From: Kaiparowitsia implicata GSE-PSE-MK54-09C
Lineage (GTDB): Bacteria > Cyanobacteriota > Cyanobacteriia > Elainellales > Elainellaceae
NCBI GenBank assembly: GCA_019359435.1
Contig: JAHHHI010000084.1
Coordinates: 1-64,000 of the forward strand
Length of the DNA stretch: 64,000 nucleotides
Direction of reading: 5' to 3'
Below the pieces are notes generated by a model, which was given only the letters and a program-made list of their open reading frames with translations, was not told where the DNA came from and searched no databases. The translations under genes were made by a program, and so were the position numbers. Positions 1 through 64,000 of the stretch are shown here, in pieces (position 1 is the stretch's first letter; every line of letters starts with the position of its first letter).

Positions 1-95
1 CGGAGAGATACCTCGAGTCTTTACTTGCTTGGTTCATTTCTGCTGTTCTTTTTCTTGCTCACATCTACCCTACAACTTCACCTTAGCTGTCCCTA

Positions 96-371
96 TTGAC
101 TCAGTCTCCCTCAGGGCCTATGTTAGCCATGAGCCTAGTGGCCCTGTCTGATCTCGATGCTGAATCAGGGCTAGACGTAAAGATGCGAGACGATGCGGTG
201 GATACAGACTACGAAGAGGTCTACAATCTGCTAGCCTTGCAAACTAACGTTCAAGGGCCAGTAGAACCGATTGTGCTGATGGTGCTGGCGATTCGCTATC
301 TAGAGCGCATGGCCGATCATGCCACCAACATCGGCAAGCGAGTCGCCTATATTGTTACCGGGCAACGATAA
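96..371 (+). pseudogene. phoU: PhoU C-terminal fragment (phosphate regulator remnant)
   Basis: The 91 codons encode only the last part of a PhoU protein, the regulator that couples the Pst phosphate transporter to the PhoR-type kinase. The matching segment runs from about SLVALSDLDAE to the family-typical C-terminus with PIVLMVLAIRYLERMADHA and TNIGKRVAYIVTGQR. PhoU is normally about 215-225 residues, so the N-terminal three-helix half is missing. An in-frame TAG lies at 84-86, only 10 bases before the nominal TTG start. None of the three forward frames of bases 1-95 reads like PhoU. I therefore read it as a broken gene rather than one cut by the window edge. A frameshift further upstream, outside the window, cannot be excluded. 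Confidence 0.75.
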
Positions 372-1118
372 GCTATTCGGGCAGCGACAAACCAAGCGTC
401 GCTTCAGCCCATCCTTTCCACAGCCTCCATCCAACGCTCCAACTAACGCTCCACATCAGAAACAGCTAGAACCCAAATCGCCCCAGCCTGTCTCAAGGCA
501 GGTAAACTCGAGGGCGATCGCATGGCAATGATTGGATAAAAATTGAGAACCCCCTCAAATTCAACTCACTATTTTCATAAAATTTGACATTTTTCCACTG
601 CATTAGCACACTATTAATACTGTGGTCACTCATAAGCTCTGCCGTAATGTAGCTTATTGACGTTCCACACATCACTACCGGTTGTTACTGCACAGTCATG
701 TTGCTGCAAGTCATGTTGCTGCACGGTCAAGAGAGTTCAGCCCGCTGGCGCTCAATGGTAAGCGTAGGTTGAACACAAGGCGGGCTAGGTTAATGGGTAA
801 CATGACGTCCCTAGCGCCATCTGTAGAGCAGGCGAATATCAGAGCTTTGGGTTCTCTCGTTTGCTCCTCGGATTAATGGTTATAGGGCTGAGTCTGATCA
901 TAGACGCGGCGGAGTAGCCGTTGGGCTGTGACGCGCAGACTGAAGGCAATGAAAGGAAAACAGCGCGGAAACAGGGGTGAACCTGAAATTCCGGCTGAGA
1001 TCGCGCCATCGTCAGCTACCATAACGGTGCCTGAAGCTAGAGATGCAGGATGTGTTGGTGCATCCCTCTGGCGGCGAGTGCAGAACAGCTCATCCCATCT
1101 TTAAGGAACACTCGCTAC
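372..1118. other. 747-bp spacer between phoU remnant and rnr
   Basis: No supportable gene is present. A perfect 15-bp tandem duplication (AGTCATGTTGCTGCA) lies at 694-723. The short open frames here have no protein-like composition or ribosome-binding sites. The rnr promoter presumably lies in the right-hand part. Confidence 0.5.
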
Positions 1119-3578
1119 ATGGATTTCTCAATTGCGTCGCTGCTGGCCAACTTTCCCGATGATAAGTTGGTGGCACCCAAAGCCCTCGAAAAGAAAATGA
1201 ACTGCGAAGACGACGAAGGTCTGAAGCGGTTGCAGATTGCGCTGGATGCGCTAGAACGCATTGGCATTTTGACGAAAGAACGAGGCAAGTATCGGCGCAT
1301 TTTTGATGAAGATGTCGTAGAAGGCAAGCTGCGGTGTTCGAGTAAGGGGTTTTGCTTTGCGATTCAAGAGGTCGAAAGCTCAGAAGATATCTACATTCGC
1401 GAAAGCCAGTTGAACACGGCTTGGAATGGCGATCGCGTGCTGGTTAAAGTCACCAAAGAAGGCAGTCGCCGCCGCAGCCCCGAAGGAGAAGTGAAACTCA
1501 TTCTTGAACGGGCCAATAGCTCGGTGCTGGCACGGGTGAAGCAAGACGAAACCCAGTTTCGGGCAGTGCCGCTAGATGATCGCCTGCTATTTGAGCTAGA
1601 GCTGGCTCCCAGTGTTGACCCACTGCTAGAAGAAACGCTAGAACAACTGGTGCATGTGGAGATTCTGCGCTATCCCTTAGGGCAACACTTGCCGCTGGGG
1701 CGGGTGGCCCAGGTGCTAGGCAGCGATGCCCAAGAAGCATCAGACATCGACATTGTGTGCTGCAAGCATGACCTGCCGCGCCACTTTCCCGATGCGGTGA
1801 TAGAAGCTGTGCAGGCGCTGCCTACCAAGCTGCGCAAAACTGACCTAAAGAAGCGCTTAGACTTGCGCGACCTGCCCACTATCACAATTGATGGCCCGGC
1901 CCATCCCCATAGTCCTGCCATTGACGATGCGCTCAGCTTGGAAAAGCTAGATGACGACCTGTGGCGGTTGGGGATTCACATTGCTGATGTGTCTTACTAT
2001 GTGTCGGCGCGATCGCCCATCGACCTTGAAGCCCAAAAGCGCAGCACTTCCGTGTTCCTCGGCGAGGTGGTGATTCCCATGCTGCCTGAGCAATTGCACC
2101 ACCTGTGCTCGCTGCTCCCCGGAGAAGACCGCTTAGCCCTGTCGGTGCTAATTACGCTCAACGCAGATGGAGAGGTTCAGTCCTACGAAATTCACCCTAG
2201 CGTCATTCAGGTTGATCATCACCTAGACTACCAACAGGCCCAGGCCATCTTGCAGCGCGACCAGCCTGCCGTCCCAGACTCGCCGTATCCCCTGCCTGAG
2301 CTGGATAGCCTCAAGGCCATGCAACCCATTTTTGAGCTGGTGGATCAGCTCTATGCCATCACCAAAGCTGTGCGTGAGCAGCGGCAGCAGCGGGGCGCGT
2401 TTGACCTGAATTTGCCTGAGAGCATCTTCCCCGAAGAGCACAGCGCCGAGTTGGGTAAGTTTCTATCTAACAAATTCCAGTATGACGATGAGGGCGAGCT
2501 GAGCGCCATGGTGGTGTCGTCGCTGCTGCCAGCTCGCGCCATTGTGACCGAGCTAATGCTATTGGCCAATCAACTGGTGGCCGAGCACCTAATTGAGCTG
2601 CAGGTGCCTGCGATCTATCGCCTGCACCGCTCGCCCGACCCCGCCGATGTGCAAGAACTGGCGAAGTTGATCGCCAACATGGGCATTGACTATGAGCCAG
2701 AGCAAGAGGATGAGGTGCATCCCCGCGATTATCAGCACCTTACCCAGTTTTTTGCTGATTCTCAGGCTGAGCGGGTGCTGACCTATCTACTATTGGAAAC
2801 ACTCAAACCCGCCAGCTACAGCACCACATCCGGGCCACACTTTGGATTGGCGCTCGAGCGCGGCTATACCCACTTCACCTCACCGCTGCGTCGCTACCCC
2901 GATCTGCTGATTCATCGCTTGCTGCATACGGTGTTTGAACAGGGGCGCGATCGCCGCACCACGCGCTCAAAAGAACGGTATGACCTGCACAGCAGCACTA
3001 GCCATGGGCAGATCAACTGGAATGTGCTGATGACGGAACTGCAGGCCGAACTAGAGGAGCAGTTTGCAACACTGGTGGGGCACCTGACCGAGCGCGAAAA
3101 GCTAGCGCAAGAAGCCGAAGATGACCTCGAAGGCTTGAAGAAGGCCGAGTTCATGCAGGCTCGCACGGGTGAACTGTTCCACGGCATCATTACCGGGGTG
3201 CAGTCCTATGGCTTCTTTGTAGAAATTGAAGAACTGCTGGTTGAAGGGCTGGTTCATGTCAGCTCGCTTAAAGACGATTGGTATGAATACCGCTCGCGCC
3301 AGCAAAAGCTGGTGGGCCGCAAAAACCGCAAACAGTTCCGTTTGGGCGATCGCGTCGAAGTGCAAGTCAAGAGTGTAGACTACTACCGTCAGCAGATTGA
3401 CCTAGTGGCGGTGGGTGGCGGCAGCGAAGCCGACGACGATGACGATGAGGACTTTGCCGATACCGATGCCGAGTTTGATCGGGACTTTACCGCTGAAGCC
3501 GAGGATGCGGATGATGACGAGAATGGCGAAGATCGGGATGACGAGGACGACAACGACAGCGACAACGACAACGAGTAA
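1119..3578 (+). CDS. rnr: Ribonuclease R (RNase II/R family 3'-5' exoribonuclease)
   Basis: Processive 3'-5' exoribonuclease of the RNB family, acting in mRNA and rRNA decay in the cytoplasm. With the ATG at 1119 (AAGGAA about ten bases upstream) the product is 819 residues; an upstream in-frame start at 1050 has no comparable ribosome-binding site. Order of parts: N-terminal winged-helix-like segment starting MDFSIASLLANF, cold-shock/OB domains to about residue 230, RNB catalytic domain with the acidic motif SPAIDDALS near residue 265 and the GLALERGYTHFTSPLRRYPD segment near 580, and an S1 domain from about residue 684. The last 50 residues are almost all Asp/Glu, an unusual tail, since many RNase R proteins end in a basic tail. 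The following hairpin at 3617-3648 probably ends the transcript. Confidence 0.93.
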   Translation: MDFSIASLLANFPDDKLVAPKALEKKMNCEDDEGLKRLQIALDALERIGILTKERGKYRRIFDEDVVEGKLRCSSKGFCFAIQEVESSEDIYIRESQLNTAWNGDRVLVKVTKEGSRRRSPEGEVKLILERANSSVLARVKQDETQFRAVPLDDRLLFELELAPSVDPLLEETLEQLVHVEILRYPLGQHLPLGRVAQVLGSDAQEASDIDIVCCKHDLPRHFPDAVIEAVQALPTKLRKTDLKKRLDLRDLPTITIDGPAHPHSPAIDDALSLEKLDDDLWRLGIHIADVSYYVSARSPIDLEAQKRSTSVFLGEVVIPMLPEQLHHLCSLLPGEDRLALSVLITLNADGEVQSYEIHPSVIQVDHHLDYQQAQAILQRDQPAVPDSPYPLPELDSLKAMQPIFELVDQLYAITKAVREQRQQRGAFDLNLPESIFPEEHSAELGKFLSNKFQYDDEGELSAMVVSSLLPARAIVTELMLLANQLVAEHLIELQVPAIYRLHRSPDPADVQELAKLIANMGIDYEPEQEDEVHPRDYQHLTQFFADSQAERVLTYLLLETLKPASYSTTSGPHFGLALERGYTHFTSPLRRYPDLLIHRLLHTVFEQGRDRRTTRSKERYDLHSSTSHGQINWNVLMTELQAELEEQFATLVGHLTEREKLAQEAEDDLEGLKKAEFMQARTGELFHGIITGVQSYGFFVEIEELLVEGLVHVSSLKDDWYEYRSRQQKLVGRKNRKQFRLGDRVEVQVKSVDYYRQQIDLVAVGGGSEADDDDDEDFADTDAEFDRDFTAEAEDADDDENGEDRDDEDDNDSDNDNE

Positions 3579-3616
3579 GGCAATTTCTGCCCACGAAAAC
3601 TCACTTTAACCTGCAG

Positions 3617-3648
3617 TGCATTGGGCAAATGGCTTTTTGCCCAATGCA
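3617..3648 (+). terminator. Hairpin after rnr
   Basis: Perfect 13-bp arms (TGCATTGGGCAAA and its complement) around a 6-base loop, 39 bases past the rnr stop codon. There is no run of T after it, so it may be a 3'-end stabiliser or a weak terminator. Confidence 0.6.
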
Positions 3649-3851
3649 GGGACGTTCGTTTCGAGAAATGTTTTAAGGAAACTGCGGGGTAATGTATAGA
3701 TCAGCGAACTGTTGTAGGGCCGTTTTTCGGCTCAGTTCGGCCCAAGGTCTGACGATGCTGCTGCGACTAGCCTTTGCGATGAGGCCCTTTATGATGGAGA
3801 TAGGGGCATGCTGCTCCTGTCCGCTACGTCCGCGCCACGCGCGATAACTTT

Positions 3852-4481
3852 GTGTCGTCTCGTCCATTAATTTTAGGAATTACGGGTGCGTCTGGGTTAA
3901 TTTATGCCGTGCGTGCCCTCAAGTTTCTGTTGCAGGCTGACTACACGGTGGATGTGGTAGCCTCTAAAGCCGCCTATATGGTGTGGCAGGCCGAAAACCA
4001 GGTGCGCATGCCACTCGACCCGATTCAGCAAGAGCAGTTTTGGCGTCAGCAGGCGGAGGTCGACACAGGCGGCAAGCTGCGCTGTCACCCCTGGGGCGAT
4101 GTGGGCGCCAGTATTGCCAGCGGCTCGTTTCGGACGCAGGGGATGGTGATTATGCCCTGTAGTATGAGCACCGTGGGCAAATTGGCGGCGGGGCTGAGTT
4201 CTGACCTATTAGAGCGCGCGGCTGATGTGCAGCTTAAGGAAGGGCGATCGCTCGTTCTAGTACCCCGTGAAACGCCGTTGAGCCTCATCCACCTGCGCAA
4301 CCTCACCACCTTGGCCGAAGCTGGGGCGCGCATTGTCCCTGCTATCCCCGCTTGGTACCATCATCCCCAAACGGTGAATGACCTGGTTGATTTTGTCGTG
4401 GCGCGGGCGCTCGATCAGCTCGATGTGGACTGCGTGCCCCTAGAGCGATGGCAGGGGCATTTACCAACGGATGGGGAGTAA
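3852..4481 (+). CDS. ubiX: Flavin prenyltransferase UbiX
   Basis: Makes prenylated FMN, the cofactor of UbiD-type decarboxylases, from FMN and dimethylallyl phosphate. The 209-residue product has the family signatures GITGASGLIYA near the N-terminus (flavin phosphate binding), the PCSMSTVGKLAAG segment, and LVPRETPLSLIHLRN followed by PAIPAWYHHP. Length is typical. The GTG at 3852 fits the family N-terminus; no ATG is available close by. It stands alone, with rnr upstream and a membrane protein downstream. In cyanobacteria UbiX/UbiD serve plastoquinone-type quinone synthesis; this role is inferred from the family. Confidence 0.93.
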   Translation: MSSRPLILGITGASGLIYAVRALKFLLQADYTVDVVASKAAYMVWQAENQVRMPLDPIQQEQFWRQQAEVDTGGKLRCHPWGDVGASIASGSFRTQGMVIMPCSMSTVGKLAAGLSSDLLERAADVQLKEGRSLVLVPRETPLSLIHLRNLTTLAEAGARIVPAIPAWYHHPQTVNDLVDFVVARALDQLDVDCVPLERWQGHLPTDGE

Positions 4482-4574
4482 CGTCTGAGCCGGGTTACTC
4501 TAAACCAATCAGCCGTAAAATCCGGCCTGACGGGACTAACAGATTAAATCAGATTGAATGCGGATCAATAAACG

Positions 4575-5936
4575 ATGGCTAGACTAGTTCTGCTATTGCT
4601 GCTGCTGGGGGCACTGGTCATTCTGGTGTTCCAGAATATGACGCCGGTGGGGCTGGTGGTGTTGGGGGTATCGCTGCCGCCGCTGCCCCTAGCGCTGTGG
4701 GTGATCGGGGCGATCGCCGCCGGAGCCCTTACCACCATCATTCTGTCGGCCCTCATCGGGCCAGGTCGCCGCTCAGGCCCCAAACGGTCTAGAGGATTAG
4801 GACGGGGCGATCGCCCCACTGCACCCTCTGGTACCCCCTGGACACCCCCCGCGTGGACGCGCCCGACAGCCCCGGCAGACCCTGTCGCCGCCGACCCTGC
4901 CACGGCTGAGCCCCGCGACAGAACCCGCGCCAGCCGCGCCGCCCCAAGCCGCGACGCATCCCTAGACGATGACTGGGACGTTCGCCCCATCGACGACTGG
5001 GATGACTGGGCCGCCGCAAAACCCGCCAGCGTCGCCTCGTCTCCATCCCCCGCTGCCAATCGCCCCCGAGACGATGCAAATACCCCAGAGTGGCGCTACC
5101 AGCCGCCGACCTATCCCTCACCCTTTGGCACACCCGCCTATGAAGACCCCACCCCTAAAGACCGAGAAGTGTGGGATGAATGGGTTGAAGAAGAAAGCCT
5201 AATCGATGTCGCCTACGAAGAGCCCAGCCAGTCCGCGAGTTCTGCGGCCAATTTCCCCACGACTGCTGCCGCGTCAAACGCCGCAGAGGAGGCACTTCCC
5301 CCGCGTAAAATTGTCGAAATTCAGCGATCGCCCGAGTCTCAAGATCGGTCAGGCACGGTGTACTCCTTTAGCTACCGCCGCGACCAGCTCAGCGTAGACG
5401 ACACTCGACCCGATGCCAGCACTCCGGCTCCGCCCGCTACCGATTCAGATGATTCAGGATCTGTGTCCCAAGAAAACGCCAAGATAGACGGCTCTCCGCA
5501 GGCCGCACAGCCGACCCCACCTGCTGAAGATCAACCGATTCGCATCATCATTCCGCCCTATACCGCCCCTAGCCCATCGTCGCCCAGCAGCCCCACGGTG
5601 CTACAGCCCACTTCCCCAGATGAGCTGCCGTCAGGTTCATCGAAAGGTTCATCGAATCTATCGGATGAACCTGACGACGATGAGGTGTTCGGCGCATCTC
5701 CCTTTCAATTGGGAGACGATGTGGATGCCTTTGAATCTCATCCTGACCGAGACGGAGACGATCTTGAGGAGGGTAGTTGGTTGAATGACGAGCCCGCGAG
5801 TGCAGCGTCAGATGCCCGCGTTTCTCAAGAGGGGGATAAAGAAGTTTGGGACGATTGGGACGACGAGTGGGATGACGACGATGACGATACCGATCCCCCC
5901 CCGCCCCAGCAAGGAAACCCGCCGCTGCGCCTGTAG
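4575..5936 (+). CDS. LapA/DUF1049-like membrane protein with long acidic disordered tail
   Basis: The first 60 residues form two membrane helices with a short linker containing QNMTPVGLVVLGVSLPPLPL, the pattern of LapA-domain (DUF1049) proteins. The next roughly 390 residues are low-complexity, rich in Pro, Ser, Asp and Glu, and probably disordered in the cytoplasm. Within them short Trp-Asp motifs recur: DDDWDVRPIDDWDDW near residue 131, REVWDEWVEEE near 198, and KEVWDDWDDEWDDDDDD near 423. These look like repeated linear binding motifs. The start ATG follows a weak purine stretch. No partner genes are adjacent; aroK follows after 146 bases. The function of the tail is unknown; a scaffold or tether role is only a guess. 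Confidence 0.7.
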   Translation: MARLVLLLLLLGALVILVFQNMTPVGLVVLGVSLPPLPLALWVIGAIAAGALTTIILSALIGPGRRSGPKRSRGLGRGDRPTAPSGTPWTPPAWTRPTAPADPVAADPATAEPRDRTRASRAAPSRDASLDDDWDVRPIDDWDDWAAAKPASVASSPSPAANRPRDDANTPEWRYQPPTYPSPFGTPAYEDPTPKDREVWDEWVEEESLIDVAYEEPSQSASSAANFPTTAAASNAAEEALPPRKIVEIQRSPESQDRSGTVYSFSYRRDQLSVDDTRPDASTPAPPATDSDDSGSVSQENAKIDGSPQAAQPTPPAEDQPIRIIIPPYTAPSPSSPSSPTVLQPTSPDELPSGSSKGSSNLSDEPDDDEVFGASPFQLGDDVDAFESHPDRDGDDLEEGSWLNDEPASAASDARVSQEGDKEVWDDWDDEWDDDDDDTDPPPPQQGNPPLRL

Positions 5937-6082
5937 CCATTCCTGTCGCTGTGCTGTAGCCATACCCGTGCCGATTTAACCCGACTTTAACCCCCCGGAG
6001 ACTGGTGTTACGGCTCGCAAGCCGCTAAGGTTTTGATCACGCTAGGGTTGGCATAGGCCAACTGGTGACTGAGGACTCAATC

Positions 6083-6670
6083 ATGTCAGACATTACACTG
6101 CCGTTTGATTTATCTACCCGGCTGCGCGGGGTCAATATTTATTTAGTGGGCATGATGGGCAGTGGCAAAACCACCATTGCTCAAGTGCTCGCTTCTAAGC
6201 TGGGCTATCGGTTTATGGATACCGATGCCTTGGTAGAGCAAGTAGCGGGCTGCTCGGTGGCTGAGCTGTTTGCCACCCAAGGCGAAGCAGCCTTTCGACA
6301 GCTCGAAACTCAGGTCTTGGGTGAGCTGTCTGCGTTTTCGCGGTTGGCGATCGCCACAGGCGGCGGCATCGTCCTCGATCGCCTCAACTGGAGCTATTTG
6401 CACCATGGCTTGGTGGTGTGGCTGGATGTGCCGGTCGAGCATCTCTATCAGCGACTGCAGCACGATACTCAGCGCCCTCTGCTGCAAAACCCTGATCCCA
6501 AGCAGCAGTTGCAGAACCTGCTAGAACAACGGCGATCGCTCTATGCCCAAGCTGATGTGCGGGTGCTGCTGCAGGGCGATGAACCCCCGGCTCAGGTGGG
6601 CGATCGCGTGCTAGAAAGCATATTGGCTGAGCTAAAACCCCAGGCCTATCACTCGGCTGACGTCAACTAA
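6083..6670 (+). CDS. aroK: Shikimate kinase
   Basis: Phosphorylates shikimate at the 3-OH with ATP in aromatic amino acid synthesis. The 195-residue product carries the P-loop GMMGSGKTT at residues 23-31, the DTD motif in YRFMDTDALVE, the substrate-binding FRQLE segment, GGGIV, and the lid region with QRPLL. The ATG at 6083 is preferred over the in-frame GTG at 6065 because GAGG lies nine bases upstream of it. The N-terminus is about 15 residues longer than in E. coli AroK, usual for cyanobacteria. Confidence 0.94.
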   Translation: MSDITLPFDLSTRLRGVNIYLVGMMGSGKTTIAQVLASKLGYRFMDTDALVEQVAGCSVAELFATQGEAAFRQLETQVLGELSAFSRLAIATGGGIVLDRLNWSYLHHGLVVWLDVPVEHLYQRLQHDTQRPLLQNPDPKQQLQNLLEQRRSLYAQADVRVLLQGDEPPAQVGDRVLESILAELKPQAYHSADVN

Positions 6671-6752
6671 AGCCTACGCCTTAGCTCGGTATCGCAATCG
6701 TTGAAGAGGCTAGAGCATGTAGTGTTGCCGCGAGTGCATGATAGAACTAGCC

Positions 6753-7048
6753 ATGACGCCAGAAAATCAAACTGTTACGCTCAATGCCGCCATTGTAACG
6801 GCTGCTGTGGAAAAATCTCCGCAACTAATTCGCCCGAAGTTTGGGGAGTGACCTCTATAGATCTATTGGTTCAGGTGCATCGCCACTTTGCTCCGCCCGA
6901 TGCGCGCGATCGCAATTTTCTGGCCTTATTATATGGGCTATCTATGCTGGAATATGAGAACGACGATCTGTGGTAGGATCTGCACCCAATGATTACCGAT
7001 TTGTTGCGCCGCAAACACATGCTACCTGCTGCTGGGGAACCGTTCTAA
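6753..7048 (+). pseudogene. Decayed small ORF upstream of the TPR gene
   Basis: Protein-like sequence runs through two frames and one stop. A 32-codon stretch from ATG 6753 (MTPENQTVTLNAAIVTAAV...) ends at a TGA at about 6849. A second frame then reads IDLLVQVHRHFAPPDARD and LLYGLSMLEYENDDLW, meets TAG at 6974-6976, and continues as DLHPMITDLLRRKHML up to a TAA at 7046-7048. The TAG would be explained by one C-to-T change from CAG, restoring LWQDLHP. The joined product would be about 95 residues and end 13 bases before the TPR gene, suggesting former co-transcription. I do not recognise the family. An alternative is two unrelated tiny ORFs. Confidence 0.5.
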
Positions 7049-7061
7049 ACGCTGTGTCCTT

Positions 7062-9065
7062 ATGCCCCCCGATCTAAGCTCCACCAACGAACGCGAATTG
7101 CAACGATTGCTGGTGTCGGTTTTGGCTAACCCTAATCGGCTAGATCTGTTTGTGGCCATTTGCGATGATCGGAACCTACAGGCGAAGGTGATCAATGCGT
7201 ACGAAACGGCTCTGAGAGCAAAAGGCGTTACCCCGTATCAAACCAGGCTCACCCTCAAGCGAGCCAGTCTAAAAGCCACCCTCACCGCCCTTGTGGCCCA
7301 AGAGCCCAGCCTTCGCAGCCAAACAAAAGCGGTGGTGACCGTATTGGGTGGCGCAGATTTATTGAGGGTAAAGCTAACAGAGGCCAAATCGGAGCAGGAA
7401 AAATTCTTTTTCTCATTGCAATGGACACGGGAATCGCTGCGGGCCTTCCACTTTCCGGTGGTGGTGTGGCTCTCGGATGCTGTCGCGACAGGTGTCGCCC
7501 AGCAGGCCCAAGACTTTTGGAGCTGGCGCAGTGGCGTCTTTGAGTTTGAGACTACCGTCTCCCCTGTTCCACTCCCTAAATTTCGCCCCGACCCACCCCC
7601 ATTGGAGCAGCCCCCTGCCCCTGATGCCCTAACGGCTCCCGACCTAACGGAACTGATCCAACAAATCACTGAAATTCAACAACAAACCCCTCAATCCCCC
7701 CTCCTCATAACTCTTTACATCGATCTGGGAGATGCCTGTAGAAAAGCCGCTTACGCCCCAGACAGCGCTCTACAAGCCTATGAGCAGGCCATCAATTTAG
7801 CCGAAACCCTAAAAGACAAACCAGGTCTGGCTAGAGCGCTTCACCAAACAGGTGGCGCTCTATGTGATTCTGGGCAACATGAGCAAGCGATCGCCTTCTA
7901 TCAGCAGGCCTTGGAAATGTGCCGCGACATGGGCAATCGCCGCGATGAGGCAAGTACTTTAGGCAATTTGGGGGTTACGTATGATTCTTTGGGGCAATAC
8001 CCGCGTGCGATTGAGTTTTACCAGCAGGCATTGGCGATCGCAATCGAGATTGGCGATCGCAGTGATGAAGCAAGCATATTGGACAGTTTGGGAAATACAC
8101 ACCATGCTTTGGGGCAATACCCGCGTGCGATTGAGTTCAGTCAGCAGGCATTGGCGATCGCAACCGAGATTGGCCATCGCCTTGTTGAGGCGAGTGCCTT
8201 AATCAATTTGGGGACTACGTATGATTCTTTGGAGCAATACCCACGTGCGATTGAGTTCAATCAGCAGGCATTGGTAATCGCAACCGAGATTGGCCATCGC
8301 CTCCTTGAGGCAAAAGCTTTAAACAATCTCGGGACTGCGTATAAGTTTCTGGGACAATACCCGCGTGCGATTGAGTTCTGCCAGAAGTCGTTGGCGATCG
8401 CAACTGAGATTGGCGATTGGTGGAGTGAGGTTCTTGCCTTAATAGGTTTAGGAAGTTCGTGCCATGCTCTGGGACAATACCCGCGTGCGATTGAGTTCTA
8501 CCAGCAGGCATTGGCGATCGCCCTCGATTACGATCGCTTCACTGCGGCGATGACTTTAAAGGGTTTGGGGAGTGCTTACCATTCTTTAGGACAATACCCG
8601 CGTGCGATTGAGTCCTACCGGCAAGCGGGGGATGTATATAGTTCTTTAGGGCAATATCAGCGTGCAATTGAGTCTTACCAACAAGCATTGGCGATCGAAA
8701 CCGAGATTGGCGATCGCCATGGTGCAGGGTTATCGCTGTCGAACTTAGGCTATGCTCTGGCGGAGCTTGATCGGCCTTATGAATCGGCCCAGAGTTACCA
8801 ACATGCCTTAGATCTTTATAAAGAGCTAAAACTCGACCACATGATTGAGGGTTGTGAACAAGCTATCGCAGAGCAAAAGTTCATCATCGCGACGCAACGG
8901 CGAGTTGCGCCCCCTATCCTACACGAGCCAATACTCTATGAGCAGCCGCTCTCAGTTAAGCGCCCACAATCCCCAACCAAACAGCTTCAGCGGCAAAGAA
9001 ATCTCTGGTTTTGGCTGTTGGCAGTCATCACGATTGCGGCGATCTGCCTCTGGTATTTCCTTTAG
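7062..9065 (+). CDS. Tail-anchored TPR protein with degenerate ATPase-like N-terminal domain
   Basis: A 667-residue protein in three parts. Residues 1-165 resemble the NTPase-like module found before TPR arrays in many cyanobacterial proteins: it has FPVVVWLSDAV and then AQDFWSWRSGVFEF, but no P-loop. Residues about 215-605 hold kinesin-light-chain-type TPR units with the core LGQYPRAIEFYQQALAIA. A single membrane helix (WFWLLAVITIAAICLWYFL) ends the chain, so most of the protein should face the cytoplasm. The TPR units repeat every 120 bases with very high DNA identity between about 7980 and 8600, indicating recent expansion. The last two are only 60 bases apart, so one unit has lost half its length. 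Likely a protein-interaction scaffold; partner unknown. Confidence 0.85.
   Translation: MPPDLSSTNERELQRLLVSVLANPNRLDLFVAICDDRNLQAKVINAYETALRAKGVTPYQTRLTLKRASLKATLTALVAQEPSLRSQTKAVVTVLGGADLLRVKLTEAKSEQEKFFFSLQWTRESLRAFHFPVVVWLSDAVATGVAQQAQDFWSWRSGVFEFETTVSPVPLPKFRPDPPPLEQPPAPDALTAPDLTELIQQITEIQQQTPQSPLLITLYIDLGDACRKAAYAPDSALQAYEQAINLAETLKDKPGLARALHQTGGALCDSGQHEQAIAFYQQALEMCRDMGNRRDEASTLGNLGVTYDSLGQYPRAIEFYQQALAIAIEIGDRSDEASILDSLGNTHHALGQYPRAIEFSQQALAIATEIGHRLVEASALINLGTTYDSLEQYPRAIEFNQQALVIATEIGHRLLEAKALNNLGTAYKFLGQYPRAIEFCQKSLAIATEIGDWWSEVLALIGLGSSCHALGQYPRAIEFYQQALAIALDYDRFTAAMTLKGLGSAYHSLGQYPRAIESYRQAGDVYSSLGQYQRAIESYQQALAIETEIGDRHGAGLSLSNLGYALAELDRPYESAQSYQHALDLYKELKLDHMIEGCEQAIAEQKFIIATQRRVAPPILHEPILYEQPLSVKRPQSPTKQLQRQRNLWFWLLAVITIAAICLWYFL
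7981..8700 (+). repeat. Tandem 120-bp repeats inside the TPR gene
   Basis: The string CAATACCCGCGTGCGATTGA or a one-base variant of it recurs at the same offset in units beginning at 7981, 8101, 8221, 8341 and 8461. It comes again near 8591, and in weaker form near 8651. The first five units are exactly 120 bases (40 codons); the last spacing is 60 bases. Confidence 0.9.
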
Positions 9066-9111
9066 GAGCCTTGATAGGAATCCGTCTCGCAGCGCATAGC
9101 TAATAAAGGCC

Positions 9112-9148
9112 AAACCCGTGCCGCCCATATCGCGGGCAGCACGGGTTT
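9112..9148. terminator. Bidirectional hairpin between TPR gene and hemE
   Basis: Imperfect inverted repeat AAACCCGTGCCGCCC / GGGCAGCACGGGTTT with a short centre, located between convergent genes. It resembles one half of a dispersed repeat also seen near 43850 and 59900. Confidence 0.65.
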
Positions 9149-9177
9149 AGTTTTACATCTGCTGAACAGACGTCAGG

Positions 9178-10242
9178 CTAGGCGCGGGCCATCAGCAGTT
9201 GATCGGCCTGTTGTGCCGTTTCAAAGAAGTAGGCTGCGTTTTCTTCGGGCGTATTGGGCAAAATGCCGTGCCCCAGGTTGAGAATGTGGCCCCGATTCCC
9301 GGCCTTGCGGATGGTGTCGAGGATGCGATCGCGAATGAACGGCTTAGAGCCAAACAGCACACCGGGGTCTAGATTGCCCTGCACCTTCATCTCTGCCCCG
9401 AGGCGCTGGCGAGCATCGGCCATGTCCACCGACCAGTCCACCGTCACAATATCCACGCCCGATCGCCCCATGCGTTCCAGCACACCCGCGCTGCCGCTCA
9501 CCAGCAAAATTAGCGGCGTGTCGGGATGGGTGGCCTTGACCTGGCGCACCACCTGCTGCTGATAGGGCAGGGCAAAAGTGTCATAGTCCTGCGGGCTGAG
9601 CTGCCCCGCCCACGAGTCGAACAGCTGCACCACCTGTGCCCCACAGTCGATTTGGTAGCGCACATAGGTGGCAATGGAGTCGGCCAGCTTGCTGAGGAAC
9701 TGGTGCAGAATGGTTGGGTCAGAAAAGGCCATATTCTTGATGATGCCGTAGTCTTTGCTGCCCTTGCCTTCAACGGCGTAGGCGGCAAGCGTCCACGGTG
9801 CGCCCACAAAGCCCAGCACGGTAGAGGCATCGCCCACTTCTTGCCGGAGGCTTTGCAGAATGGACTTGATGAAGGGCAGAGATTCGTCTGGCTCGAGCGA
9901 TCGCAGCGCATCTACCTGCGCCTGAGTGCGAATGGGCTCAGCAATGATGGGGCCTTTGCCTTCGGCAATATCCATCTCAATGCCCATGCCGGGTAGAGGC
10001 GTCACAATGTCGGAGAACAAAATCACACCGTCGGGACGGAAGGCACGCCAAGGCTGAAGCGAGATTTCGATGGCCACGTCAGGAATCTCGGAGCGATCGC
10101 GAAAAGATGGGTATTTCTCCCGCAGATCTCGATAGGCTTTCATATATCGCCCGGCCTGGCGCATCATCCAAACGGGGGGGCGGTCGAGGGCTTCGCCACG
10201 GGCAGCACGCAACAATCGAGGAACCTGATGCGATCCGGTCAT
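9178..10242 (-). CDS. hemE: Uroporphyrinogen decarboxylase
   Basis: Decarboxylates the four acetate side chains of uroporphyrinogen III to give coproporphyrinogen III, on the way to heme and chlorophyll. The 354-residue product has the signature [13 protein letters not shown] near residue 21, which binds substrate carboxylates, then [22 protein letters not shown] and the C-terminal [15 protein letters not shown]. Length and motifs are canonical. It is convergent with the TPR gene and stands as a single gene. Confidence 0.96.
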
Positions 10243-10651
10243 TACAACTCCGTAGTGATCTCACACAAAGGACGAGTGGCGTTGAACAGGTCGAAGAGAG
10301 TGCTTACTGTCGGTTTCCCAAAACGGTTCAGACAGGAAAATCGGCGCACTCATCTTGACGCCTATCTTGCAAACGCATTTGCTAGCTTACCATTGGGCGA
10401 TCGCCCTGACTCTGCCCACCCCGGGCAACCTGTCATAAAACTTCACCGATCGAGACACAGCCGTTACACCCGACTGCCCTGCCCACGCATTCCCTAGAGC
10501 CAGGGCGTAGTCCCAAATCAAGCCTTCTACCCTGCCCCGATCAACCGTTCATTGCGTTTTGTGTGAAGAATTTCAGACAAGTCTGGAAGTACCTCATTGA
10601 ACGGGGAAGCCTAATAACTGGCACCCCTTGTCAACGGATTTCTTCAGCATC
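10243..10651. other. Divergent spacer hemE / membrane coiled-coil gene
   Basis: 409 bases without a supportable gene, holding the promoters of two divergent genes. A GCGATCGC site lies near 10400. No clear operator is visible. Confidence 0.5.
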
Positions 10652-11956
10652 ATGGGACTTTTCAATCGCCTGTCTTCTCGGCTTCGAAAATCATCGGCTC
10701 CTGCTGTCCAGCCTGCGCAGGCTGCACAAGGGCAAATTGTTCCGGCTCAGCCGCTCAAATCCAAAACGTTGGCAGAGCTAGAACGCCAGATAGAACTGGA
10801 GAGCCGACGAAATCGCCCCATTACCGTGCAGGCGGTGCCCGTGCGGCGCAATGGCTGGATGGGCAAACTGTTGAGCCTGAGCCTCTTGGTGGGGCTGCCG
10901 CTGGGGGCGCTGTGGCTGATCAACCTGCCCTATGCGCCGATTCGCCGCCCCATTGCCGAAAACGCGCCCATTTTGCTGCTGCCCAGCTACATCCAGTTCG
11001 ACAATAACTTCAAAGAGGCGATCGCCCTATCTGAACAGGCGACGCAGCTGATCGATAATCCCACCAGCTCTGTCGATTTGGATGTGGGGCAGGTCGTTGT
11101 CCGGCAGGCTCAAGAGCGGTTGGATGCGCTGCCCTCGACACTACGCGACTCCTGGCATGATGATTGGTATCGCTGGTATGGCTGGCGATATTCTTCAACC
11201 TACTTCAACGACATTCGGAGTGAGGTCGGGCGGCTGCAAGTCAAGGTCATGCAAGAGCAAAATGCCCAGACCGCACTGGTAAAAGCAGAACAGGCGATCG
11301 CCCAGGCACGGCAAGCCTACCAGCAGGCGCAAACCCCCACGGATCGGCGTATGGCCATTGAGGCTTGGCGCAAAGCCTTGTCTGATTTAGAGCTTATTCC
11401 TAGCCAAACATTGGCTGGAGATGCGGCATCCTTGAAATACGGAGAAGCTTCGGAGCAATTTCGAGAGACCGTAGGCATTGCTGCTGAGTCTGAAAAAGTC
11501 GCCGTTCTCATTGATAACGCTCGACAGTTTGCCTGGCAGGCGGCAAAAGCCGCCCAAAACCCACCCCATACCGTGACCGAGTGGGATCAGATCATTCGAC
11601 TTTGGCAACTGGCCATCAGCCGGTTAGACAATATCCGCTCTGATGACCTGGCTGGCTCTGCTGAGGCAGAGCAACTGCTGGCCCAATACGAGGCTAATCT
11701 CAGCGAGATTAAAGTGCGCCGAGAGGCAGAAGCCGATGCCATCCGGCTCATGCGCGAGGCAAACCACCGGATTGAACAGCTGACTCGTTTAAATGCGGGC
11801 TCCCCTTCGGATTTCCGCAGGGACTATCAAATCAGCCAGCTCTACTCCATCATCAACACGCTCAACCAAATCTCGAACGGCACCACGGTCTACAAAGATT
11901 CAGAGCTGTTGCTCATTCAAGCCAATAATCGACTGAATCAACTTTCGGCCCGATAA
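10652..11956 (+). CDS. Cyanobacterial single-pass membrane protein with long helical region
   Basis: With ATG at 10652 the product is 434 residues; a TTG eight codons upstream is in frame but less likely. A basic N-terminal segment (about 65 residues) precedes one membrane helix (LLSLSLLVGLPLGALWLI). The remaining 330 residues are mostly Ala/Gln/Glu-rich helix, with two similar segments around QARQAYQQAQ...RRMAIEAWRKALSDLE and WDQIIRLWQLAISRLDNI. These look like TPR-like or spectrin-like helical pairs used for counting or bridging. No enzymatic motif is seen. I do not recognise a named family. The gene stands alone between hemE and a ribokinase gene. Confidence 0.7.
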   Translation: MGLFNRLSSRLRKSSAPAVQPAQAAQGQIVPAQPLKSKTLAELERQIELESRRNRPITVQAVPVRRNGWMGKLLSLSLLVGLPLGALWLINLPYAPIRRPIAENAPILLLPSYIQFDNNFKEAIALSEQATQLIDNPTSSVDLDVGQVVVRQAQERLDALPSTLRDSWHDDWYRWYGWRYSSTYFNDIRSEVGRLQVKVMQEQNAQTALVKAEQAIAQARQAYQQAQTPTDRRMAIEAWRKALSDLELIPSQTLAGDAASLKYGEASEQFRETVGIAAESEKVAVLIDNARQFAWQAAKAAQNPPHTVTEWDQIIRLWQLAISRLDNIRSDDLAGSAEAEQLLAQYEANLSEIKVRREAEADAIRLMREANHRIEQLTRLNAGSPSDFRRDYQISQLYSIINTLNQISNGTTVYKDSELLLIQANNRLNQLSAR

Positions 11957-12125
11957 TCTTAGACTGAATGCTTTAATCCGTTTAACCAACGCGTTCCTAA
12001 CGGGATCTCGTTGAACGGTTGCGGTTGAAGCGCCGTTCTCTTTCGGGCATTGCTTGCGCAGTCGGGAATGTTGCGAGGAGAAGTTCGAGACTCTGTAGCC
12101 CAAGGCGTTGTGAACTGAGGGAGCA

Positions 12126-13049
12126 ATGGCGGTTATCAGTTTTGGCAGCCTCAATATGGATTTGGTGGCGCGATCGCCCCGGTTGCCTAAACCGGGCGAA
12201 ACCCTGACGGGGCATTTCTTTGAGACAATTCCGGGCGGGAAGGGAGCCAATCAAGCTGTTGCCGTCGCCCGACTGGGGATACCGACGCAGATGGTGGGGC
12301 GAGTGGGGGGGGATGGGTTTGGGCGATCGCTCCTAAACGCACTTCAGACCGACGGCGTGGGCTGTGACAGCGTGGCAGTTGATGAGGCGACCCACTCCGG
12401 CGTCGCGATGATTGCCGTAGATGACGCCAGCGAAAACCACATCATCGTGGTTCCCGGTGCGAATGGCCGGGTCGGCGAGTCTGATGTGGCCCGGTTGAGC
12501 AGCCTTTTGTTCACCGCTCAGGTGCTGCTGCTCCAGCTAGAGGTTCCCCTGCCTGCGGTGGTCGCTGCTGCTGCTGCCGCCCAGCAGGCAGGGGTTCTAG
12601 TTATCCTTGACCCAGCCCCGGCCCGCACTGATTTACCCAACGAGCTGTATTCCTTAATCGACATCATTACGCCTAACCAGGTTGAAGCCGCGCAGTTGGT
12701 GGGGTTTTCGGTGGGCGATCGCCCCGCTGCGTTGGCCGCAGCCGAAACCTTGCAGCGGCGTGGGGTAAAAACGGTGGTGATCAAACTAGGACGGCAGGGG
12801 GCGCTGTGTCTCACCGCCGAAGGTGCGTTTGATGTGCCCAGTTTCCCCGTGCAGGCCGTCGATACCGTGGCGGCAGGCGATGCGTTTAATGGAGGGTTGG
12901 CCGCGGCGATCGCCCAGGGACTAGCGCTACCAGAAGCAACCCGACAGGCCGCGGCGGTTGCCGCCCTATCTGTCACGAAGGCAGGAGCGCAGCCATCTTT
13001 GCCGTCGCGCCTTAGCCTAGAAACGTTTCTAGCAGCAACTGAGATGTAA
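12126..13049 (+). CDS. rbsK: Ribokinase-type PfkB sugar kinase
   Basis: Phosphorylates a sugar, probably ribose, using ATP. The 307-residue product has the N-terminal signature PGGKGANQAVAVARLG (sugar binding), LDPAPA in the middle, TPNQVEAAQL, and the C-terminal anion hole DTVAAGDAFNGGLA with the catalytic Asp. The start ATG follows GGGAGC. Motifs fit ribokinase better than fructokinase or adenosine kinase, but the substrate is inferred. No ribose transporter is nearby. Confidence 0.85.
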   Translation: MAVISFGSLNMDLVARSPRLPKPGETLTGHFFETIPGGKGANQAVAVARLGIPTQMVGRVGGDGFGRSLLNALQTDGVGCDSVAVDEATHSGVAMIAVDDASENHIIVVPGANGRVGESDVARLSSLLFTAQVLLLQLEVPLPAVVAAAAAAQQAGVLVILDPAPARTDLPNELYSLIDIITPNQVEAAQLVGFSVGDRPAALAAAETLQRRGVKTVVIKLGRQGALCLTAEGAFDVPSFPVQAVDTVAAGDAFNGGLAAAIAQGLALPEATRQAAAVAALSVTKAGAQPSLPSRLSLETFLAATEM

Positions 13050-13245
13050 AAAATAATCTTAGAGTAATCTTAGAGTAATCGTAGAAGCTTTAGCCTTAAA
13101 GACTGATGCAGAATGGCCTTCAGGTCAGGACTGGGGTGCGGTGCGCTCGATCCTGACTCATTGGGCACTGCCGACTTGTGGATAAGAGTTGCGATCGCCC
13201 CATCTAATTGAGTAGAATTATAAATTGGATTATTTGGGAAGGGTC

Positions 13246-13713
13246 ATGGCGAAACGGATTCAGCTAGTTCTTAATCAAGACATTATTAAATTAGGGCGTT
13301 CTGGGGATTTGGTCGATGTTGCACCGGGCTATGCCCGCAACTATTTGCTGCCCCAAGGGTTAGCCGTGCGTGCCACTCCCGGCATTTTGAAGCAGGCTGA
13401 ACGCCGCCGCGAAGTCGAGCGGCAGCGCTTGGCTGAGCTGAAGCAGGTGGCTGATGGGCAAAAAGCCACACTCGAAAAACTCAGCAACCTCACGTTGCCC
13501 AAGCAAGTGGGTGAAAACGACGCCATCTTTGGAACCGTGACTAACCGCGAGGTTGCTGAAGCGATTCAAGCGGCAGCAGGCATTGAGGTAGACAGTCGCG
13601 GCGTTGAGGTTCCCGAAGTTCGCAAACTGGGCACGTACACCGTAGAAGTCAAACTGCATCCTGACGTCTCTGCCACTGTGACGGTTGAAGTGGTAGCCGG
13701 AGACGCTGAGTAA
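13246..13713 (+). CDS. rplI: 50S ribosomal protein L9
   Basis: Binds 23S rRNA with a globular N-terminal domain, a long connecting helix and a C-terminal domain. With the ATG at 13246, preceded by GGGAAGG six bases upstream, it has 155 residues; the in-frame ATG at 13225 adds MDYLGRV and lacks a ribosome-binding site. The N-terminal signature [20 protein letters not shown] is clear, then the charged helix [18 protein letters not shown] perfect palindrome (13786-13837) follows. dnaB, often linked to rplI in bacteria, lies about 760 bases downstream on the same strand. Confidence 0.95.
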
Positions 13714-13785
13714 CGGTGCCTAAATGGCCTTGGCTTCATCACGCTTAGGCTGAGTGTTCATTCAAACACACTCAAAGAATGGTTC

Positions 13786-13837
13786 ACAACAGGAGAAGGG
13801 GTGTAGGGCGATCGCCCTACACCCCTTCTCCTGTTGT
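13786..13837. terminator. Perfect 52-bp palindrome centred on a HIP1 site
   Basis: Arms of 26 bases match without a mismatch, with GCGATCGC exactly at the centre (13808-13815) and no loop. The outer bases read ACAACAGGAGAAGGGGTGTA and its complement. It lies 72 bases past rplI. In RNA it would form a very long hairpin, so it could end transcription, though no T-run follows. Confidence 0.7.
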
Positions 13838-13850
13838 TACTTATCTGTCC

Positions 13851-13980
13851 TTAACGTCAGTTTGGGTTAAGAGAGTTTCGGGAAACCGCGCGACGTGCAG
13901 TTCCCCGAAACCCTTCATGTGCCGTGCACGACGCGCACGGCACATGAAGGGTTTGAGCTTATCCTGAGCTCAGGTTACTT
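13851..13980. repeat. Hairpin repeat family A, copy 1
   Basis: Begins TTAACGTCAGTTTGGGTTAA and ends with GGGTTTGAGCTTATCC and TCAGGTTAC. Inside lies a perfect 20-bp hairpin: left arm 13908-13927 (CCCTTCATGTGCCGTGC core), 7-base loop, right arm 13935-13954. Related copies lie at 22381-22452 (opposite orientation), 52821-52874 (short form) and 39031-39063 (weak). Confidence 0.75.
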
Positions 13981-14025
13981 AGAGTGCTCCAATCTAATCA
14001 GCGTCCAGCGTAAACGTCCATCTTC

Positions 14026-14124
14026 CGAGATGGTTCGCGTCGAGATGTTTCGCTCCGCTCAACATGACATGGCGTGTCATTCCGACCGAAGGGAGGACTT
14101 GCAAAAGAAATCTCAACTGGATAC
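14026..14124 (-). repeat. Intergenic repeat of the GTTGAGCGGAGCGAAACATCTC type
   Basis: Read on the minus strand it contains CAGTTGAGATTTC, then CTCCCTTCGGTCGGAATGAC, CATGTCATGTTGAGCG and GAGCGAAACATCTCG. Sequences of this style recur between genes in many bacterial genomes. Only one copy is in this window, so repeat status rests on recall, not on a comparison. Confidence 0.45.
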
Positions 14125-14475
14125 CTGTTTCCTGGGACACTCTTATGCCTCTATTTGTGTGAGCGTGGCTACCAGAGCAACCGTAACGGCATACTCTATG
14201 GCGATCGCCAGTCAAAAAATAGTACAATAGAACTGCAGTCTTGATGCGTCAGAGTGTTGGGTCAACTAATCAGGCAATGTCGTCGAGCTGCATCAATCTA
14301 GCCTGTGTTCCATCGCTTTCCATCGCTCATAAAGTGGCCAATCGTGAAACGGGCGATCGCTCCTTTCCTCCAGCGCTTTAGAACGAATTCCACAGATTTA
14401 GAGTTCTTTGCCCTCTATAATAAGGCGAACCCCCAAATATAGCGGGGTGCGTTTGGCGTTCGATGGTTGCTCCCT

Positions 14476-15834
14476 ATGGTTCAAGAACTGAATTTTCAAG
14501 CCTATAGCGATCGCCTGCCTCCGCAGAACATCGACGCTGAAGAAGCCATTCTGGGTGGCATCCTGCTTGACCCTGAAGCAATTGGGCGAGTTGCTGAATT
14601 GCTGCGGCCTGAGGCATTCTACATCTCGGCCCACCAAGAAATTTACCGCACTGCGCTTACCCTCTACGGTCAGGGCCGTCCCACTGACCTCATGAGCATT
14701 ACCAGCTATCTTCACGACCAGGGCACGCTAGAAAAAGTGGGCGGTCAGGCTCGCATTGCCCAACTTGTCGATCGCACGGTTAGTGCGGTCAACATCGACC
14801 AATACGCGCAGCTTGTGATGGACAAGTTCATCCGGCGCAAAATGATCCAGGTGGGAACCGAAGTCTCCTACCTGGCCTACGAAACCGGCTCCCCTCTAGA
14901 AAACATTCTTGATCAGGCTGAGCAAAAAGTCTTCAGCATCACGCAGGTGCGCCCCAATCAGAGCCTGATGCCCACTGCCGACATCCTCACTAGCACCTTT
15001 TCCGATATCGAGAGCCGCTCTCTTGGGATGGTGTTGCCGGGTATCTCCTGCGGCTTCTACGATCTGGACGCCATGACTCAGGGGTTCCAGCGTTCCGACC
15101 TGATCATTGCGGCTGCCCGCCCAGCGATGGGCAAGACCAGTTTTTGTCTCAACATTGCCCGGAATATCTCTGCATTTCACAAGTTGCCGGTAGCGGTCTT
15201 CAGCTTAGAAATGTCAAAAGAGCAGCTTGTCTATCGTCTTCTCTCTAGCGAAGCACAGATTGAGAGTGGGCGGTTGAGGGCAGGACGCATCAGCCAAAAC
15301 GAATGGGAGCCTCTAGGTTATGCCATCAGTGCCCTATCCCAAATGCCGATTTTTATCGACGACACCCCCAATATTACAGTGACCGAGATGCGGTCAAAGG
15401 TGCGTCGTCTTCAGGCTGAGCAGGGCGGGGCTCTGGGCCTCGTGCTGGTTGACTATCTGCAACTGATGGAAGGAAGCGGCACCGAAAACCGTGTGCAAGA
15501 GCTATCTCGGGTGACTCGCGCGCTCAAAGGGATGGCCCGAGAGCTAAATGTGCCGGTGATAGCGCTTTCCCAGCTAAGCCGGGGCGTTGAAGCCCGCACC
15601 AACAAGCGTCCGATGATGAGCGACTTAAGAGAGTCTGGCGCTATTGAGCAAGATGCAGACTTAATTTTGATGCTATATAGGGATGAGTACTACAACCCAG
15701 ACACGCCCGACCGCGGCATTGCCGAAATTATCTTGACCAAACACCGAAACGGCCCAATTGGCACCATCAAGCTGTTGTTTGAGCCCCAGTTCACCCGATT
15801 CCGTAACCTGGCATCTCCATCACGAGCCAGCTAA
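14476..15834 (+). CDS. dnaB: Replicative DNA helicase DnaB
   Basis: Hexameric 5'-3' helicase that unwinds DNA at the replication fork. The ATG at 14476 gives 452 residues starting MVQELNFQ; a TTG three codons upstream is in frame. An N-terminal helical domain (residues about 12-120, PQNIDAEEAILGGIL) is followed by the RecA-like domain with Walker A ARPAMGKTSFCLNIA, FSLEMSKEQLVYRLL, Walker B LVLVDYLQLM and the C-terminal LILMLYRDEYYNP. The chain is uninterrupted: no intein, although several cyanobacterial dnaB genes carry one. A TATAAT box lies at 14416-14421, but no good -35 element is seen. Confidence 0.95.
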   Translation: MVQELNFQAYSDRLPPQNIDAEEAILGGILLDPEAIGRVAELLRPEAFYISAHQEIYRTALTLYGQGRPTDLMSITSYLHDQGTLEKVGGQARIAQLVDRTVSAVNIDQYAQLVMDKFIRRKMIQVGTEVSYLAYETGSPLENILDQAEQKVFSITQVRPNQSLMPTADILTSTFSDIESRSLGMVLPGISCGFYDLDAMTQGFQRSDLIIAAARPAMGKTSFCLNIARNISAFHKLPVAVFSLEMSKEQLVYRLLSSEAQIESGRLRAGRISQNEWEPLGYAISALSQMPIFIDDTPNITVTEMRSKVRRLQAEQGGALGLVLVDYLQLMEGSGTENRVQELSRVTRALKGMARELNVPVIALSQLSRGVEARTNKRPMMSDLRESGAIEQDADLILMLYRDEYYNPDTPDRGIAEIILTKHRNGPIGTIKLLFEPQFTRFRNLASPSRAS

Positions 15835-16026
15835 TGATTGGGATTAGGTACTTTAGTTGTTTTTTTAGAGAATGTCTTGAAAAGGGCGTTCTAGCACTGG
15901 CTGGCGTAAGTTCATCCCCTCTCTGACTTTTCAAGCGACTTCTAAACTCTGCATAGCGCCACTCTATGAAACAGTCCCGTTAGCCTCTTTCACCAGTCGC
16001 ATCAGAGCAAAGCCACACCTGCATGT

Positions 16027-16509
16027 CTAACAGACAGAGTCCTGCCGGAGCTGATCTAGCAACCCCTCACAGGCATCCATCAGTAAATCGATCACGTAGT
16101 TGAATCCATCAGTGCCGCCGTAATAGGGATCAGGAACATCGTCATCCGGGTGATGTCGGCAGTAGCTGCACATGAGCTTGACTTTGTGGTGATAACTTCC
16201 CCTGGGGTCAAGCTGTAGAATGTCTCGATAGTTGTCACCATCCATCGCTAGAATCAGGTCAAAATCCTCTAAGTCAGAGGGTTGGAACTGACGGGCCGAA
16301 CCTTTAAGCGTTAGGTTCAGTTTTTTTTGAGCCGCTGCCGCCATGCGACGATCTGGCGGGTTTCCAACATGCCATCCTCCAGTGCCTGCTGAATCACACG
16401 TGATTTTGCCCTGGAGTCCGCGTTGTTCCAACAGGTAATTCATGATATTTTCTGCTGAAGGAGAGCGGCAGATGTTGCCGAGGCAAACAAATAGGATCTG
16501 GTAAGGCAT
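16027..16509 (-). CDS. Low-molecular-weight protein-tyrosine phosphatase
   Basis: Cytoplasmic phosphatase of the arsenate-reductase-like fold. The active-site loop VCLGNICRS gives the catalytic Cys9 and Arg15, and the general-acid Asp lies in VPDPYYGG near residue 128. The 160-residue length is typical. Nearly adjacent Cys residues (CSYCRHH) lie in the middle. In cyanobacteria such enzymes act on Tyr-phosphorylated proteins and some on polysaccharide kinases; the target here is unknown. The 5' end lies 35 bases from a divergent tRNA gene. Confidence 0.92.
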   Translation of the reverse strand: MPYQILFVCLGNICRSPSAENIMNYLLEQRGLQGKITCDSAGTGGWHVGNPPDRRMAAAAQKKLNLTLKGSARQFQPSDLEDFDLILAMDGDNYRDILQLDPRGSYHHKVKLMCSYCRHHPDDDVPDPYYGGTDGFNYVIDLLMDACEGLLDQLRQDSVC

Positions 16510-16544
16510 GGTGCTGGATTAGGGTGCTATACTTCGTTAGTGGT

Positions 16545-16617
16545 GGGCATGTAGCTCAGTGGATAGAGCATCAGATTCCGGTTCTGAGGGTCGGGGGTTC
16601 GAATCCCTCCATGCTCG
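16545..16617 (+). tRNA. tRNA-Arg(CCG)
   Basis: A 73-base cloverleaf: acceptor GGGCATG/CATGCTC (one G-T pair), D arm GCTC-AGTGGATA-GAGC, anticodon arm TCAGA-TTCCGGT-TCTGA with anticodon CCG, and T arm GGGGG-TTCGAAT-CCCTC. The discriminator is G. CCA is not encoded. Confidence 0.95.
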
Positions 16618-17043
16618 TTAAATTAGCCTACCGTTGATTTGTCTCTAAGCGTGTTGTTTAGTGTCACCTAGAGCATGTCGAGACAGTTTTCAAGGGGAAT
16701 CCTGTAAAGCGTCTCGCCTAGAATCTTTGACTCAACACTTTTTCTCGTTGGTTAATGAGCCGCAAATCACTCTAGATTTTTCAGCTGTTAGGCTTCTTGC
16801 TTGAGTAGGCCAAAATTTTTGGTCAGAAAATTTTTGGTGTGCGGTTCTCATCTCAGAATCCCACAGAACTCCACAGTGTGGCGGTTTTTAGAGGCCGTAG
16901 CTTGAGGAGCGTATGAAGTGGCGCTAGTCACGTTCCTTACACCAGTTGAGTTAGGTTGAACCCTCGTAGGCTCTGTACAGAGTAAGGACTTCACATCGTT
17001 CACTTAGATTGTGCTGTGAAGCCGTCTACGATCCGAATCGGTC
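16618..17043. other. Spacer after tRNA-Arg
   Basis: 426 bases with no supportable gene. A short duplicated AATTTTTGGT motif lies near 16815-16840. Nothing resembling an integrase or attachment-site repeat of the tRNA 3' end was seen here. Confidence 0.5.
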
Positions 17044-18066
17044 TTACTCTTCAGGTGCAGGAGAGATGCTAGACCCTTCACAGACGACGCGATTTCGGCC
17101 CTGATTTTTTGCCCGCAGCATGTTTTGATCGGCACGGTCGAGGCAGCTGAGACCTCGGGCCTCGTCGCTAGGCTGCAAGGTGGCTGTACCTACGCTGATG
17201 GTGATATGCAAATCAACGGTTTCGCTGATGGCAAACGGCTGACTGCTGATGAGTTGACAGAGGCGATGGGCGATCGCACAAGCTTCTGCGGCATCGGTAT
17301 CGCTCAGGATGATGACAAACTCTTCACCGCCATAGCGAAAGGGGGTGTCGTAGGAGCGTAGATTGTGGCTGAGACGAGCCGCAATCAGTTGCAAAGCTCG
17401 ATCGCCCATCAAGTGCCCATAGGTGTCATTGATCGCCTTAAACAAATCCACATCCAGCATAATTAGGCTGATGGGTTGATTTTGAGAACGGGCAATTTGG
17501 ATTTTGCGTGGGAGTTCCCATTCAAACGCGCGGCGATTACTCAAGTCGGTGAGTGGATCAGACAGGGCGATCGCCGACAGAATATCGTTGGTTCGCATCA
17601 ACTCGCGATAGGTTTGCACCCGCCGCAACCCCGCCTGAATTCGGGCTCGCAGCAGCCGATGCTGCAGCCCATCCAATCTAATCATTGAGACTGCCGTGAT
17701 GTCGTCTGGTTGGCTGAGCATCACAGGAAGTTCCACATAGGCATCGGCCCCGGCCATGAGCGCTTGGGTTTCTCCCTCAATCGTCTGATTTAAGGCAGCT
17801 TCATCGTCATTGGGCGATCGCAAGTGAACTGCGATGCAGTAAATCCAAGCCAGTTGATTTTGCAGCTTGACTTGACGGCATATGTCCAGATAATTGGGCA
17901 ACTGCGCATCTACAATCACCAAATCAGGCTGTTGGGCATGGGCAATATGTAACGCCTCTTCTACTTCAGATGTGGTTTGAATTGAGTAGTTGTTAATTGT
18001 GTGAATCATTTCCAGGAACAAGCTTAGGAAGCTAGCGCTTCCTACAATCAGTATCGAAGCATCCAT
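17044..18066 (-). CDS. Receiver-GGDEF diguanylate cyclase
   Basis: Makes cyclic di-GMP from two GTP. The 340-residue protein has an N-terminal receiver-like domain (residues 1-125) and a C-terminal GGDEF domain (from about 170). The active site is RYGGEEF near residue 245, a functional variant of GGDEF. RSYD stands exactly five residues before it, matching the product-inhibition I-site RxxD. The INDTYGHLMGD and ISVGTATL segments are intact. In the receiver the acidic pair normally after the first strand is missing (ILIVGSAS), although the phospho-acceptor Asp remains in LVIVDAQLP. Phosphorylation may therefore be weak or lost. A ComFB/CdgR-like nucleotide receptor lies 44 kb away in this window. 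Confidence 0.9.
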   Translation of the reverse strand: MDASILIVGSASFLSLFLEMIHTINNYSIQTTSEVEEALHIAHAQQPDLVIVDAQLPNYLDICRQVKLQNQLAWIYCIAVHLRSPNDDEAALNQTIEGETQALMAGADAYVELPVMLSQPDDITAVSMIRLDGLQHRLLRARIQAGLRRVQTYRELMRTNDILSAIALSDPLTDLSNRRAFEWELPRKIQIARSQNQPISLIMLDVDLFKAINDTYGHLMGDRALQLIAARLSHNLRSYDTPFRYGGEEFVIILSDTDAAEACAIAHRLCQLISSQPFAISETVDLHITISVGTATLQPSDEARGLSCLDRADQNMLRAKNQGRNRVVCEGSSISPAPEE

Positions 18067-18769
18067 GTGTATTGCCGGAAGCTAACGCTAAGCCGTTGAC
18101 CATGCCATGGCACGCAACGGAAAACGCGGAATTTTAACAGGTTCATGAATTCAGTCGGCTGGAAGGATACCGCTACTATCATTTAATTGGATTAATTGGA
18201 TTAATTGGATCACCTTAGAGAATCAGTAGGATTTCGTCAGCTCAAGGGAGATAAACCAACGCACCAGCCCTCTTAATTCCCTATCAATTGCTCACGGTTG
18301 TCTCATCACTGCTCAGAAATCCCTGGACGCTGCTGCTGAGCAAGGCCAAGAAGATGATATAGAGAAGAGCAGAACCGCTAAACTCAAGGTAGGGCTTCAT
18401 AGGGTGTCAACACGTACAACGTTTAATACATTGTGGGCTGATAGTTTTTCGGAAAATACGGTCTATTTCTTTTATTGTTAGCTATTTTCTTAAGCTATCC
18501 CTCACTGATATGGCTGAAATCGACGATTTTAATTTCTTTAAGATTTTCTTTGCTGAAGCAGCCTTTGTGTGAGTTTATATACATTGTTTAGATGCTGCCT
18601 GAGCCGCCATTTAAGGATAGTGACGGTTGGCGCCGTGACGGTGACTGTTTCAGTAAGACTACGCTTGCGGTCGAGGGTGCTAGTATAATCTGAAATTTCT
18701 ACCCATAAAGTATATATATGACTGTCGCAAGCATGACTGTTTGCGATAGCAGTCTAGGAGGCTGCTTCA

Positions 18770-19027
18770 ATGGTAGAAGCAACGCTAGGCAGAGGCTTTC
18801 TTGCGATGGCTGTGGGGTTCGAGTATTGTTGCGGAACCTCTGTTACGTGTGAATTCCACAACAATCAAACATGTAGGTATTCATTAGCAACGTGTCAATT
18901 AGCACTGCAAGCGCATGTCTTAGAGTTTGGAAGCAAGTGGTTTGAGTCTGATCTGTATTGCGCCGTATGCCTTACAGCACAATGCATGCTCGACCATTTG
19001 AGGCTTAAGCACTGTTTGCATGTGTGA
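18770..19027 (+). CDS. Doubtful small Cys-rich ORF
   Basis: An 85-codon ORF whose ATG follows a strong TAGGAGG about eight bases upstream, the only reason to list it. The product has eight Cys and no recognisable domain, signal peptide or membrane segment. It sits alone in an AT-rich spacer. Chance occurrence is quite possible. Confidence 0.2.
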   Translation: MVEATLGRGFLAMAVGFEYCCGTSVTCEFHNNQTCRYSLATCQLALQAHVLEFGSKWFESDLYCAVCLTAQCMLDHLRLKHCLHV

Positions 19028-19193
19028 AACCACTTCTGTTAAACAATTGTCAAAACCTGCGGCATGATTGAAGGATGATGGAGATGGCTCGGGGCGATCG
19101 CTCTCAAGCTCTAGCTAAGAGGGCATGACGCATTTGGGGCAGAGTCGGTATGATCAGAGGATTGAGATCTTTTGGCTTCTTAGTCATCCTTAA

Positions 19194-19213
19194 TATGTAT
19201 GTATGTATGTATG
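19194..19213. repeat. TATG tetranucleotide microsatellite
   Basis: Five perfect TATG units followed by TATATATAC. It is about 325 bases upstream of alaS, so length changes could affect DNA flexibility but not the reading frame of a known gene. Confidence 0.9.
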
Positions 19214-19537
19214 TATATATACTAAGATCGGGTTTTGAGGTCGGCTGACTGCTCCTTAAAGACAACTAACTCCTAATACTGCTTCTGTTGGGCCTAGATC
19301 CGAGCTGTCAGAGGCGTGATGGGCGCTCGCCGATAGGTTCTCCATTCCAGGCAACCCGGCGCGATGGGGGCGAGGGGTATGTTATGAATCCGTTGCCGAG
19401 CAATAGATTCGTTGTGAGACAACGGATCTGTTGCCCCAATCACTCAGCTAACTGGCTGTGGCTAGAGGCAGCTCAGACCAGACCATTACCTCGCTGGCTA
19501 GCAATTTTGTTTTCCCTGCGTTGAATATTGAGTTCCT

Positions 19538-22192
19538 ATGTCTAATCTCCAATCGTTGCAGCAAATTCCGGTGATGAGTGGTGCAGAAATCCGCCAGACG
19601 TTTTTGGATTTCTACGCGGCGAAAGGCCATCAGGTGTTGCCTAGTGCATCGCTGGTACCCGAAGACCCAACGGTGCTGCTGACGATTGCAGGCATGCTGC
19701 CGTTTAAGCCTATCTTTTTAGGCCAGCGTCAGGCTGAATTCAACCGCGCTACAACTTCCCAAAAGTGCATTCGCACGAACGATATTGAAAACGTGGGGCG
19801 CACGGCACGGCACCATACCTTTTTTGAGATGCTGGGCAACTTTAGTTTTGGCGATTATTTCAAAGAAAAGGCGATCGCCTGGGCATGGGAACTCTCGACA
19901 GAAATTTACAAATTGCCACCCGAGCGGCTAGTGGTGAGTGTGTTTCGAGACGATGATGACGCCTACGCCATTTGGCGGGATCAGGTCAAAGTACCTGAAG
20001 CTCGCATCATTCGGATGGATGAAAAAGATAATTTTTGGCAGTCCGGCCCAACTGGGCCATGCGGCCCCTGTTCAGAAATTTACTACGACTTTCACCCTGA
20101 ATTGGGGGATGCGGCAATTGATTTAGAGGACGACAGCCGCTTCATCGAGTTTTATAACCTGGTGTTTATGCAATATAACCAGGATGTCAGCGGCAACCTG
20201 ACGCCACTTGCTGCGCAGAATATTGACACTGGAATGGGGCTAGAGCGAATGGCGCAAATTTTGCAACGCAAGCCCAATAATTACGAAACTGACCTAATCT
20301 TTCCGATTGTAGAAGCGGCTGCGAAGATTGCTGGGCTGGACTATGCCCAATGTGATGAGGCGACCCAAGTTTCCCTAAAAGTGATCGGGGATCACGTGCG
20401 TGCAGTGATGCACATGATTGCCGATGGCATTAATGCTTCTAATTTAGGACGCGGTTATGTGCTGCGGCGATTAATTCGGCGAGTGGTGCGTCATGGGCGG
20501 CTGATTGGCATTGAGCAGCCGTTTGTGGTGGATATCGCAGAGACGGCGATCGCCCTATCTGAAGCAGCCTATCCCGATCTGCGCCGCCGCGAAACGGTCA
20601 TTAAAACCGAGCTGCAGCTTGAAGAGTCACGCTTTTTAGACACGCTGGAGCGGGGCGAAAAGCTGCTGACGGAGGTTTTAAACACCAGTCCTGCTGGAGG
20701 CGAGATTGCTGGGCAAGATGCGTTTGTGCTGTATGACACCTACGGCTTCCCGCTAGAGCTAACCCAGGAGATTGCAGAGGAGCAGGGGCGCACGGTAGAT
20801 GTGGTGGCGTTTGAGGCAGCCATGGCGGCTCAGCGCGATCGCTCTCGGGATGCCCACGAGACCATCGACCTAACGGTACAGGGATCTCTGGACAAACTGG
20901 CGGCAAACATCCAAGAAACTGCCTTTTTGGGCTATACCGCTGCGGTGAGCGAGGCAGAGGTCGCAGTGCTGCTGGTTGAGGGTCAGCCTGTAGAATCTGC
21001 CGAGGCAGGCACTGCTGTGCAGGTGGTGCTGAACCAAACGCCGTTTTACGCTGAGTCAGGCGGGCAGATTGGCGATCGCGGCTATCTGTCGGGCGATCAG
21101 CTTGTCGTGCGAGTCGAGGATGTGCAGAAGGATGGGGCGTTCTTCGTTCACATGGGCAAGGTGGAGCGGGGAACCCTGGCGGTGGGCGATCGCCTAACCG
21201 CCCAAATTGACCTCGCCTGCCGCCGCCGCGCCCAGGCCAATCACACAGCGACTCACCTGCTGCAAGCGGCACTAAAAAAGCTGGTCGATGACAACATCGG
21301 TCAGCAAGGGTCGATGGTAGCCTTCGATCGGCTGCGGTTTGACTTCAACTATTCTCAGCCGCTAACGCTAGAACAAATTGAACGCATTGAAGATCAGGTC
21401 AATACTTGGATAGCCGAAGCGCACGGGGCCCATGTGGCAGTGATGCCCTTAAGCGAAGCGAAGGCGAAGGGGGCCACCGCCATGTTTGGCGAGAAGTATG
21501 GCGACGAAGTGCGCGTGATTGACTTCCCGAGCGTGTCGATGGAGCTGTGCGGCGGCACCCATGTGGGCAATACGGCAGAGATTGGTTTGTTCAAAATCAT
21601 TTCTGAAACCGGCGTGGCTGCTGGCGTGCGCCGCATTGAGGCGGTAGCGGGGGCAGCGGTGTTGGAATATCTGAACGTGCGGGATCGAGTCGTGCGCGAT
21701 TTGAGCGATCGCTTCAAAGCCAAGCCGGATGAATTGGTGGATCGAGTTACGGCGATTCAGGCGGAACTGAAGACCACTCTGAAGCAGCTAGAGGCGGCTA
21801 AGGCGGAGCTGGCGCTCGCCAAATCAGACCAACTGCTCTCCCAGGCAGAATCGGTGGGCACCGTCCAGGTTCTCGTAGCCGAAATGCCGGGGGTAGATGC
21901 CGACTCCCTTAAAACCGCAGCCGAGCGACTATTGCAAAAGCTGGGAGAGGGTGCCGTGGTGCTGGGTTCTTCGCCCGAGGCTGAAAAGGTGAGCCTGATT
22001 GCAGCCTTTAGCCCAGCTGTCATTAAGCAGGGGCAGCAGGCTGGCAAATTTATTGGGGCGATCGCCAAACTCTGTGGCGGCGGCGGCGGCGGACGCCCCA
22101 ATCTGGCCCAGGCAGGGGGTCGCGATCCCAGTAAGCTTGCTGAAGCCTTAGCTGCAGCAAAACAGCAGCTGCATATAGATTTAGCCAAGTAG
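19538..22192 (+). CDS. alaS: Alanyl-tRNA synthetase
   Basis: Charges tRNA-Ala and edits mischarged Ser/Gly. The 884-residue protein shows the N-terminal class II catalytic domain ([40 protein letters not shown]), the tRNA-recognition region ([17 protein letters not shown]), and the editing domain with zinc ligands HTATH and CGGTH. A C-Ala tail with a Gly-rich stretch ends in [15 protein letters not shown]. All parts are present at the usual length. The ATG is preceded by GAGTTCCT, a weak ribosome-binding site. It is a single-gene unit followed by a repeat-bearing spacer. Confidence 0.96.
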
Positions 22193-22680
22193 AGACAGAG
22201 CAAGAGGATAAGATGTCCACAGCGATTGTGATGTGACAAATACCACAATCGTTACCGAACGTCAGCTCGAACAATGCACAAAACTAGGCTACCTGCATGC
22301 GGATAGCCTAATACAGCGTCGTGTCAGCTCTGCGCTGCGGGGCTGGCACAATGCTATCGAACTCATATTTGTCAATGACTAAGGTAACCTGAATTTGGGA
22401 TAAGCTCAAACCCCTAATGTGCCGTGCGCGTCGCGCACGGCACATTAGGGGTCGGCCTGTCTGCATGGCACAGCATAACAACTGCAGCGCGGATTCATGT
22501 CTATGTGTTTGTGATGTTCGTAAAATCTTCGCTTCGCAAGGATTCCACAAACATGATCAACTTACCGACTCCATGGCTGCAATATTCTCGGCTCAATAAA
22601 ACTAAAAAGCTAGAGCGAGTGCCGCTGCATAACAGATCGCGCGCCTCGCTCTGGCTAAGTGGGTATGTGTGGTCTGACTC
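22193..22680. other. Convergent spacer alaS / infB
   Basis: 488 bases without a gene. It contains a 7-bp hairpin (TAGGCTA at 22285-22291 with TAGCCTA at 22304-22310), which may help end alaS, and a copy of repeat family A. Confidence 0.55.
22381..22452. repeat. Hairpin repeat family A, copy 2
   Basis: Opposite orientation to the copy at 13851. It holds GGTAACCTGAATTTGGGATA and AAGCTCAAACCCC, then an almost uninterrupted palindrome. The arms are 22411-22430 and 22432-22451, 20 perfect pairs around a single T. Confidence 0.8.
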
Positions 22681-25600
22681 TTACATGGCCAGAGTACGCC
22701 GCTTGGTAGCCAAGCGGTAGGTTTGGATTAGATCGCCCTCTTTCCATTCCTTGAAGTCGTCTGATGCTAGGCCACATTCGTAACCCGCATTGACTTCTTT
22801 CACGTCGTCCTTCACCCGCTTGAGGGAATCCAGACCGCCGTTGAACACTTCTTGACCATCGCGCATCACCCGGATGCGGCAGTTGCGCTGAGCTTTGCCA
22901 GACTTGACATAACAGCCAGCCACCGTGCCTCGCCCAATCTGGAAGACAGCACGCACTTCGACTTCGCCTAGGGGCTCCTCTACTAGTTCTGGCTCCAGCA
23001 ACCCTTCCATAGCCGCCTGCACATCATCAAGCAGGTTATAAATGACCGAGTAGTCTCTTACATCCACATCAGCCTCGTCTGCTGCTCGACGTGCACCGCT
23101 GGCAAACGTCGTATTGAAACCGATGATAACGGCGTTACTGGCTGCGGCCAGATCCACATCTGTTTCGGTGATTTCACCCGGTGCTGCTAGCAGCACTCGC
23201 ACTTGCACTTCATCCTGTGGGAGCTGTTGCAAGGCCGCCAGAATCGCTTCTACGGAACCTTGCACGTCGCCTTTAAGGATGAGATTGAGCTCTTTCAGGT
23301 CTCCTTCTTGCACCTGAGCAGAGATAGTATTGAGGCTAACGCGACGAGACGCCATCGCCTGCTGGAGTCGAGACTGGCGGGCATCGGTTGTGCGCTTATC
23401 GGCGATCGCCCGAGCCGCTTTTTCGTCAGTATAAGCTTCAAATTCGTCACCAGCAGCAGGCACATCGCTCAGACCCAGCACCTCAACCGCAAAGGATGGG
23501 GTAGCTAACTCTACCCGATGGCCTCGATCGTCGATCATGGCGCGAACCCGACCCAGCACTGGCCCAGCCACTAAAACATCCCCAACTTTCAGGGTTCCGT
23601 TTTGCACCAGCAGGGTAGCCACAGGGCCTTTCGCTTTATCAAGGTTGGCTTCAATCACCGTACCCTTAGCAGGGCGGTCAGGGTTGGCATAGAGGTCTTC
23701 CACCTCAGAGACCAACAGCAGCATTTCTAGCAGCGTATCTAGGTTATCTCCATTGAGAGCGCTAACAGGCACCATAATGGTGTCACCGCCCCACTCTTCT
23801 GGCACCAGGTTGTGCTGCATGAGCTCTTGCTTCACCCGATCCGGTTCAGCTCCTTCTTTATCGATTTTGTTGATGGCTACTACAATGGGCACTTCAGCCG
23901 CCTTAGCATGGCTAATGGCCTCAATGGTCTGTGGGCGCACGCCATCGTCGGCCGCTACGACCAATACTGCAATGTCGGTCACCCGCGTACCGCGCGCTCG
24001 CATGGCTGTAAAGGCTTCGTGACCCGGCGTATCGAGGAACACGACCTGTTCTGTTTTGCCGTTGTGCTCCATGTCTACATGGTAAGCACCGATATGCTGG
24101 GTAATGCCCCCGGATTCACCCTGGGCCACTTTAGTTTTGCGGATGCTGTCTAGCAGCGTGGTCTTACCGTGGTCTACGTGACCCATAATCGTCACCACAG
24201 GAGGTCGCCGCTGTAGGTGATCTAGGTCAGTAGAGCTGATCATCTCCGTGACCTTCTTGGCTTCGGCTTCTTCGGCCTCCGTATTCACCAATACATCGTG
24301 CTCTTCTGCCACCATCGTGGCGGTTGGGACATCTAACAATTGGTTCACATTGGTCATGATGCCCTTGAGGAACAGGGTCTTAATCACATCAGTCTCGGGC
24401 AGCACCAGCGCTTCGGCCAGTTCTGCCACGGTTAGCCCACCCGTCAGGGTAATGATTTCTGGTCGCTGCTTGATATTTTCTTGTTCTCGGCGATCGCGCC
24501 GCTGGAATCGAGATTCCGACGAGCGTCCAGTCCGTTTGCGAGACGGAGCCGCAGTCACCGTTGGCTTCGACGGAGCACTCTTAGGGCGAGGGGGACGCGC
24601 GAGCGACAGACTAACCGCCGCCGCAGCTGCCGCCGCATCAGAATCGCCGTCTAGCACTTCGTCTAGATCAATATCTTCATCATCTTGAATTAGGCTACGA
24701 CGCTTGGTCTTGACGCCGCCCTTAGCGGCTTTAGCGCCTTCTCGTTCATCGTCGTCCTCTTCCCAATCTTTGCCGCGCTTAGACGATCCCTTAGACAGCA
24801 CAGGGCGCTCGGGCCGCTTCAGATTAAGCGTAGGCGGCTCCATCAGTTCTGGCGTCTTGTCGTCGCTGTCGCTCTCTTCTGGGCCGGCAGTCCGCGTGGG
24901 CTTGCGGCGAAGTTCGATCACAGGCTTGGGACGACGCAAGCTAGTTTCGTCATCAACCTCGGTGATTGAGATTTGCCCTGGCTTAATGGGGCGATCGCCC
25001 GTTCTAACCGTAGGCCGACGTACTTCGTCCGTCCCCGACTCAGCACGACGCGGCTGATCTGCCTTCTTGATGATGACAGGGCGTCGAGTCTCAGACAGTG
25101 TCTCCCGTCTGGCTTGCGGCTTAACTGGAGGGCCAACCAGAGAGGGTGTCTCATCAGGCTCGGGCGCTGCCGCCGGACTCTGTTCGATTTCTTGCGGCTG
25201 TTCATCTGACTGGGCCACTGACTGAGCCACAGCGGGCTCAAGAGGCTCAGGCGCGACTGCAGGCGCAGGAGATTCTACCTGCGGTTCTTCTACTACAGGG
25301 TCAGGTGCTTCGGCCACAGGCTGAGCGGGTTGGTCGCGGCTGACCTTGACCGGGCGTTGTGGAGAAGCCAGCGGTGTTGGCGCAGACGCAGCACTCGCAC
25401 TAGTCGGTGCCGGAGGAGGAATTGCAGTATCAGGACGCTTCGGCGCTTCGCCAGTTGAGCGATGCCGCCGCACTTCAAGAATGGTCTGCTTCTTGACAGG
25501 TGGCTCTGGCGCACCTTTCCGGGGTTTGGTCATGGAAGAGTGAGATGAAGACGGCGATGTTTTGGGCGGTGCAGATTGAGGAACGACGTTCTTAGCAGCA

Positions 25601-25749
25601 GAACGGATGCGATCGGCATCGGACTCTGAAATTGTACTGCTATGGCTTTTTGCGGAAATATTCAATTGTTCGCAGATATCCAAAATTCCTTTATTATCCA
25701 AACTCAAATCTTTTGATAACTCGTAAATTCTAACCTTGCCGTTGTTCAT
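22681..25749 (-). CDS. infB: Translation initiation factor IF-2
   Basis: GTPase that brings initiator tRNA to the 30S subunit and promotes subunit joining. The 1022-residue product begins with an IF2-N module ([20 protein letters not shown]). About 380 residues of disordered Pro/Glu/Arg-rich linker follow, then a second IF2-N-like segment and the G domain. That domain has GHVDHGKTT (about residue 523), DTPGHEAF and NKID, and is followed by domains II-IV ending [12 protein letters not shown]. Such a long linker is usual in cyanobacteria. It is the last gene of the rimP-nusA-ylxR-infB set, separated from ylxR by 670 bases that may hold its own promoter. Confidence 0.96.
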
Positions 25750-26419
25750 TCACTCTAACCTCTTTGCACCGACCGATTGTTACATAGAACAACCCACTTT
25801 TCTAGCTACAACAATGTGACCGTACTGTGACCGTAAACGATGACTATTCTGCGACTGTGTTGCGGATTGACCTGCCGACTGAAACCTGTAGCTCACCCTC
25901 TGCACGCACTCAGTAGTAGATCTCACTATGAACCTTCTACGTCGCACAATGACTCAATCCTTCTAAAACTACAGGACTCTCGGTTGATTATAACGAGTCT
26001 CCTCTAAACCAACCTGCTGACACAGCGATAGAGCACCGTCAAGATGCTCTTGGACAGCTTCTATCATGACGGCGAGACGGGGGCTCATGCTACTCCAAGC
26101 CCTCTGAACCTTTATGAGCCGGAGATTAAGCATAATCCGCCAACTGTCGGCTTGTCTATCTAGCTTCAACGCCGAGCGCTTGCTATTCCGCAAATCATTC
26201 TGCCTTCGTGATGGGATTTAAATTAGCAGCAAGTCAGTTTGCAACACACTAGAGACTTAGTCTGATGTGGAATTGCGATCTAGCGAAACCTGCTAAAGCG
26301 CAGAGGTAGAACACAAGTTAATGGAGTCAGCTAGACCCTGACCTGCAACGCAGCGTAAAGCGGCGATCGCCCACTTACGATGAATCCAGTCTTACGCTTG
26401 TTTACTCTAGTGTAATCCC
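25750..26419. other. 670-bp gap between ylxR and infB
   Basis: Unusually long for this operon, where ylxR and infB are commonly close. Apart from a doubtful 74-codon ORF (listed separately), no gene, hairpin or repeat stands out. It may hold an infB promoter or long leader. Confidence 0.5.
25969..26193 (-). CDS. Possible small helical ORF between ylxR and infB
   Basis: A 74-codon ORF on the operon strand. The segment from MLNLRLIKVQRAWSS onward has a regular amphipathic-helix pattern with MIEAVQEHLDGALSLCQQVG. I do not recognise it and see no strong ribosome-binding site. It is listed only because its position and composition are plausible. Confidence 0.25.
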   Translation of the reverse strand: MRNSKRSALKLDRQADSWRIMLNLRLIKVQRAWSSMSPRLAVMIEAVQEHLDGALSLCQQVGLEETRYNQPRVL

Positions 26420-26725
26420 TCAGGCTTGGGGTCGCTGACTGGGCAGTGGAAGCGACTCCTCGTCAGAACGAACGTTGCCCGTCGCAATCCGCTGCCACAG
26501 CGCCTCATAGATTCTAGGAGGAACAGGTGCCCGGAGCGATCGCCCCAGTCGATCCTTCTTCTGGGCTGCTTTAAGGCAGCTTGCTTGAGGGCAGAGATAA
26601 ACCGAACGGCCTGCACCTTCATCTAATTGTATCGTCCGTGACGGATAAACTCGCACAATCCGCCAGAAGTTCTCTTTGGGAGCTATGGTGCGACAGCTTG
26701 CACACCGTCGATGGTTAGGATTCAT
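26420..26725 (-). CDS. ylxR: YlxR family protein (DUF448)
   Basis: Small nucleic-acid-binding protein encoded between nusA and infB in many bacteria. With ATG at 26725 it has 101 residues and the YlxR signature NHRRCASCRTIAPKENFWRI, followed by GRSVYLCPQASCLKAA. The open frame extends upstream to 26776, but those 17 codons do not fit the family. YlxR proteins have been linked to RNase P and to transcription control in other bacteria; the role here is inferred. It ends in a Pro/Glu-rich tail. Confidence 0.88.
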   Translation of the reverse strand: MNPNHRRCASCRTIAPKENFWRIVRVYPSRTIQLDEGAGRSVYLCPQASCLKAAQKKDRLGRSLRAPVPPRIYEALWQRIATGNVRSDEESLPLPSQRPQA

Positions 26726-27122
26726 GACATAAGTTCTCCAACTTACAGGTTTGTGTGGTTGGGCGCGTGGAAACAACTAAGGTTCCAGGCATGAAGAGAC
26801 AAGGTATTGCGCCAGTTGCTCTGACTGACCCACTATGATGGGATTTTTTTTAGCGCTTAAAGCACGGGTTGATGGTGTGAGGCCCTCATTGCGTAGGGGT
26901 TTCATACCATTCAATTCATCAACCGCCCAACCAACTCCGATAGTGGCACGAAGAACCCATTGCTCACTGGCGCGGCCCTCAAAAGCCATAGGCTTAAAGC
27001 CAGGAATCTTGAAGCGAGGAATCTTGAATCTAGAAGTGAAATAGGCGCGGGCTTAGCCCATACCTACTTCACTCTTGGCTTGGTCAGAGCTACCGTGTGC
27101 TTGAAATGAGGCTTAGTCACTA
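26726..27122. other. Spacer nusA-ylxR with hairpin
   Basis: Holds a hairpin with arms 27035-27045 and 27063-27073 (AGTGAAATAGG, one mismatch), shortly after the nusA stop on the minus strand. It could lower read-through or serve as a processing site. A GGAATCTTGAA-type direct repeat lies at 27001-27028. Confidence 0.5.
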
Positions 27123-28655
27123 TCACCCCAACGATTCCTCAATATCGTCCGCTTCTGCCACAGCGTCGCTGGGGTCTTCTGACTCATCGGCCTCGCTGAG
27201 AGGGAGAACGCTTTCAGGGGCGATCGCCACTTCATCCCCCTCACTCTCCTCTGCAGACACTGCCGCCAACTCAGGTTCAACCGCATCGTCGCTCGCAAGC
27301 TCCTCCGCTGGCTCAACATTGAGTTTTGTGGCAGCATCTGCTTCTGCCAATGGGGCTGACGCCTCTTCCATGGGCTCGTCTAGCCCATCTTCGTCTAGCT
27401 CTGCATTCAGTCTGGCTTCTTCTGCCTCCTCTGCTGCTAGCTCTTCTAAATAACGCTCCTCATCTTCTCGAGCCAAGCGACGGGCCTCAGCCAGGTCTGC
27501 CATTTTTTGGCTTTCAGCTTCAAAGTCATACTTAGAGGCATCTTTGATGTCAATCTTCCAGCCCGTTAGCCGCGCCGCCAGCCGTACGTTTTGGCCCTCT
27601 TTGCCAATCGCCAAGCTGAGTTGATCATCGGGCACCAGCACATGAGCTTGGCGCTCGTCGGGATTTACCAGAATGACTTGCTCTACCCGAGCGGGGCTTA
27701 GTGCATTAGAAATATAGGTTGCAGGGTCGGGCGACCAGCGAATAACGTCAATTTTCTCGCCGCGCAGCTCATTCACGACTGCTTGAATTCGCGATCCCCG
27801 AGCGCCAATGCAAGCCCCCACCGGGTCCACATCCCGCTCAACGGTATCGACTGCAATTTTGGTGCGAGGCCCTACCGAGCGCGAGGGGGGATTGGCCTCC
27901 CGGGCTACAGCCACGATCCGCACCACTTCGTCTTCAATCTCGGGCACTTCGCTGGCAAATAAATCTACCACGAGTCCGGCATCAGCCCGCGACACCAGTA
28001 GCTGTGGCCCCCGATGCGACCCCTCCGATACTCGCTTTAGCAAGACGCGAAACGTCATGTTGGCGCGATAGTTATCATTGGGAAGCTGGTCGCGCTTTAA
28101 TAACTCTGCTTCGACCTCGGGCTGCCCAAAACTGCTGCTCACGGACATAATGACTGACTGTCGCTCAAACCGCAGCACTCGCGCCTGAAGCACCGTCGCT
28201 TCCAGTTCCTGAAATTCTTCTTGGATCAGCTTGCGCTGTTGATCCCGCAGTTTTTGAGCCAGCACTTGCTTGGTCTGAATCGCCGCCATTCGCCCAAATT
28301 CGTTTTGCTCAGGCGTCACATCGAGCACCACGGTATCGCCCAGTTGAGCTTCTGGAGCGACCTCCTGCACTTCTTCTAGCGCAATGTGGTGATCGGGATT
28401 TTCGACGGTTTCGACGATAGTTTTGGTGGCGAGTACGCGAAACCCCTCGTCATCGATGTCTAGTTCAACTTCAAAGTTGATGAAATATTCTTCGTCAAAC
28501 GTGGCAATATCTGGGCGGTTGGTTCGACGGTAGCGCTCATAGCCTTTGAGCAGGGCTTCTCTGAGCGCAGCTTGCACAGCGGTTTTGGGCAGGTTGCGAT
28601 CGCGGCTGATGCCTTCGATGAGTTCCCGTAGACCAGGTAGGGTAACCATTGACAT
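27123..28655 (-). CDS. nusA: Transcription termination/antitermination factor NusA
   Basis: Binds RNA polymerase and RNA, affecting pausing and termination. The 510-residue protein has the N-terminal RNAP-binding domain (residues 1-130), an S1 domain, and two KH domains with GPRTKIAVDT, DPVGACIGARGSRIQAVV and SLAIGKEGQNVRLAARLTGW. After residue 365 it becomes an Ala/Glu/Asp-rich acidic tail of about 140 residues, in place of the acidic repeats seen in E. coli. The start ATG has GGTAACC nearby; an ATG two codons downstream is also possible. It lies in the rimP-nusA-ylxR-infB set. Confidence 0.95.
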   Translation of the reverse strand: MSMVTLPGLRELIEGISRDRNLPKTAVQAALREALLKGYERYRRTNRPDIATFDEEYFINFEVELDIDDEGFRVLATKTIVETVENPDHHIALEEVQEVAPEAQLGDTVVLDVTPEQNEFGRMAAIQTKQVLAQKLRDQQRKLIQEEFQELEATVLQARVLRFERQSVIMSVSSSFGQPEVEAELLKRDQLPNDNYRANMTFRVLLKRVSEGSHRGPQLLVSRADAGLVVDLFASEVPEIEDEVVRIVAVAREANPPSRSVGPRTKIAVDTVERDVDPVGACIGARGSRIQAVVNELRGEKIDVIRWSPDPATYISNALSPARVEQVILVNPDERQAHVLVPDDQLSLAIGKEGQNVRLAARLTGWKIDIKDASKYDFEAESQKMADLAEARRLAREDEERYLEELAAEEAEEARLNAELDEDGLDEPMEEASAPLAEADAATKLNVEPAEELASDDAVEPELAAVSAEESEGDEVAIAPESVLPLSEADESEDPSDAVAEADDIEESLG

Positions 28656-28855
28656 ATTCGGTTTTAGCCTCCGTAGCTATTTAATTGTTAGCGAGTTCGT
28701 ATCAACAAGGGCAGGTTAAGGCTTGGTGTCGCAGGATGCGTTTGCGCCCTGATAGCACCCGATTGAACAGTTCTAATGTTCTATTGGTTCAATGAAACAT
28801 TGAATGATGATTCAGAGAAATGCAGTGGCAAAAGGTTTCAGCAGGAAAATTTAGA

Positions 28856-29323
28856 TCAGGGCTCTTCACCATTGGTGAGCTGCACCTGTTTTACCAGATG
28901 GCGCGGCAGGGCGATCGCCCGTCCTTTGAGATTGATGTAAACGGCCTCATCGTCGCGTCGAATCAGCAGACCATTCCAGAGGGTATGGCCCTTTACGGCT
29001 TCGGTGGTGGCGACCTCCACCGGAAACCCCTTGAATGACGTGAATTCTCGATCAGTGGTCAGAGATTGAGGAATCCCTGGGCTGGAGACCTCTAAAACGT
29101 AAGCATCAGGAATGGTTTCGGCTTCGTCAAGCACTGCGTCTAGCGCATGGCTCATGCGTTCACAATCCTCAAGGCCTGTATCACGCTGCCGACCGCACAC
29201 GTCGACCCGCAGCACAGGCGGATTCTGATTGGTATGAAACACCACTGAGACCACCTCAAGATCGAGGGAATCGGCAACGAGAGTCGCCAGTTCGAGAATA
29301 AGGGGGACGAGAGGATGTGCCAT
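28856..29323 (-). CDS. rimP: Ribosome maturation factor RimP
   Basis: Assists 30S subunit assembly. From ATG at 29323 the product is 155 residues beginning MAHPLVPLILELATLVA. The open frame extends upstream by 15 codons that do not fit the family. Signatures are ALDAVLDEAETIPDAYVLEVSSPGI and the C-terminal SH3-like part ending LPRHLVKQVQLTNGEEP. It is the first gene of the nusA-infB set; nusA starts about 200 bases downstream. Confidence 0.93.
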   Translation of the reverse strand: MAHPLVPLILELATLVADSLDLEVVSVVFHTNQNPPVLRVDVCGRQRDTGLEDCERMSHALDAVLDEAETIPDAYVLEVSSPGIPQSLTTDREFTSFKGFPVEVATTEAVKGHTLWNGLLIRRDDEAVYINLKGRAIALPRHLVKQVQLTNGEEP

Positions 29324-29756
29324 AACACGAGAATTAAAAGCAGAAATAAAAAAAGTGGGTACCCCCACTTGCTGCTGCGCTGTGCTAGACAGTCGCTTTG
29401 AACTGCACCATCTTGCCGCTCATCAGTGTAGCGTATGTTTCGGCTGATCGACCGGATAGGTCTGTATGGGGTTGTCGTCGGGTAAGTCTTTTTTCGAGAT
29501 TGGGGTGATTGCAAAATCTGGGTAGGTGTAGGGGCGATCGCCCTTGATATTGATTCAGCGGAGAACCCTACGAGAGTTTGACGAGATTTTAAGCAGACTC
29601 AATCCACCCCTAGCCCAGACGATATGATCAAAAACGGTGGCAGTTCTAACGTCGGTTATGAGTGTGTGGGGCTCTCCTGCACTGTCATAGCTTGAATAAT
29701 TTAGAACTGCCATCATCAAATCGGTAACGCAGCGTAATGGATGTGGAACAGCAGCT
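29324..29756. other. Divergent spacer rimP / DUF2839 gene
   Basis: 433 bases with no supportable gene. It should hold the promoter of the rimP-nusA-infB transcript. A GGGCGATCGCCC palindrome lies near 29533. Confidence 0.5.
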
Positions 29757-29969
29757 ATGGGCGACTCAAAACGGCGCAAGGAAGCGCTTGGCGACAAGTA
29801 CGGGCAAGAGGGTACCGTTTATCCTTGGTTGCCGATCAAGAAATCGCAGGCCAAACAATTTGTGGATCTAAGCACAAAAGGTGCTTGGGTTGGGATTGGT
29901 CTGTTGGTGGTGTATTGGGTGGTGGTGCGGTTCATTGGGCCAGGGCTAGGCTGGTGGCAAGTGAACTAG
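29757..29969 (+). CDS. DUF2839 small membrane protein
   Basis: A 70-residue cyanobacterial protein. Typical family features are the basic start MGDSKRRKEALGDKYGQ, then WLPIKKSQAKQFV, and one membrane helix followed by VRFIGPGLGWWQVN. The function is unknown. It is likely a plasma- or thylakoid-membrane protein with a cytoplasmic N-terminus. It is preceded by a divergent rimP and followed by a convergent pseudogene. Confidence 0.85.
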   Translation: MGDSKRRKEALGDKYGQEGTVYPWLPIKKSQAKQFVDLSTKGAWVGIGLLVVYWVVVRFIGPGLGWWQVN

Positions 29970-30063
29970 ATGTTTTCTCTCTGCTTAGGATTGACAGGCT
30001 TGATTAGGTAATTTCTGCCAATCCTGAGCAAAAAGCTTTCATTGCCTGCTGGTCGAGCTAGCG

Positions 30064-30705
30064 TTATCTGGCATGCCAGATGCCATGGAAGCTCGGTGGC
30101 ACAACCTGAGGCAGGTGTAGGCGGCAGATGGGGCCATCGGCAAGGCGATCGCTCGCCACAATCCACACTTCACTCTGATGGCGATCGCCGTCATACACCA
30201 CCGTTAGCAGCCACCCCTGATCAACGTCGCTATTGCCAGGGTCAGAGGCCAGCAGCGGTTCTGTGGGATAGCGATGATCACCGCAGTCTAGCGTGGTGTG
30301 GGCTTGAGCATGATGGTCGTAGCGGGCGATCGCCCCAAACAAATCGCCTCGCTCTAGCCCATCGGGTCGATGCATTACCAGATGACTATTTGGCATAGAG
30401 CAGGCGATCGCTCGTGGCTTCTGCGTCATATCCCGCGGTGTGCACATAGCGATAGGTGGCGATCGCCCGCCCCTGCTGGATCTGGACTTGCAACACGGCC
30501 CCATCCCCATCAAACCAGTGCCCTATGCGCCGCCCACCCGCTCTAGCCGCGCTGGGCCATTGCGGTAGAGCACACCCTGCAGCCCATCGGGAATTTTGCC
30601 CTCAAGCACCGGCAACACCGTCGGCGCAAACTCAGTAGCGGGCTGCAATATTGCACGGCCCCAAGCCGGCTGTGATCGAGGCACCGTAGTCACAGGATTC
30701 AGCAT
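30064..30705 (-). pseudogene. Carotenoid oxygenase (RPE65 family) pseudogene
   Basis: Both ends of a carotenoid cleavage oxygenase can be read, but not the middle. From ATG 30705 comes the family N-terminus LPVLEGKIPDGLQGVLYRNG followed by PARLER. A one-base loss then ends that frame, and the next frame reads GGRRIGHWFDGDGAVLQVQ up to about DRLLYAK. Directly after this comes a C-terminal part with YPTEPLLASDPGNSDVDQGW, LLTVVYDGDRHQSEVW and LPQVVPPSFHGIWHAR. Intact enzymes have about 490 residues; roughly 800 bases, including most iron-binding His residues, are missing. So it carries a frameshift plus a large internal deletion. It begins two bases after the hisB stop codon. Confidence 0.85.
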
Positions 30706-30707
30706 GG

Positions 30708-31367
30708 CTACAGCACGCCTTTTGAACTTGGGATCGCATCCGCGCGTCGGGGATCAATTTCTAGCGCCATCCGCATCGCTCGGGCAAAAGCCTTAAACGT
30801 CGCCTCAATGATGTGGTGAGAGTTGATGCCGTCAAGTTGGCGAATATGCAGCGTCATGTGAGAGTGATTCACCACCGCTACGAAGAACTCCCGCACGAGT
30901 TGGGTATCATATGTGCCCACCCGCTGGGTTGGAATCTGTAACCCATAGCTCAGATGGGGCCGCCCAGAGAAATCTAGCGCTACCTGCACCAGTGACTCAT
31001 CCAGCGGTGCCACAAAGTGGCCGAAGCGTGTAATCCCTTTGCGATCGCCCAAGGCCTTGGCCAGCGCCATCCCCAACGTGATCCCCACATCTTCATTCGT
31101 GTGGTGGTCGTCGATATGAATATCCCCAACCGACTGCACCTCCAGATCCAGCAAGCCGTGAGACGCAATCTGATCCAACATGTGATCCAGAAACGGAACT
31201 CCGGTCTCTGCCACACAGCGCCCCTGCCCATCGAGGTTTACGCTGACGCTAACGTCAGTTTCCTTGGTCTTGCGGCTAACTGTCGCAATCCGTGCCGAAG
31301 ATTTGGGTAGAGACTGGGAGGCGGTATCAGTCGGGGCAGGCGTCACAATGGGGTCGCGGGTTTGCAT
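30708..31367 (-). CDS. hisB: Imidazoleglycerol-phosphate dehydratase
   Basis: Sixth step of histidine synthesis, a manganese-dependent dehydration. From ATG 31367 the product is 219 residues; a longer open frame upstream is unlikely to be translated. The metal-binding motifs are [15 protein letters not shown], then [12 protein letters not shown] and [20 protein letters not shown]. It is the single-domain form, not fused to HisB phosphatase. The remains of a carotenoid oxygenase gene follow immediately. Confidence 0.94.
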
Positions 31368-31639
31368 AGGGCAGAGTTCCATAAAACCATAAGCTTCCAT
31401 TATGCCAACTCCGGCCCATCTCCTGTCCGTGCTTCTGCACAGGACTGGTGCTATAGCTGAGGTCAACCGTCGACAATAGCCGATTAAACCCACTGACCAA
31501 GCCCGGTGGAGTGCTCCACTGGCTGGACTGGATGAGGAGTGGATTAGGCTTTTTCTCAGGCTTGCATCGAAATTGCAGTCTCACAGTCCCTTGCATTTGG
31601 GTAACACAGCGGGGGACTGCGTCGTGGGTTCAACTCGGC

Positions 31640-32416
31640 CTACATGCCCATAATTTCGTAGCCTGCATCCACGTAAAGGATTTGCCCGGTGATGCCACTC
31701 GCCAGATCGCTACAGAGGAAGGCAGCCGCGTTGCCCACTTCAGTCTGGGTTACCGTGCGGCGCAATGGGGCGATCGCCTCTACGTGGTGAATCATGTCGA
31801 GGATGCCCCCCACCGCAGACGATGCCAGCGTGCGAATCGGCCCAGCAGAAATGCCGTTGACGCGCACATTTTGAGAGCCCAGTTCTGCCGCTAAGTAGCG
31901 CACGTTCATCTCTAACGCCGCCTTGGCAACACCCATGACGTTATAGTTCGGCACCACCCGTACCCCGCCCAAATAGGTCATGGTGACAATCGCACCCCCC
32001 TCCGTCATCAGCGGCTTGGCAGCATGACACAACTGCACGAGAGAATAGGCGCTAACATCCAGCGCCAGGTTAAATCCATCGCGAGATACAGCGCTAAAGT
32101 CGCCGCTGAGGTCATCGCGATTGGCAAACGCCAGACAGTGAATCAGGATATCAATCTGACCCCACTGGTCTCGAATGGTGCTGAAGGCGCTGTCGATCTG
32201 CGCCTCATCTTGCACGTTGAGGGGCAAAAATAAGCTGGGCTGAAGGGGGTCTACCAGCTCCGCCACTTTTTTCTCCATTTTGCCCTTTTCGTCAGGCAAG
32301 TAGGTAATGCCAAGGGTCGCTCCGGCGGCATGAAGCTGTTGAGCAATGCCCCAGGCAATCGAACGGTTGTTGGCGATGCCTGTGACGATGGCGCGTTTTC
32401 CAGTTAGGTTCAGCAT
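31640..32416 (-). CDS. fabI: Enoyl-[acyl-carrier-protein] reductase (NADH)
   Basis: Last reduction of the fatty-acid elongation cycle. The 258-residue short-chain dehydrogenase-type protein has the FabI form of the nucleotide site (GIANNRSIAWGIAQQL), LNVQDEAQIDSAF, and the catalytic Tyr-x6-Lys in YNVMGVAKAALE. RVNGISAGPIRTLA and GYEIMGM follow near the end. It is divergent from ntcA, sharing a 580-bp spacer. Confidence 0.95.
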   Translation of the reverse strand: MLNLTGKRAIVTGIANNRSIAWGIAQQLHAAGATLGITYLPDEKGKMEKKVAELVDPLQPSLFLPLNVQDEAQIDSAFSTIRDQWGQIDILIHCLAFANRDDLSGDFSAVSRDGFNLALDVSAYSLVQLCHAAKPLMTEGGAIVTMTYLGGVRVVPNYNVMGVAKAALEMNVRYLAAELGSQNVRVNGISAGPIRTLASSAVGGILDMIHHVEAIAPLRRTVTQTEVGNAAAFLCSDLASGITGQILYVDAGYEIMGM

Positions 32417-32996
32417 GAATAAATTTAAGGATTAGTCAAGGGCGGAGTGGATCGCAAGCACCGAGGGAGGGGCGATCGCTCACCCCAGTACACATAGCAT
32501 TGGGCAAGCGAGATCAGAATACTGAAAAAGGGGATCGAAGGATAGGGGGGGCTGACCAGAAAGCCAATGACCCCAGGAAAATCCGTTCTGCTGGCCGCCG
32601 ACATAAACCGTCAATCATGAAGATTGGTATAACTTGAAGCACTACAATTTCACTTATGTAATATCTGATACAAAAAACTCTCTTAAACTTAGTTTAAGTG
32701 TTCTAAAGTCAAAATCTCCTCATCAAACACTAAACGGTCGTTGTCTTAGCATGAACGTTGTGGCAGATGCAGTGATTTTATACCTGCGAAGCCTGACAGC
32801 TTTAGATAACTTGAGACCGCAAGATGAATCCAAGGCGGGTCGTACTATTGAGCTACATCAATCCTTTTGTTTGGATGGCTAGCAACGCTAACCGCCCACT
32901 CAAAACCATTGAATTGAGCTGATACATGATTTCTGCATACTGAACTGGACGATTTTGATTGGCTTACTTTCAGGGGTTCTGAGCAGGCAAAAAGGT
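32417..32996. other. Divergent control region fabI / ntcA
   Basis: Contains the NtcA box listed separately. The rest is AT-rich on the ntcA side and shows no convincing gene. Confidence 0.55.
32658..32671 (+). promoter_or_regulatory. NtcA-binding box upstream of ntcA
   Basis: GTAATATCTGATAC exactly matches the GTA-N8-TAC consensus. A TTAAGT sequence at 32694-32699 stands 22 bases later, the spacing of the -10 box in NtcA-activated promoters (consensus TAN3T, one mismatch). It is 325 bases before the ntcA ATG, fitting the known self-activation of ntcA with a long leader. Confidence 0.8.
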
Positions 32997-33668
32997 ATGG
33001 TTGTGGTACAAGATAAGCCGTTAGCCGATGTATTCCGTCAACTGAGCGGGGGCGTTTTCCCGCCAATGGTGGAGGCGTTTGAGCGGGGTAAAACAATCTT
33101 CTTTCCTGGAGATCCGGCAGAGCGCGTTTACTTCCTTTTAAAGGGAGCCGTGAAACTGTCGCGAGTGTATGAAGCAGGGGAGGAGATCACAGTCGCTCTA
33201 TTGCGCGAAAACAGCGTATTTGGGGTGCTATCGCTGATTACGGGGCAGCGGGCCGACCGCTTCTACCACGCAGTTGCCTTTACTCCAGTGGAACTGCTGT
33301 CGATCCCCATTGAGCAGGTCGAAAAGGCATTGCAAGATAATCCCGATCTGAGCTTATTGATGTTAAAGGGGTTGTCATCTCGAATTCTGCAAACTGAGAT
33401 GATGATTGAGACTCTGGCCCATCGAGACATGGGATCGCGATTAGTGAGCTTTTTGCTGATCCTCTGCCGCGATTTTGGCGTGCCCACCTCTGAGGGCATC
33501 ATGATTGATCTCAAGCTGTCCCATCAGGCGATCGCCGAAGCGATTGGTTCCACCCGAGTCACGGTGACGCGGCTATTGGGCGACCTTCGCTCCGACAATA
33601 TGATTTCTATTCATAAGAAAAAAATCACCGTCTATAACCCCGTCGCGCTGAGCCAGCAATTTACCTAG
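32997..33668 (+). CDS. ntcA: Global nitrogen regulator NtcA
   Basis: CRP-family transcription activator that senses 2-oxoglutarate and controls nitrogen genes in cyanobacteria. The ATG at 32997 gives 223 residues, the family length; 14 extra upstream codons are open but unlikely. The effector-binding beta-barrel spans about residues 25-130 ([20 protein letters not shown]), a long dimer helix follows, and the helix-turn-helix [20 protein letters not shown] begins at residue 174. It appears self-regulated through the box at 32658. Confidence 0.97.
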
Positions 33669-34272
33669 CCTGTGGCTGTGGTGAGCTTAGCGTGGCAGCC
33701 AAAACTCGAGAAATAAACGAGGGCTGCAAGAGTTGGCCTCCATCAAAAAGAGAGCGAGCGGCCTGAGGCTACGCGGGCGCTCTTACTACGCAGCAGCGAT
33801 AGGCAAAGCTTGATCAGGCTATCTCTGAGGTCTTATCGCTAAGGGTGTGGATATCGCCCTCCGTAGAACCTGTTTCAAAATGAGTAACGATGAGCAACTT
33901 AGTTACTGTGTCTCCTAAGCTAAGGGCTGTCATCAATTAGCCTCTGATATCCCAGAAATCAACCGTCACAGCCCCTAGCCTGGTTTTTGAGTCGGGCGTG
34001 GCAACGCTCATAGCATCAGGCGTTTGGTTGGAATTGATGACACACCCTAGGGCGATATTCTGCTTAGTTACGATCGCTCAGGCTTTAATCACTGTTATGT
34101 CGTGAACCCTTGGTTGGGAAATGCTCTTGCCGCAGATAGCCAACTCTATAGCGATGGGCATCACTTATAGAGAACAAGGAAATATCTGGATTCAGATGGA
34201 ACTCTAAACTCAGTGTCGACTGAACTCATGACAGAATACAGTACGCTGTATCTGAGTTGCACGTAATCGCCG
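33669..34272. other. Spacer ntcA / DUF3084 gene
   Basis: 604 bases with no gene. The MITE-like element at 33920-34052 takes up part of it; nothing else stands out. Confidence 0.55.
33920..34052. mobile_element. MITE-like element, copy A (133 bp)
   Basis: Ends are inverted: left CTAAGGGCTGTCATCAATT, right (complement) CTAGGGTGTGTCATCAATT, 16 of 19 matching. The interior contains CCCAGAAATCAACCGTCACA and GGCAACGCTCATAGCATCAG. It encodes no protein. Copy B at 36186-36349 is nearly identical apart from extra 16-bp units. Confidence 0.85.
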
Positions 34273-35685
34273 ATGACCACGGCTCTAGGTCTAATTTTGG
34301 CAATTTTGGTGCTGGGGGGGGTGCTGGCAACCGTGGGCGATCGCCTGGGGACGCGAGTGGGAAAAGCTCGCCTCAGCTTATTTAGCTTGCGTCCCCGCCA
34401 AACCGCGACCCTGATCACGATTATCACGGGGATTGTGATTTCGGCGATGACCTTCGGCATTCTATTTGCCATTGATGACCAACTGCGAACGGGTGTGTTT
34501 GAGCTAGAAAGCATTCAGGAAGATTTGGAAGAGGCACGAAGCGCAGTGGTTGACGCTCGCCTTGAGCAGCAAGATATCCAGCGAAATTTAGACACGGCCT
34601 TAGAAGAGCAACGCTTGGCAGAGCGACGACTATCGCGCACTAATCGTCAGTTGGATGAAGTCAGCGTGCAACGGGAGTTGATCGAAAATCAGTTGCAGAC
34701 AACTGAATCGCAACTGGGCACGACCGAATCGCAACTGCAACAGGTGGAATCTAACTTTTTGCAGGCGCAGGCGGTGTTGCGGGGCGTGTCTGGGCAGGCT
34801 AATCAACTGCGCGCTGAGATTGCACAGCTACAGCGCGATCGCCAGCAAGAAGTAAGTCAGCGAGAAGAAGAGATCGCCGAGCGCGATCGCCGCATTGCTG
34901 AACGAGAAGCAGAACTGAGTGACCTAGAGGAGCAGCGCCTCGTCCTAGAGCAAGAGGTGCTGCTGCTAGAGCGTGAGTTTCAGGGCTTGCGTCAGGGTAG
35001 TGTGGCGCTGCTGCGCAACCAAGCGTTGGCGTCGGGGGTGGTGCGAGTTGTGTCGCCTGCGGCCGCGCCTCAGGCCGTTGAGCAGCTACTCATAGAGGCC
35101 AACCGCATCGCTGCCCAACGCATTCGTCCGGGCACCCTGACCGTGTCACAGCAGGTTTTGCAGATTACGGTGGGGCAAGTAGATCAGTTGATCAGCCAAC
35201 TGCAAAGTGGGGAAGAATATGTCGTTCGTATTCTCTCAGCAGGAAACTACGTGGTTGGAGAGCCCTGCGTGCTAGCCGGTGAGGAGTGCATTCAGGTATT
35301 TGTGGCTGCTGCCCCTAATGAGCTGTTGTTTCCGTTAGGAGCGGTGGTCGCATCCGCTTCGACGAACCCTCAGCAGGTCGGTGATGAAGCGCTGGTTGAG
35401 GAGTTTAATCGTTTGATTGGCACGGCGCAGTTTCGACTGCGGCAGGCAGGGCTACTAGGTGACAGCATTCAGATTGCAGATGGTCAAACTGAAACGGTGA
35501 TTGAATTCTTTCGTCAGGTGCGATCGCTCAATCAACCGGTTAGCTTGCAGGCGATCGCCTCTGAGCCGATCTTTACCGCTGGGCCTGCAAACTTGGCTTT
35601 AGTTGCGGTGCAGGGCGGTTTACCCCGATTTAGCACCAACACAATCAACGTCCCCAATGGCGGCAACGACGAGGAAACCCCATGA
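34273..35685 (+). CDS. DUF3084 membrane coiled-coil protein
   Basis: A 470-residue cyanobacterial protein. It has two N-terminal membrane helices (residues about 1-22 and 47-68) and a long coiled coil to about residue 245 with repeats such as ESQLGTTESQLQQVES. The C-terminal globular region includes ASGVVRVVSPAAAPQAVEQL and the segment with two Cys (EPCVLAGEECIQVF). The family has no assigned function. Its stop codon overlaps the start of the next gene (ATGATGG), indicating translational coupling. Confidence 0.85.
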   Translation: MTTALGLILAILVLGGVLATVGDRLGTRVGKARLSLFSLRPRQTATLITIITGIVISAMTFGILFAIDDQLRTGVFELESIQEDLEEARSAVVDARLEQQDIQRNLDTALEEQRLAERRLSRTNRQLDEVSVQRELIENQLQTTESQLGTTESQLQQVESNFLQAQAVLRGVSGQANQLRAEIAQLQRDRQQEVSQREEEIAERDRRIAEREAELSDLEEQRLVLEQEVLLLEREFQGLRQGSVALLRNQALASGVVRVVSPAAAPQAVEQLLIEANRIAAQRIRPGTLTVSQQVLQITVGQVDQLISQLQSGEEYVVRILSAGNYVVGEPCVLAGEECIQVFVAAAPNELLFPLGAVVASASTNPQQVGDEALVEEFNRLIGTAQFRLRQAGLLGDSIQIADGQTETVIEFFRQVRSLNQPVSLQAIASEPIFTAGPANLALVAVQGGLPRFSTNTINVPNGGNDEETP

Positions 35686-36119
35686 TGGAGGCCGTACCTC
35701 TGACCATTCCTCAGCCGGTGATTCTCGGATTTGACCCGGGTCGATTGAAGTGCGGTGTCGCGATTATGGGGCTAGATCGGCGGCTGTTGCTGCATCAAGT
35801 CGTGCCTGCGATGGAGGCGATCGCCATCATTCAGCAGCTTCAGCAGCAGTACCCTATTTCGCTGTTGGTCATGGGCGATCAGACCACGGCCAAGCAGTGG
35901 AAAGCGCGATTGCAGACCGAACTGCCTGATCCCCTGCGAATCATTTTGGTGGATGAACGCTACAGTACCCTAGAGGCACGCGATCGCTACTGGCAAATGT
36001 TTCCTCCTCGAGGGTTGCAGCAGTGGGTGCCGCAGCGGCTCCGCAGCATCTCTCGCCCGATCGACGACATTGTAGCGATCTTGCTGATTGAACGCTATCT
36101 GCAACGACTCACGGATTAG
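35682..36119 (+). CDS. YqgF/RuvX-like RNase H-fold protein
   Basis: A 145-residue protein whose opening VILGFDPGRLKCGVAIMG matches the first strand and catalytic Asp of the Holliday-junction-resolvase-like/YqgF fold. A second acidic position lies in ILVDERYSTLEA and the third in ISRPIDDIVAILLIERYL. Sequence outside these motifs differs from canonical RuvX, so it is probably the cyanobacterial second paralogue. The substrate is not known. The ATG overlaps the stop codon of the DUF3084 gene by four bases; an upstream ribosome-binding site lies inside that gene. Confidence 0.78.
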   Translation: MMEAVPLTIPQPVILGFDPGRLKCGVAIMGLDRRLLLHQVVPAMEAIAIIQQLQQQYPISLLVMGDQTTAKQWKARLQTELPDPLRIILVDERYSTLEARDRYWQMFPPRGLQQWVPQRLRSISRPIDDIVAILLIERYLQRLTD

Positions 36120-36185
36120 ACAGGATCATCGTTCGCTAAATCATCCCAACTTGGGTCAATCAGCTATGAACAAGCCAGGATAGGT

Positions 36186-36349
36186 CTAGGGGCTGTCATC
36201 AATTAGCCTCTAATATCCCAGAAATCAACTATCCCAGAAATCAACTATCCCAGAAATCAACAGTCACAGCCCCTAGCCTGGTTTTTGGGTCGGGCGTGGC
36301 AACGCTCATAGCATCAGGCGTTTGGTTGGAATTGATGACACGCCCTAGG
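36186..36349. mobile_element. MITE-like element, copy B (164 bp)
   Basis: Same ends and interior as copy A. The unit ATCCCAGAAATCAACT is present three times in tandem (36215-36230, 36231-36246, 36247-36262), against one in copy A; this accounts for the length difference. Its right end overlaps the last codons of the neighbouring minus-strand gene. Confidence 0.87.
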
Positions 36350-37253
36350 ATGACGGTCTTTGCGCCATAACAGCACCTACTTCCAGAACGCTGGTGATGG
36401 CCTCTGCCCAGCCCTTCGCACCCGGAAATGGGGCGATCGCCCAGTCTTTTCCTAACAAGCCTGGGTGAGGGCCATTGCGCCCGGGCACAATAATGGGCAC
36501 ATCGACTGCCTCCAGCATTTCGCGGTCATTGGGGCTGTTGCCCAAACCAATCGTGGTGACAGGCTCTGAAGCTGGCGATTGGAAGTGTTGCGTCAGCGCG
36601 CGGACGGCATGGCCCTTGCCCGCATGGGGGCCGATCAAATGGGAAAAGCGATCGCCGAGAACCACCCGAAACCCTTGGCCCGCTACCACCTCTTTGACAT
36701 GATCAGGTGGAATGTGACGAGGGGTGACAAACGGCTCACTAAACTCACGCGCCCGCGCCCGCTTCACATCATTAGGCAGCAACCCGGTCAGGCGCTCTAC
36801 CTCCGCCTCTCCCAGATCCGCAAAGCCTTGCAGCGTCGTGCCGAGTTGCGTCGCCACCGCCTGCAGCCCCTGCCGAGCCTGCGCATAGGAGCAGCCCAGT
36901 TGCAGCAGCTGATAACTCGCCAGCTCTGAATCAGGCGCGACAGAATGAGTTGCAGGAATTAAGAACCGATTGTCGTGGGGTTCTACCATCACAGCGCTGC
37001 CGTTTTCGACCACAAAGGGATCGGTCGAACTTAAGATTTGCCGCAGATGCTCGACCTCAAGCCGGGTTTTGCTGGTGACTGGGATGACGGGAACCTGCTG
37101 CGTTTTGAGAGACACGAGCAGCGACTCTGCCGCATCAAAGCGGTAGTTTTCGGGCTCCAAAAGGGTTCCATCTAAGTCGGTAAAAATAATTAACAAATCA
37201 TTACCTATCGAAACATCATCGTTAAAATCAGCAATAACAAAACTAGCGCCCAT
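36345..37253 (-). CDS. HAD phosphatase, mannosyl-3-phosphoglycerate phosphatase type
   Basis: Probable phosphatase releasing mannosyl- or glucosylglycerate from its 3-phosphate. Key motifs are the HAD nucleophile IIFTDLDGTLLEP, VTSKTRLEVEHLR, FVVENGSAV, the GKGHAVRAL segment and GLGNSPNDREML, all typical of the MpgP/YedP family. The start is uncertain: ATG 37253 begins MGASFVIADF, whereas the family usually starts at the LLIIFTDLDG segment, where a TTG preceded by AGG exists. The TAG stop (36345-36347) and the adjoining bases lie inside the end of MITE copy B, so the C-terminus was probably changed by the insertion. It is divergent from a GH63 hydrolase of the same pathway. Confidence 0.82.
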   Translation of the reverse strand: MGASFVIADFNDDVSIGNDLLIIFTDLDGTLLEPENYRFDAAESLLVSLKTQQVPVIPVTSKTRLEVEHLRQILSSTDPFVVENGSAVMVEPHDNRFLIPATHSVAPDSELASYQLLQLGCSYAQARQGLQAVATQLGTTLQGFADLGEAEVERLTGLLPNDVKRARAREFSEPFVTPRHIPPDHVKEVVAGQGFRVVLGDRFSHLIGPHAGKGHAVRALTQHFQSPASEPVTTIGLGNSPNDREMLEAVDVPIIVPGRNGPHPGLLGKDWAIAPFPGAKGWAEAITSVLEVGAVMAQRPSS

Positions 37254-37669
37254 GCATCCTAATTCATGCATCCTAATTAATGTCGTTATCAATCTCGTTA
37301 TCAATCTCGTTAGACCACAGCTACACCACAGTTAGATCGATGTGGAACGTGTTATTACGAGCTAACGCTGCTGGACTATCACTGGAACATCAAGGGTCTG
37401 AAGTCCTCGAAATATCTGTGAACTATGACATCTTTGCCGCAAATTTGACGAGTTTTGGTGGTTTCACTCGCGGCTTCAAAAACTCCTGACATTCCTTCCT
37501 GTATCAGCCCTTATAGTTCTGCCAAAATACAAGTCTGTCAAAATACAAGAACTGTAGTTATGGATACTGTTTATCTGTATTGCAAGCCCTAGCAGCAGTC
37601 GTCTCTCGCCACCGCCCTTCCCGCCCTACCTACACCCTGCCAAACGTTCTCCCAAAAATACAACACATT
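37254..37669. other. Divergent spacer phosphatase / GH63 gene
   Basis: About 400 bases. A short duplication ATGCATCCTAATT occurs twice at 37251-37278, and a CAAAATACAAG repeat lies near 37525-37550. The bidirectional promoter region is presumably here. Confidence 0.5.
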
Positions 37670-39028
37670 ATGTTCGATCGCCATCTATCCCTGGTTCATC
37701 AAGCGAAGGGTGTGCTCCGCCAAAACTGGACCGGATCTTCCACCAAGCCAGCACCGCGGCTTTATCCTCACCAGTGGAGTTGGGATTCGGCGTTTATCGC
37801 GATGGGCTATGCCCACTATGACCAGGCTCGGGCGATGCAAGAGCTGCGATCGCTCTTTCGGGGGCAATGGGAGAATGGGCTGCTGCCCCACATCGTCTTT
37901 CGCCCGGGGTTGGTGGGGGCTTATTTTCCCGGCCCAGACTATTGGCAGGCTGAGCGATCGCCCGATGCCCCTCAGGCCGTTGCCACGTCTGGCATTATCC
38001 AACCGCCGGTGCATGCCACAGCCGCCCTCCATATCTACCGCTATGCCAGCGATCCCGCTCAGGCGCTTGCCTTTTTACAGGATCTGTTTCCCCAACTGGT
38101 TGCGTGGCATGGCTATCTCTACCGTGAGCGCGACCGCGATAAGGATGGGCTTGTGTATGTGCGACACCCCTGGGAGTCGGGGCAAGATAACTCGCCCCTG
38201 TGGGATGCAGCGATGGCGCGCATGGATTTGACCCAAGACGATCTGCCTGCTTATCAGCGGGTGGATATTCACGAAGTGAGTATGGACAATCGCCCCAGCA
38301 ATAGCGACTATGACCGCTATGTCTATCTGCTGGTGCAGGCGAGAGAGGCCACCTATAACGAGGCGCAGCTCCAGACCCAGTGCCCCTTTATGGTGCAGGA
38401 TGTTCTCTTTAACACGCTACTCGTGCAGGCCAACCGTGACTTGGCGGCGATCGCCCAACTGCTGCATCACGACCCTGCCCCGTTTGAGGCGTGGGCCAAT
38501 ACAACGGCGATCGCCCTCAACCAAAAACTGTGGAATCCTGAGTTGGGGCTCTACCAAAACTATGACCTTGTGGCAGAGGAGCTGATCCCCACTGCAGTAG
38601 CCGCAGGCTTTTCGCCCCTCTATGGCCGCATTTCCTCAGCAGCTCAGGCGGCTCACCTGGTCACTACATTGCTCGCTCCTTCCTTTACCGTCAGCCACAG
38701 ATGGGGAGTGCCCACCTGCAGCCGCGCCGATGCTGCCTTTTGCCCTAACCGCTACTGGCGCGGCCCCGTGTGGATCAATCTCAACTGGTTGCTAAGCCAG
38801 GGGTTGCGTCACTATGGCTATGAGGCCGAAGCGCAATGGCTGCGGCAGTGCAGTATTGATCTGGTGGAGCGCAGCGGATTCTATGAATATTTCAACCCCG
38901 ATACGGGAAAGGGGCTGGGATCAGCCAATTTTTCTTGGACGGCGGCGCTGCTGCTCGACCTGTTGATGCAAGATCCGGCGATCGCCCGCTACGAGCGAGA
39001 ATACGCCGCCGAACGCCAATTTGCCTAG
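37670..39028 (+). CDS. GH63-family glycosidase, mannosylglycerate/glucosylglycerate hydrolase type
   Basis: An (alpha/alpha)6-barrel glycoside hydrolase of 452 residues from ATG 37670. Family markers are QWSWDSAFIAMGY near the N-terminus, NGLLPHIVF and GAYFPGPDYW. They continue with SMDNRPSNSDYDRYVYLL, PNRYWRGPVWINLNWLL and the C-terminal GFYEYFNPDTGKGLGSANFSWTA. These fit enzymes that hydrolyse mannosylglycerate or glucosylglycerate to sugar and glycerate. With the divergent phosphatase it suggests turnover of a compatible solute; the exact sugar cannot be told from sequence. A start 30 codons upstream is open but weak. Confidence 0.85.
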   Translation: MFDRHLSLVHQAKGVLRQNWTGSSTKPAPRLYPHQWSWDSAFIAMGYAHYDQARAMQELRSLFRGQWENGLLPHIVFRPGLVGAYFPGPDYWQAERSPDAPQAVATSGIIQPPVHATAALHIYRYASDPAQALAFLQDLFPQLVAWHGYLYRERDRDKDGLVYVRHPWESGQDNSPLWDAAMARMDLTQDDLPAYQRVDIHEVSMDNRPSNSDYDRYVYLLVQAREATYNEAQLQTQCPFMVQDVLFNTLLVQANRDLAAIAQLLHHDPAPFEAWANTTAIALNQKLWNPELGLYQNYDLVAEELIPTAVAAGFSPLYGRISSAAQAAHLVTTLLAPSFTVSHRWGVPTCSRADAAFCPNRYWRGPVWINLNWLLSQGLRHYGYEAEAQWLRQCSIDLVERSGFYEYFNPDTGKGLGSANFSWTAALLLDLLMQDPAIARYEREYAAERQFA

Positions 39029-39030
39029 CC

Positions 39031-39063
39031 TAACGTGAGTTTGCGATAGGCTCAAACCCCTGA
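39031..39063. repeat. Hairpin repeat family A, weak copy
   Basis: TAACGTGAGTTTGCGATA then GGCTCAAACCCC. It matches the outer part of the longer copies at 13851 and 22381 but lacks the central hairpin. Confidence 0.5.
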
Positions 39064-39270
39064 CTCGCGTTGTCCTAAAGCCTGCTTAACCCGTCAGTCC
39101 CAACTCTACCGTGATGTGAGTTGATGAAAGTCTGATATCGGATTTTTGTACAGAAGGGCAATAAACCTGGTAGAGTTCACAAAAATCGCAGGTTGGGCGG
39201 AGCGATTGAGCTTTGCCCAGCGCCCCATGTTGGGGTGGCGATTTGGTAGAACTCTTGGGAGAGTTGGCGC

Positions 39271-40326
39271 GTGAACGTTAAGGTCTTCAAAATTCCGCAA
39301 GCTGGCCCGGATGATGTGAGCGGGTTGGCGGCATTCGTGCAAGCGGGCAAGCTAAACCCGGCTGCCATTGTGGCAATTTTGGGTAAAACCGAGGGCAACG
39401 GCTGCGTCAATGACTTTACCCGCGGGTTTGCGGTGCAAAGCCTCAAGACCTACCTCGCTCAGCACATTGGGGCCTCGGCTGCCCAGCGCATTATCTACGT
39501 CATGTCGGGCGGCACCGAGGGGGTTATCAGTCCCCATCTCACCGTATTTACTCGAGAAGACGCGGCCCCCGATGCAGCGCGAGATTGGGGATTGGTGTTG
39601 GGCGTTCATCACACCCGCGACTTTGCGCCAGCGGAGGTTGGCACGCTGGCAATGGTGCACGAGGTTGCCGCCGGTACAACGGCGGCGATCGCCCAAGCGG
39701 GTCTCACCCCAGAGCATGTGCATTTTGTTCAGGTCAAGTGTCCCTTGGTAACTGCCAGCCGCCGCGCTCAGGCGACAGAGTCCGCCGTCCTCAGCGACAG
39801 TTATAAATCAATGGCCTATTCTCGCGGCGCGTCGGCGCTGGGCGTGGCGATCGCCGTGGGCGAACTCTCCCCCGATGCGGTGACAGCCGACAGCATTTGT
39901 CAGAATGATGACCTTTACTCTGCTGTGGCGTCTGCCTCTGCCGGGGTGGAACTGCTCAACTGCGAAATTTTGGTGCTGGGCAATGCGCCCCACGCGGCTA
40001 GCGGGTTTGTCATCGGCCATAGCGTGATGCAGCACGCGCTGGATGTAGATGCAGTTCAGGCGGCGATCGCCCACACCCAGCAGCCGCTAGAGCGCATCAT
40101 CAACGTATTTGCCAAAGCCGAGGCCGATCCAAGGGGCACGATCCTCAACCGCCGTCACACCATGCTAGACGACTCAGATATTAGCCACACTCGCATGGCG
40201 CGGGCGGTTGTGGGCGCCGTGGTGGCCTCTGTCGTTGGCGACCCAATGGTGTATGTCTCAGGCGGCAGCGAACACCAGGGGCCGCCGGGGGGCGGGGCGA
40301 TCGCCGTCATTAGCCGCACCCGCTAG
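39271..40326 (+). CDS. Ring-opening amidohydrolase (cyanuric acid hydrolase/barbiturase family)
   Basis: Member of the AtzD/TrzD/Bar family, which opens cyanuric acid or barbiturate rings and is built from three similar domains. The 351-residue product shows the repeated Ser-Gly-Gly motifs: [16 protein letters not shown] near residue 80, and [18 protein letters not shown] near 330. [14 protein letters not shown] in the centre carries the catalytic-type Ser. Length matches. The start is GTG. Whether the substrate is cyanurate or barbiturate cannot be told. No triazine genes (atzA-F) are nearby. Its end overlaps the convergent next gene by four bases. Confidence 0.88.
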
Positions 40327-40853
40327 CGGAACCCAGCGACAATTGCGCCGTTGGCGATCGCCACCACATCGTCTAGCCGCCCATCTTTGAGATACACGTT
40401 GTAAAGCACGCCCTGCACCTGCCAGGACATTAGCGCCGTGCAGCTCACACCGCAATAGTACTGATACTGGCCAGTCACGCCGTTTGCCAACTGCACCCAC
40501 TCAATAATTTCTCCGGGCACCACCAGCTCAGGGTCTTCAAACACGCCCCCCTGAAACGCAATCAGCCCGCCAAAGCTGCAGGCCGCTGCACCCCCACAGT
40601 CAGAGCGATAGTCAATATTTAGCGTGTATTCACTGGCGTTTCCGACTGCGCTGAAGTACAGCAAATCCGTCGTGCCTGGGATCACATCTGGCAGCATGAT
40701 GGGCAGACGCGTCTGCTGCCGCAGTTGGCTGGCCATCTGGTTGACGGGAACCCGCACATTTGCCACTGCTGGACGCGGACTCGCGGCGATCGCCCCCGCC
40801 ACTAATCCCACCACCATCGATCGAGCCATGACCTGCACCATGCCATTCATCAT
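40323..40853 (-). CDS. Secreted protein of unknown function
   Basis: A 176-residue protein with a signal peptide of about 31 residues ([15 protein letters not shown], cleavage near AVANV). The mature part has four Cys, probably disulphide-bonded ([11 protein letters not shown] and [11 protein letters not shown]), and short strands, suggesting a small beta-sandwich. No family is recognised. It lies tail-to-tail with the ring-opening hydrolase. Confidence 0.65.
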
Positions 40854-41043
40854 CGGTTTCTCCTAAAATCCGGCCCAGTTGCTCTACCCCTACCCGCCCA
40901 CGCCCCATATCCCAGTGGGATGGCCCAGTGGGATGGACTACAGCGTTAAGAGGCATCGTTCTAAGCATTCCCAAAATCGGTGGCTCGCAACAGGCATCAT
41001 CTCTACCCCCCAAGCCTGCAAGACCGATGATTCCACAACCGGA

Positions 41044-42849
41044 CTAAGGCTCAATTTGCAGCTCATACAGGTTCCACTGCGTGCCGCCCAGCGCCGAAAA
41101 CTGCACCCCTTTCACCGTATTGCGCACGGCAGACAGCGCCAACGGATTCACCAGGTAAATAAACGGCAGGTTTTCCTGCACGAGCTGCTGGGCTTCGCTA
41201 TAAATTTCGCGGCGGCGATCTTCGTCCAGTTCTTGACTCCCCCTGATGTAGAGATTGGCGATCGCCTGCTCCCAATCGTAGATGACCCGGCCCTCCAAAT
41301 CATTCGCCGACGGATTCTGGTTAAACACATGCAGCGTTCCATTAATTGACCAGATGTTGGCGCTAGAATTGGGCTCCACACCACCCCCCGTAAAGCCAAT
41401 GATGTGAGCATCCCAATCGAGCGTATCGTTGAGGCGGTTGACCAACGTGTTAAACGCCACCGGGCGAAAATCTACCGTGATGCCAATCTGCGCCAAGTCG
41501 CGCATAACTTGGGTGCCTAACGATTCACGAATATCGTTTCCGGCATTGGTAATCAGGTTAAAGCGCACCAAATTCCCGTCTGCATCCAGCAGTTGCCCTT
41601 GGTCATTGTACTGAAACCCAGCACTCAGCAGCAGTTCTCGGGCTAAGTCTGGATCATAGTCATACACTCGCAGCCCCTCTTCTGGCGAAAGATAGTAGGG
41701 CGTTTGCTTATAGATAGGAGAATCCTGCGGCTCGCCAATGCCCTGGTAAATGTTATTGAGCATTGCTTGGCGATTAATGGCATGGGCCACGGCCTGGCGA
41801 AACTCTAGGGTGTTAAACCAGCGCGATTTGATCGGGTTCACAACGGGCTGACCGTTGCGGCTGCCCTGGTTCAGATTAAAGCTGATGAACGAGGTTGCCA
41901 GAGCGGGGCCGCCGTCATAGATCTCAAAATTCCCGGCCTCTTCTTCTCGCTTAATCAAGGCAAAGTCGTTAGGGCTGACTCCAATAATATCCAACCCCCC
42001 CGAGCGAAATTGAATCAGCGAGGTATCGGCAGATTCCACAATCTGAATGACGATGCGCTCAATGTAGGGCTGGGGGTTGCCTTGCTGATCTTGCCGCCAG
42101 TAGTAAGGATTGCGATCGAGAATGATGCGTTCGCCTGTTTGGTAGGCCGTCAGACGAAAGGGGCCATTGCCGATGATGTCTTGGGGTGGGGTTTCGGTGC
42201 CCCACACGTTCAGAAACCGGGGATTACCATCGGCATCGGTAGAGTTGACGTAGGTTTGCAGCACATGCTGAGGAACAAGGTCAATGCTGCCAATGCTGCG
42301 CAACAGGGGCGCAAACGGTTCAGGTGACACGACCTGAAATCGGCGATCGTCCAATTTTGTAATGGTGGGGAACAGTCCCTGCTCCCCCACTCGCAGCACA
42401 TCGCGAGTGCTGCTGGGGATGCGGTCGTTGAAATAGACCTCATTAAAGCTAAAGATGACATCATCTACCGTCAGCGGCTCGCCATCAGACCAGCGCAAAT
42501 TTTCTCGTAGGGTGAAGACAATGGTCTGATTGTCGTCCGAGATCTCCCAGGATTCGGCAAGCCCTGGCTCGAGGTCTCCGGTGAGGCCGTTCTGGCTCAG
42601 CAGCCCGTCATACATATAGCCCAGCGCGGCATTAACTTCCCGCTGCATCACGGTATTAAAGGTTTTGGGATCGCTGAGCTCACTCACCACCAGTTGGGAA
42701 ATTTGAGCAGCCTCACTGCGCAGTAGGGCGGGACTGCATCCCTTAAGGGCGATCGCTCCCGCTATGATCATGACCGCCAGCACTAGCCAAGAGAGGAGCG
42801 ATCGCCAGCGACGCAGTGGGGAGAACGATTCAAACGCCATAGCTACCAT
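41044..42849 (-). CDS. Peptide/solute ABC-transporter binding lipoprotein (SBP family 5)
   Basis: A 601-residue extracytoplasmic binding protein. The N-terminal membrane segment ends in ALKGC (Cys38), a lipobox-like site, although Lys at -2 is unusual. The family 5 fold is shown by DPKTFNTVMQREVNAALGY, LAESWEISDDNQTIVFTLRE, LRWSDGEPLTVDDVIFSFNE and VAHAINRQAML. Such proteins feed di- or oligopeptide or nickel importers. No permease or ATPase genes are next to it, so it must share a transporter encoded elsewhere. The nearest upstream gene is divergent. Confidence 0.9.
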   Translation of the reverse strand: MVAMAFESFSPLRRWRSLLSWLVLAVMIIAGAIALKGCSPALLRSEAAQISQLVVSELSDPKTFNTVMQREVNAALGYMYDGLLSQNGLTGDLEPGLAESWEISDDNQTIVFTLRENLRWSDGEPLTVDDVIFSFNEVYFNDRIPSSTRDVLRVGEQGLFPTITKLDDRRFQVVSPEPFAPLLRSIGSIDLVPQHVLQTYVNSTDADGNPRFLNVWGTETPPQDIIGNGPFRLTAYQTGERIILDRNPYYWRQDQQGNPQPYIERIVIQIVESADTSLIQFRSGGLDIIGVSPNDFALIKREEEAGNFEIYDGGPALATSFISFNLNQGSRNGQPVVNPIKSRWFNTLEFRQAVAHAINRQAMLNNIYQGIGEPQDSPIYKQTPYYLSPEEGLRVYDYDPDLARELLLSAGFQYNDQGQLLDADGNLVRFNLITNAGNDIRESLGTQVMRDLAQIGITVDFRPVAFNTLVNRLNDTLDWDAHIIGFTGGGVEPNSSANIWSINGTLHVFNQNPSANDLEGRVIYDWEQAIANLYIRGSQELDEDRRREIYSEAQQLVQENLPFIYLVNPLALSAVRNTVKGVQFSALGGTQWNLYELQIEP

Positions 42850-43096
42850 CCATAAAATCCCATCGATACGATGCCGACCGACTTAGACTAGGCCCCAAGT
42901 CGAATTACTGTGGATCTTAGTCCAAATCCGCCGTGCTGGCAGCCGCTTGGCATTGGCCCATAGCTCGGCAGAAGCGCAACGCGATCGTTCTGTTCAGTTT
43001 TCTAAATTTCAGCTTGAATGAGTGATACCAATTGCGAAACCAGCGTTACTATAAGTGGACATTAGTGCACCCTGTCCTCCCAGATTGGATCTGTTG

Positions 43097-43636
43097 ATGA
43101 ATAACCCCACGCAAAATGGCACCAACAATGGGCAGCCGCCCACTCAGCCGCCCACACCCTCCCCAACGGTGCCGCTGACGGTGTACCGTGAGTTGGCCGC
43201 AGAGTTGCAGGCTACGAAAGCATTGATGGACTCGCTGCATCAGCAAAATCAGACGTTGACGCAGCAAAATCAACAGCTCCATCGAGAGCTAGAGCGAATC
43301 GGTCAGTCTGTCGTGTCGATTCAGCAGATTGCCTCGTCGCTCAGCCCTAACTGGGGCACCCCCACCGATGCCGATCGTATGGATGCAGAGGCGATCGCCG
43401 CTCGCATTCGCCCCGGAAATGCTAGGGGTCAGCAGCCTGGGCTAAACGGCAGCACAGCAGATGGGCTTTCATCCGATCTATTCACAGAGCAAGGCTCGTT
43501 ACCCCATAAATCCAATGCCAGCACCCCCAAGGATCTTAGTGGACTGTGGCTGTGGATGGTAATTCTGGGCATCATCGTGACAGCTTTTGCCGCTGGCTTT
43601 ATGTTTGTGCGGCCTCTGATTCCGGCCAATCGCTAA
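43097..43636 (+). CDS. Coiled-coil protein with C-terminal membrane helix
   Basis: From ATG 43097 the product is 179 residues. A Pro/Asn-rich start precedes a Gln-rich coiled coil (ATKALMDSLHQQNQTLTQQN), a linker, and a C-terminal membrane helix (LWLWMVILGIIVTAFAAGFM). The bulk should face the cytoplasm. The family is not named, but the layout is common in cyanobacteria. It stands alone. Confidence 0.65.
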   Translation: MNNPTQNGTNNGQPPTQPPTPSPTVPLTVYRELAAELQATKALMDSLHQQNQTLTQQNQQLHRELERIGQSVVSIQQIASSLSPNWGTPTDADRMDAEAIAARIRPGNARGQQPGLNGSTADGLSSDLFTEQGSLPHKSNASTPKDLSGLWLWMVILGIIVTAFAAGFMFVRPLIPANR

Positions 43637-43792
43637 ACATAACAGCCGTTAGGCTGATCGGAAGGCTGATTTCATAATCTGCACTAGCCAGTTAAAAAAA
43701 GGGGGAGGGATAGCATTGCCAACTCTTCTTCTTTTTAGCGCCTGTATCGATTAATACCAAGATTGTCAGTAACCTGATGTGAGTTTGATGGT

Positions 43793-43867
43793 GTTGGTTC
43801 AGCCCCGAGCGCAGTGCTGAACCAACGCTAAACTGTGTTGCCCATATCGCGGGCAGCATGGTTTTAG
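43793..43867. repeat. Dispersed repeat family B, copy 1
   Basis: Two hairpins in tandem. The first has perfect 11-bp arms GTTGGTTCAGC (43793-43803 and 43816-43826); the second is AAACTGTGTTGCCC with GGGCAGCATGGTTT. The second half resembles the sequences at 59890-59926 and 9112-9148. Confidence 0.7.
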
Positions 43868-43942
43868 GCCGTTGTTGAACCCACGTTCAAACGAGCAAGA
43901 CTGATGGGTTCTGCTCTTGACAATCAGCATTCTAGATAGGCC

Positions 43943-44752
43943 ATGATGAGGGCTGACCATCAACCCACGGTGTTACTACCGTCTCTATCCCTCTCTATGA
44001 AACTTCCAGCGTCTTGGGCATTGCCAGATCAGATTAAGAACCGCTTTGGGCAACGTAGCGTGGGCAAGCAACGGGCCATGATTGCTGACGGGCATTTGCT
44101 GCTGGTATTGCACAAAGCGCCAATGTTGGGCGATCGCACCCGCGAAGGCGCGCTCTTCTGGCGCAACCCCAACGGTGTGTGGGAAGCCAACGGCGGGAGC
44201 AGAGGGCTGCAACCGCTGATTCGCCATGTTGAAGCGTATAACGAGGCCGAGGAACAGTTGCGCGATCGCTACGATCAGGCGCAGATCGCCAGCGATTACT
44301 TTGCCATTTTGGAGGCGATCGCCCCCCTACGCCGCTCCGCCCTAAACCTGCACACAACCTTACAATCAGCCCGAGAAGGGATTCCGGGCGATCGCGACAT
44401 CATTGATTTGCGGGACTGGGCCTACGACATCCAGCGCGGGCTAGACCTGCTGTATGAAAACACTAAAAATGCACTGGAATATGACATTGCTCAGCGGGCT
44501 GAAGATCAAGCGCGCCTGAGCCTGGATGCTGTGATTACCGCTCACCGCCTTAATGTATTAGTGGCAATTTTCTTTCCCCTCACTGCTTTGACAGCCATCT
44601 TCGGCATGAACATTACCAACGGGTTAGAACAACAGTCCGTCTTAGCCTTTTGGCTCATTACCGGAGTTGGCATCGCGGCAGGATGGACGGTACGTCAGTG
44701 GGTAGTCGCTGGCACTTGGCCTTGGAGAATGCGCGCTACTCCAAAAAGCTAA
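43943..44752 (+). CDS. CorA-like magnesium transporter family protein
   Basis: A 269-residue protein with a helical cytoplasmic part and two C-terminal membrane helices. The first ends in the CorA signature GMN (LTALTAIFGMNI, near residue 221). Preceding helix features fit CorA: RLNVLVAIFFPLTALTAIF. The family usually has about 310-350 residues, so the N-terminal domain is short. Divalent-cation transport is likely but selectivity is unproven. The start could be one of several ATGs (43943, 43946 or 43997). Confidence 0.75.
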   Translation: MMRADHQPTVLLPSLSLSMKLPASWALPDQIKNRFGQRSVGKQRAMIADGHLLLVLHKAPMLGDRTREGALFWRNPNGVWEANGGSRGLQPLIRHVEAYNEAEEQLRDRYDQAQIASDYFAILEAIAPLRRSALNLHTTLQSAREGIPGDRDIIDLRDWAYDIQRGLDLLYENTKNALEYDIAQRAEDQARLSLDAVITAHRLNVLVAIFFPLTALTAIFGMNITNGLEQQSVLAFWLITGVGIAAGWTVRQWVVAGTWPWRMRATPKS

Positions 44753-44918
44753 GGGGCCACTTGCTGACGCCATAGTTTATGCCCTGAGCCAGTATCGCAG
44801 CTAGGCCCCGCCGGATTATGTTGAGGGTTAGCGGTAACGTGAAGCACAACAATAAGGGTAGTCGTGTCAACATTTGGCTAATCTCTTACCTAGAACGCTG
44901 ACGCAATGCACAGGTGAT

Positions 44919-45785
44919 ATGGATATCGAACAGTTTATTGTCAAACCCAGCAAAGGCATTCAGCTTAAGGATTTTGATCCCGGGTTTACGGGCAAGTATA
45001 AGAAAAAAGACGCTAAAACGTTGCTGCAAGAGGGAATCGACCAGCTTGCTGAAGATCAAGCCAAACTCTATGCGCAGAATACCTATTCTCTGCTCATACT
45101 GTTTCAGGCGATGGATGCTGCAGGTAAAGACAGCACCATTAAGCATGTGATGTCGGGCATTAATCCTCAGGGATGCCAGGTTTATAGCTTCAAAGCGCCG
45201 TCCTCTAAAGAGCGCGACCATGACTATTTATGGCGCTCGATGAAAGCGCTGCCTGAGCGGGGCCGGATTGGCATCCACAACCGCTCTTACTATGAAGAAG
45301 TGCTCGTTGTGCGGGTGCATCCCAATATCCTAGCGAGTCAGCAGCTTCCAGATGCAATCAAAAACAGCCCCAACATTTGGCAGCAGCGCTTTGAAGAAAT
45401 CAATCATTTTGAGAAGTACTTAGTGAACAATGGAATTATTGTTTTGAAGTTTTTTCTGAACGTATCCAAAGATGAGCAAAAGGAGCGATTTATTGATCGC
45501 ATTGATAGGCCAGAAAAGAACTGGAAATTTTCAGTGCAGGATGTAAAAGAGCGCGCGTATTGGGATGACTATATGAACGCCTATGAGGATATGTTTCAGC
45601 ACACTAGCACTGACTGGGCACCCTGGCATATCATTCCTGCTGATCACAAGTGGTATACACGATTGGCCGTGAGTCAGGTGGTTTGCCAACGGCTCGAAGC
45701 CTTGAATCTGCGTTATCCCGAGGTTAGTGACGAGCGCCGTCAAGAGCTAGTAGAAGACAAAAAACTGCTGGAGAATGAGGCTTAG
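44919..45785 (+). CDS. ppk2: Polyphosphate kinase 2 family protein
   Basis: Uses polyphosphate to phosphorylate nucleotides. From ATG 44919 the product has 288 residues. It shows the Walker A MDAAGKDSTIKHVMSGINPQ (near residue 65) and the Walker B-type motif GIHNRSYYEEVLVVRVHP, which points to class III PPK2 (AMP and ADP phosphorylation). WKFSVQDVKERAYWDDYM and WAPWHIIPADHKWYTRL follow. Class assignment is from recalled motifs. It is preceded by a CorA-like gene with a 166-base gap, so it is probably transcribed alone. Confidence 0.88.
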   Translation: MDIEQFIVKPSKGIQLKDFDPGFTGKYKKKDAKTLLQEGIDQLAEDQAKLYAQNTYSLLILFQAMDAAGKDSTIKHVMSGINPQGCQVYSFKAPSSKERDHDYLWRSMKALPERGRIGIHNRSYYEEVLVVRVHPNILASQQLPDAIKNSPNIWQQRFEEINHFEKYLVNNGIIVLKFFLNVSKDEQKERFIDRIDRPEKNWKFSVQDVKERAYWDDYMNAYEDMFQHTSTDWAPWHIIPADHKWYTRLAVSQVVCQRLEALNLRYPEVSDERRQELVEDKKLLENEA

Positions 45786-45840
45786 TTTTGATTCGACACC
45801 CAGCGACGATTCAGCTCAACTCAACGTTTTCAGCGTTAAA

Positions 45841-45867
45841 AGATACTCCTCTATTTTTCGAGTATCT
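45841..45867. terminator. Hairpin between ppk2 and convergent small gene
   Basis: AGATACTC / GAGTATCT arms with an 11-base T-rich loop, placed between two gene ends. Confidence 0.6.
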
Positions 45868-45899
45868 CTTCACGAATCATTCTGAATCGCTATGTCGGC

Positions 45900-46103
45900 T
45901 TAATCTACTAGCTTCAGATGGCCAGTGCGGAGTTCATCTAGAATGCGGTTGATTTGTCGGCGCAGGTCGTCGCCTACTTGCTGACTAGAGAGCAATGCCG
46001 AAGTCAAGATTAAATGATCTTTGCGGCTCATCTGCTTACTTTGGGTAATTCGTTCGAGCACGGAAACCAGCGCAACTGGCTTGCGAGGTGTGAACCTAAT
46101 CAT
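45900..46103 (-). CDS. Small conserved cyanobacterial protein
   Basis: A 67-residue basic protein. The C-terminal part (LILTSALLSSQQ, DDLRRQINRILDELR, TGHLKLVD) matches a pattern I recall from small conserved proteins of filamentous cyanobacteria, with the INRI.D.L.TG.LKLVD ending. No function is known. It is convergent with ppk2 and lies after the hairpin. Confidence 0.65.
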   Translation of the reverse strand: MIRFTPRKPVALVSVLERITQSKQMSRKDHLILTSALLSSQQVGDDLRRQINRILDELRTGHLKLVD

Positions 46104-46466
46104 GACTGTAAATCCTAAAATCCTAAATTATGTAGACAACCCTAATGCAGCCGATTGAGGGGAAAAGACGGCGATCGCACTGGGCCTCAACACCATGACC
46201 GAAGCAACCAAGACTCAGGTCAGCTGTTGGAGACGCTCAGCGAATCCATTCGTCTTAACGGGCAATTTGGGGGTCTTATGGCTTGTTAATCGAGTACCTT
46301 CTATTCTCGCTCACGGGCTATGGGCTGGGAAAAAGCTTTCGCGAGGACTTGATGAAGGCTGCATAAAGGGTTAGAACCTTGAGCACAGCCTGCGGGGGCA
46401 GATGGTGCTAGGTTGCCCAAATTACTGGTTTAGAATTTACGTAATTCAACGAGTTTTTGGGAATCT
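46104..46466. other. Spacer before gloB
   Basis: 363 bases without a gene; it contains the divergent promoters of the small protein and gloB. No distinct operator was seen. Confidence 0.5.
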
Positions 46467-47240
46467 ATGCAGATTTATCGCCTACCGGCCCTGTCAGACA
46501 ACTATATTTTTCTTCTGCATGATCCAAAGCGGCAGGTGGCTGCAGTGGTAGACCCGGCAGAGGCAGAGCCGGTTTTGATTATGCTTCAGAACTTAGGCGC
46601 AACGTTGACTGCTATTTTTAATACCCACCACCATGGTGACCATGTGGGGGGGAATCGGACGTTATTGCAGCACTTTCCCCAGACGGTGGTCTATGGCGGA
46701 GCGGTAGATCAGGGTCGGATTCCAGGGCAGCAGGTGTTTTTACAGGGGGGCGATCGCCTGTCCTTTGCCGATCGCCACGCCACGGTGCTGTTTGTGCCGG
46801 GGCATACCCGCGCCCACATCGCCTACTACTTTGAATCTTCAGCCTCTGACGAACCCGGAGAGTTATTTTGTGGCGATACGCTATTCGCCGGGGGATGTGG
46901 GCGGCTGTTTGAGGGCACTCCTGGGCAGATGGTGCAGTCGTTGAGCCAGGTGCGATCGCTCCCCGATAACACCCGCATTTGGTGCGCTCACGAGTATACG
47001 TTAAACAACCTGCGGTTCGCCCACAGCATCGAGCCAGACAACGAAGCGCTAACGCAGCGGCTAGCCACAGTCCAGCAGCAGCGACAGCAGCAGGAACCGA
47101 CAGTGCCGTCTTGGTTAGGGATAGAGAAGCGCACCAACCCTTTTTTACGTTGGGATATCTCATCAATCCAAACTGCGATGCAAACTGCTGATCCCGTGCA
47201 GAGTTTTACACGGCTACGCGGCAAGAAAGACCAATGGTAA
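46467..47240 (+). CDS. gloB: Hydroxyacylglutathione hydrolase (glyoxalase II)
   Basis: Metallo-beta-lactamase-fold enzyme that hydrolyses S-lactoylglutathione in methylglyoxal detoxification. The 257-residue product carries the metal motif [11 protein letters not shown] near residue 52, [31 protein letters not shown] and [13 protein letters not shown]. The C-terminal NPFLRWD and [11 protein letters not shown] are typical of GloB. The start ATG lies after TTTGGGAATCT. Confidence 0.93.
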
Positions 47241-47329
47241 GGTGAGGTTTTCCGCCCTAACGGGGAAGATCAAGCTGTTGCATTCTCCCTATAATGTTTT
47301 GTAACAGAATGTTAACTTCGGAGTGAGTA

Positions 47330-48010
47330 ATGACCCAGCCAAGCTTAGCCCAGATCGCGTCTGATCTAGATAGCCCCAGTTCCAAAGTTCGGATGATTGC
47401 GCTGGCATCTCTGCGAGGTGTTGCTTCAGCAGAAGCCATGCCCCTAATCAAGAAAGTACTCAATGATGAGGTGTTGCAGATCCGTTCAATGGCTGTATTC
47501 GCTCTAGGGATCAAGGCAACAGATGAGTGTTATCCCCTTCTAATCAGCTTGCTAGAAACTGACCCTGACTATGGCATTCGTGCAGATGCGGCTGGAGCAT
47601 TAGGCTACCTAGAAGATGGGCGCGCGGTCGAGCCACTGATGCGCGCTTTCTACGAAGACACCAATTGGCTAGTGCGTTTTAGTGCGGCAGTTTCTCTAGG
47701 CAACCTCAAAGATCCTCGGGCCCGAGACGTGTTGATTCAGGCTCTAGATAGTGATGAAGAGGTAATGCAGCAGGCGGCGATCGCCGCGTTAGGAGAACTA
47801 AAGGCACTAGACGCTGTCGATGACATTTTGAGATTTGCTCAGTCACCGGACTGGTTGGTGCGGCAGCGCCTTGCAGAAGCACTAGGGAACTTGCCCACTC
47901 CTAAAAGTCTGTCAGCCTTAAATTATCTGTCTAAAGATAGTCACCCGCATGTGTCTATGGCAGCGGTTTTATCTATTGAAAAGTTGCAGCTTGCTACCAG
48001 CAACATCTAG
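47330..48010 (+). CDS. HEAT-repeat protein (phycobilin lyase/NblB-like)
   Basis: A 226-residue all-helical protein made of about six HEAT-type repeats, e.g. IRADAAGALGYLEDGRAVEP and VRFSAAVSLGNLKDPRARDV. Cyanobacterial proteins of this size and repeat style include NblB-like and CpcE-type factors acting on phycobilisomes. That link is inferred. GAGTGAG precedes the ATG. It stands 90 bases after gloB, so co-transcription is possible. Confidence 0.8.
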   Translation: MTQPSLAQIASDLDSPSSKVRMIALASLRGVASAEAMPLIKKVLNDEVLQIRSMAVFALGIKATDECYPLLISLLETDPDYGIRADAAGALGYLEDGRAVEPLMRAFYEDTNWLVRFSAAVSLGNLKDPRARDVLIQALDSDEEVMQQAAIAALGELKALDAVDDILRFAQSPDWLVRQRLAEALGNLPTPKSLSALNYLSKDSHPHVSMAAVLSIEKLQLATSNI

Positions 48011-48541
48011 ATGCGATTGGGCTTAACCCTTATAGGGATATTAGGCAGATATCTAAAGGAATGTCATGGTTTTATGGAGCGCAACCACTGGAGCCAAAAG
48101 CGGTATTGATCAAAGCTGGAACCCTTAAGGAGATTTCTAGAAAAGAAGATACCAGCTTCAATCCAGCGACCATGCCGCTGTAGGGTGGGCAATGCCCACC
48201 ATTTGGGAAACTACTTTCCAGAAGTCGCCTAAGCAAAGCAAGGCAATGTCTCACAATCAATGCCTTACTTATCGAGCATTATTGCGCCGCGCTTCTGTTG
48301 CAATCTGGATGTCATTAGATATGTCATCTGCCACCTATCCAACCGTGATACGTGGATTCAATAGCTAATAAGTTGAGGATTGCTGACGACTGTGATTAGG
48401 TCTGCTTGGTTTAGGCATATGGAGATTGTCCAGCTATTTATGGTTATTTCCTGACATATCCACTCGACAGAATTGCAAAACCCACACTAGACTTAGGAAT
48501 TAACTGCATCGCTGAATACAAAACCATATCCCTGCTGAATT
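48011..48541. other. Spacer HEAT-repeat gene / ilvB
   Basis: 531 bases with no credible gene. A short palindrome GGTGGGCAATGCCCACC lies at 48184-48200, within a TAGGGTGGGCAATGCCCACC string that I recall as common in cyanobacterial spacers. Confidence 0.5.
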
Positions 48542-50425
48542 ATGCAAGACGTCCTCACTGGATCTCCAAAGACCGCGCCAGCCGTTCAGGCGGCTTCAAC
48601 GACTGTCGTTGCGCCAAGTCGAGCAACTGGAGCCTTCGCCCTAATTGACAGCCTAATTCGTCATGGGGTCAAGCATATTTTTGGATATCCCGGTGGGGCC
48701 ATTCTGCCCATTTATGACGAGTTATACCGGGCAGAACAAACCGGGGCAATTCAACATATTTTGGTGCGGCATGAGCAGGGTGGAGCCCATGCTGCCGATG
48801 CCTATTCTCGCGCTACCGGCAAAGTAGGCGTCTGCTTTGGTACGTCGGGGCCTGGAGCCACCAACCTGGTCACTGGCATCGCCAACGCTCAGATGGATTC
48901 CATTCCAATGGTGATTGTGACAGGGCAGGTCAGCCGTCCTGCTATTGGTAGCGACGCGTTTCAGGAAATCGATATTTACGGCATCACGCTACCCATTGTC
49001 AAACACTCCTATGTGGTGCGCGACACTGCAGACATGGCGCGAATCGTGGCGGAAGCCTTTTACATCGCGCGGTCGGGTCGTCCTGGGCCCGTGCTAATTG
49101 ATGTACCCAAAGATGTCGGGTTAGAGAGCTTCGACTATAGGCCGGTTGAGCCTGGAAGCGTGCGCCTGCCGGGATATCGCCCCACCGTTAAAGGAAATCA
49201 GCGCCAGATTGGGCAAGCCTTGCGGTTGATTCGTCAGGCAAAGCAGCCATTGCTCTACGTTGGGGGCGGGGCCATTTCTGCAGATGCCCATGCTGAAGTT
49301 TTGGAACTGGCTGAGCGCTATCACCTGCCTGTCACCACTACGCTGATGGGCAAGGGCATATTTGATGAGCATCATCCTCTTTCGGTCGGGATGTTAGGGA
49401 TGCATGGTACGGCCTATGCCAACTACGCCGTCAGCGATTGTGACTTGCTTATTGCGGTGGGAGCTCGGTTTGACGACCGGGTAACGGGCAAGCTAGATGA
49501 GTTTGCTAGCCGCGCTAAGGTGATTCATATTGATGTTGACCCAGCTGAGGTGGGCAAAAACCGCGCTCCAGAGGTGCCGATTGTGGGCGACGTGCGCCAT
49601 GTGTTGACGGCAATGCTGCGGCGCGATCGCGAGGATCGATATACCGTTGATCCCCAGCAAACACAGGATTGGCTGCACCGCATTGACCGCTGGAAGCAAG
49701 AATATCCGCTAACCGTGCCCAGCTACAGCGATCGCATCTCACCCCAGGAAGTGATTGTGGAAGTAGGACGTCAGGCACCCAATGCCTTTTTCACGACCGA
49801 CGTGGGGCAGCACCAGATGTGGTCGGCGCAGTTTCTTAAGTGTGGGCCGCGCAAGTGGATCTCGAGCGCAGGGTTGGGGACGATGGGCTTTGGCTTGCCT
49901 GCAGCAATGGGGGCGCAGGTGGCGCTGCCCGATGAGCAGGTGGTGTGCATCAGCGGCGATGCCAGTTTCCAGATGAACCTGCAAGAGCTGGGCACGTTAG
50001 CCCAGTATGGGATCAATGTGAAAACGGTGATTGTCAACAATGGCTGGCAGGGCATGGTGCGCCAGTGGCAGCAAACGTTTTATGAAGAGCGCTACTCGTC
50101 GTCAGACATGCAGCCGGGAATGCCCGATTTTGTAAAGCTGGCGGAAGCGTTTGGGGTAAAGGGCATGGTGGTGCGCGATCGCACTGAGCTACAGGGGGCG
50201 ATCGCCCAAATGTTGGCTCACAACGGCCCTGTATTATTAGACGTAAAGGTTGCACGGGAAGAAAACTGCTACCCTATGGTGGCTCCTGGCAAGAGCAATG
50301 CCCAAATGCTAGGGCTGCCTGAGCGTCCCCAGCCTCCAACCCGCGATGACTTAATTTGTGTCAACTGCGGCACTACGAATTCCGTTGATCACAAATTTTG
50401 TACTGAGTGTGGCACTAAGCTCTAG
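48542..50425 (+). CDS. ilvB: Acetolactate synthase large subunit with C-terminal zinc ribbon
   Basis: First common step of branched-chain amino acid synthesis, using TPP, FAD and Mg. Motifs include [16 protein letters not shown], the catalytic Glu in [16 protein letters not shown], the TPP site [15 protein letters not shown] and [14 protein letters not shown]-like [17 protein letters not shown]. The 627-residue length exceeds the usual 560-600. The extra C-terminus ends in CVNCG...FCTECGTKL, with Cys at 606, 609, 620 and 623, a typical zinc-ribbon arrangement. The small subunit gene ilvN is not adjacent. A strong terminator follows. Confidence 0.95.
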
Positions 50426-50468
50426 CGTCCTCAGGTGCAAAGCCAAAATCTAAATCCAGCGATATCCT

Positions 50469-50505
50469 AAAAGGGAGGGAGGCGTGAACCACTCTCCCTT
50501 TTTTT
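50469..50505 (+). terminator. Rho-independent terminator of ilvB
   Basis: AAAAGGGAG / CTCCCTTTT arms around a 16-base centre, then a T run (about seven T). It begins 44 bases after the ilvB stop codon. This is the best textbook terminator in the window. Confidence 0.85.
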
Positions 50506-50575
50506 GTTTGTCCTTTTTCCGTCAAAGTAGCGCATTCAGGCCGTCTGCACCGATGCCAGCACTGGTACTTCTGCC

Positions 50576-50992
50576 ATGTCAACCAGTTATAAAAATCGAC
50601 CCGTTGCAATAGGTCTGGCGATCGCCAGTCTGCTGTTCATACCGGGGATTCACAAGTTTTATCTGCGGCAGCCTGCCTGGGGCGTGCTGTATCTGTTGAT
50701 TGGATTTTCTCCGCTAGGGGTGATCCCCAAAATATCAAGTATGGTTGAGGCCCTTTGGTATCTAGCCCAGGGACAACACACGTTTGACCAGAACTTCAAC
50801 TCGGGCACGACACTCATGCCCCAGCCAATTTCTCCCGTCTCTGTGGCGCCTGCCATGCCCCCCGTTAATGCGGCTCAAGTGGGCGCAGTGGCCGATGCGC
50901 TGCGCCAGCTTGATCAACTCCGACAAGATGGCCTGATCTCAGAATATGAGTTTGAGCAAAAGCGACGGCAACTCCTTGACCGCATGCTTTAA
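50576..50992 (+). CDS. TM2-like membrane protein with C-terminal SHOCT motif
   Basis: A 138-residue protein. Two N-terminal membrane helices are separated by a short turn (GIHKFYLRQPAWGVLYLLIG), resembling the TM2 domain. A linker and a SHOCT-type module follow (LRQLDQLRQDGLISEYEFEQ then KRRQLLDRML), found in many bacterial membrane proteins and thought to aid oligomerisation. The function is unknown. It lies between ilvB and an HhH protein on the same strand. Confidence 0.78.
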   Translation: MSTSYKNRPVAIGLAIASLLFIPGIHKFYLRQPAWGVLYLLIGFSPLGVIPKISSMVEALWYLAQGQHTFDQNFNSGTTLMPQPISPVSVAPAMPPVNAAQVGAVADALRQLDQLRQDGLISEYEFEQKRRQLLDRML

Positions 50993-51069
50993 TGCTTGAA
51001 GCTGAGGGTTCATTCGGTTACGTCAAGTGGGGCTGCGGACAGTGAACGCCGCTGGAATCTAAAGGTGAC

Positions 51070-51606
51070 ATGGGATTAGCGGACTGGCTGTCGAAACAGA
51101 TGGTAGAGCTACAGGGCAAGTCACCCCTGTTGACTGACCCCTACTATCGGCTGCGATCGCCCGACGAAGTTCGCCTTGCGGCTCAGCTTGGCGTTGCCAT
51201 TGATGTGAACCAGGCGGGCATTGATGACTGGCTGCGGCTTCCGGGGATTTCGATTCATCAAGCGCGATCGCTCGTATCCCTCGTTCAGTCCGGCATACCG
51301 CTGCATTGTTTAGACGATGTAGCCGCCGCGTTAGGCGTGCCCGTGCAACGGCTCAAGCCGCTAGAACCCATCTTGCAGTTCAACTATTACGACCCAGCCA
51401 GCCCGACCACCATTCGCCCTGTCAACGCCAACACGGCCTCGATCGAGATGCTTGCGCGGGTGCCGGAGATAGATTTGTATCTGGCACGGGCGATCGCCCA
51501 CAATCGGCAGACTCACGGGCGGTTCCAAAATCTGGCGCAGTTGCAGCAGCGGCTGCAGTTGTCACCCCAACAAACCGCCGCTCTACTGCACTTCCTGTGT
51601 TTCTAA
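51070..51606 (+). CDS. Helix-hairpin-helix DNA-binding-like protein
   Basis: A 178-residue protein with two ComEA-like HhH regions: VNQAGIDDWLRLPGISIHQA near residue 46 and VNANTASIEMLARVPEIDLY near 118. No signal peptide or membrane helix is present, unlike ComEA, so it probably acts in the cytoplasm. It might bind DNA, but no function is established. Its last 24 bases overlap the end of lepB on the other strand. Confidence 0.78.
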   Translation: MGLADWLSKQMVELQGKSPLLTDPYYRLRSPDEVRLAAQLGVAIDVNQAGIDDWLRLPGISIHQARSLVSLVQSGIPLHCLDDVAAALGVPVQRLKPLEPILQFNYYDPASPTTIRPVNANTASIEMLARVPEIDLYLARAIAHNRQTHGRFQNLAQLQQRLQLSPQQTAALLHFLCF

Positions 51607-52272
51607 CGCTGTTGAGCTTAACGCAGCGGGGGCGGAAGCCGCTATGTCCGGCGTTGGCACAACAGCCCCAAACTGATCTAGAGGAAAGAAGCGAAACACA
51701 GCGCGGCCAATAATATTGCGCCGTGGCAAAAATCCCCACACGTGAGAATCATTGCTGTTGTTGCGGTTGTCGCCCATTACAAAATAAGACTCAGCAGGCA
51801 CCGTCACAGGGGGCATCGTGTAGCTCGGTGCAGCAGCAATATAGGGCTCTATCAAGGGTTGTTGATTTACGAATACTTGGCGATCGCGCACCTCTACCGT
51901 TTGCCCCGGCAGTCCAATAATCCGCTTAATAAACGCTTGGTCTTTGCCATAGCCGAATTCTTGCAGCACGGCTGGCGGCTCAAAGACGATAATATCGCCT
52001 TGTTCTGGCGTATGTAGCCGATAGGAGACTTTTTCAACCACCAGGCGATCGCCCACTTGCAGCGTTGGCACCATCGAGTCGGACGGAATGAAGCGCGGTT
52101 CCGCCACAAACATCCGCAGCAAGAGGGCTAGCCCTAGGGCAATCACCACAATTTGCACATTTTCTCGCTGCGATCGCCAAAACCCAGGTTTAGTTTCCTC
52201 TATTACAGGCGAGGACAACGGCTTTGCCTCAGAGCTTCCAGAATCAGCAGAGGGAGGAGAGTTCAACGGCAT
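51583..52272 (-). CDS. lepB: Signal peptidase I
   Basis: Membrane serine protease that removes signal peptides. The 229-residue chain has one N-terminal membrane helix (residues about 39-55), the nucleophile Ser66 in IPSDSMVPTLQVGDRLVVEK, and Lys116 in DQAFIKRIIGLPGQ. MGDNRNNSNDSHVWGFLP and a final RAVFRFFPLDQFG also mark the family. The last 25 residues (after FGAVV) form an extra Ala/Ser/Thr tail that overlaps the convergent HhH gene by 24 bases. Bacteria of this group usually have two lepB copies; only one is visible. Confidence 0.93.
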   Translation of the reverse strand: MPLNSPPSADSGSSEAKPLSSPVIEETKPGFWRSQRENVQIVVIALGLALLLRMFVAEPRFIPSDSMVPTLQVGDRLVVEKVSYRLHTPEQGDIIVFEPPAVLQEFGYGKDQAFIKRIIGLPGQTVEVRDRQVFVNQQPLIEPYIAAAPSYTMPPVTVPAESYFVMGDNRNNSNDSHVWGFLPRRNIIGRAVFRFFPLDQFGAVVPTPDIAASAPAALSSTALETQEVQ

Positions 52273-52407
52273 AGCAGTTCAGGATAAAACATTAACGACG
52301 CAATGCTTATCTTATCGAACCAACGCCGGGTGTGGGTTGTCGCGTTGACTCGGGTTATCAGAGGCCGGGTGTGGGTATCGCTGGTTCGTTCGACAAGCAA
52401 TGGATAC

Positions 52408-52448
52408 AACGGTTTGCACCGCTCTCTATACTCGCGGTGCAAACCGTT
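52408..52448. terminator. 14-bp perfect hairpin
   Basis: AACGGTTTGCACCG / CGGTGCAAACCGTT arms around a 13-base loop. It lies downstream of the PEP-CTERM remnant on the minus strand and upstream of lepB, so it could have ended that gene. Confidence 0.6.
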
Positions 52449-52539
52449 AATCTTCCGCTTCCTTAAAATACGCTGCGTGGTACAGGCAGTGCGTTAGAAA
52501 AAGGCACTAGCAACTACCCAAGGATTCAGCGATTTACTG

Positions 52540-52786
52540 CTAGGTCAATTTTTGTTTGGCTTGGCGATGGCGGGCCGTTACCAAGCCTACTGCGGCAATT
52601 GCTAAGCCAGACATCGGGTGGGCTCAGGTACGGGAGTTGCCTTAGGTATAGCCGCGATTACAGCGATGCCATTGATATCAAACCCGTCGCGATTGTTCCC
52701 TGCGGCAGATTTGTCCACACGTTTCACAAAGTTAAACGTTGCGCCCTGCTGTAGGGACAGGGTCGCCCCTTCTGAAGCACGATAGG
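52540..52786 (-). pseudogene. PEP-CTERM protein remnant
   Basis: On the minus strand one frame reads YRASEGATLSLQQGATFNFV and ends with ATPVPEPT followed by a stop. Shifting by one base gives SGLAIAAVGLVTARHRQAKQ and a stop at 52540-52542. Joined, these make a PEP-CTERM sorting end: VPEP, a short hydrophobic helix and a basic tail. The N-terminal part is missing; the remnant begins right at a MITE end. A frameshift and loss of the front half make it non-functional. Confidence 0.75.
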
Positions 52787-52821
52787 CAAGGCGTTTGGTT
52801 GGAATGATGACACGCCCTAGG
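52787..52821. mobile_element. Solo right end of the MITE-like element
   Basis: GGCGTTTGGTTGGAATGATG and ACACGCCCTAGG match the last 34 bases of copies A and B, minus one base. The rest of the element is absent. Confidence 0.7.
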
Positions 52822-52874
52822 TTAGCCTGAGTTCGGGATAAGCTCAAACCCTCCTTAACCCGAACTGACGTTAG
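52821..52874. repeat. Hairpin repeat family A, short copy
   Basis: GTTAGCCTGAGTTCGGGATA, AGCTCAAACCCTCC and then CCCGAACTGACGTTAG. These are the two outer ends of the family without the central hairpin. It ends just before the stop codon of the AAA gene. Confidence 0.7.
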
Positions 52875-52875
52875 A

Positions 52876-54777
52876 TTATAGCGAGGTCGGTGGGCGCTGC
52901 TTTTGGGCCTGGAGTGCCTGCAATGCAGCCTCAAAATCTGCAGCGGTAATGTGCAGCGTGTTGGTATCGGGGTTGCCTTCGGCACGAAATCGGCGGATGG
53001 CTTGGAGTGCCGCCTGATTACTCAGCAGTGCGAGATCCGCCCCATTCCAGCCGTCGGTTTGGGTGGCAAGGGTTTCGAGATCGATATTGACCAATGGGCG
53101 ATCGCCATTATGCACCGTGAGAATTGCCAGCCGACTGGCGGCATCTGGCAGATCTACCTTCAGCTGCAGATCCAGCCGACCCGCCCGCAGCAGCGCTGGG
53201 TCTAGGGCATCGGGGCGGTTTGTAGCACCCACCAGCAGCACATCCTGGCAATTCTGCAGACCATCCAGCTCCGTCAAAAGCTGACCCACCACGCGATCGC
53301 CCACACCGGAATCTCCTTGAAAGCTGCCCCGCGCGGGTGCCAGGGTGTCGAGTTCATCAATAAATACCACGCAGGGCGACGCCTGTCGCGCCTTTGTGAA
53401 CAGCTCGCGCACGGCCTGCTCAGCCGCACCCACCCACTTACTCAATAGTTCTGGGCCATTGACGGCAATAAAGTTGGCCCGAGCTTGAGTGGCGATCGCC
53501 TTAGCTAGCAGCGTTTTTCCAGTCCCCGGTGGCCCCCACAGCAAAATGCCGCGCGGAGCGCTAGCTCCCGTGCGTGCATACAGGTCAGGGTAAAGCAGCG
53601 CCCCTTCCACCGACTCTTGCAGCTGCTGCTTGACCGACTCCAATCCCCCAATGTCATCCCAAGCAACCTGCGGCGACTCGACTTCAACCGAGCGCAGCAC
53701 CGACGGCTTGATGTCGCGCAGCGCAGCCAGAAAGTCATCCTGGTGCACCGTCATGCTGTCAGGAATCGGTTGATCGAGCGAGGGCACCTGTCGCCGCAGT
53801 GCGAGGTAGGCCGCCTTTTGGCACAGCGCCTTTAGATCTGCGCCCACCATGCCCACGGCCAAATCGGCGATCGCCCCCAATTCCACAGATTTGTCTAGCG
53901 GCATCGCGCGGGTTTGAATGTGCAAAATTTCTAGCCGCCCATCTCGATCGGGCACGCGAAACTGCACCTCGCGGTCAAATCGTCCGGGTCGCCGCAGGGC
54001 AGGATCAAGGTGGTCAGGCCGATTCGTGGCGGCTAGCACCACCATGCCTGTGGTCTTGGCAAAGCCATCCATCAAGCCCAGCAGTTGCGCCACGAGCCGC
54101 TTTTCTACCTCGCCTTCTACCGTGCTGCGATCGGGGGCAAGACTGTCGATCTCATCAATAAACACAATGCAGGGCGCAGCTTTGATCGCCTTCTCAAAAA
54201 TGCTACGCAGCCGTGCTTCGGCCTCACCATAATACTTACCCATCACCTCTGGGCCGACAATGGCGATGTAATTCACCTCTAGCGCTTCGGCTAGGGCCCG
54301 CGCTGTCAGCGTTTTTCCGGTGCCCGGTGGCCCCACCATCAGCACGCCTCGCGTTGGCTCTAGCCCTAGCTTTTGCAGCACCTCTGGGCGCTTCAGTGGC
54401 AGTTCTACATGCTCACGCAGCTCTTGCAGCACTGCGCTAAGGCCCCCCACATCGGCCAAAGACACAGGACTATCTGGGGAGTCTACGGGTGAAGGGGCTG
54501 GCGTATTGGCGGAATCAGAGTTCGCAGCCGTCGGTTTAGCGTCTGACGCGGGCGGGCGGCTAGAACTCGTTGGCGTCTTCCCGATGTTAGAGGTGCCAAC
54601 ATTAGATGCCCCCGCAGACGCATTGCCCCCATTGGGGATATTGCCCTGGCGAGGAATGCTGCTGAGGGGACGCGTGTTGATTTGGACGTGGGTTTTGAGT
54701 TCACCGCTTTCGGCCTTTTCTTCTAGCAACTTTGCCAGCTCTAGCAGTTGCTCAAATCCCTTAAAAAAATCGCTCAT
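52876..54777 (-). CDS. CDC48/VCP-like double AAA ATPase
   Basis: A 633-residue protein with two AAA modules. The first has Walker A GPPGTGKTLTARAL near residue 148 and Walker B CIVFIDEID. The second has GPPGTGKTLLAKAI near 414 and CVVFIDELD, followed by the conserved GATNRPDALDPALLR. The N-terminal 115 residues are a short helix and a Ser/Asn/Pro-rich linker, not the N-domain of true CDC48. The protein likely unfolds or remodels substrates, but its target is unknown. It is the third gene after a sensor protein and a histidine kinase on the same strand; the kinase ends 90 bases upstream. Confidence 0.9.
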   Translation of the reverse strand: MSDFFKGFEQLLELAKLLEEKAESGELKTHVQINTRPLSSIPRQGNIPNGGNASAGASNVGTSNIGKTPTSSSRPPASDAKPTAANSDSANTPAPSPVDSPDSPVSLADVGGLSAVLQELREHVELPLKRPEVLQKLGLEPTRGVLMVGPPGTGKTLTARALAEALEVNYIAIVGPEVMGKYYGEAEARLRSIFEKAIKAAPCIVFIDEIDSLAPDRSTVEGEVEKRLVAQLLGLMDGFAKTTGMVVLAATNRPDHLDPALRRPGRFDREVQFRVPDRDGRLEILHIQTRAMPLDKSVELGAIADLAVGMVGADLKALCQKAAYLALRRQVPSLDQPIPDSMTVHQDDFLAALRDIKPSVLRSVEVESPQVAWDDIGGLESVKQQLQESVEGALLYPDLYARTGASAPRGILLWGPPGTGKTLLAKAIATQARANFIAVNGPELLSKWVGAAEQAVRELFTKARQASPCVVFIDELDTLAPARGSFQGDSGVGDRVVGQLLTELDGLQNCQDVLLVGATNRPDALDPALLRAGRLDLQLKVDLPDAASRLAILTVHNGDRPLVNIDLETLATQTDGWNGADLALLSNQAALQAIRRFRAEGNPDTNTLHITAADFEAALQALQAQKQRPPTSL

Positions 54778-54867
54778 GGTGGTGGGTCACACGACATGCA
54801 GCCACAGGCTAGAGGGGTGCTCCGGTGCTGCGCTGCGCGGGCTTGCTTAGGGTTCCCACTGGGGTGA

Positions 54868-56454
54868 CTAGAGGCGCGATTCGGCGGATACTGCACATGA
54901 TTCTTTATGGGGCTGGCGCAGGGTAGGAATCTCGATGGTGAATTCTGTGTTGCCCGGTGTAGACGTGCAGGTGAGCTGCCCTTGATGGCGATCGACCACG
55001 ATTTGGTAGCTGATGTATAGCCCCAGCCCGGTGCCTTTGCCCGTGGGCTTGGTGGTAAAAAAGGGGTCGAACAGCTTAGCCAGCGCCGGGGGAGGAATCG
55101 CTGGCCCGTTGTTGTGGATGCGGACGGCGATCGCCCCGGGTTCCACACACTCCGTCTGAATTCGGATGGTGGGCGGTGCAGGGCCGTCCCAACCGTTCTC
55201 GTGCGATTCTTCTAGCGCATCCAGCGCATTGCTAAGAATGTTCATAAACACCTGGTTCATTTGCCCCGCGAAGCACTCTACCGCAGGCAGGCTGCCATAG
55301 TCGCGCGTCAGCTTTAGCCCGATAGAGTCTCGCGCTGATTTAAAGCGATGCTGCAAAATCAACAGCGTGTTTTCGATGCCGTCGTGAATATCAACGGGTT
55401 TCATGGCGGCTTCATCCAGCCGCGAAAAGTTGCGGAGCGATCGCACAATTTGCTGAATCCGCTCAGCTCCGATTCTCATCGATGACAAGATTTTAGGAAA
55501 ATCTTGCTGCATAAACTCAAGATCGATTGCTTCGGCTAAAGCCTGAATAGCCGGGGCCGGTTGAGGATACTGCTGCTGATAGAGACGCAGCAGTGCTAAC
55601 AAATCCTGGGTGTAGCTTTCAGCCGGGGAGATGTTGCCATAGATAAAGCTAACCGGGTTGTTGATCTCATGGGCCACCCCCGCCACCATTTGCCCCAAGC
55701 TCGACATTTTCTCGGTTTGCACCAGTTGCGCCTGGGTGGTTTGCAAGGTTTGCAACGCGTGCTGAAGCTGCTCAGCTTGCTGGCGCGATCGCCCGTCTGA
55801 CTGGCGCAGCGCCGCCTCACTTTGCTTAATGGTTGTGATGTTGTGAAACACCGCAACGCCACCCTGCACCTGCCCTTGATCCGTATAGATAGGGCGAGCG
55901 GTGGCGCTCAGCCACACATCCTCTAACGGTGCCAGCGGTGCCAGCATCGCGGCAGGCGACAGGTCGGTGGGTGCATCGTCCGGCGGAATTTCCCACGCGG
56001 GCAAGGCTGCACAAATACGCAACTCGGCTGCGTCTACCGTGTCTCCGGCGATCGCCCGCGATAAGGGAAACTCCGCTAACGTGCAGGGCATTCCATCTGC
56101 ACCCACGAGTGCATGATCGGGCCAGCGCGCGGCCCAACCTGCGAGGGTTTCTTCTGTGGAGGCAATCCCCAGCACCTGCCGCGCCGCCGGATTCACCAGC
56201 AGCAACCGCCCCTGCTCATCCGCCACAACTACGCCCTCACCCATGCTGTCGAGAATCGACTTCAGCACTTGAAGCGCCGCTTCTGAGCGCTCCAGCTGGC
56301 GCATATGCTCCTGCAAATCAGCCAGGGCTTGCTCTAGCCGCTCCGACTTTTCGCGGGTTTCCTGCTCATAGACCTCCAGCAGTTCCTCTAGCGCGACAAC
56401 CTGTTCGCGCAGCAACAGCAGTTCAGCAGCAGTATCAGCGTCAGAGTTTGGCAT
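54868..56454 (-). CDS. Soluble PAS-domain histidine kinase
   Basis: A 528-residue kinase with no membrane helices. An N-terminal coiled coil (residues about 10-65) is followed by a PAS domain (SILDSMGEGVVVADEQGRLL to FHNITTIKQSEAALRQS), a linker, and the phospho-acceptor helix VAGVAHEINNPVSFIYGN with His near residue 260. The ATP-binding domain has ILSNALDALEE (N box), IRIHNNGPAIPP, LFDPFFTTKPTGKGTGLGLY. No receiver domain or response-regulator gene is adjacent. It follows the sensor protein by 50 bases and probably shares its transcript. Confidence 0.92.
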   Translation of the reverse strand: MPNSDADTAAELLLLREQVVALEELLEVYEQETREKSERLEQALADLQEHMRQLERSEAALQVLKSILDSMGEGVVVADEQGRLLLVNPAARQVLGIASTEETLAGWAARWPDHALVGADGMPCTLAEFPLSRAIAGDTVDAAELRICAALPAWEIPPDDAPTDLSPAAMLAPLAPLEDVWLSATARPIYTDQGQVQGGVAVFHNITTIKQSEAALRQSDGRSRQQAEQLQHALQTLQTTQAQLVQTEKMSSLGQMVAGVAHEINNPVSFIYGNISPAESYTQDLLALLRLYQQQYPQPAPAIQALAEAIDLEFMQQDFPKILSSMRIGAERIQQIVRSLRNFSRLDEAAMKPVDIHDGIENTLLILQHRFKSARDSIGLKLTRDYGSLPAVECFAGQMNQVFMNILSNALDALEESHENGWDGPAPPTIRIQTECVEPGAIAVRIHNNGPAIPPPALAKLFDPFFTTKPTGKGTGLGLYISYQIVVDRHQGQLTCTSTPGNTEFTIEIPTLRQPHKESCAVSAESRL

Positions 56455-56503
56455 ATATCAATCAACAAAACCGAGAAAGGTCAACGGTCTCCATATAGGT
56501 GAC

Positions 56504-57235
56504 CTACGCCGCCGCAAACACGCGACCCCGGTCAAACGGCAGCAGCGCCATTTTTGTATTGAGCGCCAGAGTCTTGAACAGGTCTGCTGTTTCTCGCGAG
56601 ATTGGGTCTTTAGAAAACAAGATAATTGCCATTAGGTTACCCGACGGCAGCATGCCGCCAAACCCAAGGACTGACTGAATTCCTACCGGAGCGACAAACT
56701 CAGACTGCGCGGGCACATAGGGGTTGCCCAGCGCCTCTGGCACGTGAAACACATTAAAGGTGCGCTGTTCTAAATCCATAATCAGGTCTGGGGTAGGGGC
56801 CAGCACGCTGCTCACCTCTAAGCCAAATTGATGGATCAAGCGAGAGATCATCGGAATTTGCTCCACCATGTGCTCGCTCACCAGGGGGATAGACTGATGC
56901 CCTTGGGAATAGGCTCGACTGCACCATTCTGGGCGATCGCCCACGGTGCTCATCAGGGTCAAGCATTTCATGTGATCTGAGGCCGGAGCATCCCCCAACA
57001 TTGATTGCACAAACTGCTGCAGGTCGTCCGTCAACTCTCCAAAATTATGGGTTTTGAACAACCGCACCAGCGCAAAGGAGCGATCGCCCGTCTCCACATT
57101 GCGGAACTGGTCGTAAAGATAATGCACAATCCGCTCAGCGGCATCTTCCATAGACTCGGCTTCGTGGCCAAGTTTGCGGAGTGCCGCGCCACACTCGGTC
57201 ATGGCCTTGAGTGAAAACTGAGAGAGATGATACAT
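56504..57235 (-). CDS. Cyanobacterial GAF-like sensor protein paired with a histidine kinase
   Basis: From ATG 57235 the product is 243 residues beginning MYHLSQFSLKAMTECGAALR. The open frame extends upstream but does not fit. Recalled family hallmarks are FALVRLFKTH, MLGDAPASDHMKCLTLM, GLEVSSVLAPTPDLIMDLEQ, TFNVFHVPEALGNPYVPAQ and FVAPVGIQSVLGFGGMLPSG. The second half looks GAF-like, but no catalytic residues are seen. Such proteins often sit directly before a kinase gene in cyanobacteria, as here. The signal sensed is unknown. Confidence 0.75.
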   Translation of the reverse strand: MYHLSQFSLKAMTECGAALRKLGHEAESMEDAAERIVHYLYDQFRNVETGDRSFALVRLFKTHNFGELTDDLQQFVQSMLGDAPASDHMKCLTLMSTVGDRPEWCSRAYSQGHQSIPLVSEHMVEQIPMISRLIHQFGLEVSSVLAPTPDLIMDLEQRTFNVFHVPEALGNPYVPAQSEFVAPVGIQSVLGFGGMLPSGNLMAIILFSKDPISRETADLFKTLALNTKMALLPFDRGRVFAAA

Positions 57236-57757
57236 AACGCAGAATCCAAGAGTGAGGTAGACATGCAGCAAGCAATCAGGGAGCCGAGTAATACAGGGAA
57301 GAGGGAAATAAAACCGTCGAATGCCCCCTATGGGCATCGAGACTGACCAAATATTGGCAAGGAGGGTGTTGGCAAGAAAGGATGACACGCTAACGATTTG
57401 CGTTTCTAACAGGGTGCAAACCGCGTACCACCCAACTCAAGCAGGGCGTAGTCTGAACTAGACCCTAACCGGAAGAACGTGGGATGGTCTCAGTACGATT
57501 TACAGAATGATTCACAGAGCAACCCTCCTTAACCCGGAGCATTCTGGCTCGGTCAGCCTAAATTCGGTCTAAAACCGAATTGGTGTGGCTCTATGGCTTT
57601 ATGCCAATCATTAAGATTTACACTCAACATGCCCACCAGCCCGGAACTCTATCACAGGTCTCCATCCTTTAGGGAATACTAACCACACCATGACTGGTTT
57701 CATGCCAGATGCGTGACATTCTAACGACTTTTTAATGAGAGTAATGAGAGTTTGGAC
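57236..57757. other. Divergent spacer sensor gene / arsA-like gene
   Basis: About 520 bases, no gene. A hairpin AATTCGGT / ACCGAATT lies at 57561-57581. It carries the presumed promoter of the sensor-kinase-AAA genes. Confidence 0.5.
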
Positions 57758-59749
57758 ATGCAGTGGTTTGATGAACGGCAGTTGATCTTAGTCAGTGGCA
57801 AGGGTGGCGTGGGCAAAACCACTTTCTCTTGCGGGCTCGCGCGGCAGTGGACGCGGCAGTTTCCTGCGGCACGGGTGCTGCTGCTGTCGACCGATCCGGC
57901 CCATTCTCTCGGGGATGTGCTGCAGCAGTCGGTAACGGATGAGCCCACTCCGATGGCAGACTTGCCCAATGTGCAGGTGCGATCGCTCGATGCCCAGGCG
58001 TTGCTGGTGCAGTTTAAAGCACGGTATGGTGCAGTGCTAGAGCAATTGGTCGAGCGGGGCAGCTTTGTAGAAGGCGACGATCTTTCCCCTGTGTGGGATC
58101 TGAGCTGGCCTGGATTGGATGAACTGATGGCGCTGCTGGAGATTCAGCGAATTTTGCGCGATGGTGACGCCGATCGGGTGGTTGTGGATATGGCCCCCAG
58201 CGGACACAGCATCAACCTATTTCAGCTGATGGATTTTTTAGAGGAGTTTCTGGCTGCGCTGGCGCTGTTTCAAGAAAATCATCGAGTGATTCAGCGGAGC
58301 TTCACAGGCCAAAATCATGATGATGCCGCCGATGATTTTTTGCAAGAGATGACAGCCCGCCTGCTAGACGGACGGCAGCTATTGCAAGATGCCCAGCGCA
58401 CAGCGGTATGGGCCGTGGCGATCGCCCAACCCATGAGCCTGCTTGAAACCGAACGCCTGCTGCGATCGCTCGAGACCCTACAGATTCCCTGCGGGGGGCT
58501 AGTGGTAAACCACCTGCTGCCTGTGCCCTCAGACGCCTGCGCTGCCTCGGAACCGCTGTCTCCGCTACAGGCGGCGCAGGTGCAAGAACAGCAGCTGTTG
58601 TTAGACAAGTTTCAGTTTGTGGCGGGCGATCGCCCTCTGCTCTGCCTGCCGCATCAATCGGGAGAACCCGTCGGCACCGCCGCCCTCGATGCCCTCATGA
58701 CGCATTTGCATCCCGTCACCCTTCAGACCTATACCGCCTCAACCCAGGGCTCACTCGGGTTGCCTTTACCCCAGCGCCTATCTCCTAGTTTGGATGACTT
58801 TATCACCGCTGGGCGGCGGTTGGTGATTGTCGGCGGCAAAGGCGGCGTGGGCAAAACAACCGTAGCTGGGGCGATCGCCTGGGGCATGGCGCAGCGTCAT
58901 CCCAATGCGGCGGTGCGAGTCATTTCTATCGACCCAGCACATTCGCTCGCCGATGCCTTTGGTCAACCGCTAGGGCATGAATTTAGGGCGATCGCGCCCC
59001 TTGCCAACCTCACCGGCCAAGAAATCGACGCGCACCAAGTCTTAGACCGCTTTCGAGAAGACTATCTTTGGGAGCTTGCCGCCATGATGAGCGGCGACAC
59101 CGGCCCTGATGACACCCTGCAACTGGCGTACCGACCCGAAGCGTGGCGGCGCATCGTGTCGCAGGCGCTTCCCGGCATCGACGAAATGCTGTCGCTCATC
59201 CACATCATGGAATTGTTGGAATCAGATCAGCAGCAGTTGATCGTGTTAGACACAGCGCCCACAGGGCACCTATTGCGATTCTTGGAAATGCCGTCAGCAC
59301 TAGGCAACTGGCTTGGCTGGATCTTTAAGCTCTGGCTCAAGTATCAAGACGCAGTAGGCCGAGTGGAACTCATGGGTCGCCTCCGCACCTTGCGCCAGCG
59401 AGTCATGCAGGCCCGCAAACGCCTCATCGATCCCAGCCATACAGAATTTATCGGCGTGATGCAGGCGCAGTCTGCCATCTGGGCAGAGTCGGCACGGCTC
59501 AGTCAGTCGCTGACCGATCTGGGAATGTCGCAGCGCTACCTCGTGCAAAACTTCTACGAATCAGGGCAGTGCAATCCGCTAATGGATATGAATTTGCCCA
59601 CCTCTACCCCAAGCTCAAACACCCAAATATCATCGTCTCCAGCTGTTGTTCGCCTGCCTAAACTGCCTCGCGGAGCCCTCCCCCACCCCTATGCCCCTAC
59701 CCCGCTTGGGCAGGTTCAGCTCGCGGCAGATCTTCTCTTCGCCCCATAA
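57758..59749 (+). CDS. ArsA/Get3-type tandem ATPase
   Basis: A 663-residue fusion of two anion-transporting-ATPase-type modules. Each begins with a deviant P-loop: VSGKGGVGKTT near residue 13, and VGGKGGVGKTT near 358. The second has the standard switch LDTAPTGHLLRFLEMP; the first reads VDMAPSGHSINLFQL, so a Thr is replaced by Met. Both have TDPAHSL/IDPAHSL. No arsenite efflux gene (arsB) or arsR is nearby, so an arsenic role is not supported; a Get3-like membrane-protein role is possible. ATG 57758 follows GAGAG; a TTG two codons upstream is open. Confidence 0.88.
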   Translation: MQWFDERQLILVSGKGGVGKTTFSCGLARQWTRQFPAARVLLLSTDPAHSLGDVLQQSVTDEPTPMADLPNVQVRSLDAQALLVQFKARYGAVLEQLVERGSFVEGDDLSPVWDLSWPGLDELMALLEIQRILRDGDADRVVVDMAPSGHSINLFQLMDFLEEFLAALALFQENHRVIQRSFTGQNHDDAADDFLQEMTARLLDGRQLLQDAQRTAVWAVAIAQPMSLLETERLLRSLETLQIPCGGLVVNHLLPVPSDACAASEPLSPLQAAQVQEQQLLLDKFQFVAGDRPLLCLPHQSGEPVGTAALDALMTHLHPVTLQTYTASTQGSLGLPLPQRLSPSLDDFITAGRRLVIVGGKGGVGKTTVAGAIAWGMAQRHPNAAVRVISIDPAHSLADAFGQPLGHEFRAIAPLANLTGQEIDAHQVLDRFREDYLWELAAMMSGDTGPDDTLQLAYRPEAWRRIVSQALPGIDEMLSLIHIMELLESDQQQLIVLDTAPTGHLLRFLEMPSALGNWLGWIFKLWLKYQDAVGRVELMGRLRTLRQRVMQARKRLIDPSHTEFIGVMQAQSAIWAESARLSQSLTDLGMSQRYLVQNFYESGQCNPLMDMNLPTSTPSSNTQISSSPAVVRLPKLPRGALPHPYAPTPLGQVQLAADLLFAP

Positions 59750-60161
59750 ATCTGGGATTCGGATTGGGTATGACAGGTATCTAGGCCATCTGCCATCTGC
59801 CCTAAATTGCCAAGCCCATCGGCCAAACCTGTTTAACAGGAGTTTGATAACGTTGGGTTAATCCCGCAGCTTGGGGCTGGCCCAACGCTAAACCGTTCTG
59901 CCCGCGTTGCGGACAGGATGGTTTTATGCATTTGCCGAACTGACATCTGTTTAAAGGATTTGAGTGAAAGAGCATGGGTGAACTTCCAATTACTGTGGTT
60001 CAACCGTCAAGGCTTCGGGCATCTACGAGTAAGTAGAGCGAGAGCAGCTGAGTATGCACCCTCGAAGCTCAAGCGGGGTAGGATACAGATATTGGGCAAA
60101 TCCACACCGACTGCCCTTCAAAACATAGAACCGTACATGTCACCAATTCTGAGTAGAATCT
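59750..60161. other. Spacer arsA-like gene / hfq
   Basis: 412 bases with a copy of repeat family B and no supportable gene. The rest presumably contains the hfq promoter. Confidence 0.5.
59851..59926. repeat. Dispersed repeat family B, copy 2
   Basis: GTTGGGTTAATCCC with GGGGCTGGCCCAAC, then CTAAACCGTTCTGCCC with GGACAGGATGGTTTTA. It parallels the copy at 43793-43867, with changed bases often preserved as pairs. Confidence 0.6.
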
Positions 60162-60377
60162 ATGACGACTGAACTGGATACAGGGCTGCCCAGCATTCGA
60201 CAAATTCAAACCGTCATTCGCGAAGAAACCGAGGTTGAGCTGAAGCTCATCACCAACGATTTATTGACTGGAAAAATTCGCTGGCAAGACGCCCATTGCC
60301 TTTGTTTGATGGATCATTACGATCAGCCTACGGTTGTGTGGCGCACCGCGCTGGTGTACCTCAAGCCCAAGCTGTAG
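60162..60377 (+). CDS. hfq: Cyanobacterial Hfq-like protein
   Basis: A 71-residue Sm-fold protein matching the divergent cyanobacterial Hfq: LPSIRQIQTVIREETEVELK, then LLTGKIRWQDAHCLCLMDHY and VVWRTALVYLKP. The classic RNA-contact motifs of enterobacterial Hfq (KHA) are absent. In Synechocystis this protein binds the pilus ATPase PilB1 and is needed for motility, rather than acting as a general RNA chaperone; that is known for the family, not shown here. It stands alone before an M23 peptidase gene. Confidence 0.88.
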   Translation: MTTELDTGLPSIRQIQTVIREETEVELKLITNDLLTGKIRWQDAHCLCLMDHYDQPTVVWRTALVYLKPKL

Positions 60378-60545
60378 AGATTCCTAGACTTTTCACGTTT
60401 GTAGAATCCTGGTCTCGCTATTGATGAAGTCGTGAGTTGTTTTAGGTCAATTCTGATGGTGTGCAGAACAGGGGCAGCCGTCCCCTCACTCCATCCGCGC
60501 CGGAAGACCACGAGCGAATTGTGATAGGGTGTCTGCACAAATAGG

Positions 60546-61472
60546 ATGCCTGGTGGTTTTGTCATGATGTCGGATTGGATCTTGCAGCAGGTCAAGGGTT
60601 GGCAGTCTTGGACTGGGGCGCTGCGTCGTCATGGATGGCGGCTGGTTGGGGCAATCGTGGGAGCGATCGCCCTATTGCTCATACTTTTCAACCCTGCCGC
60701 TGCAGACGAAGTCACCATTCAGCCCTCAAATCCGCGTCTGGGCGACACCATCTCAGTGGTGGTGCGGGCCGAGCAGGAACCCATGGTGCAGTTCGAGGGT
60801 GACGCTTATCCGGCCTTTTCGCTGGGGGGCGATCGCTATCGCGCTCTGATCCCCACCACGCCGATTGATCGCCCAGGTCGCAAGGTGATTCGAGTCGAAG
60901 CCGACAGCAATACCCGAAATCTGGCGGTAGAATTGCGCGATCGCACCTTTGGCCTACAGCGAATTACGCTGCGGGGTGGCGGCGCTGGTGGCACCGATCA
61001 CGAGTTTGCGCGCGTCGCAGCCTTTCGCAACATTCGCACCCCCAATAAGCTGTGGAACGGAGCCATGCGCCGCCCTGCCGATGGTCGCGTCACCTCTGAA
61101 TATGGAATTCGGCGCTACTACAACGGCGTCTTTGCCGAAAATTACTTTCACCGTGGGGTAGACTATGCCGGAGGAGTGGGCGCACCAATCTACGCCCCTG
61201 CTGCGGGTCGGGTTGTGCTGGTAGGGCGGGTGGCCGATGGCTTTGTGCTGCATGGCAACACCGTAGCCGTTGATCATGGTCAGGGGGTGGGCAGCATCTT
61301 CATTCACCTCAGCCGTATTGATGTGCAGGAGGGTGACGTAGTGCAGGCCGGACAGCGCATCGGCGGCATTGGGGCCACGGGAGCCGCTACGGGGCCAAAT
61401 CTGCACTGGGGATTGTACGTTAACGGCAAATCGGTAGACCCAGTGCCATGGCGCAATGCTGGGTTTGAATAG
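60546..61472 (+). CDS. Membrane-anchored M23 (LytM) metallopeptidase
   Basis: A 308-residue protein with one N-terminal membrane helix (LVGAIVGAIALLLILFNPAA), a beta-rich middle region (Ig-like, about residues 53-135), and a C-terminal LytM domain. The zinc-binding motifs are HRGVDY and LHWGLY, with DHGQGVGSIFIHLS between. A cell-wall endopeptidase role is likely because all motifs are intact. The start is uncertain: ATG at 60546 or the ATG pair at 60564/60567. Confidence 0.88.
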   Translation: MPGGFVMMSDWILQQVKGWQSWTGALRRHGWRLVGAIVGAIALLLILFNPAAADEVTIQPSNPRLGDTISVVVRAEQEPMVQFEGDAYPAFSLGGDRYRALIPTTPIDRPGRKVIRVEADSNTRNLAVELRDRTFGLQRITLRGGGAGGTDHEFARVAAFRNIRTPNKLWNGAMRRPADGRVTSEYGIRRYYNGVFAENYFHRGVDYAGGVGAPIYAPAAGRVVLVGRVADGFVLHGNTVAVDHGQGVGSIFIHLSRIDVQEGDVVQAGQRIGGIGATGAATGPNLHWGLYVNGKSVDPVPWRNAGFE

Positions 61473-61914
61473 CTAGTTTTGGGAGCATTTCGTTTGACAT
61501 GATGTCGAGTCAAACTCGAAGCCTTCTTAAGCCAAACTGCAGTGTACGTTCACAGTCTCGGACGTGCGACGCTATACGGCATCAGCGTCACATCTGCGGC
61601 AATACGGAGCAGTCGCGTTGCGAAGCCTCCACAGAGTCGGTGCAGATTAGGCTTGATCACCCATTGGCGATCGCCCCAACAAAAGCAACCGAAACCCTAT
61701 CAAACCGTATATTAAACCAGAGGAGAGCCTGCTTAATTGCAGGCTTTTTCATAGCGCAAGAGACGCTCTATCCCGTCCCATTCCTGCCTAGTTAGGACTA
61801 CTGAAACCTCGATGTCTTGGTGCATTCTTATTCAACAAGGGAACACTAAGCCCGATGGAAACAGCAAGACCCAACTGTTTTTCCCACACTTGCCGTGGAG
61901 CGTTTGCAGGCACT
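61473..61914. other. Spacer with isolated terminator
   Basis: 442 bases without a protein gene. The well-formed terminator at 61726-61749 lies 254 bases after the M23 stop, too far for an ordinary gene end, so a small RNA or long 3' UTR may lie between. Confidence 0.5.
61726..61749 (+). terminator. Rho-independent terminator
   Basis: AGCCTGC-type stem: AGCCTGC with GCAGGCT around TTAATT, then TTTT. A compact hairpin with T-run. Confidence 0.75.
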
Positions 61915-62454
61915 ATGAGTATTGAAAAAATCGTTGAACAAGCCCTTCAAGATGGGTATTTGACTCCCGCCATGGAAGCGGAAGTTGGTCGGATTTGTGA
62001 CACTGCTTCAGAATTGTCTATCGAAGAGTATATGGCTCTTGATCGACTCATGGGAGCGTTGCTAACGGGCGAAGTGGTTGCAGTACCCCGAAAGCAATTT
62101 ATTAACGTGATGGAAGAGTTGGTGCTGACAGAGGCGATCGCCCGAGTCGCTGAAATCGAAGCCATGAGCGATTGCACGCTCGATCTAGGCGACATTGCCG
62201 CCTATGCCCTAAATCGACTGCCTCCCCTCTATGCCACCACAGAGGAAGGAGCAGAGTATCAGCGCAGCCGCGCTAAAGAAGACCTGCAGATGATGATTTC
62301 GGCCCAGGTTGAAGATGCGATCGCCCGCAATCTAGACCAACCTGAATTCTTCCCTGAGCGCCAAGTGCTAGGCAAGAACGCTGGAGATGAGGTGCTGAGC
62401 CAAGTGGGCACGCTCTTGCAGGCCTATGCCCACAAGTTTGAAGTGCAGGTATAG
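61915..62454 (+). CDS. ComFB/CdgR-like cyclic-dinucleotide receptor family protein
   Basis: From ATG 61915 the product has 179 residues; 20 further upstream codons are open but unlikely. It matches the ComFB-domain family: KQFINVMEELVLTEAIARV, then CTLDLGDIAAYALNRLPPLY and YATTEEG. Related cyanobacterial proteins (CdgR of Anabaena, ComFB of Synechocystis) bind cyclic di-GMP or cyclic di-AMP and affect cell size or competence. Family assignment is from recalled motifs. The product lacks membrane segments. A perfect 23-bp hairpin follows. Confidence 0.82.
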   Translation: MSIEKIVEQALQDGYLTPAMEAEVGRICDTASELSIEEYMALDRLMGALLTGEVVAVPRKQFINVMEELVLTEAIARVAEIEAMSDCTLDLGDIAAYALNRLPPLYATTEEGAEYQRSRAKEDLQMMISAQVEDAIARNLDQPEFFPERQVLGKNAGDEVLSQVGTLLQAYAHKFEVQV

Positions 62455-62624
62455 CGTGACCCACGCTTGAAACGCTGGTTGAGGGGACTGAGCGTTGCAG
62501 AACTCCCACCGCGTGGGTTCCACAAGCACCAGTTGGTCTAACCAACTCGACCGTTGTCATACAATCCAAGTTCAGGATACGCTCAAAACTCCCTTGACAT
62601 GAACGAAGGTTTTCATTAGTTTGA

Positions 62625-62675
62625 CAAATACCAAAACCGTGCTGCTCTAAGCGAGCAGCACGGTTTTGGTATTTG
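62625..62675. terminator. 23-bp perfect hairpin between convergent genes
   Basis: Arms CAAATACCAAAACCGTGCTG + CTC and the exact complement, around TAAGC. It lies between the ends of two facing genes, so it can act in both directions. Confidence 0.8.
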
Positions 62676-62682
62676 CGTCTAT

Positions 62683-64000
62683 CTAGGCGTCAGCGTCATC
62701 TAGATCTACCGGAAAATCAACAGAGTCAAACCGGGGATCATCTGAAGCTGTCGCAGACTGGGGATCGAAGGCAGGGCAGTATCCATCGGGCGTGATTCGG
62801 AAGCCATAGAGCGAGGAGGCCTGGTTCCAGCAGCGCTGGCCTCGATTATGCACACAGTTCCCACAGCACTCGACCTCAGGCGAGAAGTACGGCTCTCGTC
62901 CCTGCTCTAGCAACTCTCGCTGCGACATGCCGCGAATGACCAGTTCTTCGCCCTGCCAGTGCGCTTCTATAATGCCTGTGTCAGCCAAACGCTGCCATCG
63001 AGAATCGGCGGCGATCGCCCCTGGCAGCAGCATTGTTACGCCAGCGTCAGTTTCTGCCAGTTCACCTTCGTAGCGAGCCTCGGGTGGGGCAGGCTGCACA
63101 AAGGTTTCGCCAATGGGCAAATCCACCTCTACCCCCGCAGAGGGTAAGTGGAGCTGGTAGCGATGCTGCAACTCTTCCAAACTGGCTAAATCGGTCAAAT
63201 AATTTGCAGCACCATGCACAAACAACACATGCTGCGGGCGCAGATTATGAATCAACTGCGTGGTTCCGGCTCCATCGCAATGCTCCCCCAGCAGGTAGGT
63301 ATCTGTCACCAGTTGCTGCGTTTTAAGAGCGCGTTTCAGCGGTTTTAGGGTTTTAAGAGTATCTTGAGTCATGGCTTCTACAGCGCCAGGGCGACCCGGT
63401 TGCTGTGGTAGCAGACACAGCCAAGGCAGTGTGCTGCGCTGCACGTAGCGGGCGAGGTCACTGCGATAATGCGTTAAAACAATGCAGGGTTTTGGCCCCG
63501 CTAAGGCAATGCTCTGCAAGCCCGCATCTAGCGGCAACGGACGCACCCGAGGTCGAATGCGCTCATCCCAGAATAGAGACTGGTGGCGAGCAAAATTTTG
63601 CACTGAGCTGGGCAGATGAGGCAGCAGGTCTAGATAGGCATCACAGCCCGTGGCGATCGCCCCATCTACCCAAATATCAATATTTTGCCCTGTAAAGTGG
63701 TGGTGGCTCCGCAGTAGCATGAGCAGCTCTTGCCCTAGCCCTATCGTCGGCAACGGAAACAGCACCGACCGCTTGTCTGCGATCGCCCGGCTAATGTGTT
63801 CTGCTAAAAGATTCTCTTGCTGGCGGCGGTGGGGATGCCGTGCCGTGCCGTAGCTTCCTTCTACAACCAGAACATCAGGCCGCAACCCCCGCAACTCTTC
63901 AAGAGGCATGCCGTCTACCAACCGCGAGTTGGATAGAAAGAAATCCCCAGTGTAAAACAGCGTGTAGTCACGCTCAGCCGTTCTATGGGTGAGCAAACAG
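62683..64000 (-). CDS. Beta-CASP metallo-beta-lactamase protein (partial)
   Basis: The chain continues past the right window edge, so the N-terminus is missing; about 438 residues are visible. They include YTLFYTGDFFLSNSRLVDGM, VLVVEGSYGTARHPHR, LFPLPTIGLGQELL and VLFVHGAANYLTDL, typical of the beta-CASP nucleases related to CPSF73/RNase J. The C-terminal part adds a Cys-rich module, CCGNCVHNRGQRCW then GYCPAFDP, and an acidic end. RNA cleavage is likely, but the His-x-His-x-Asp-His motif is not in view. Confidence 0.82.
   Translation of the reverse strand, partial: CLLTHRTAERDYTLFYTGDFFLSNSRLVDGMPLEELRGLRPDVLVVEGSYGTARHPHRRQQENLLAEHISRAIADKRSVLFPLPTIGLGQELLMLLRSHHHFTGQNIDIWVDGAIATGCDAYLDLLPHLPSSVQNFARHQSLFWDERIRPRVRPLPLDAGLQSIALAGPKPCIVLTHYRSDLARYVQRSTLPWLCLLPQQPGRPGAVEAMTQDTLKTLKPLKRALKTQQLVTDTYLLGEHCDGAGTTQLIHNLRPQHVLFVHGAANYLTDLASLEELQHRYQLHLPSAGVEVDLPIGETFVQPAPPEARYEGELAETDAGVTMLLPGAIAADSRWQRLADTGIIEAHWQGEELVIRGMSQRELLEQGREPYFSPEVECCGNCVHNRGQRCWNQASSLYGFRITPDGYCPAFDPQSATASDDPRFDSVDFPVDLDDADA

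Follow-up and report, generated by a model that had tools for sequence, protein, structure and literature searches.

The gene downstream of ubiX in the window (the whole stretch of 64,000 nucleotides analyzed in this study) encodes a member of a cyanobacterial protein family, in which a predicted LapA-like membrane anchor is combined with a long acidic tail bearing conserved Trp residues embedded in Asp/Glu. The same motif code is kept over a large part of cyanobacteria, mostly beside ubiX, while the rest of the tail drifts. When short motifs persist in the otherwise variable tail of a membrane-anchored protein, docking sites are the most natural interpretation, and this pattern points to a tail used for docking rather than to filler. 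We consider it reasonably probable that the protein is anchored in a membrane and exposes to the cytosol a disordered tail, the motifs of which dock one or more soluble partners.

The open reading frame (ORF) pointed out in an earlier reading made from the sequence alone (henceforth the sequence-only reading) was found to be intact, running uninterrupted from ATG to stop (Table 1). The three motif places claimed in the same reading were found as well (patches A to C in Table 1), and patch A has one extra DDDW. The scan of window positions 3500-6200 for promoters and terminators gave no signal above chance. As for the neighboring genes, the end of the exoribonuclease ORF (window 3430-3578) encodes an Asp/Glu-rich low-complexity tail of its own. 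The acidic Trp found within 70 residues of the C-terminus of the neighboring exoribonucleases (8 counted) was set aside, as it lies in LKDDWYEYR, presumably of the S1 domain and outside the acidic tail. Approximately 1.1 kb downstream of the gene of interest, window positions 7062-9065 (+) encode a protein of 667 aa, in which numerous mutually similar repeats of the tetratricopeptide type were recognized by eye.

Table 1. Positions of the gene of interest, the parts of its product, and the neighboring genes in the window.
Feature	Position	Strand	Basis
LapA-like hairpin and acidic tail protein, 453 aa	4575..5936	+	ORF translation; matches in 43/60 genomes
LapA-like pair of membrane helices, residues 2-61 (predicted H2-20, H39-61)	4578..4757	+	AlphaFold2, hhalign
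Basic stretch after helix 2, residues 64-80 (GRRSGPKRSRGLGRGDR)	4764..4814	+	Sequence
Acidic-Trp patch A, residues 131-145 DDDWDVRPIDDWDDW; family DDW...DDW pair, W134 and W145	4965..5009	+	
Acidic-Trp patch B, residues 197-207 REVWDEWVEEE	5163..5195	+	
Conserved non-Trp module, first half, residues 245-270 KIVEIQRSPESQDRSGTVYSFSYRRD	5307..5384	+	
Conserved non-Trp module, second half, residues 321-329 PIRIIIPPY	5535..5561	+	
Acidic-Trp patch C near the C-terminus, residues 422-438 KEVWDDWDDEWDDDDDD	5838..5888	+	
ubiX (flavin prenyltransferase), upstream neighbor	3852..4481	+	TIGR00421, 173 bits
VacB/RNase II family exoribonuclease (rnr-like)	1050..3578	+	TIGR00358, 460 bits
Shikimate kinase (aroK), downstream neighbor in some lineages	6065..6670	+	PF01202, 172 bits

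The search for relatives gave matches in 43 of the 60 genomes, the own genome included. At E<=0.001, 289 of the 388 genomes of the class were matched, a number that cannot stand for the size of the family because the weak matches include ordinary LapA-domain proteins. In the scan for ubiX, the best 80 of the 570 confirmed ubiX relatives were retained, all of which were at named cyanobacterial loci. With the membrane part as the query, 70 of these 80 loci (best 80 of 570) were found to carry the gene downstream of and co-oriented with ubiX, at a median distance of 125 bases and a maximum of 719; the gene was not found nearby in the remaining 10, in two of which the contig ends. The exoribonuclease was present in 71 and aroK, inside the fetched flank, in 38 of the same best 80 of 570. 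Furthermore, ubiX adjoined the gene in 12 of the 17 loci around deeper or divergent relatives and did not in the other five (L283-L287). The order exoribonuclease-ubiX-gene was observed in L276, which is of a Synechococcus elongatus-like genome that we take for S. elongatus, and in four f2 loci (L277, L278, L280, and L315); the genomes of these four are taken for Prochlorococcaceae. In G225 (f2), ubiX was present and no relative was found beside it. In L276, L277, L280, and L315, a small protein, which we presume to be DUF2996-like, is encoded after the gene, as read by eye; it may be a candidate partner. The next gene after the DUF2996-like one was read as that of the chlorophyll cyclase AcsF in L276 and L280.

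Hereafter, a Trp residue is regarded as acidic when at least three Asp/Glu occur within three residues, and this criterion was applied family-wide. When the proteins at named ubiX loci were chosen by the membrane part alone (best 80 of 570), all of the 56 distinct proteins possessed acidic Trp; loss of the motifs behind a retained membrane part, which the sequence-only reading had put forward as its own refutation, was not seen among them. Acidic Trp was also found in all of the 28 proteins of the first relatives search (window included), the loci of which were found with the whole protein. In addition, at least one acidic Trp occurred in each of 40 places from other families, which were hand-picked from the matches of the relatives search, the class-wide search, and the search with the non-Trp module (the Trp columns were included in profile A1 and excluded from profile A2) and comprise two duplicates of main-set proteins. 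In the alignment of 46 sequences, W428 was present in 45 of the 45 sequences having the column (one of the 46 is gapped), W145 in 42 of 44, and W134 in 41 of 46. The columns of patch B were filled in under half of the 46 sequences, with W200 in 18/19 and W203 in 19/22. The columns of W428, W145, and W134 were among the best kept of the tail, the top-residue share of an average well-filled tail column being 0.50. The consensus of the 46 sequences comprised, in this order, the hairpin, DDWE...DDWDxxE, YExxQxPxSxxQSGSVYSYSYRxP...GVGKTESVYDADYRVIxPPY and DDDDWGFxDDD. Judged from this alignment, the family-wide signal is the pair DDW...DDW plus [DE]DW near the C-terminus.

As a check, the sequence-only reading suggested looking for conserved EVWD[DE]W in cyanobacterial LapA-like proteins. 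The acidic Trp residues were conserved, but the exact string E[VI]WD[DE]W was confined mostly to near relatives, being found in nine of 125 proteins (a set including the window protein and a few repeats), eight of which belong to the family of the window. Likewise, the idea of motifs binding a partner at the membrane is supported by their conservation, but the multivalency that accompanied it does not hold as a rule, since 34 of the 56 ubiX-locus proteins (best 80 of 570) have exactly three Trp in the tail and one has two. Strong multivalency would rather be a lineage expansion that fits some lineages only.

Besides the Trp patches, the tail possesses a second module, SGSVYSYSYR...VYDADYRVIxPPY, which was absent from the sequence-only reading. 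Its columns were kept at Y263 (45/46), S264 (46/46), Y267 (43/46), R323 (46/46), and P328 (46/46). Compared with the consensus DADYRVIxPPY, the window protein does not keep the DADY part. The profile of the module gave a match at 5.8e-5 in the own genome, and the module alone as the query matched 119 of 386 genomes of the phylum at E<=0.01, a count from which divergent members are missing and in which two matches outside the class are probably due to chance. The RVI-PP segment was the block of the highest pLDDT past residue 70 (68 and 69 versus about 44-63 in the adjoining blocks). Three matches of the module at E about 1 in the search of solved structures were taken as chance.

Altogether, we propose that the hairpin, as predicted, would hold the protein in the membrane and that the tail would present short linear motifs, namely Trp residues in Asp/Glu patches and the Tyr/RVI-PP module. 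The most likely counterpart of each patch would be a soluble protein having a groove, in which an aromatic pocket is bordered by a basic rim, and this protein would be recruited to or held at the membrane by the patches. The long-tailed lineages, that of the window protein among them, may have multiplied the patches, leading to higher avidity. The conservation could alternatively serve self-association or another role. In the former case, the Tyr-rich module and the acidic-aromatic patches would jointly be stickers clustering the protein in the membrane, with no dedicated soluble partner. This reading would suit the short aromatic-charged motifs seen inside the long low-confidence tail and the rise in the number of patches with the tail length. 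The rise, measured for acidic Trp (Spearman 0.45 in the set of 124 proteins, the window and a few repeats included), is weak evidence because any constant density yields it. The patches are strongly acidic (the mean net charge of the tail is about -20) and should repel each other, and short tails are retained as well, although stickers would have no need of a tail with just one or two patches. We regard self-association as rather improbable. The candidate idea that the motif code is shared with other tails of the same genomes was not supported, as far as the variant [DE]DWDF is concerned: this pattern was found at 32 places in 30 genomes versus 25 for the reversed control pattern. Among the 30 places with loci, a readable disordered tail occurred in the family members only, and the others read were in larger ORFs, far from the end, or in reading frames too short to judge. 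For this variant, therefore, no common motif code leads to a partner.

The affiliation of the membrane part bears both on the docking-tail reading and on a second alternative, namely a LapA-type role in lipopolysaccharide/envelope assembly with a LapB-like TPR protein, of which the tail would be an elaboration. The window protein matched Pfam LapA_dom (PF06305) at E=0.02 and 15.2 bits, under the curated cut-off of 28, and the best score among 10 relatives was 17.8 bits, three of them having no match; all of the 11 members with scores seen fell short of the cut-off. When 46 members were scanned, LapA_dom matched 23 of them at E<=0.01 (best 3.1e-8), and a few members other than the 11 may pass the cut-off. 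By hhalign, the family profile (A3) was aligned to that of LapA-domain proteins (A4) with a probability of 95.9% and an E-value of 6.3e-9 over 67 columns. On this profile comparison, the N-terminal two-helix hairpin is homologous to that of the LapA-domain proteins, including the E. coli YciS type. Thus, the designation LapA-like, given in the sequence-only reading, can be retained, but the protein is not to be called LapA. The relationship of the hairpins and the matches of half of the 46 members would suit the envelope role. On the other hand, besides the members under the cut-off, there are two LapA_dom matches over the cut-off elsewhere in the own genome, and in L001, the one of the two that was read, Trp patches of this kind were not seen by eye. 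In addition, the sole LapB-type zinc ribbon (PF18073, found once in each of 12 genomes) of the own genome forms the N-terminal part of an ORF of 480 aa, which we read as RadA. We hold the envelope role to be improbable. The family also differs from LapA in the long acidic disordered tail with the Trp motifs, as ordinary LapA-type tails comprise 26-68 residues (12 read). No acidic Trp was found in the latter (seven Trp in all), a weak control as these tails are short.

Regarding the tail itself, its description as a disordered stretch of 390 residues was borne out as a prediction. The helices of the hairpin were modeled by AlphaFold2 with block pLDDT of 67-86. Little was folded beyond the hairpin in both models, the first of which adds a five-residue helix (205-209), and the confidence in the tail was low in both. 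The tail of about 390 residues is predicted to be disordered. Of 124 family proteins, a set with the window and a few repeats, 111 have more Lys/Arg than Asp/Glu in the first 30 residues past helix 2, and, under the positive-inside rule, these basic residues suggest that the tail faces the cytosol. No model of Pfam or NCBIfam reached past the hairpin, and the hairpin match was below the cut-off where scores were seen. The window protein gave no match in the searches against NCBIfam and solved structures. Two isolated single-member matches to NCBIfam, obtained with the 43 proteins of A3 (window included), were taken as chance.

A third alternative is that the terminal [DE]DW is a tag for proteolysis or for another enzyme, like a degron or the C-terminal tip of SSB, which is acidic plus hydrophobic. 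Indeed, the motif is the very C-terminus in several lineages, either as an acidic run with a hydrophobic end resembling the SSB tip (DEEDWI in L065 and DEEDWDIPL in L206) or as KDDW and DDDW ends. However, in many other members the motif is internal and the end is basic or neutral; the motif is internal in the window protein as well, and the upstream pair is conserved too. Furthermore, the family proteins differ from SSB in being membrane proteins with Trp at the center of the motif. The tag reading is as improbable as the envelope role. The two S. elongatus-like tails end in FRVIKPP...EDDWDFVEKDDW and FRVVKPP...DDWDFVEQDDW, respectively. The two f17 members are minimal, with about 110 residues, and end in EDDWDFTEDWR and EDEWDFADDWD. 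The tails of the six f2 members (L222, L223, L224, L226, L228, and L315) are shorter still in motif: [FY]RV[ILV] followed by a basic stretch was found in all but L315, and three of the six tails end in [DE]DW and the others in ESW, DNWE, and STW. The oldest visible core thus seems to combine the hairpin with an RVI-like segment and, close to the C-terminus, a Trp motif, and the numerous patches of the window protein represent an expansion.

The excess of acidic Trp was evaluated against shuffled tails. The tail of the window protein (389 residues) contains 12 Trp, seven of which are acidic; the mean was 1.28 in 20,000 shuffles, and seven was never reached. WxxW occurs three times in the same tail, a number attained by 0.3% of the shuffles. 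In the own genome of 6.7 Mb, [DE][DE]W[DE][DE]W was found at two places, the window tail and the end of an unrelated ORF judged by eye to be an oxidoreductase. Across 135 distinct tails of the family (window included, along with 13 deep relatives chosen by eye), 404 of the 676 Trp were acidic, compared with 79 +/- 8 in composition-preserving shuffles; the proteins counted are mutually related and the counts are not independent. The main set left out L026 (a 62-aa fragment), L009 (no N-terminal match), and 14 duplicates. At least one acidic Trp was detected in 129 and at least two in 111 of the 135 tails, and the addition of L226, L228, and L240, two of which have acidic Trp, makes 131 of 138 tails with at least one. 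Chance composition is rejected as the source of the excess. Thus, drift in composition, by which an acidic low-complexity tail would have gathered Trp by chance, is refuted by the observed count, five times that of the shuffles, and by the Trp columns conserved across families, and retains next to no probability in spite of the acidic and repetitive nature of the tail. By the strict count, six of the 135 tails are devoid of acidic Trp (L217, L218, L221, L222, L223, and L243). L222 and L223 (f2) possess Trp near the end with too few acids under the criterion.

The hairpin and the acidic tail were kept and acidic Trp was absent in three f24 proteins, L217, L218, and L221 (G330, G513, and G462, respectively). 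Unlike these, L216 of f24 retained two DDW motifs. The split within f24 offers a natural test of the role of the motifs.

To our knowledge, descriptions of bacterial disordered tails with conserved short linear motifs are rare. The closest mechanistic likeness to the docking tail is found in the W-acidic adaptors of kinesin-1, which are eukaryotic, and no homology is claimed. According to a paper on these adaptors (PMC6214655), the motifs of SKIP and calsyntenin are disordered peptides, in which Trp is flanked by Asp/Glu, and are taken by a concave channel of the KLC TPR domain with low micromolar affinity; membrane proteins are among the adaptors. In the family proteins as well, Trp flanked by Asp/Glu lies in a predicted disordered region. 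A TPR partner would follow from this likeness as an analogy only. The conserved patches provide a precise, mutable peptide for partner fishing. In the literature on cyanobacterial LapA-type proteins and acidic/tryptophan motifs, no description of the family was found in the titles and the starts of the abstracts of the matches listed. A LapA-like anchor with a conserved motif tail is apparently undescribed, unless the family is identical with AncM.

AncM and CurT are, like the family examined here, cyanobacterial membrane proteins and shape thylakoids. CurT, presumably of the CAAD-domain family, is unlike the LapA-like family in this affiliation. Even at E<=1, no match was obtained in five Gloeobacterales-like genomes (four of f14 and one of f57), and E 3.7 was the best value reached by the profile in the loci around ubiX of these genomes. 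Among the f14 genomes, two were identified as Gloeobacter kilaueensis and G. violaceus, and a paper on the genus describes Gloeobacter as lacking thylakoids (PMC3806779). The CAAD (CURT1) domain is also missing from the same five genomes, and the origin of the CurT family is reported to coincide with that of thylakoids (PMC12462475). Nevertheless, the presence of CAAD and that of the family disagree in several genomes. CAAD was also missing from three f5 genomes, one f56 genome, and one f24 genome; the latter two carry a relative beside ubiX or nearby, and a doubtful relative was found in one of the three f5 genomes. Conversely, G036, G214, G225, G044, and G167 possess CAAD and no clear family member, and neither ubiX nor a relative was found in G036 and G214. 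Thus, the tie of the family to thylakoids is a lead and not a result. Speculatively, an undescribed docking protein could have spread with or just after the origin of thylakoids, and its Trp-acid code, the best-known examples of which are in eukaryotic cargo adaptors, could recruit a conserved soluble machine to a photosynthetic or biogenic membrane, a scenario that we consider unlikely on balance. As the family is apparently missing from Gloeobacter, which has no thylakoids, membrane biogenesis would be an obvious candidate process, though an unproven one. In the f57 genome G453, three near-alike tandem copies, carboxysome shell protein-like by eye, were observed downstream of ubiX (L313:3688-4783).
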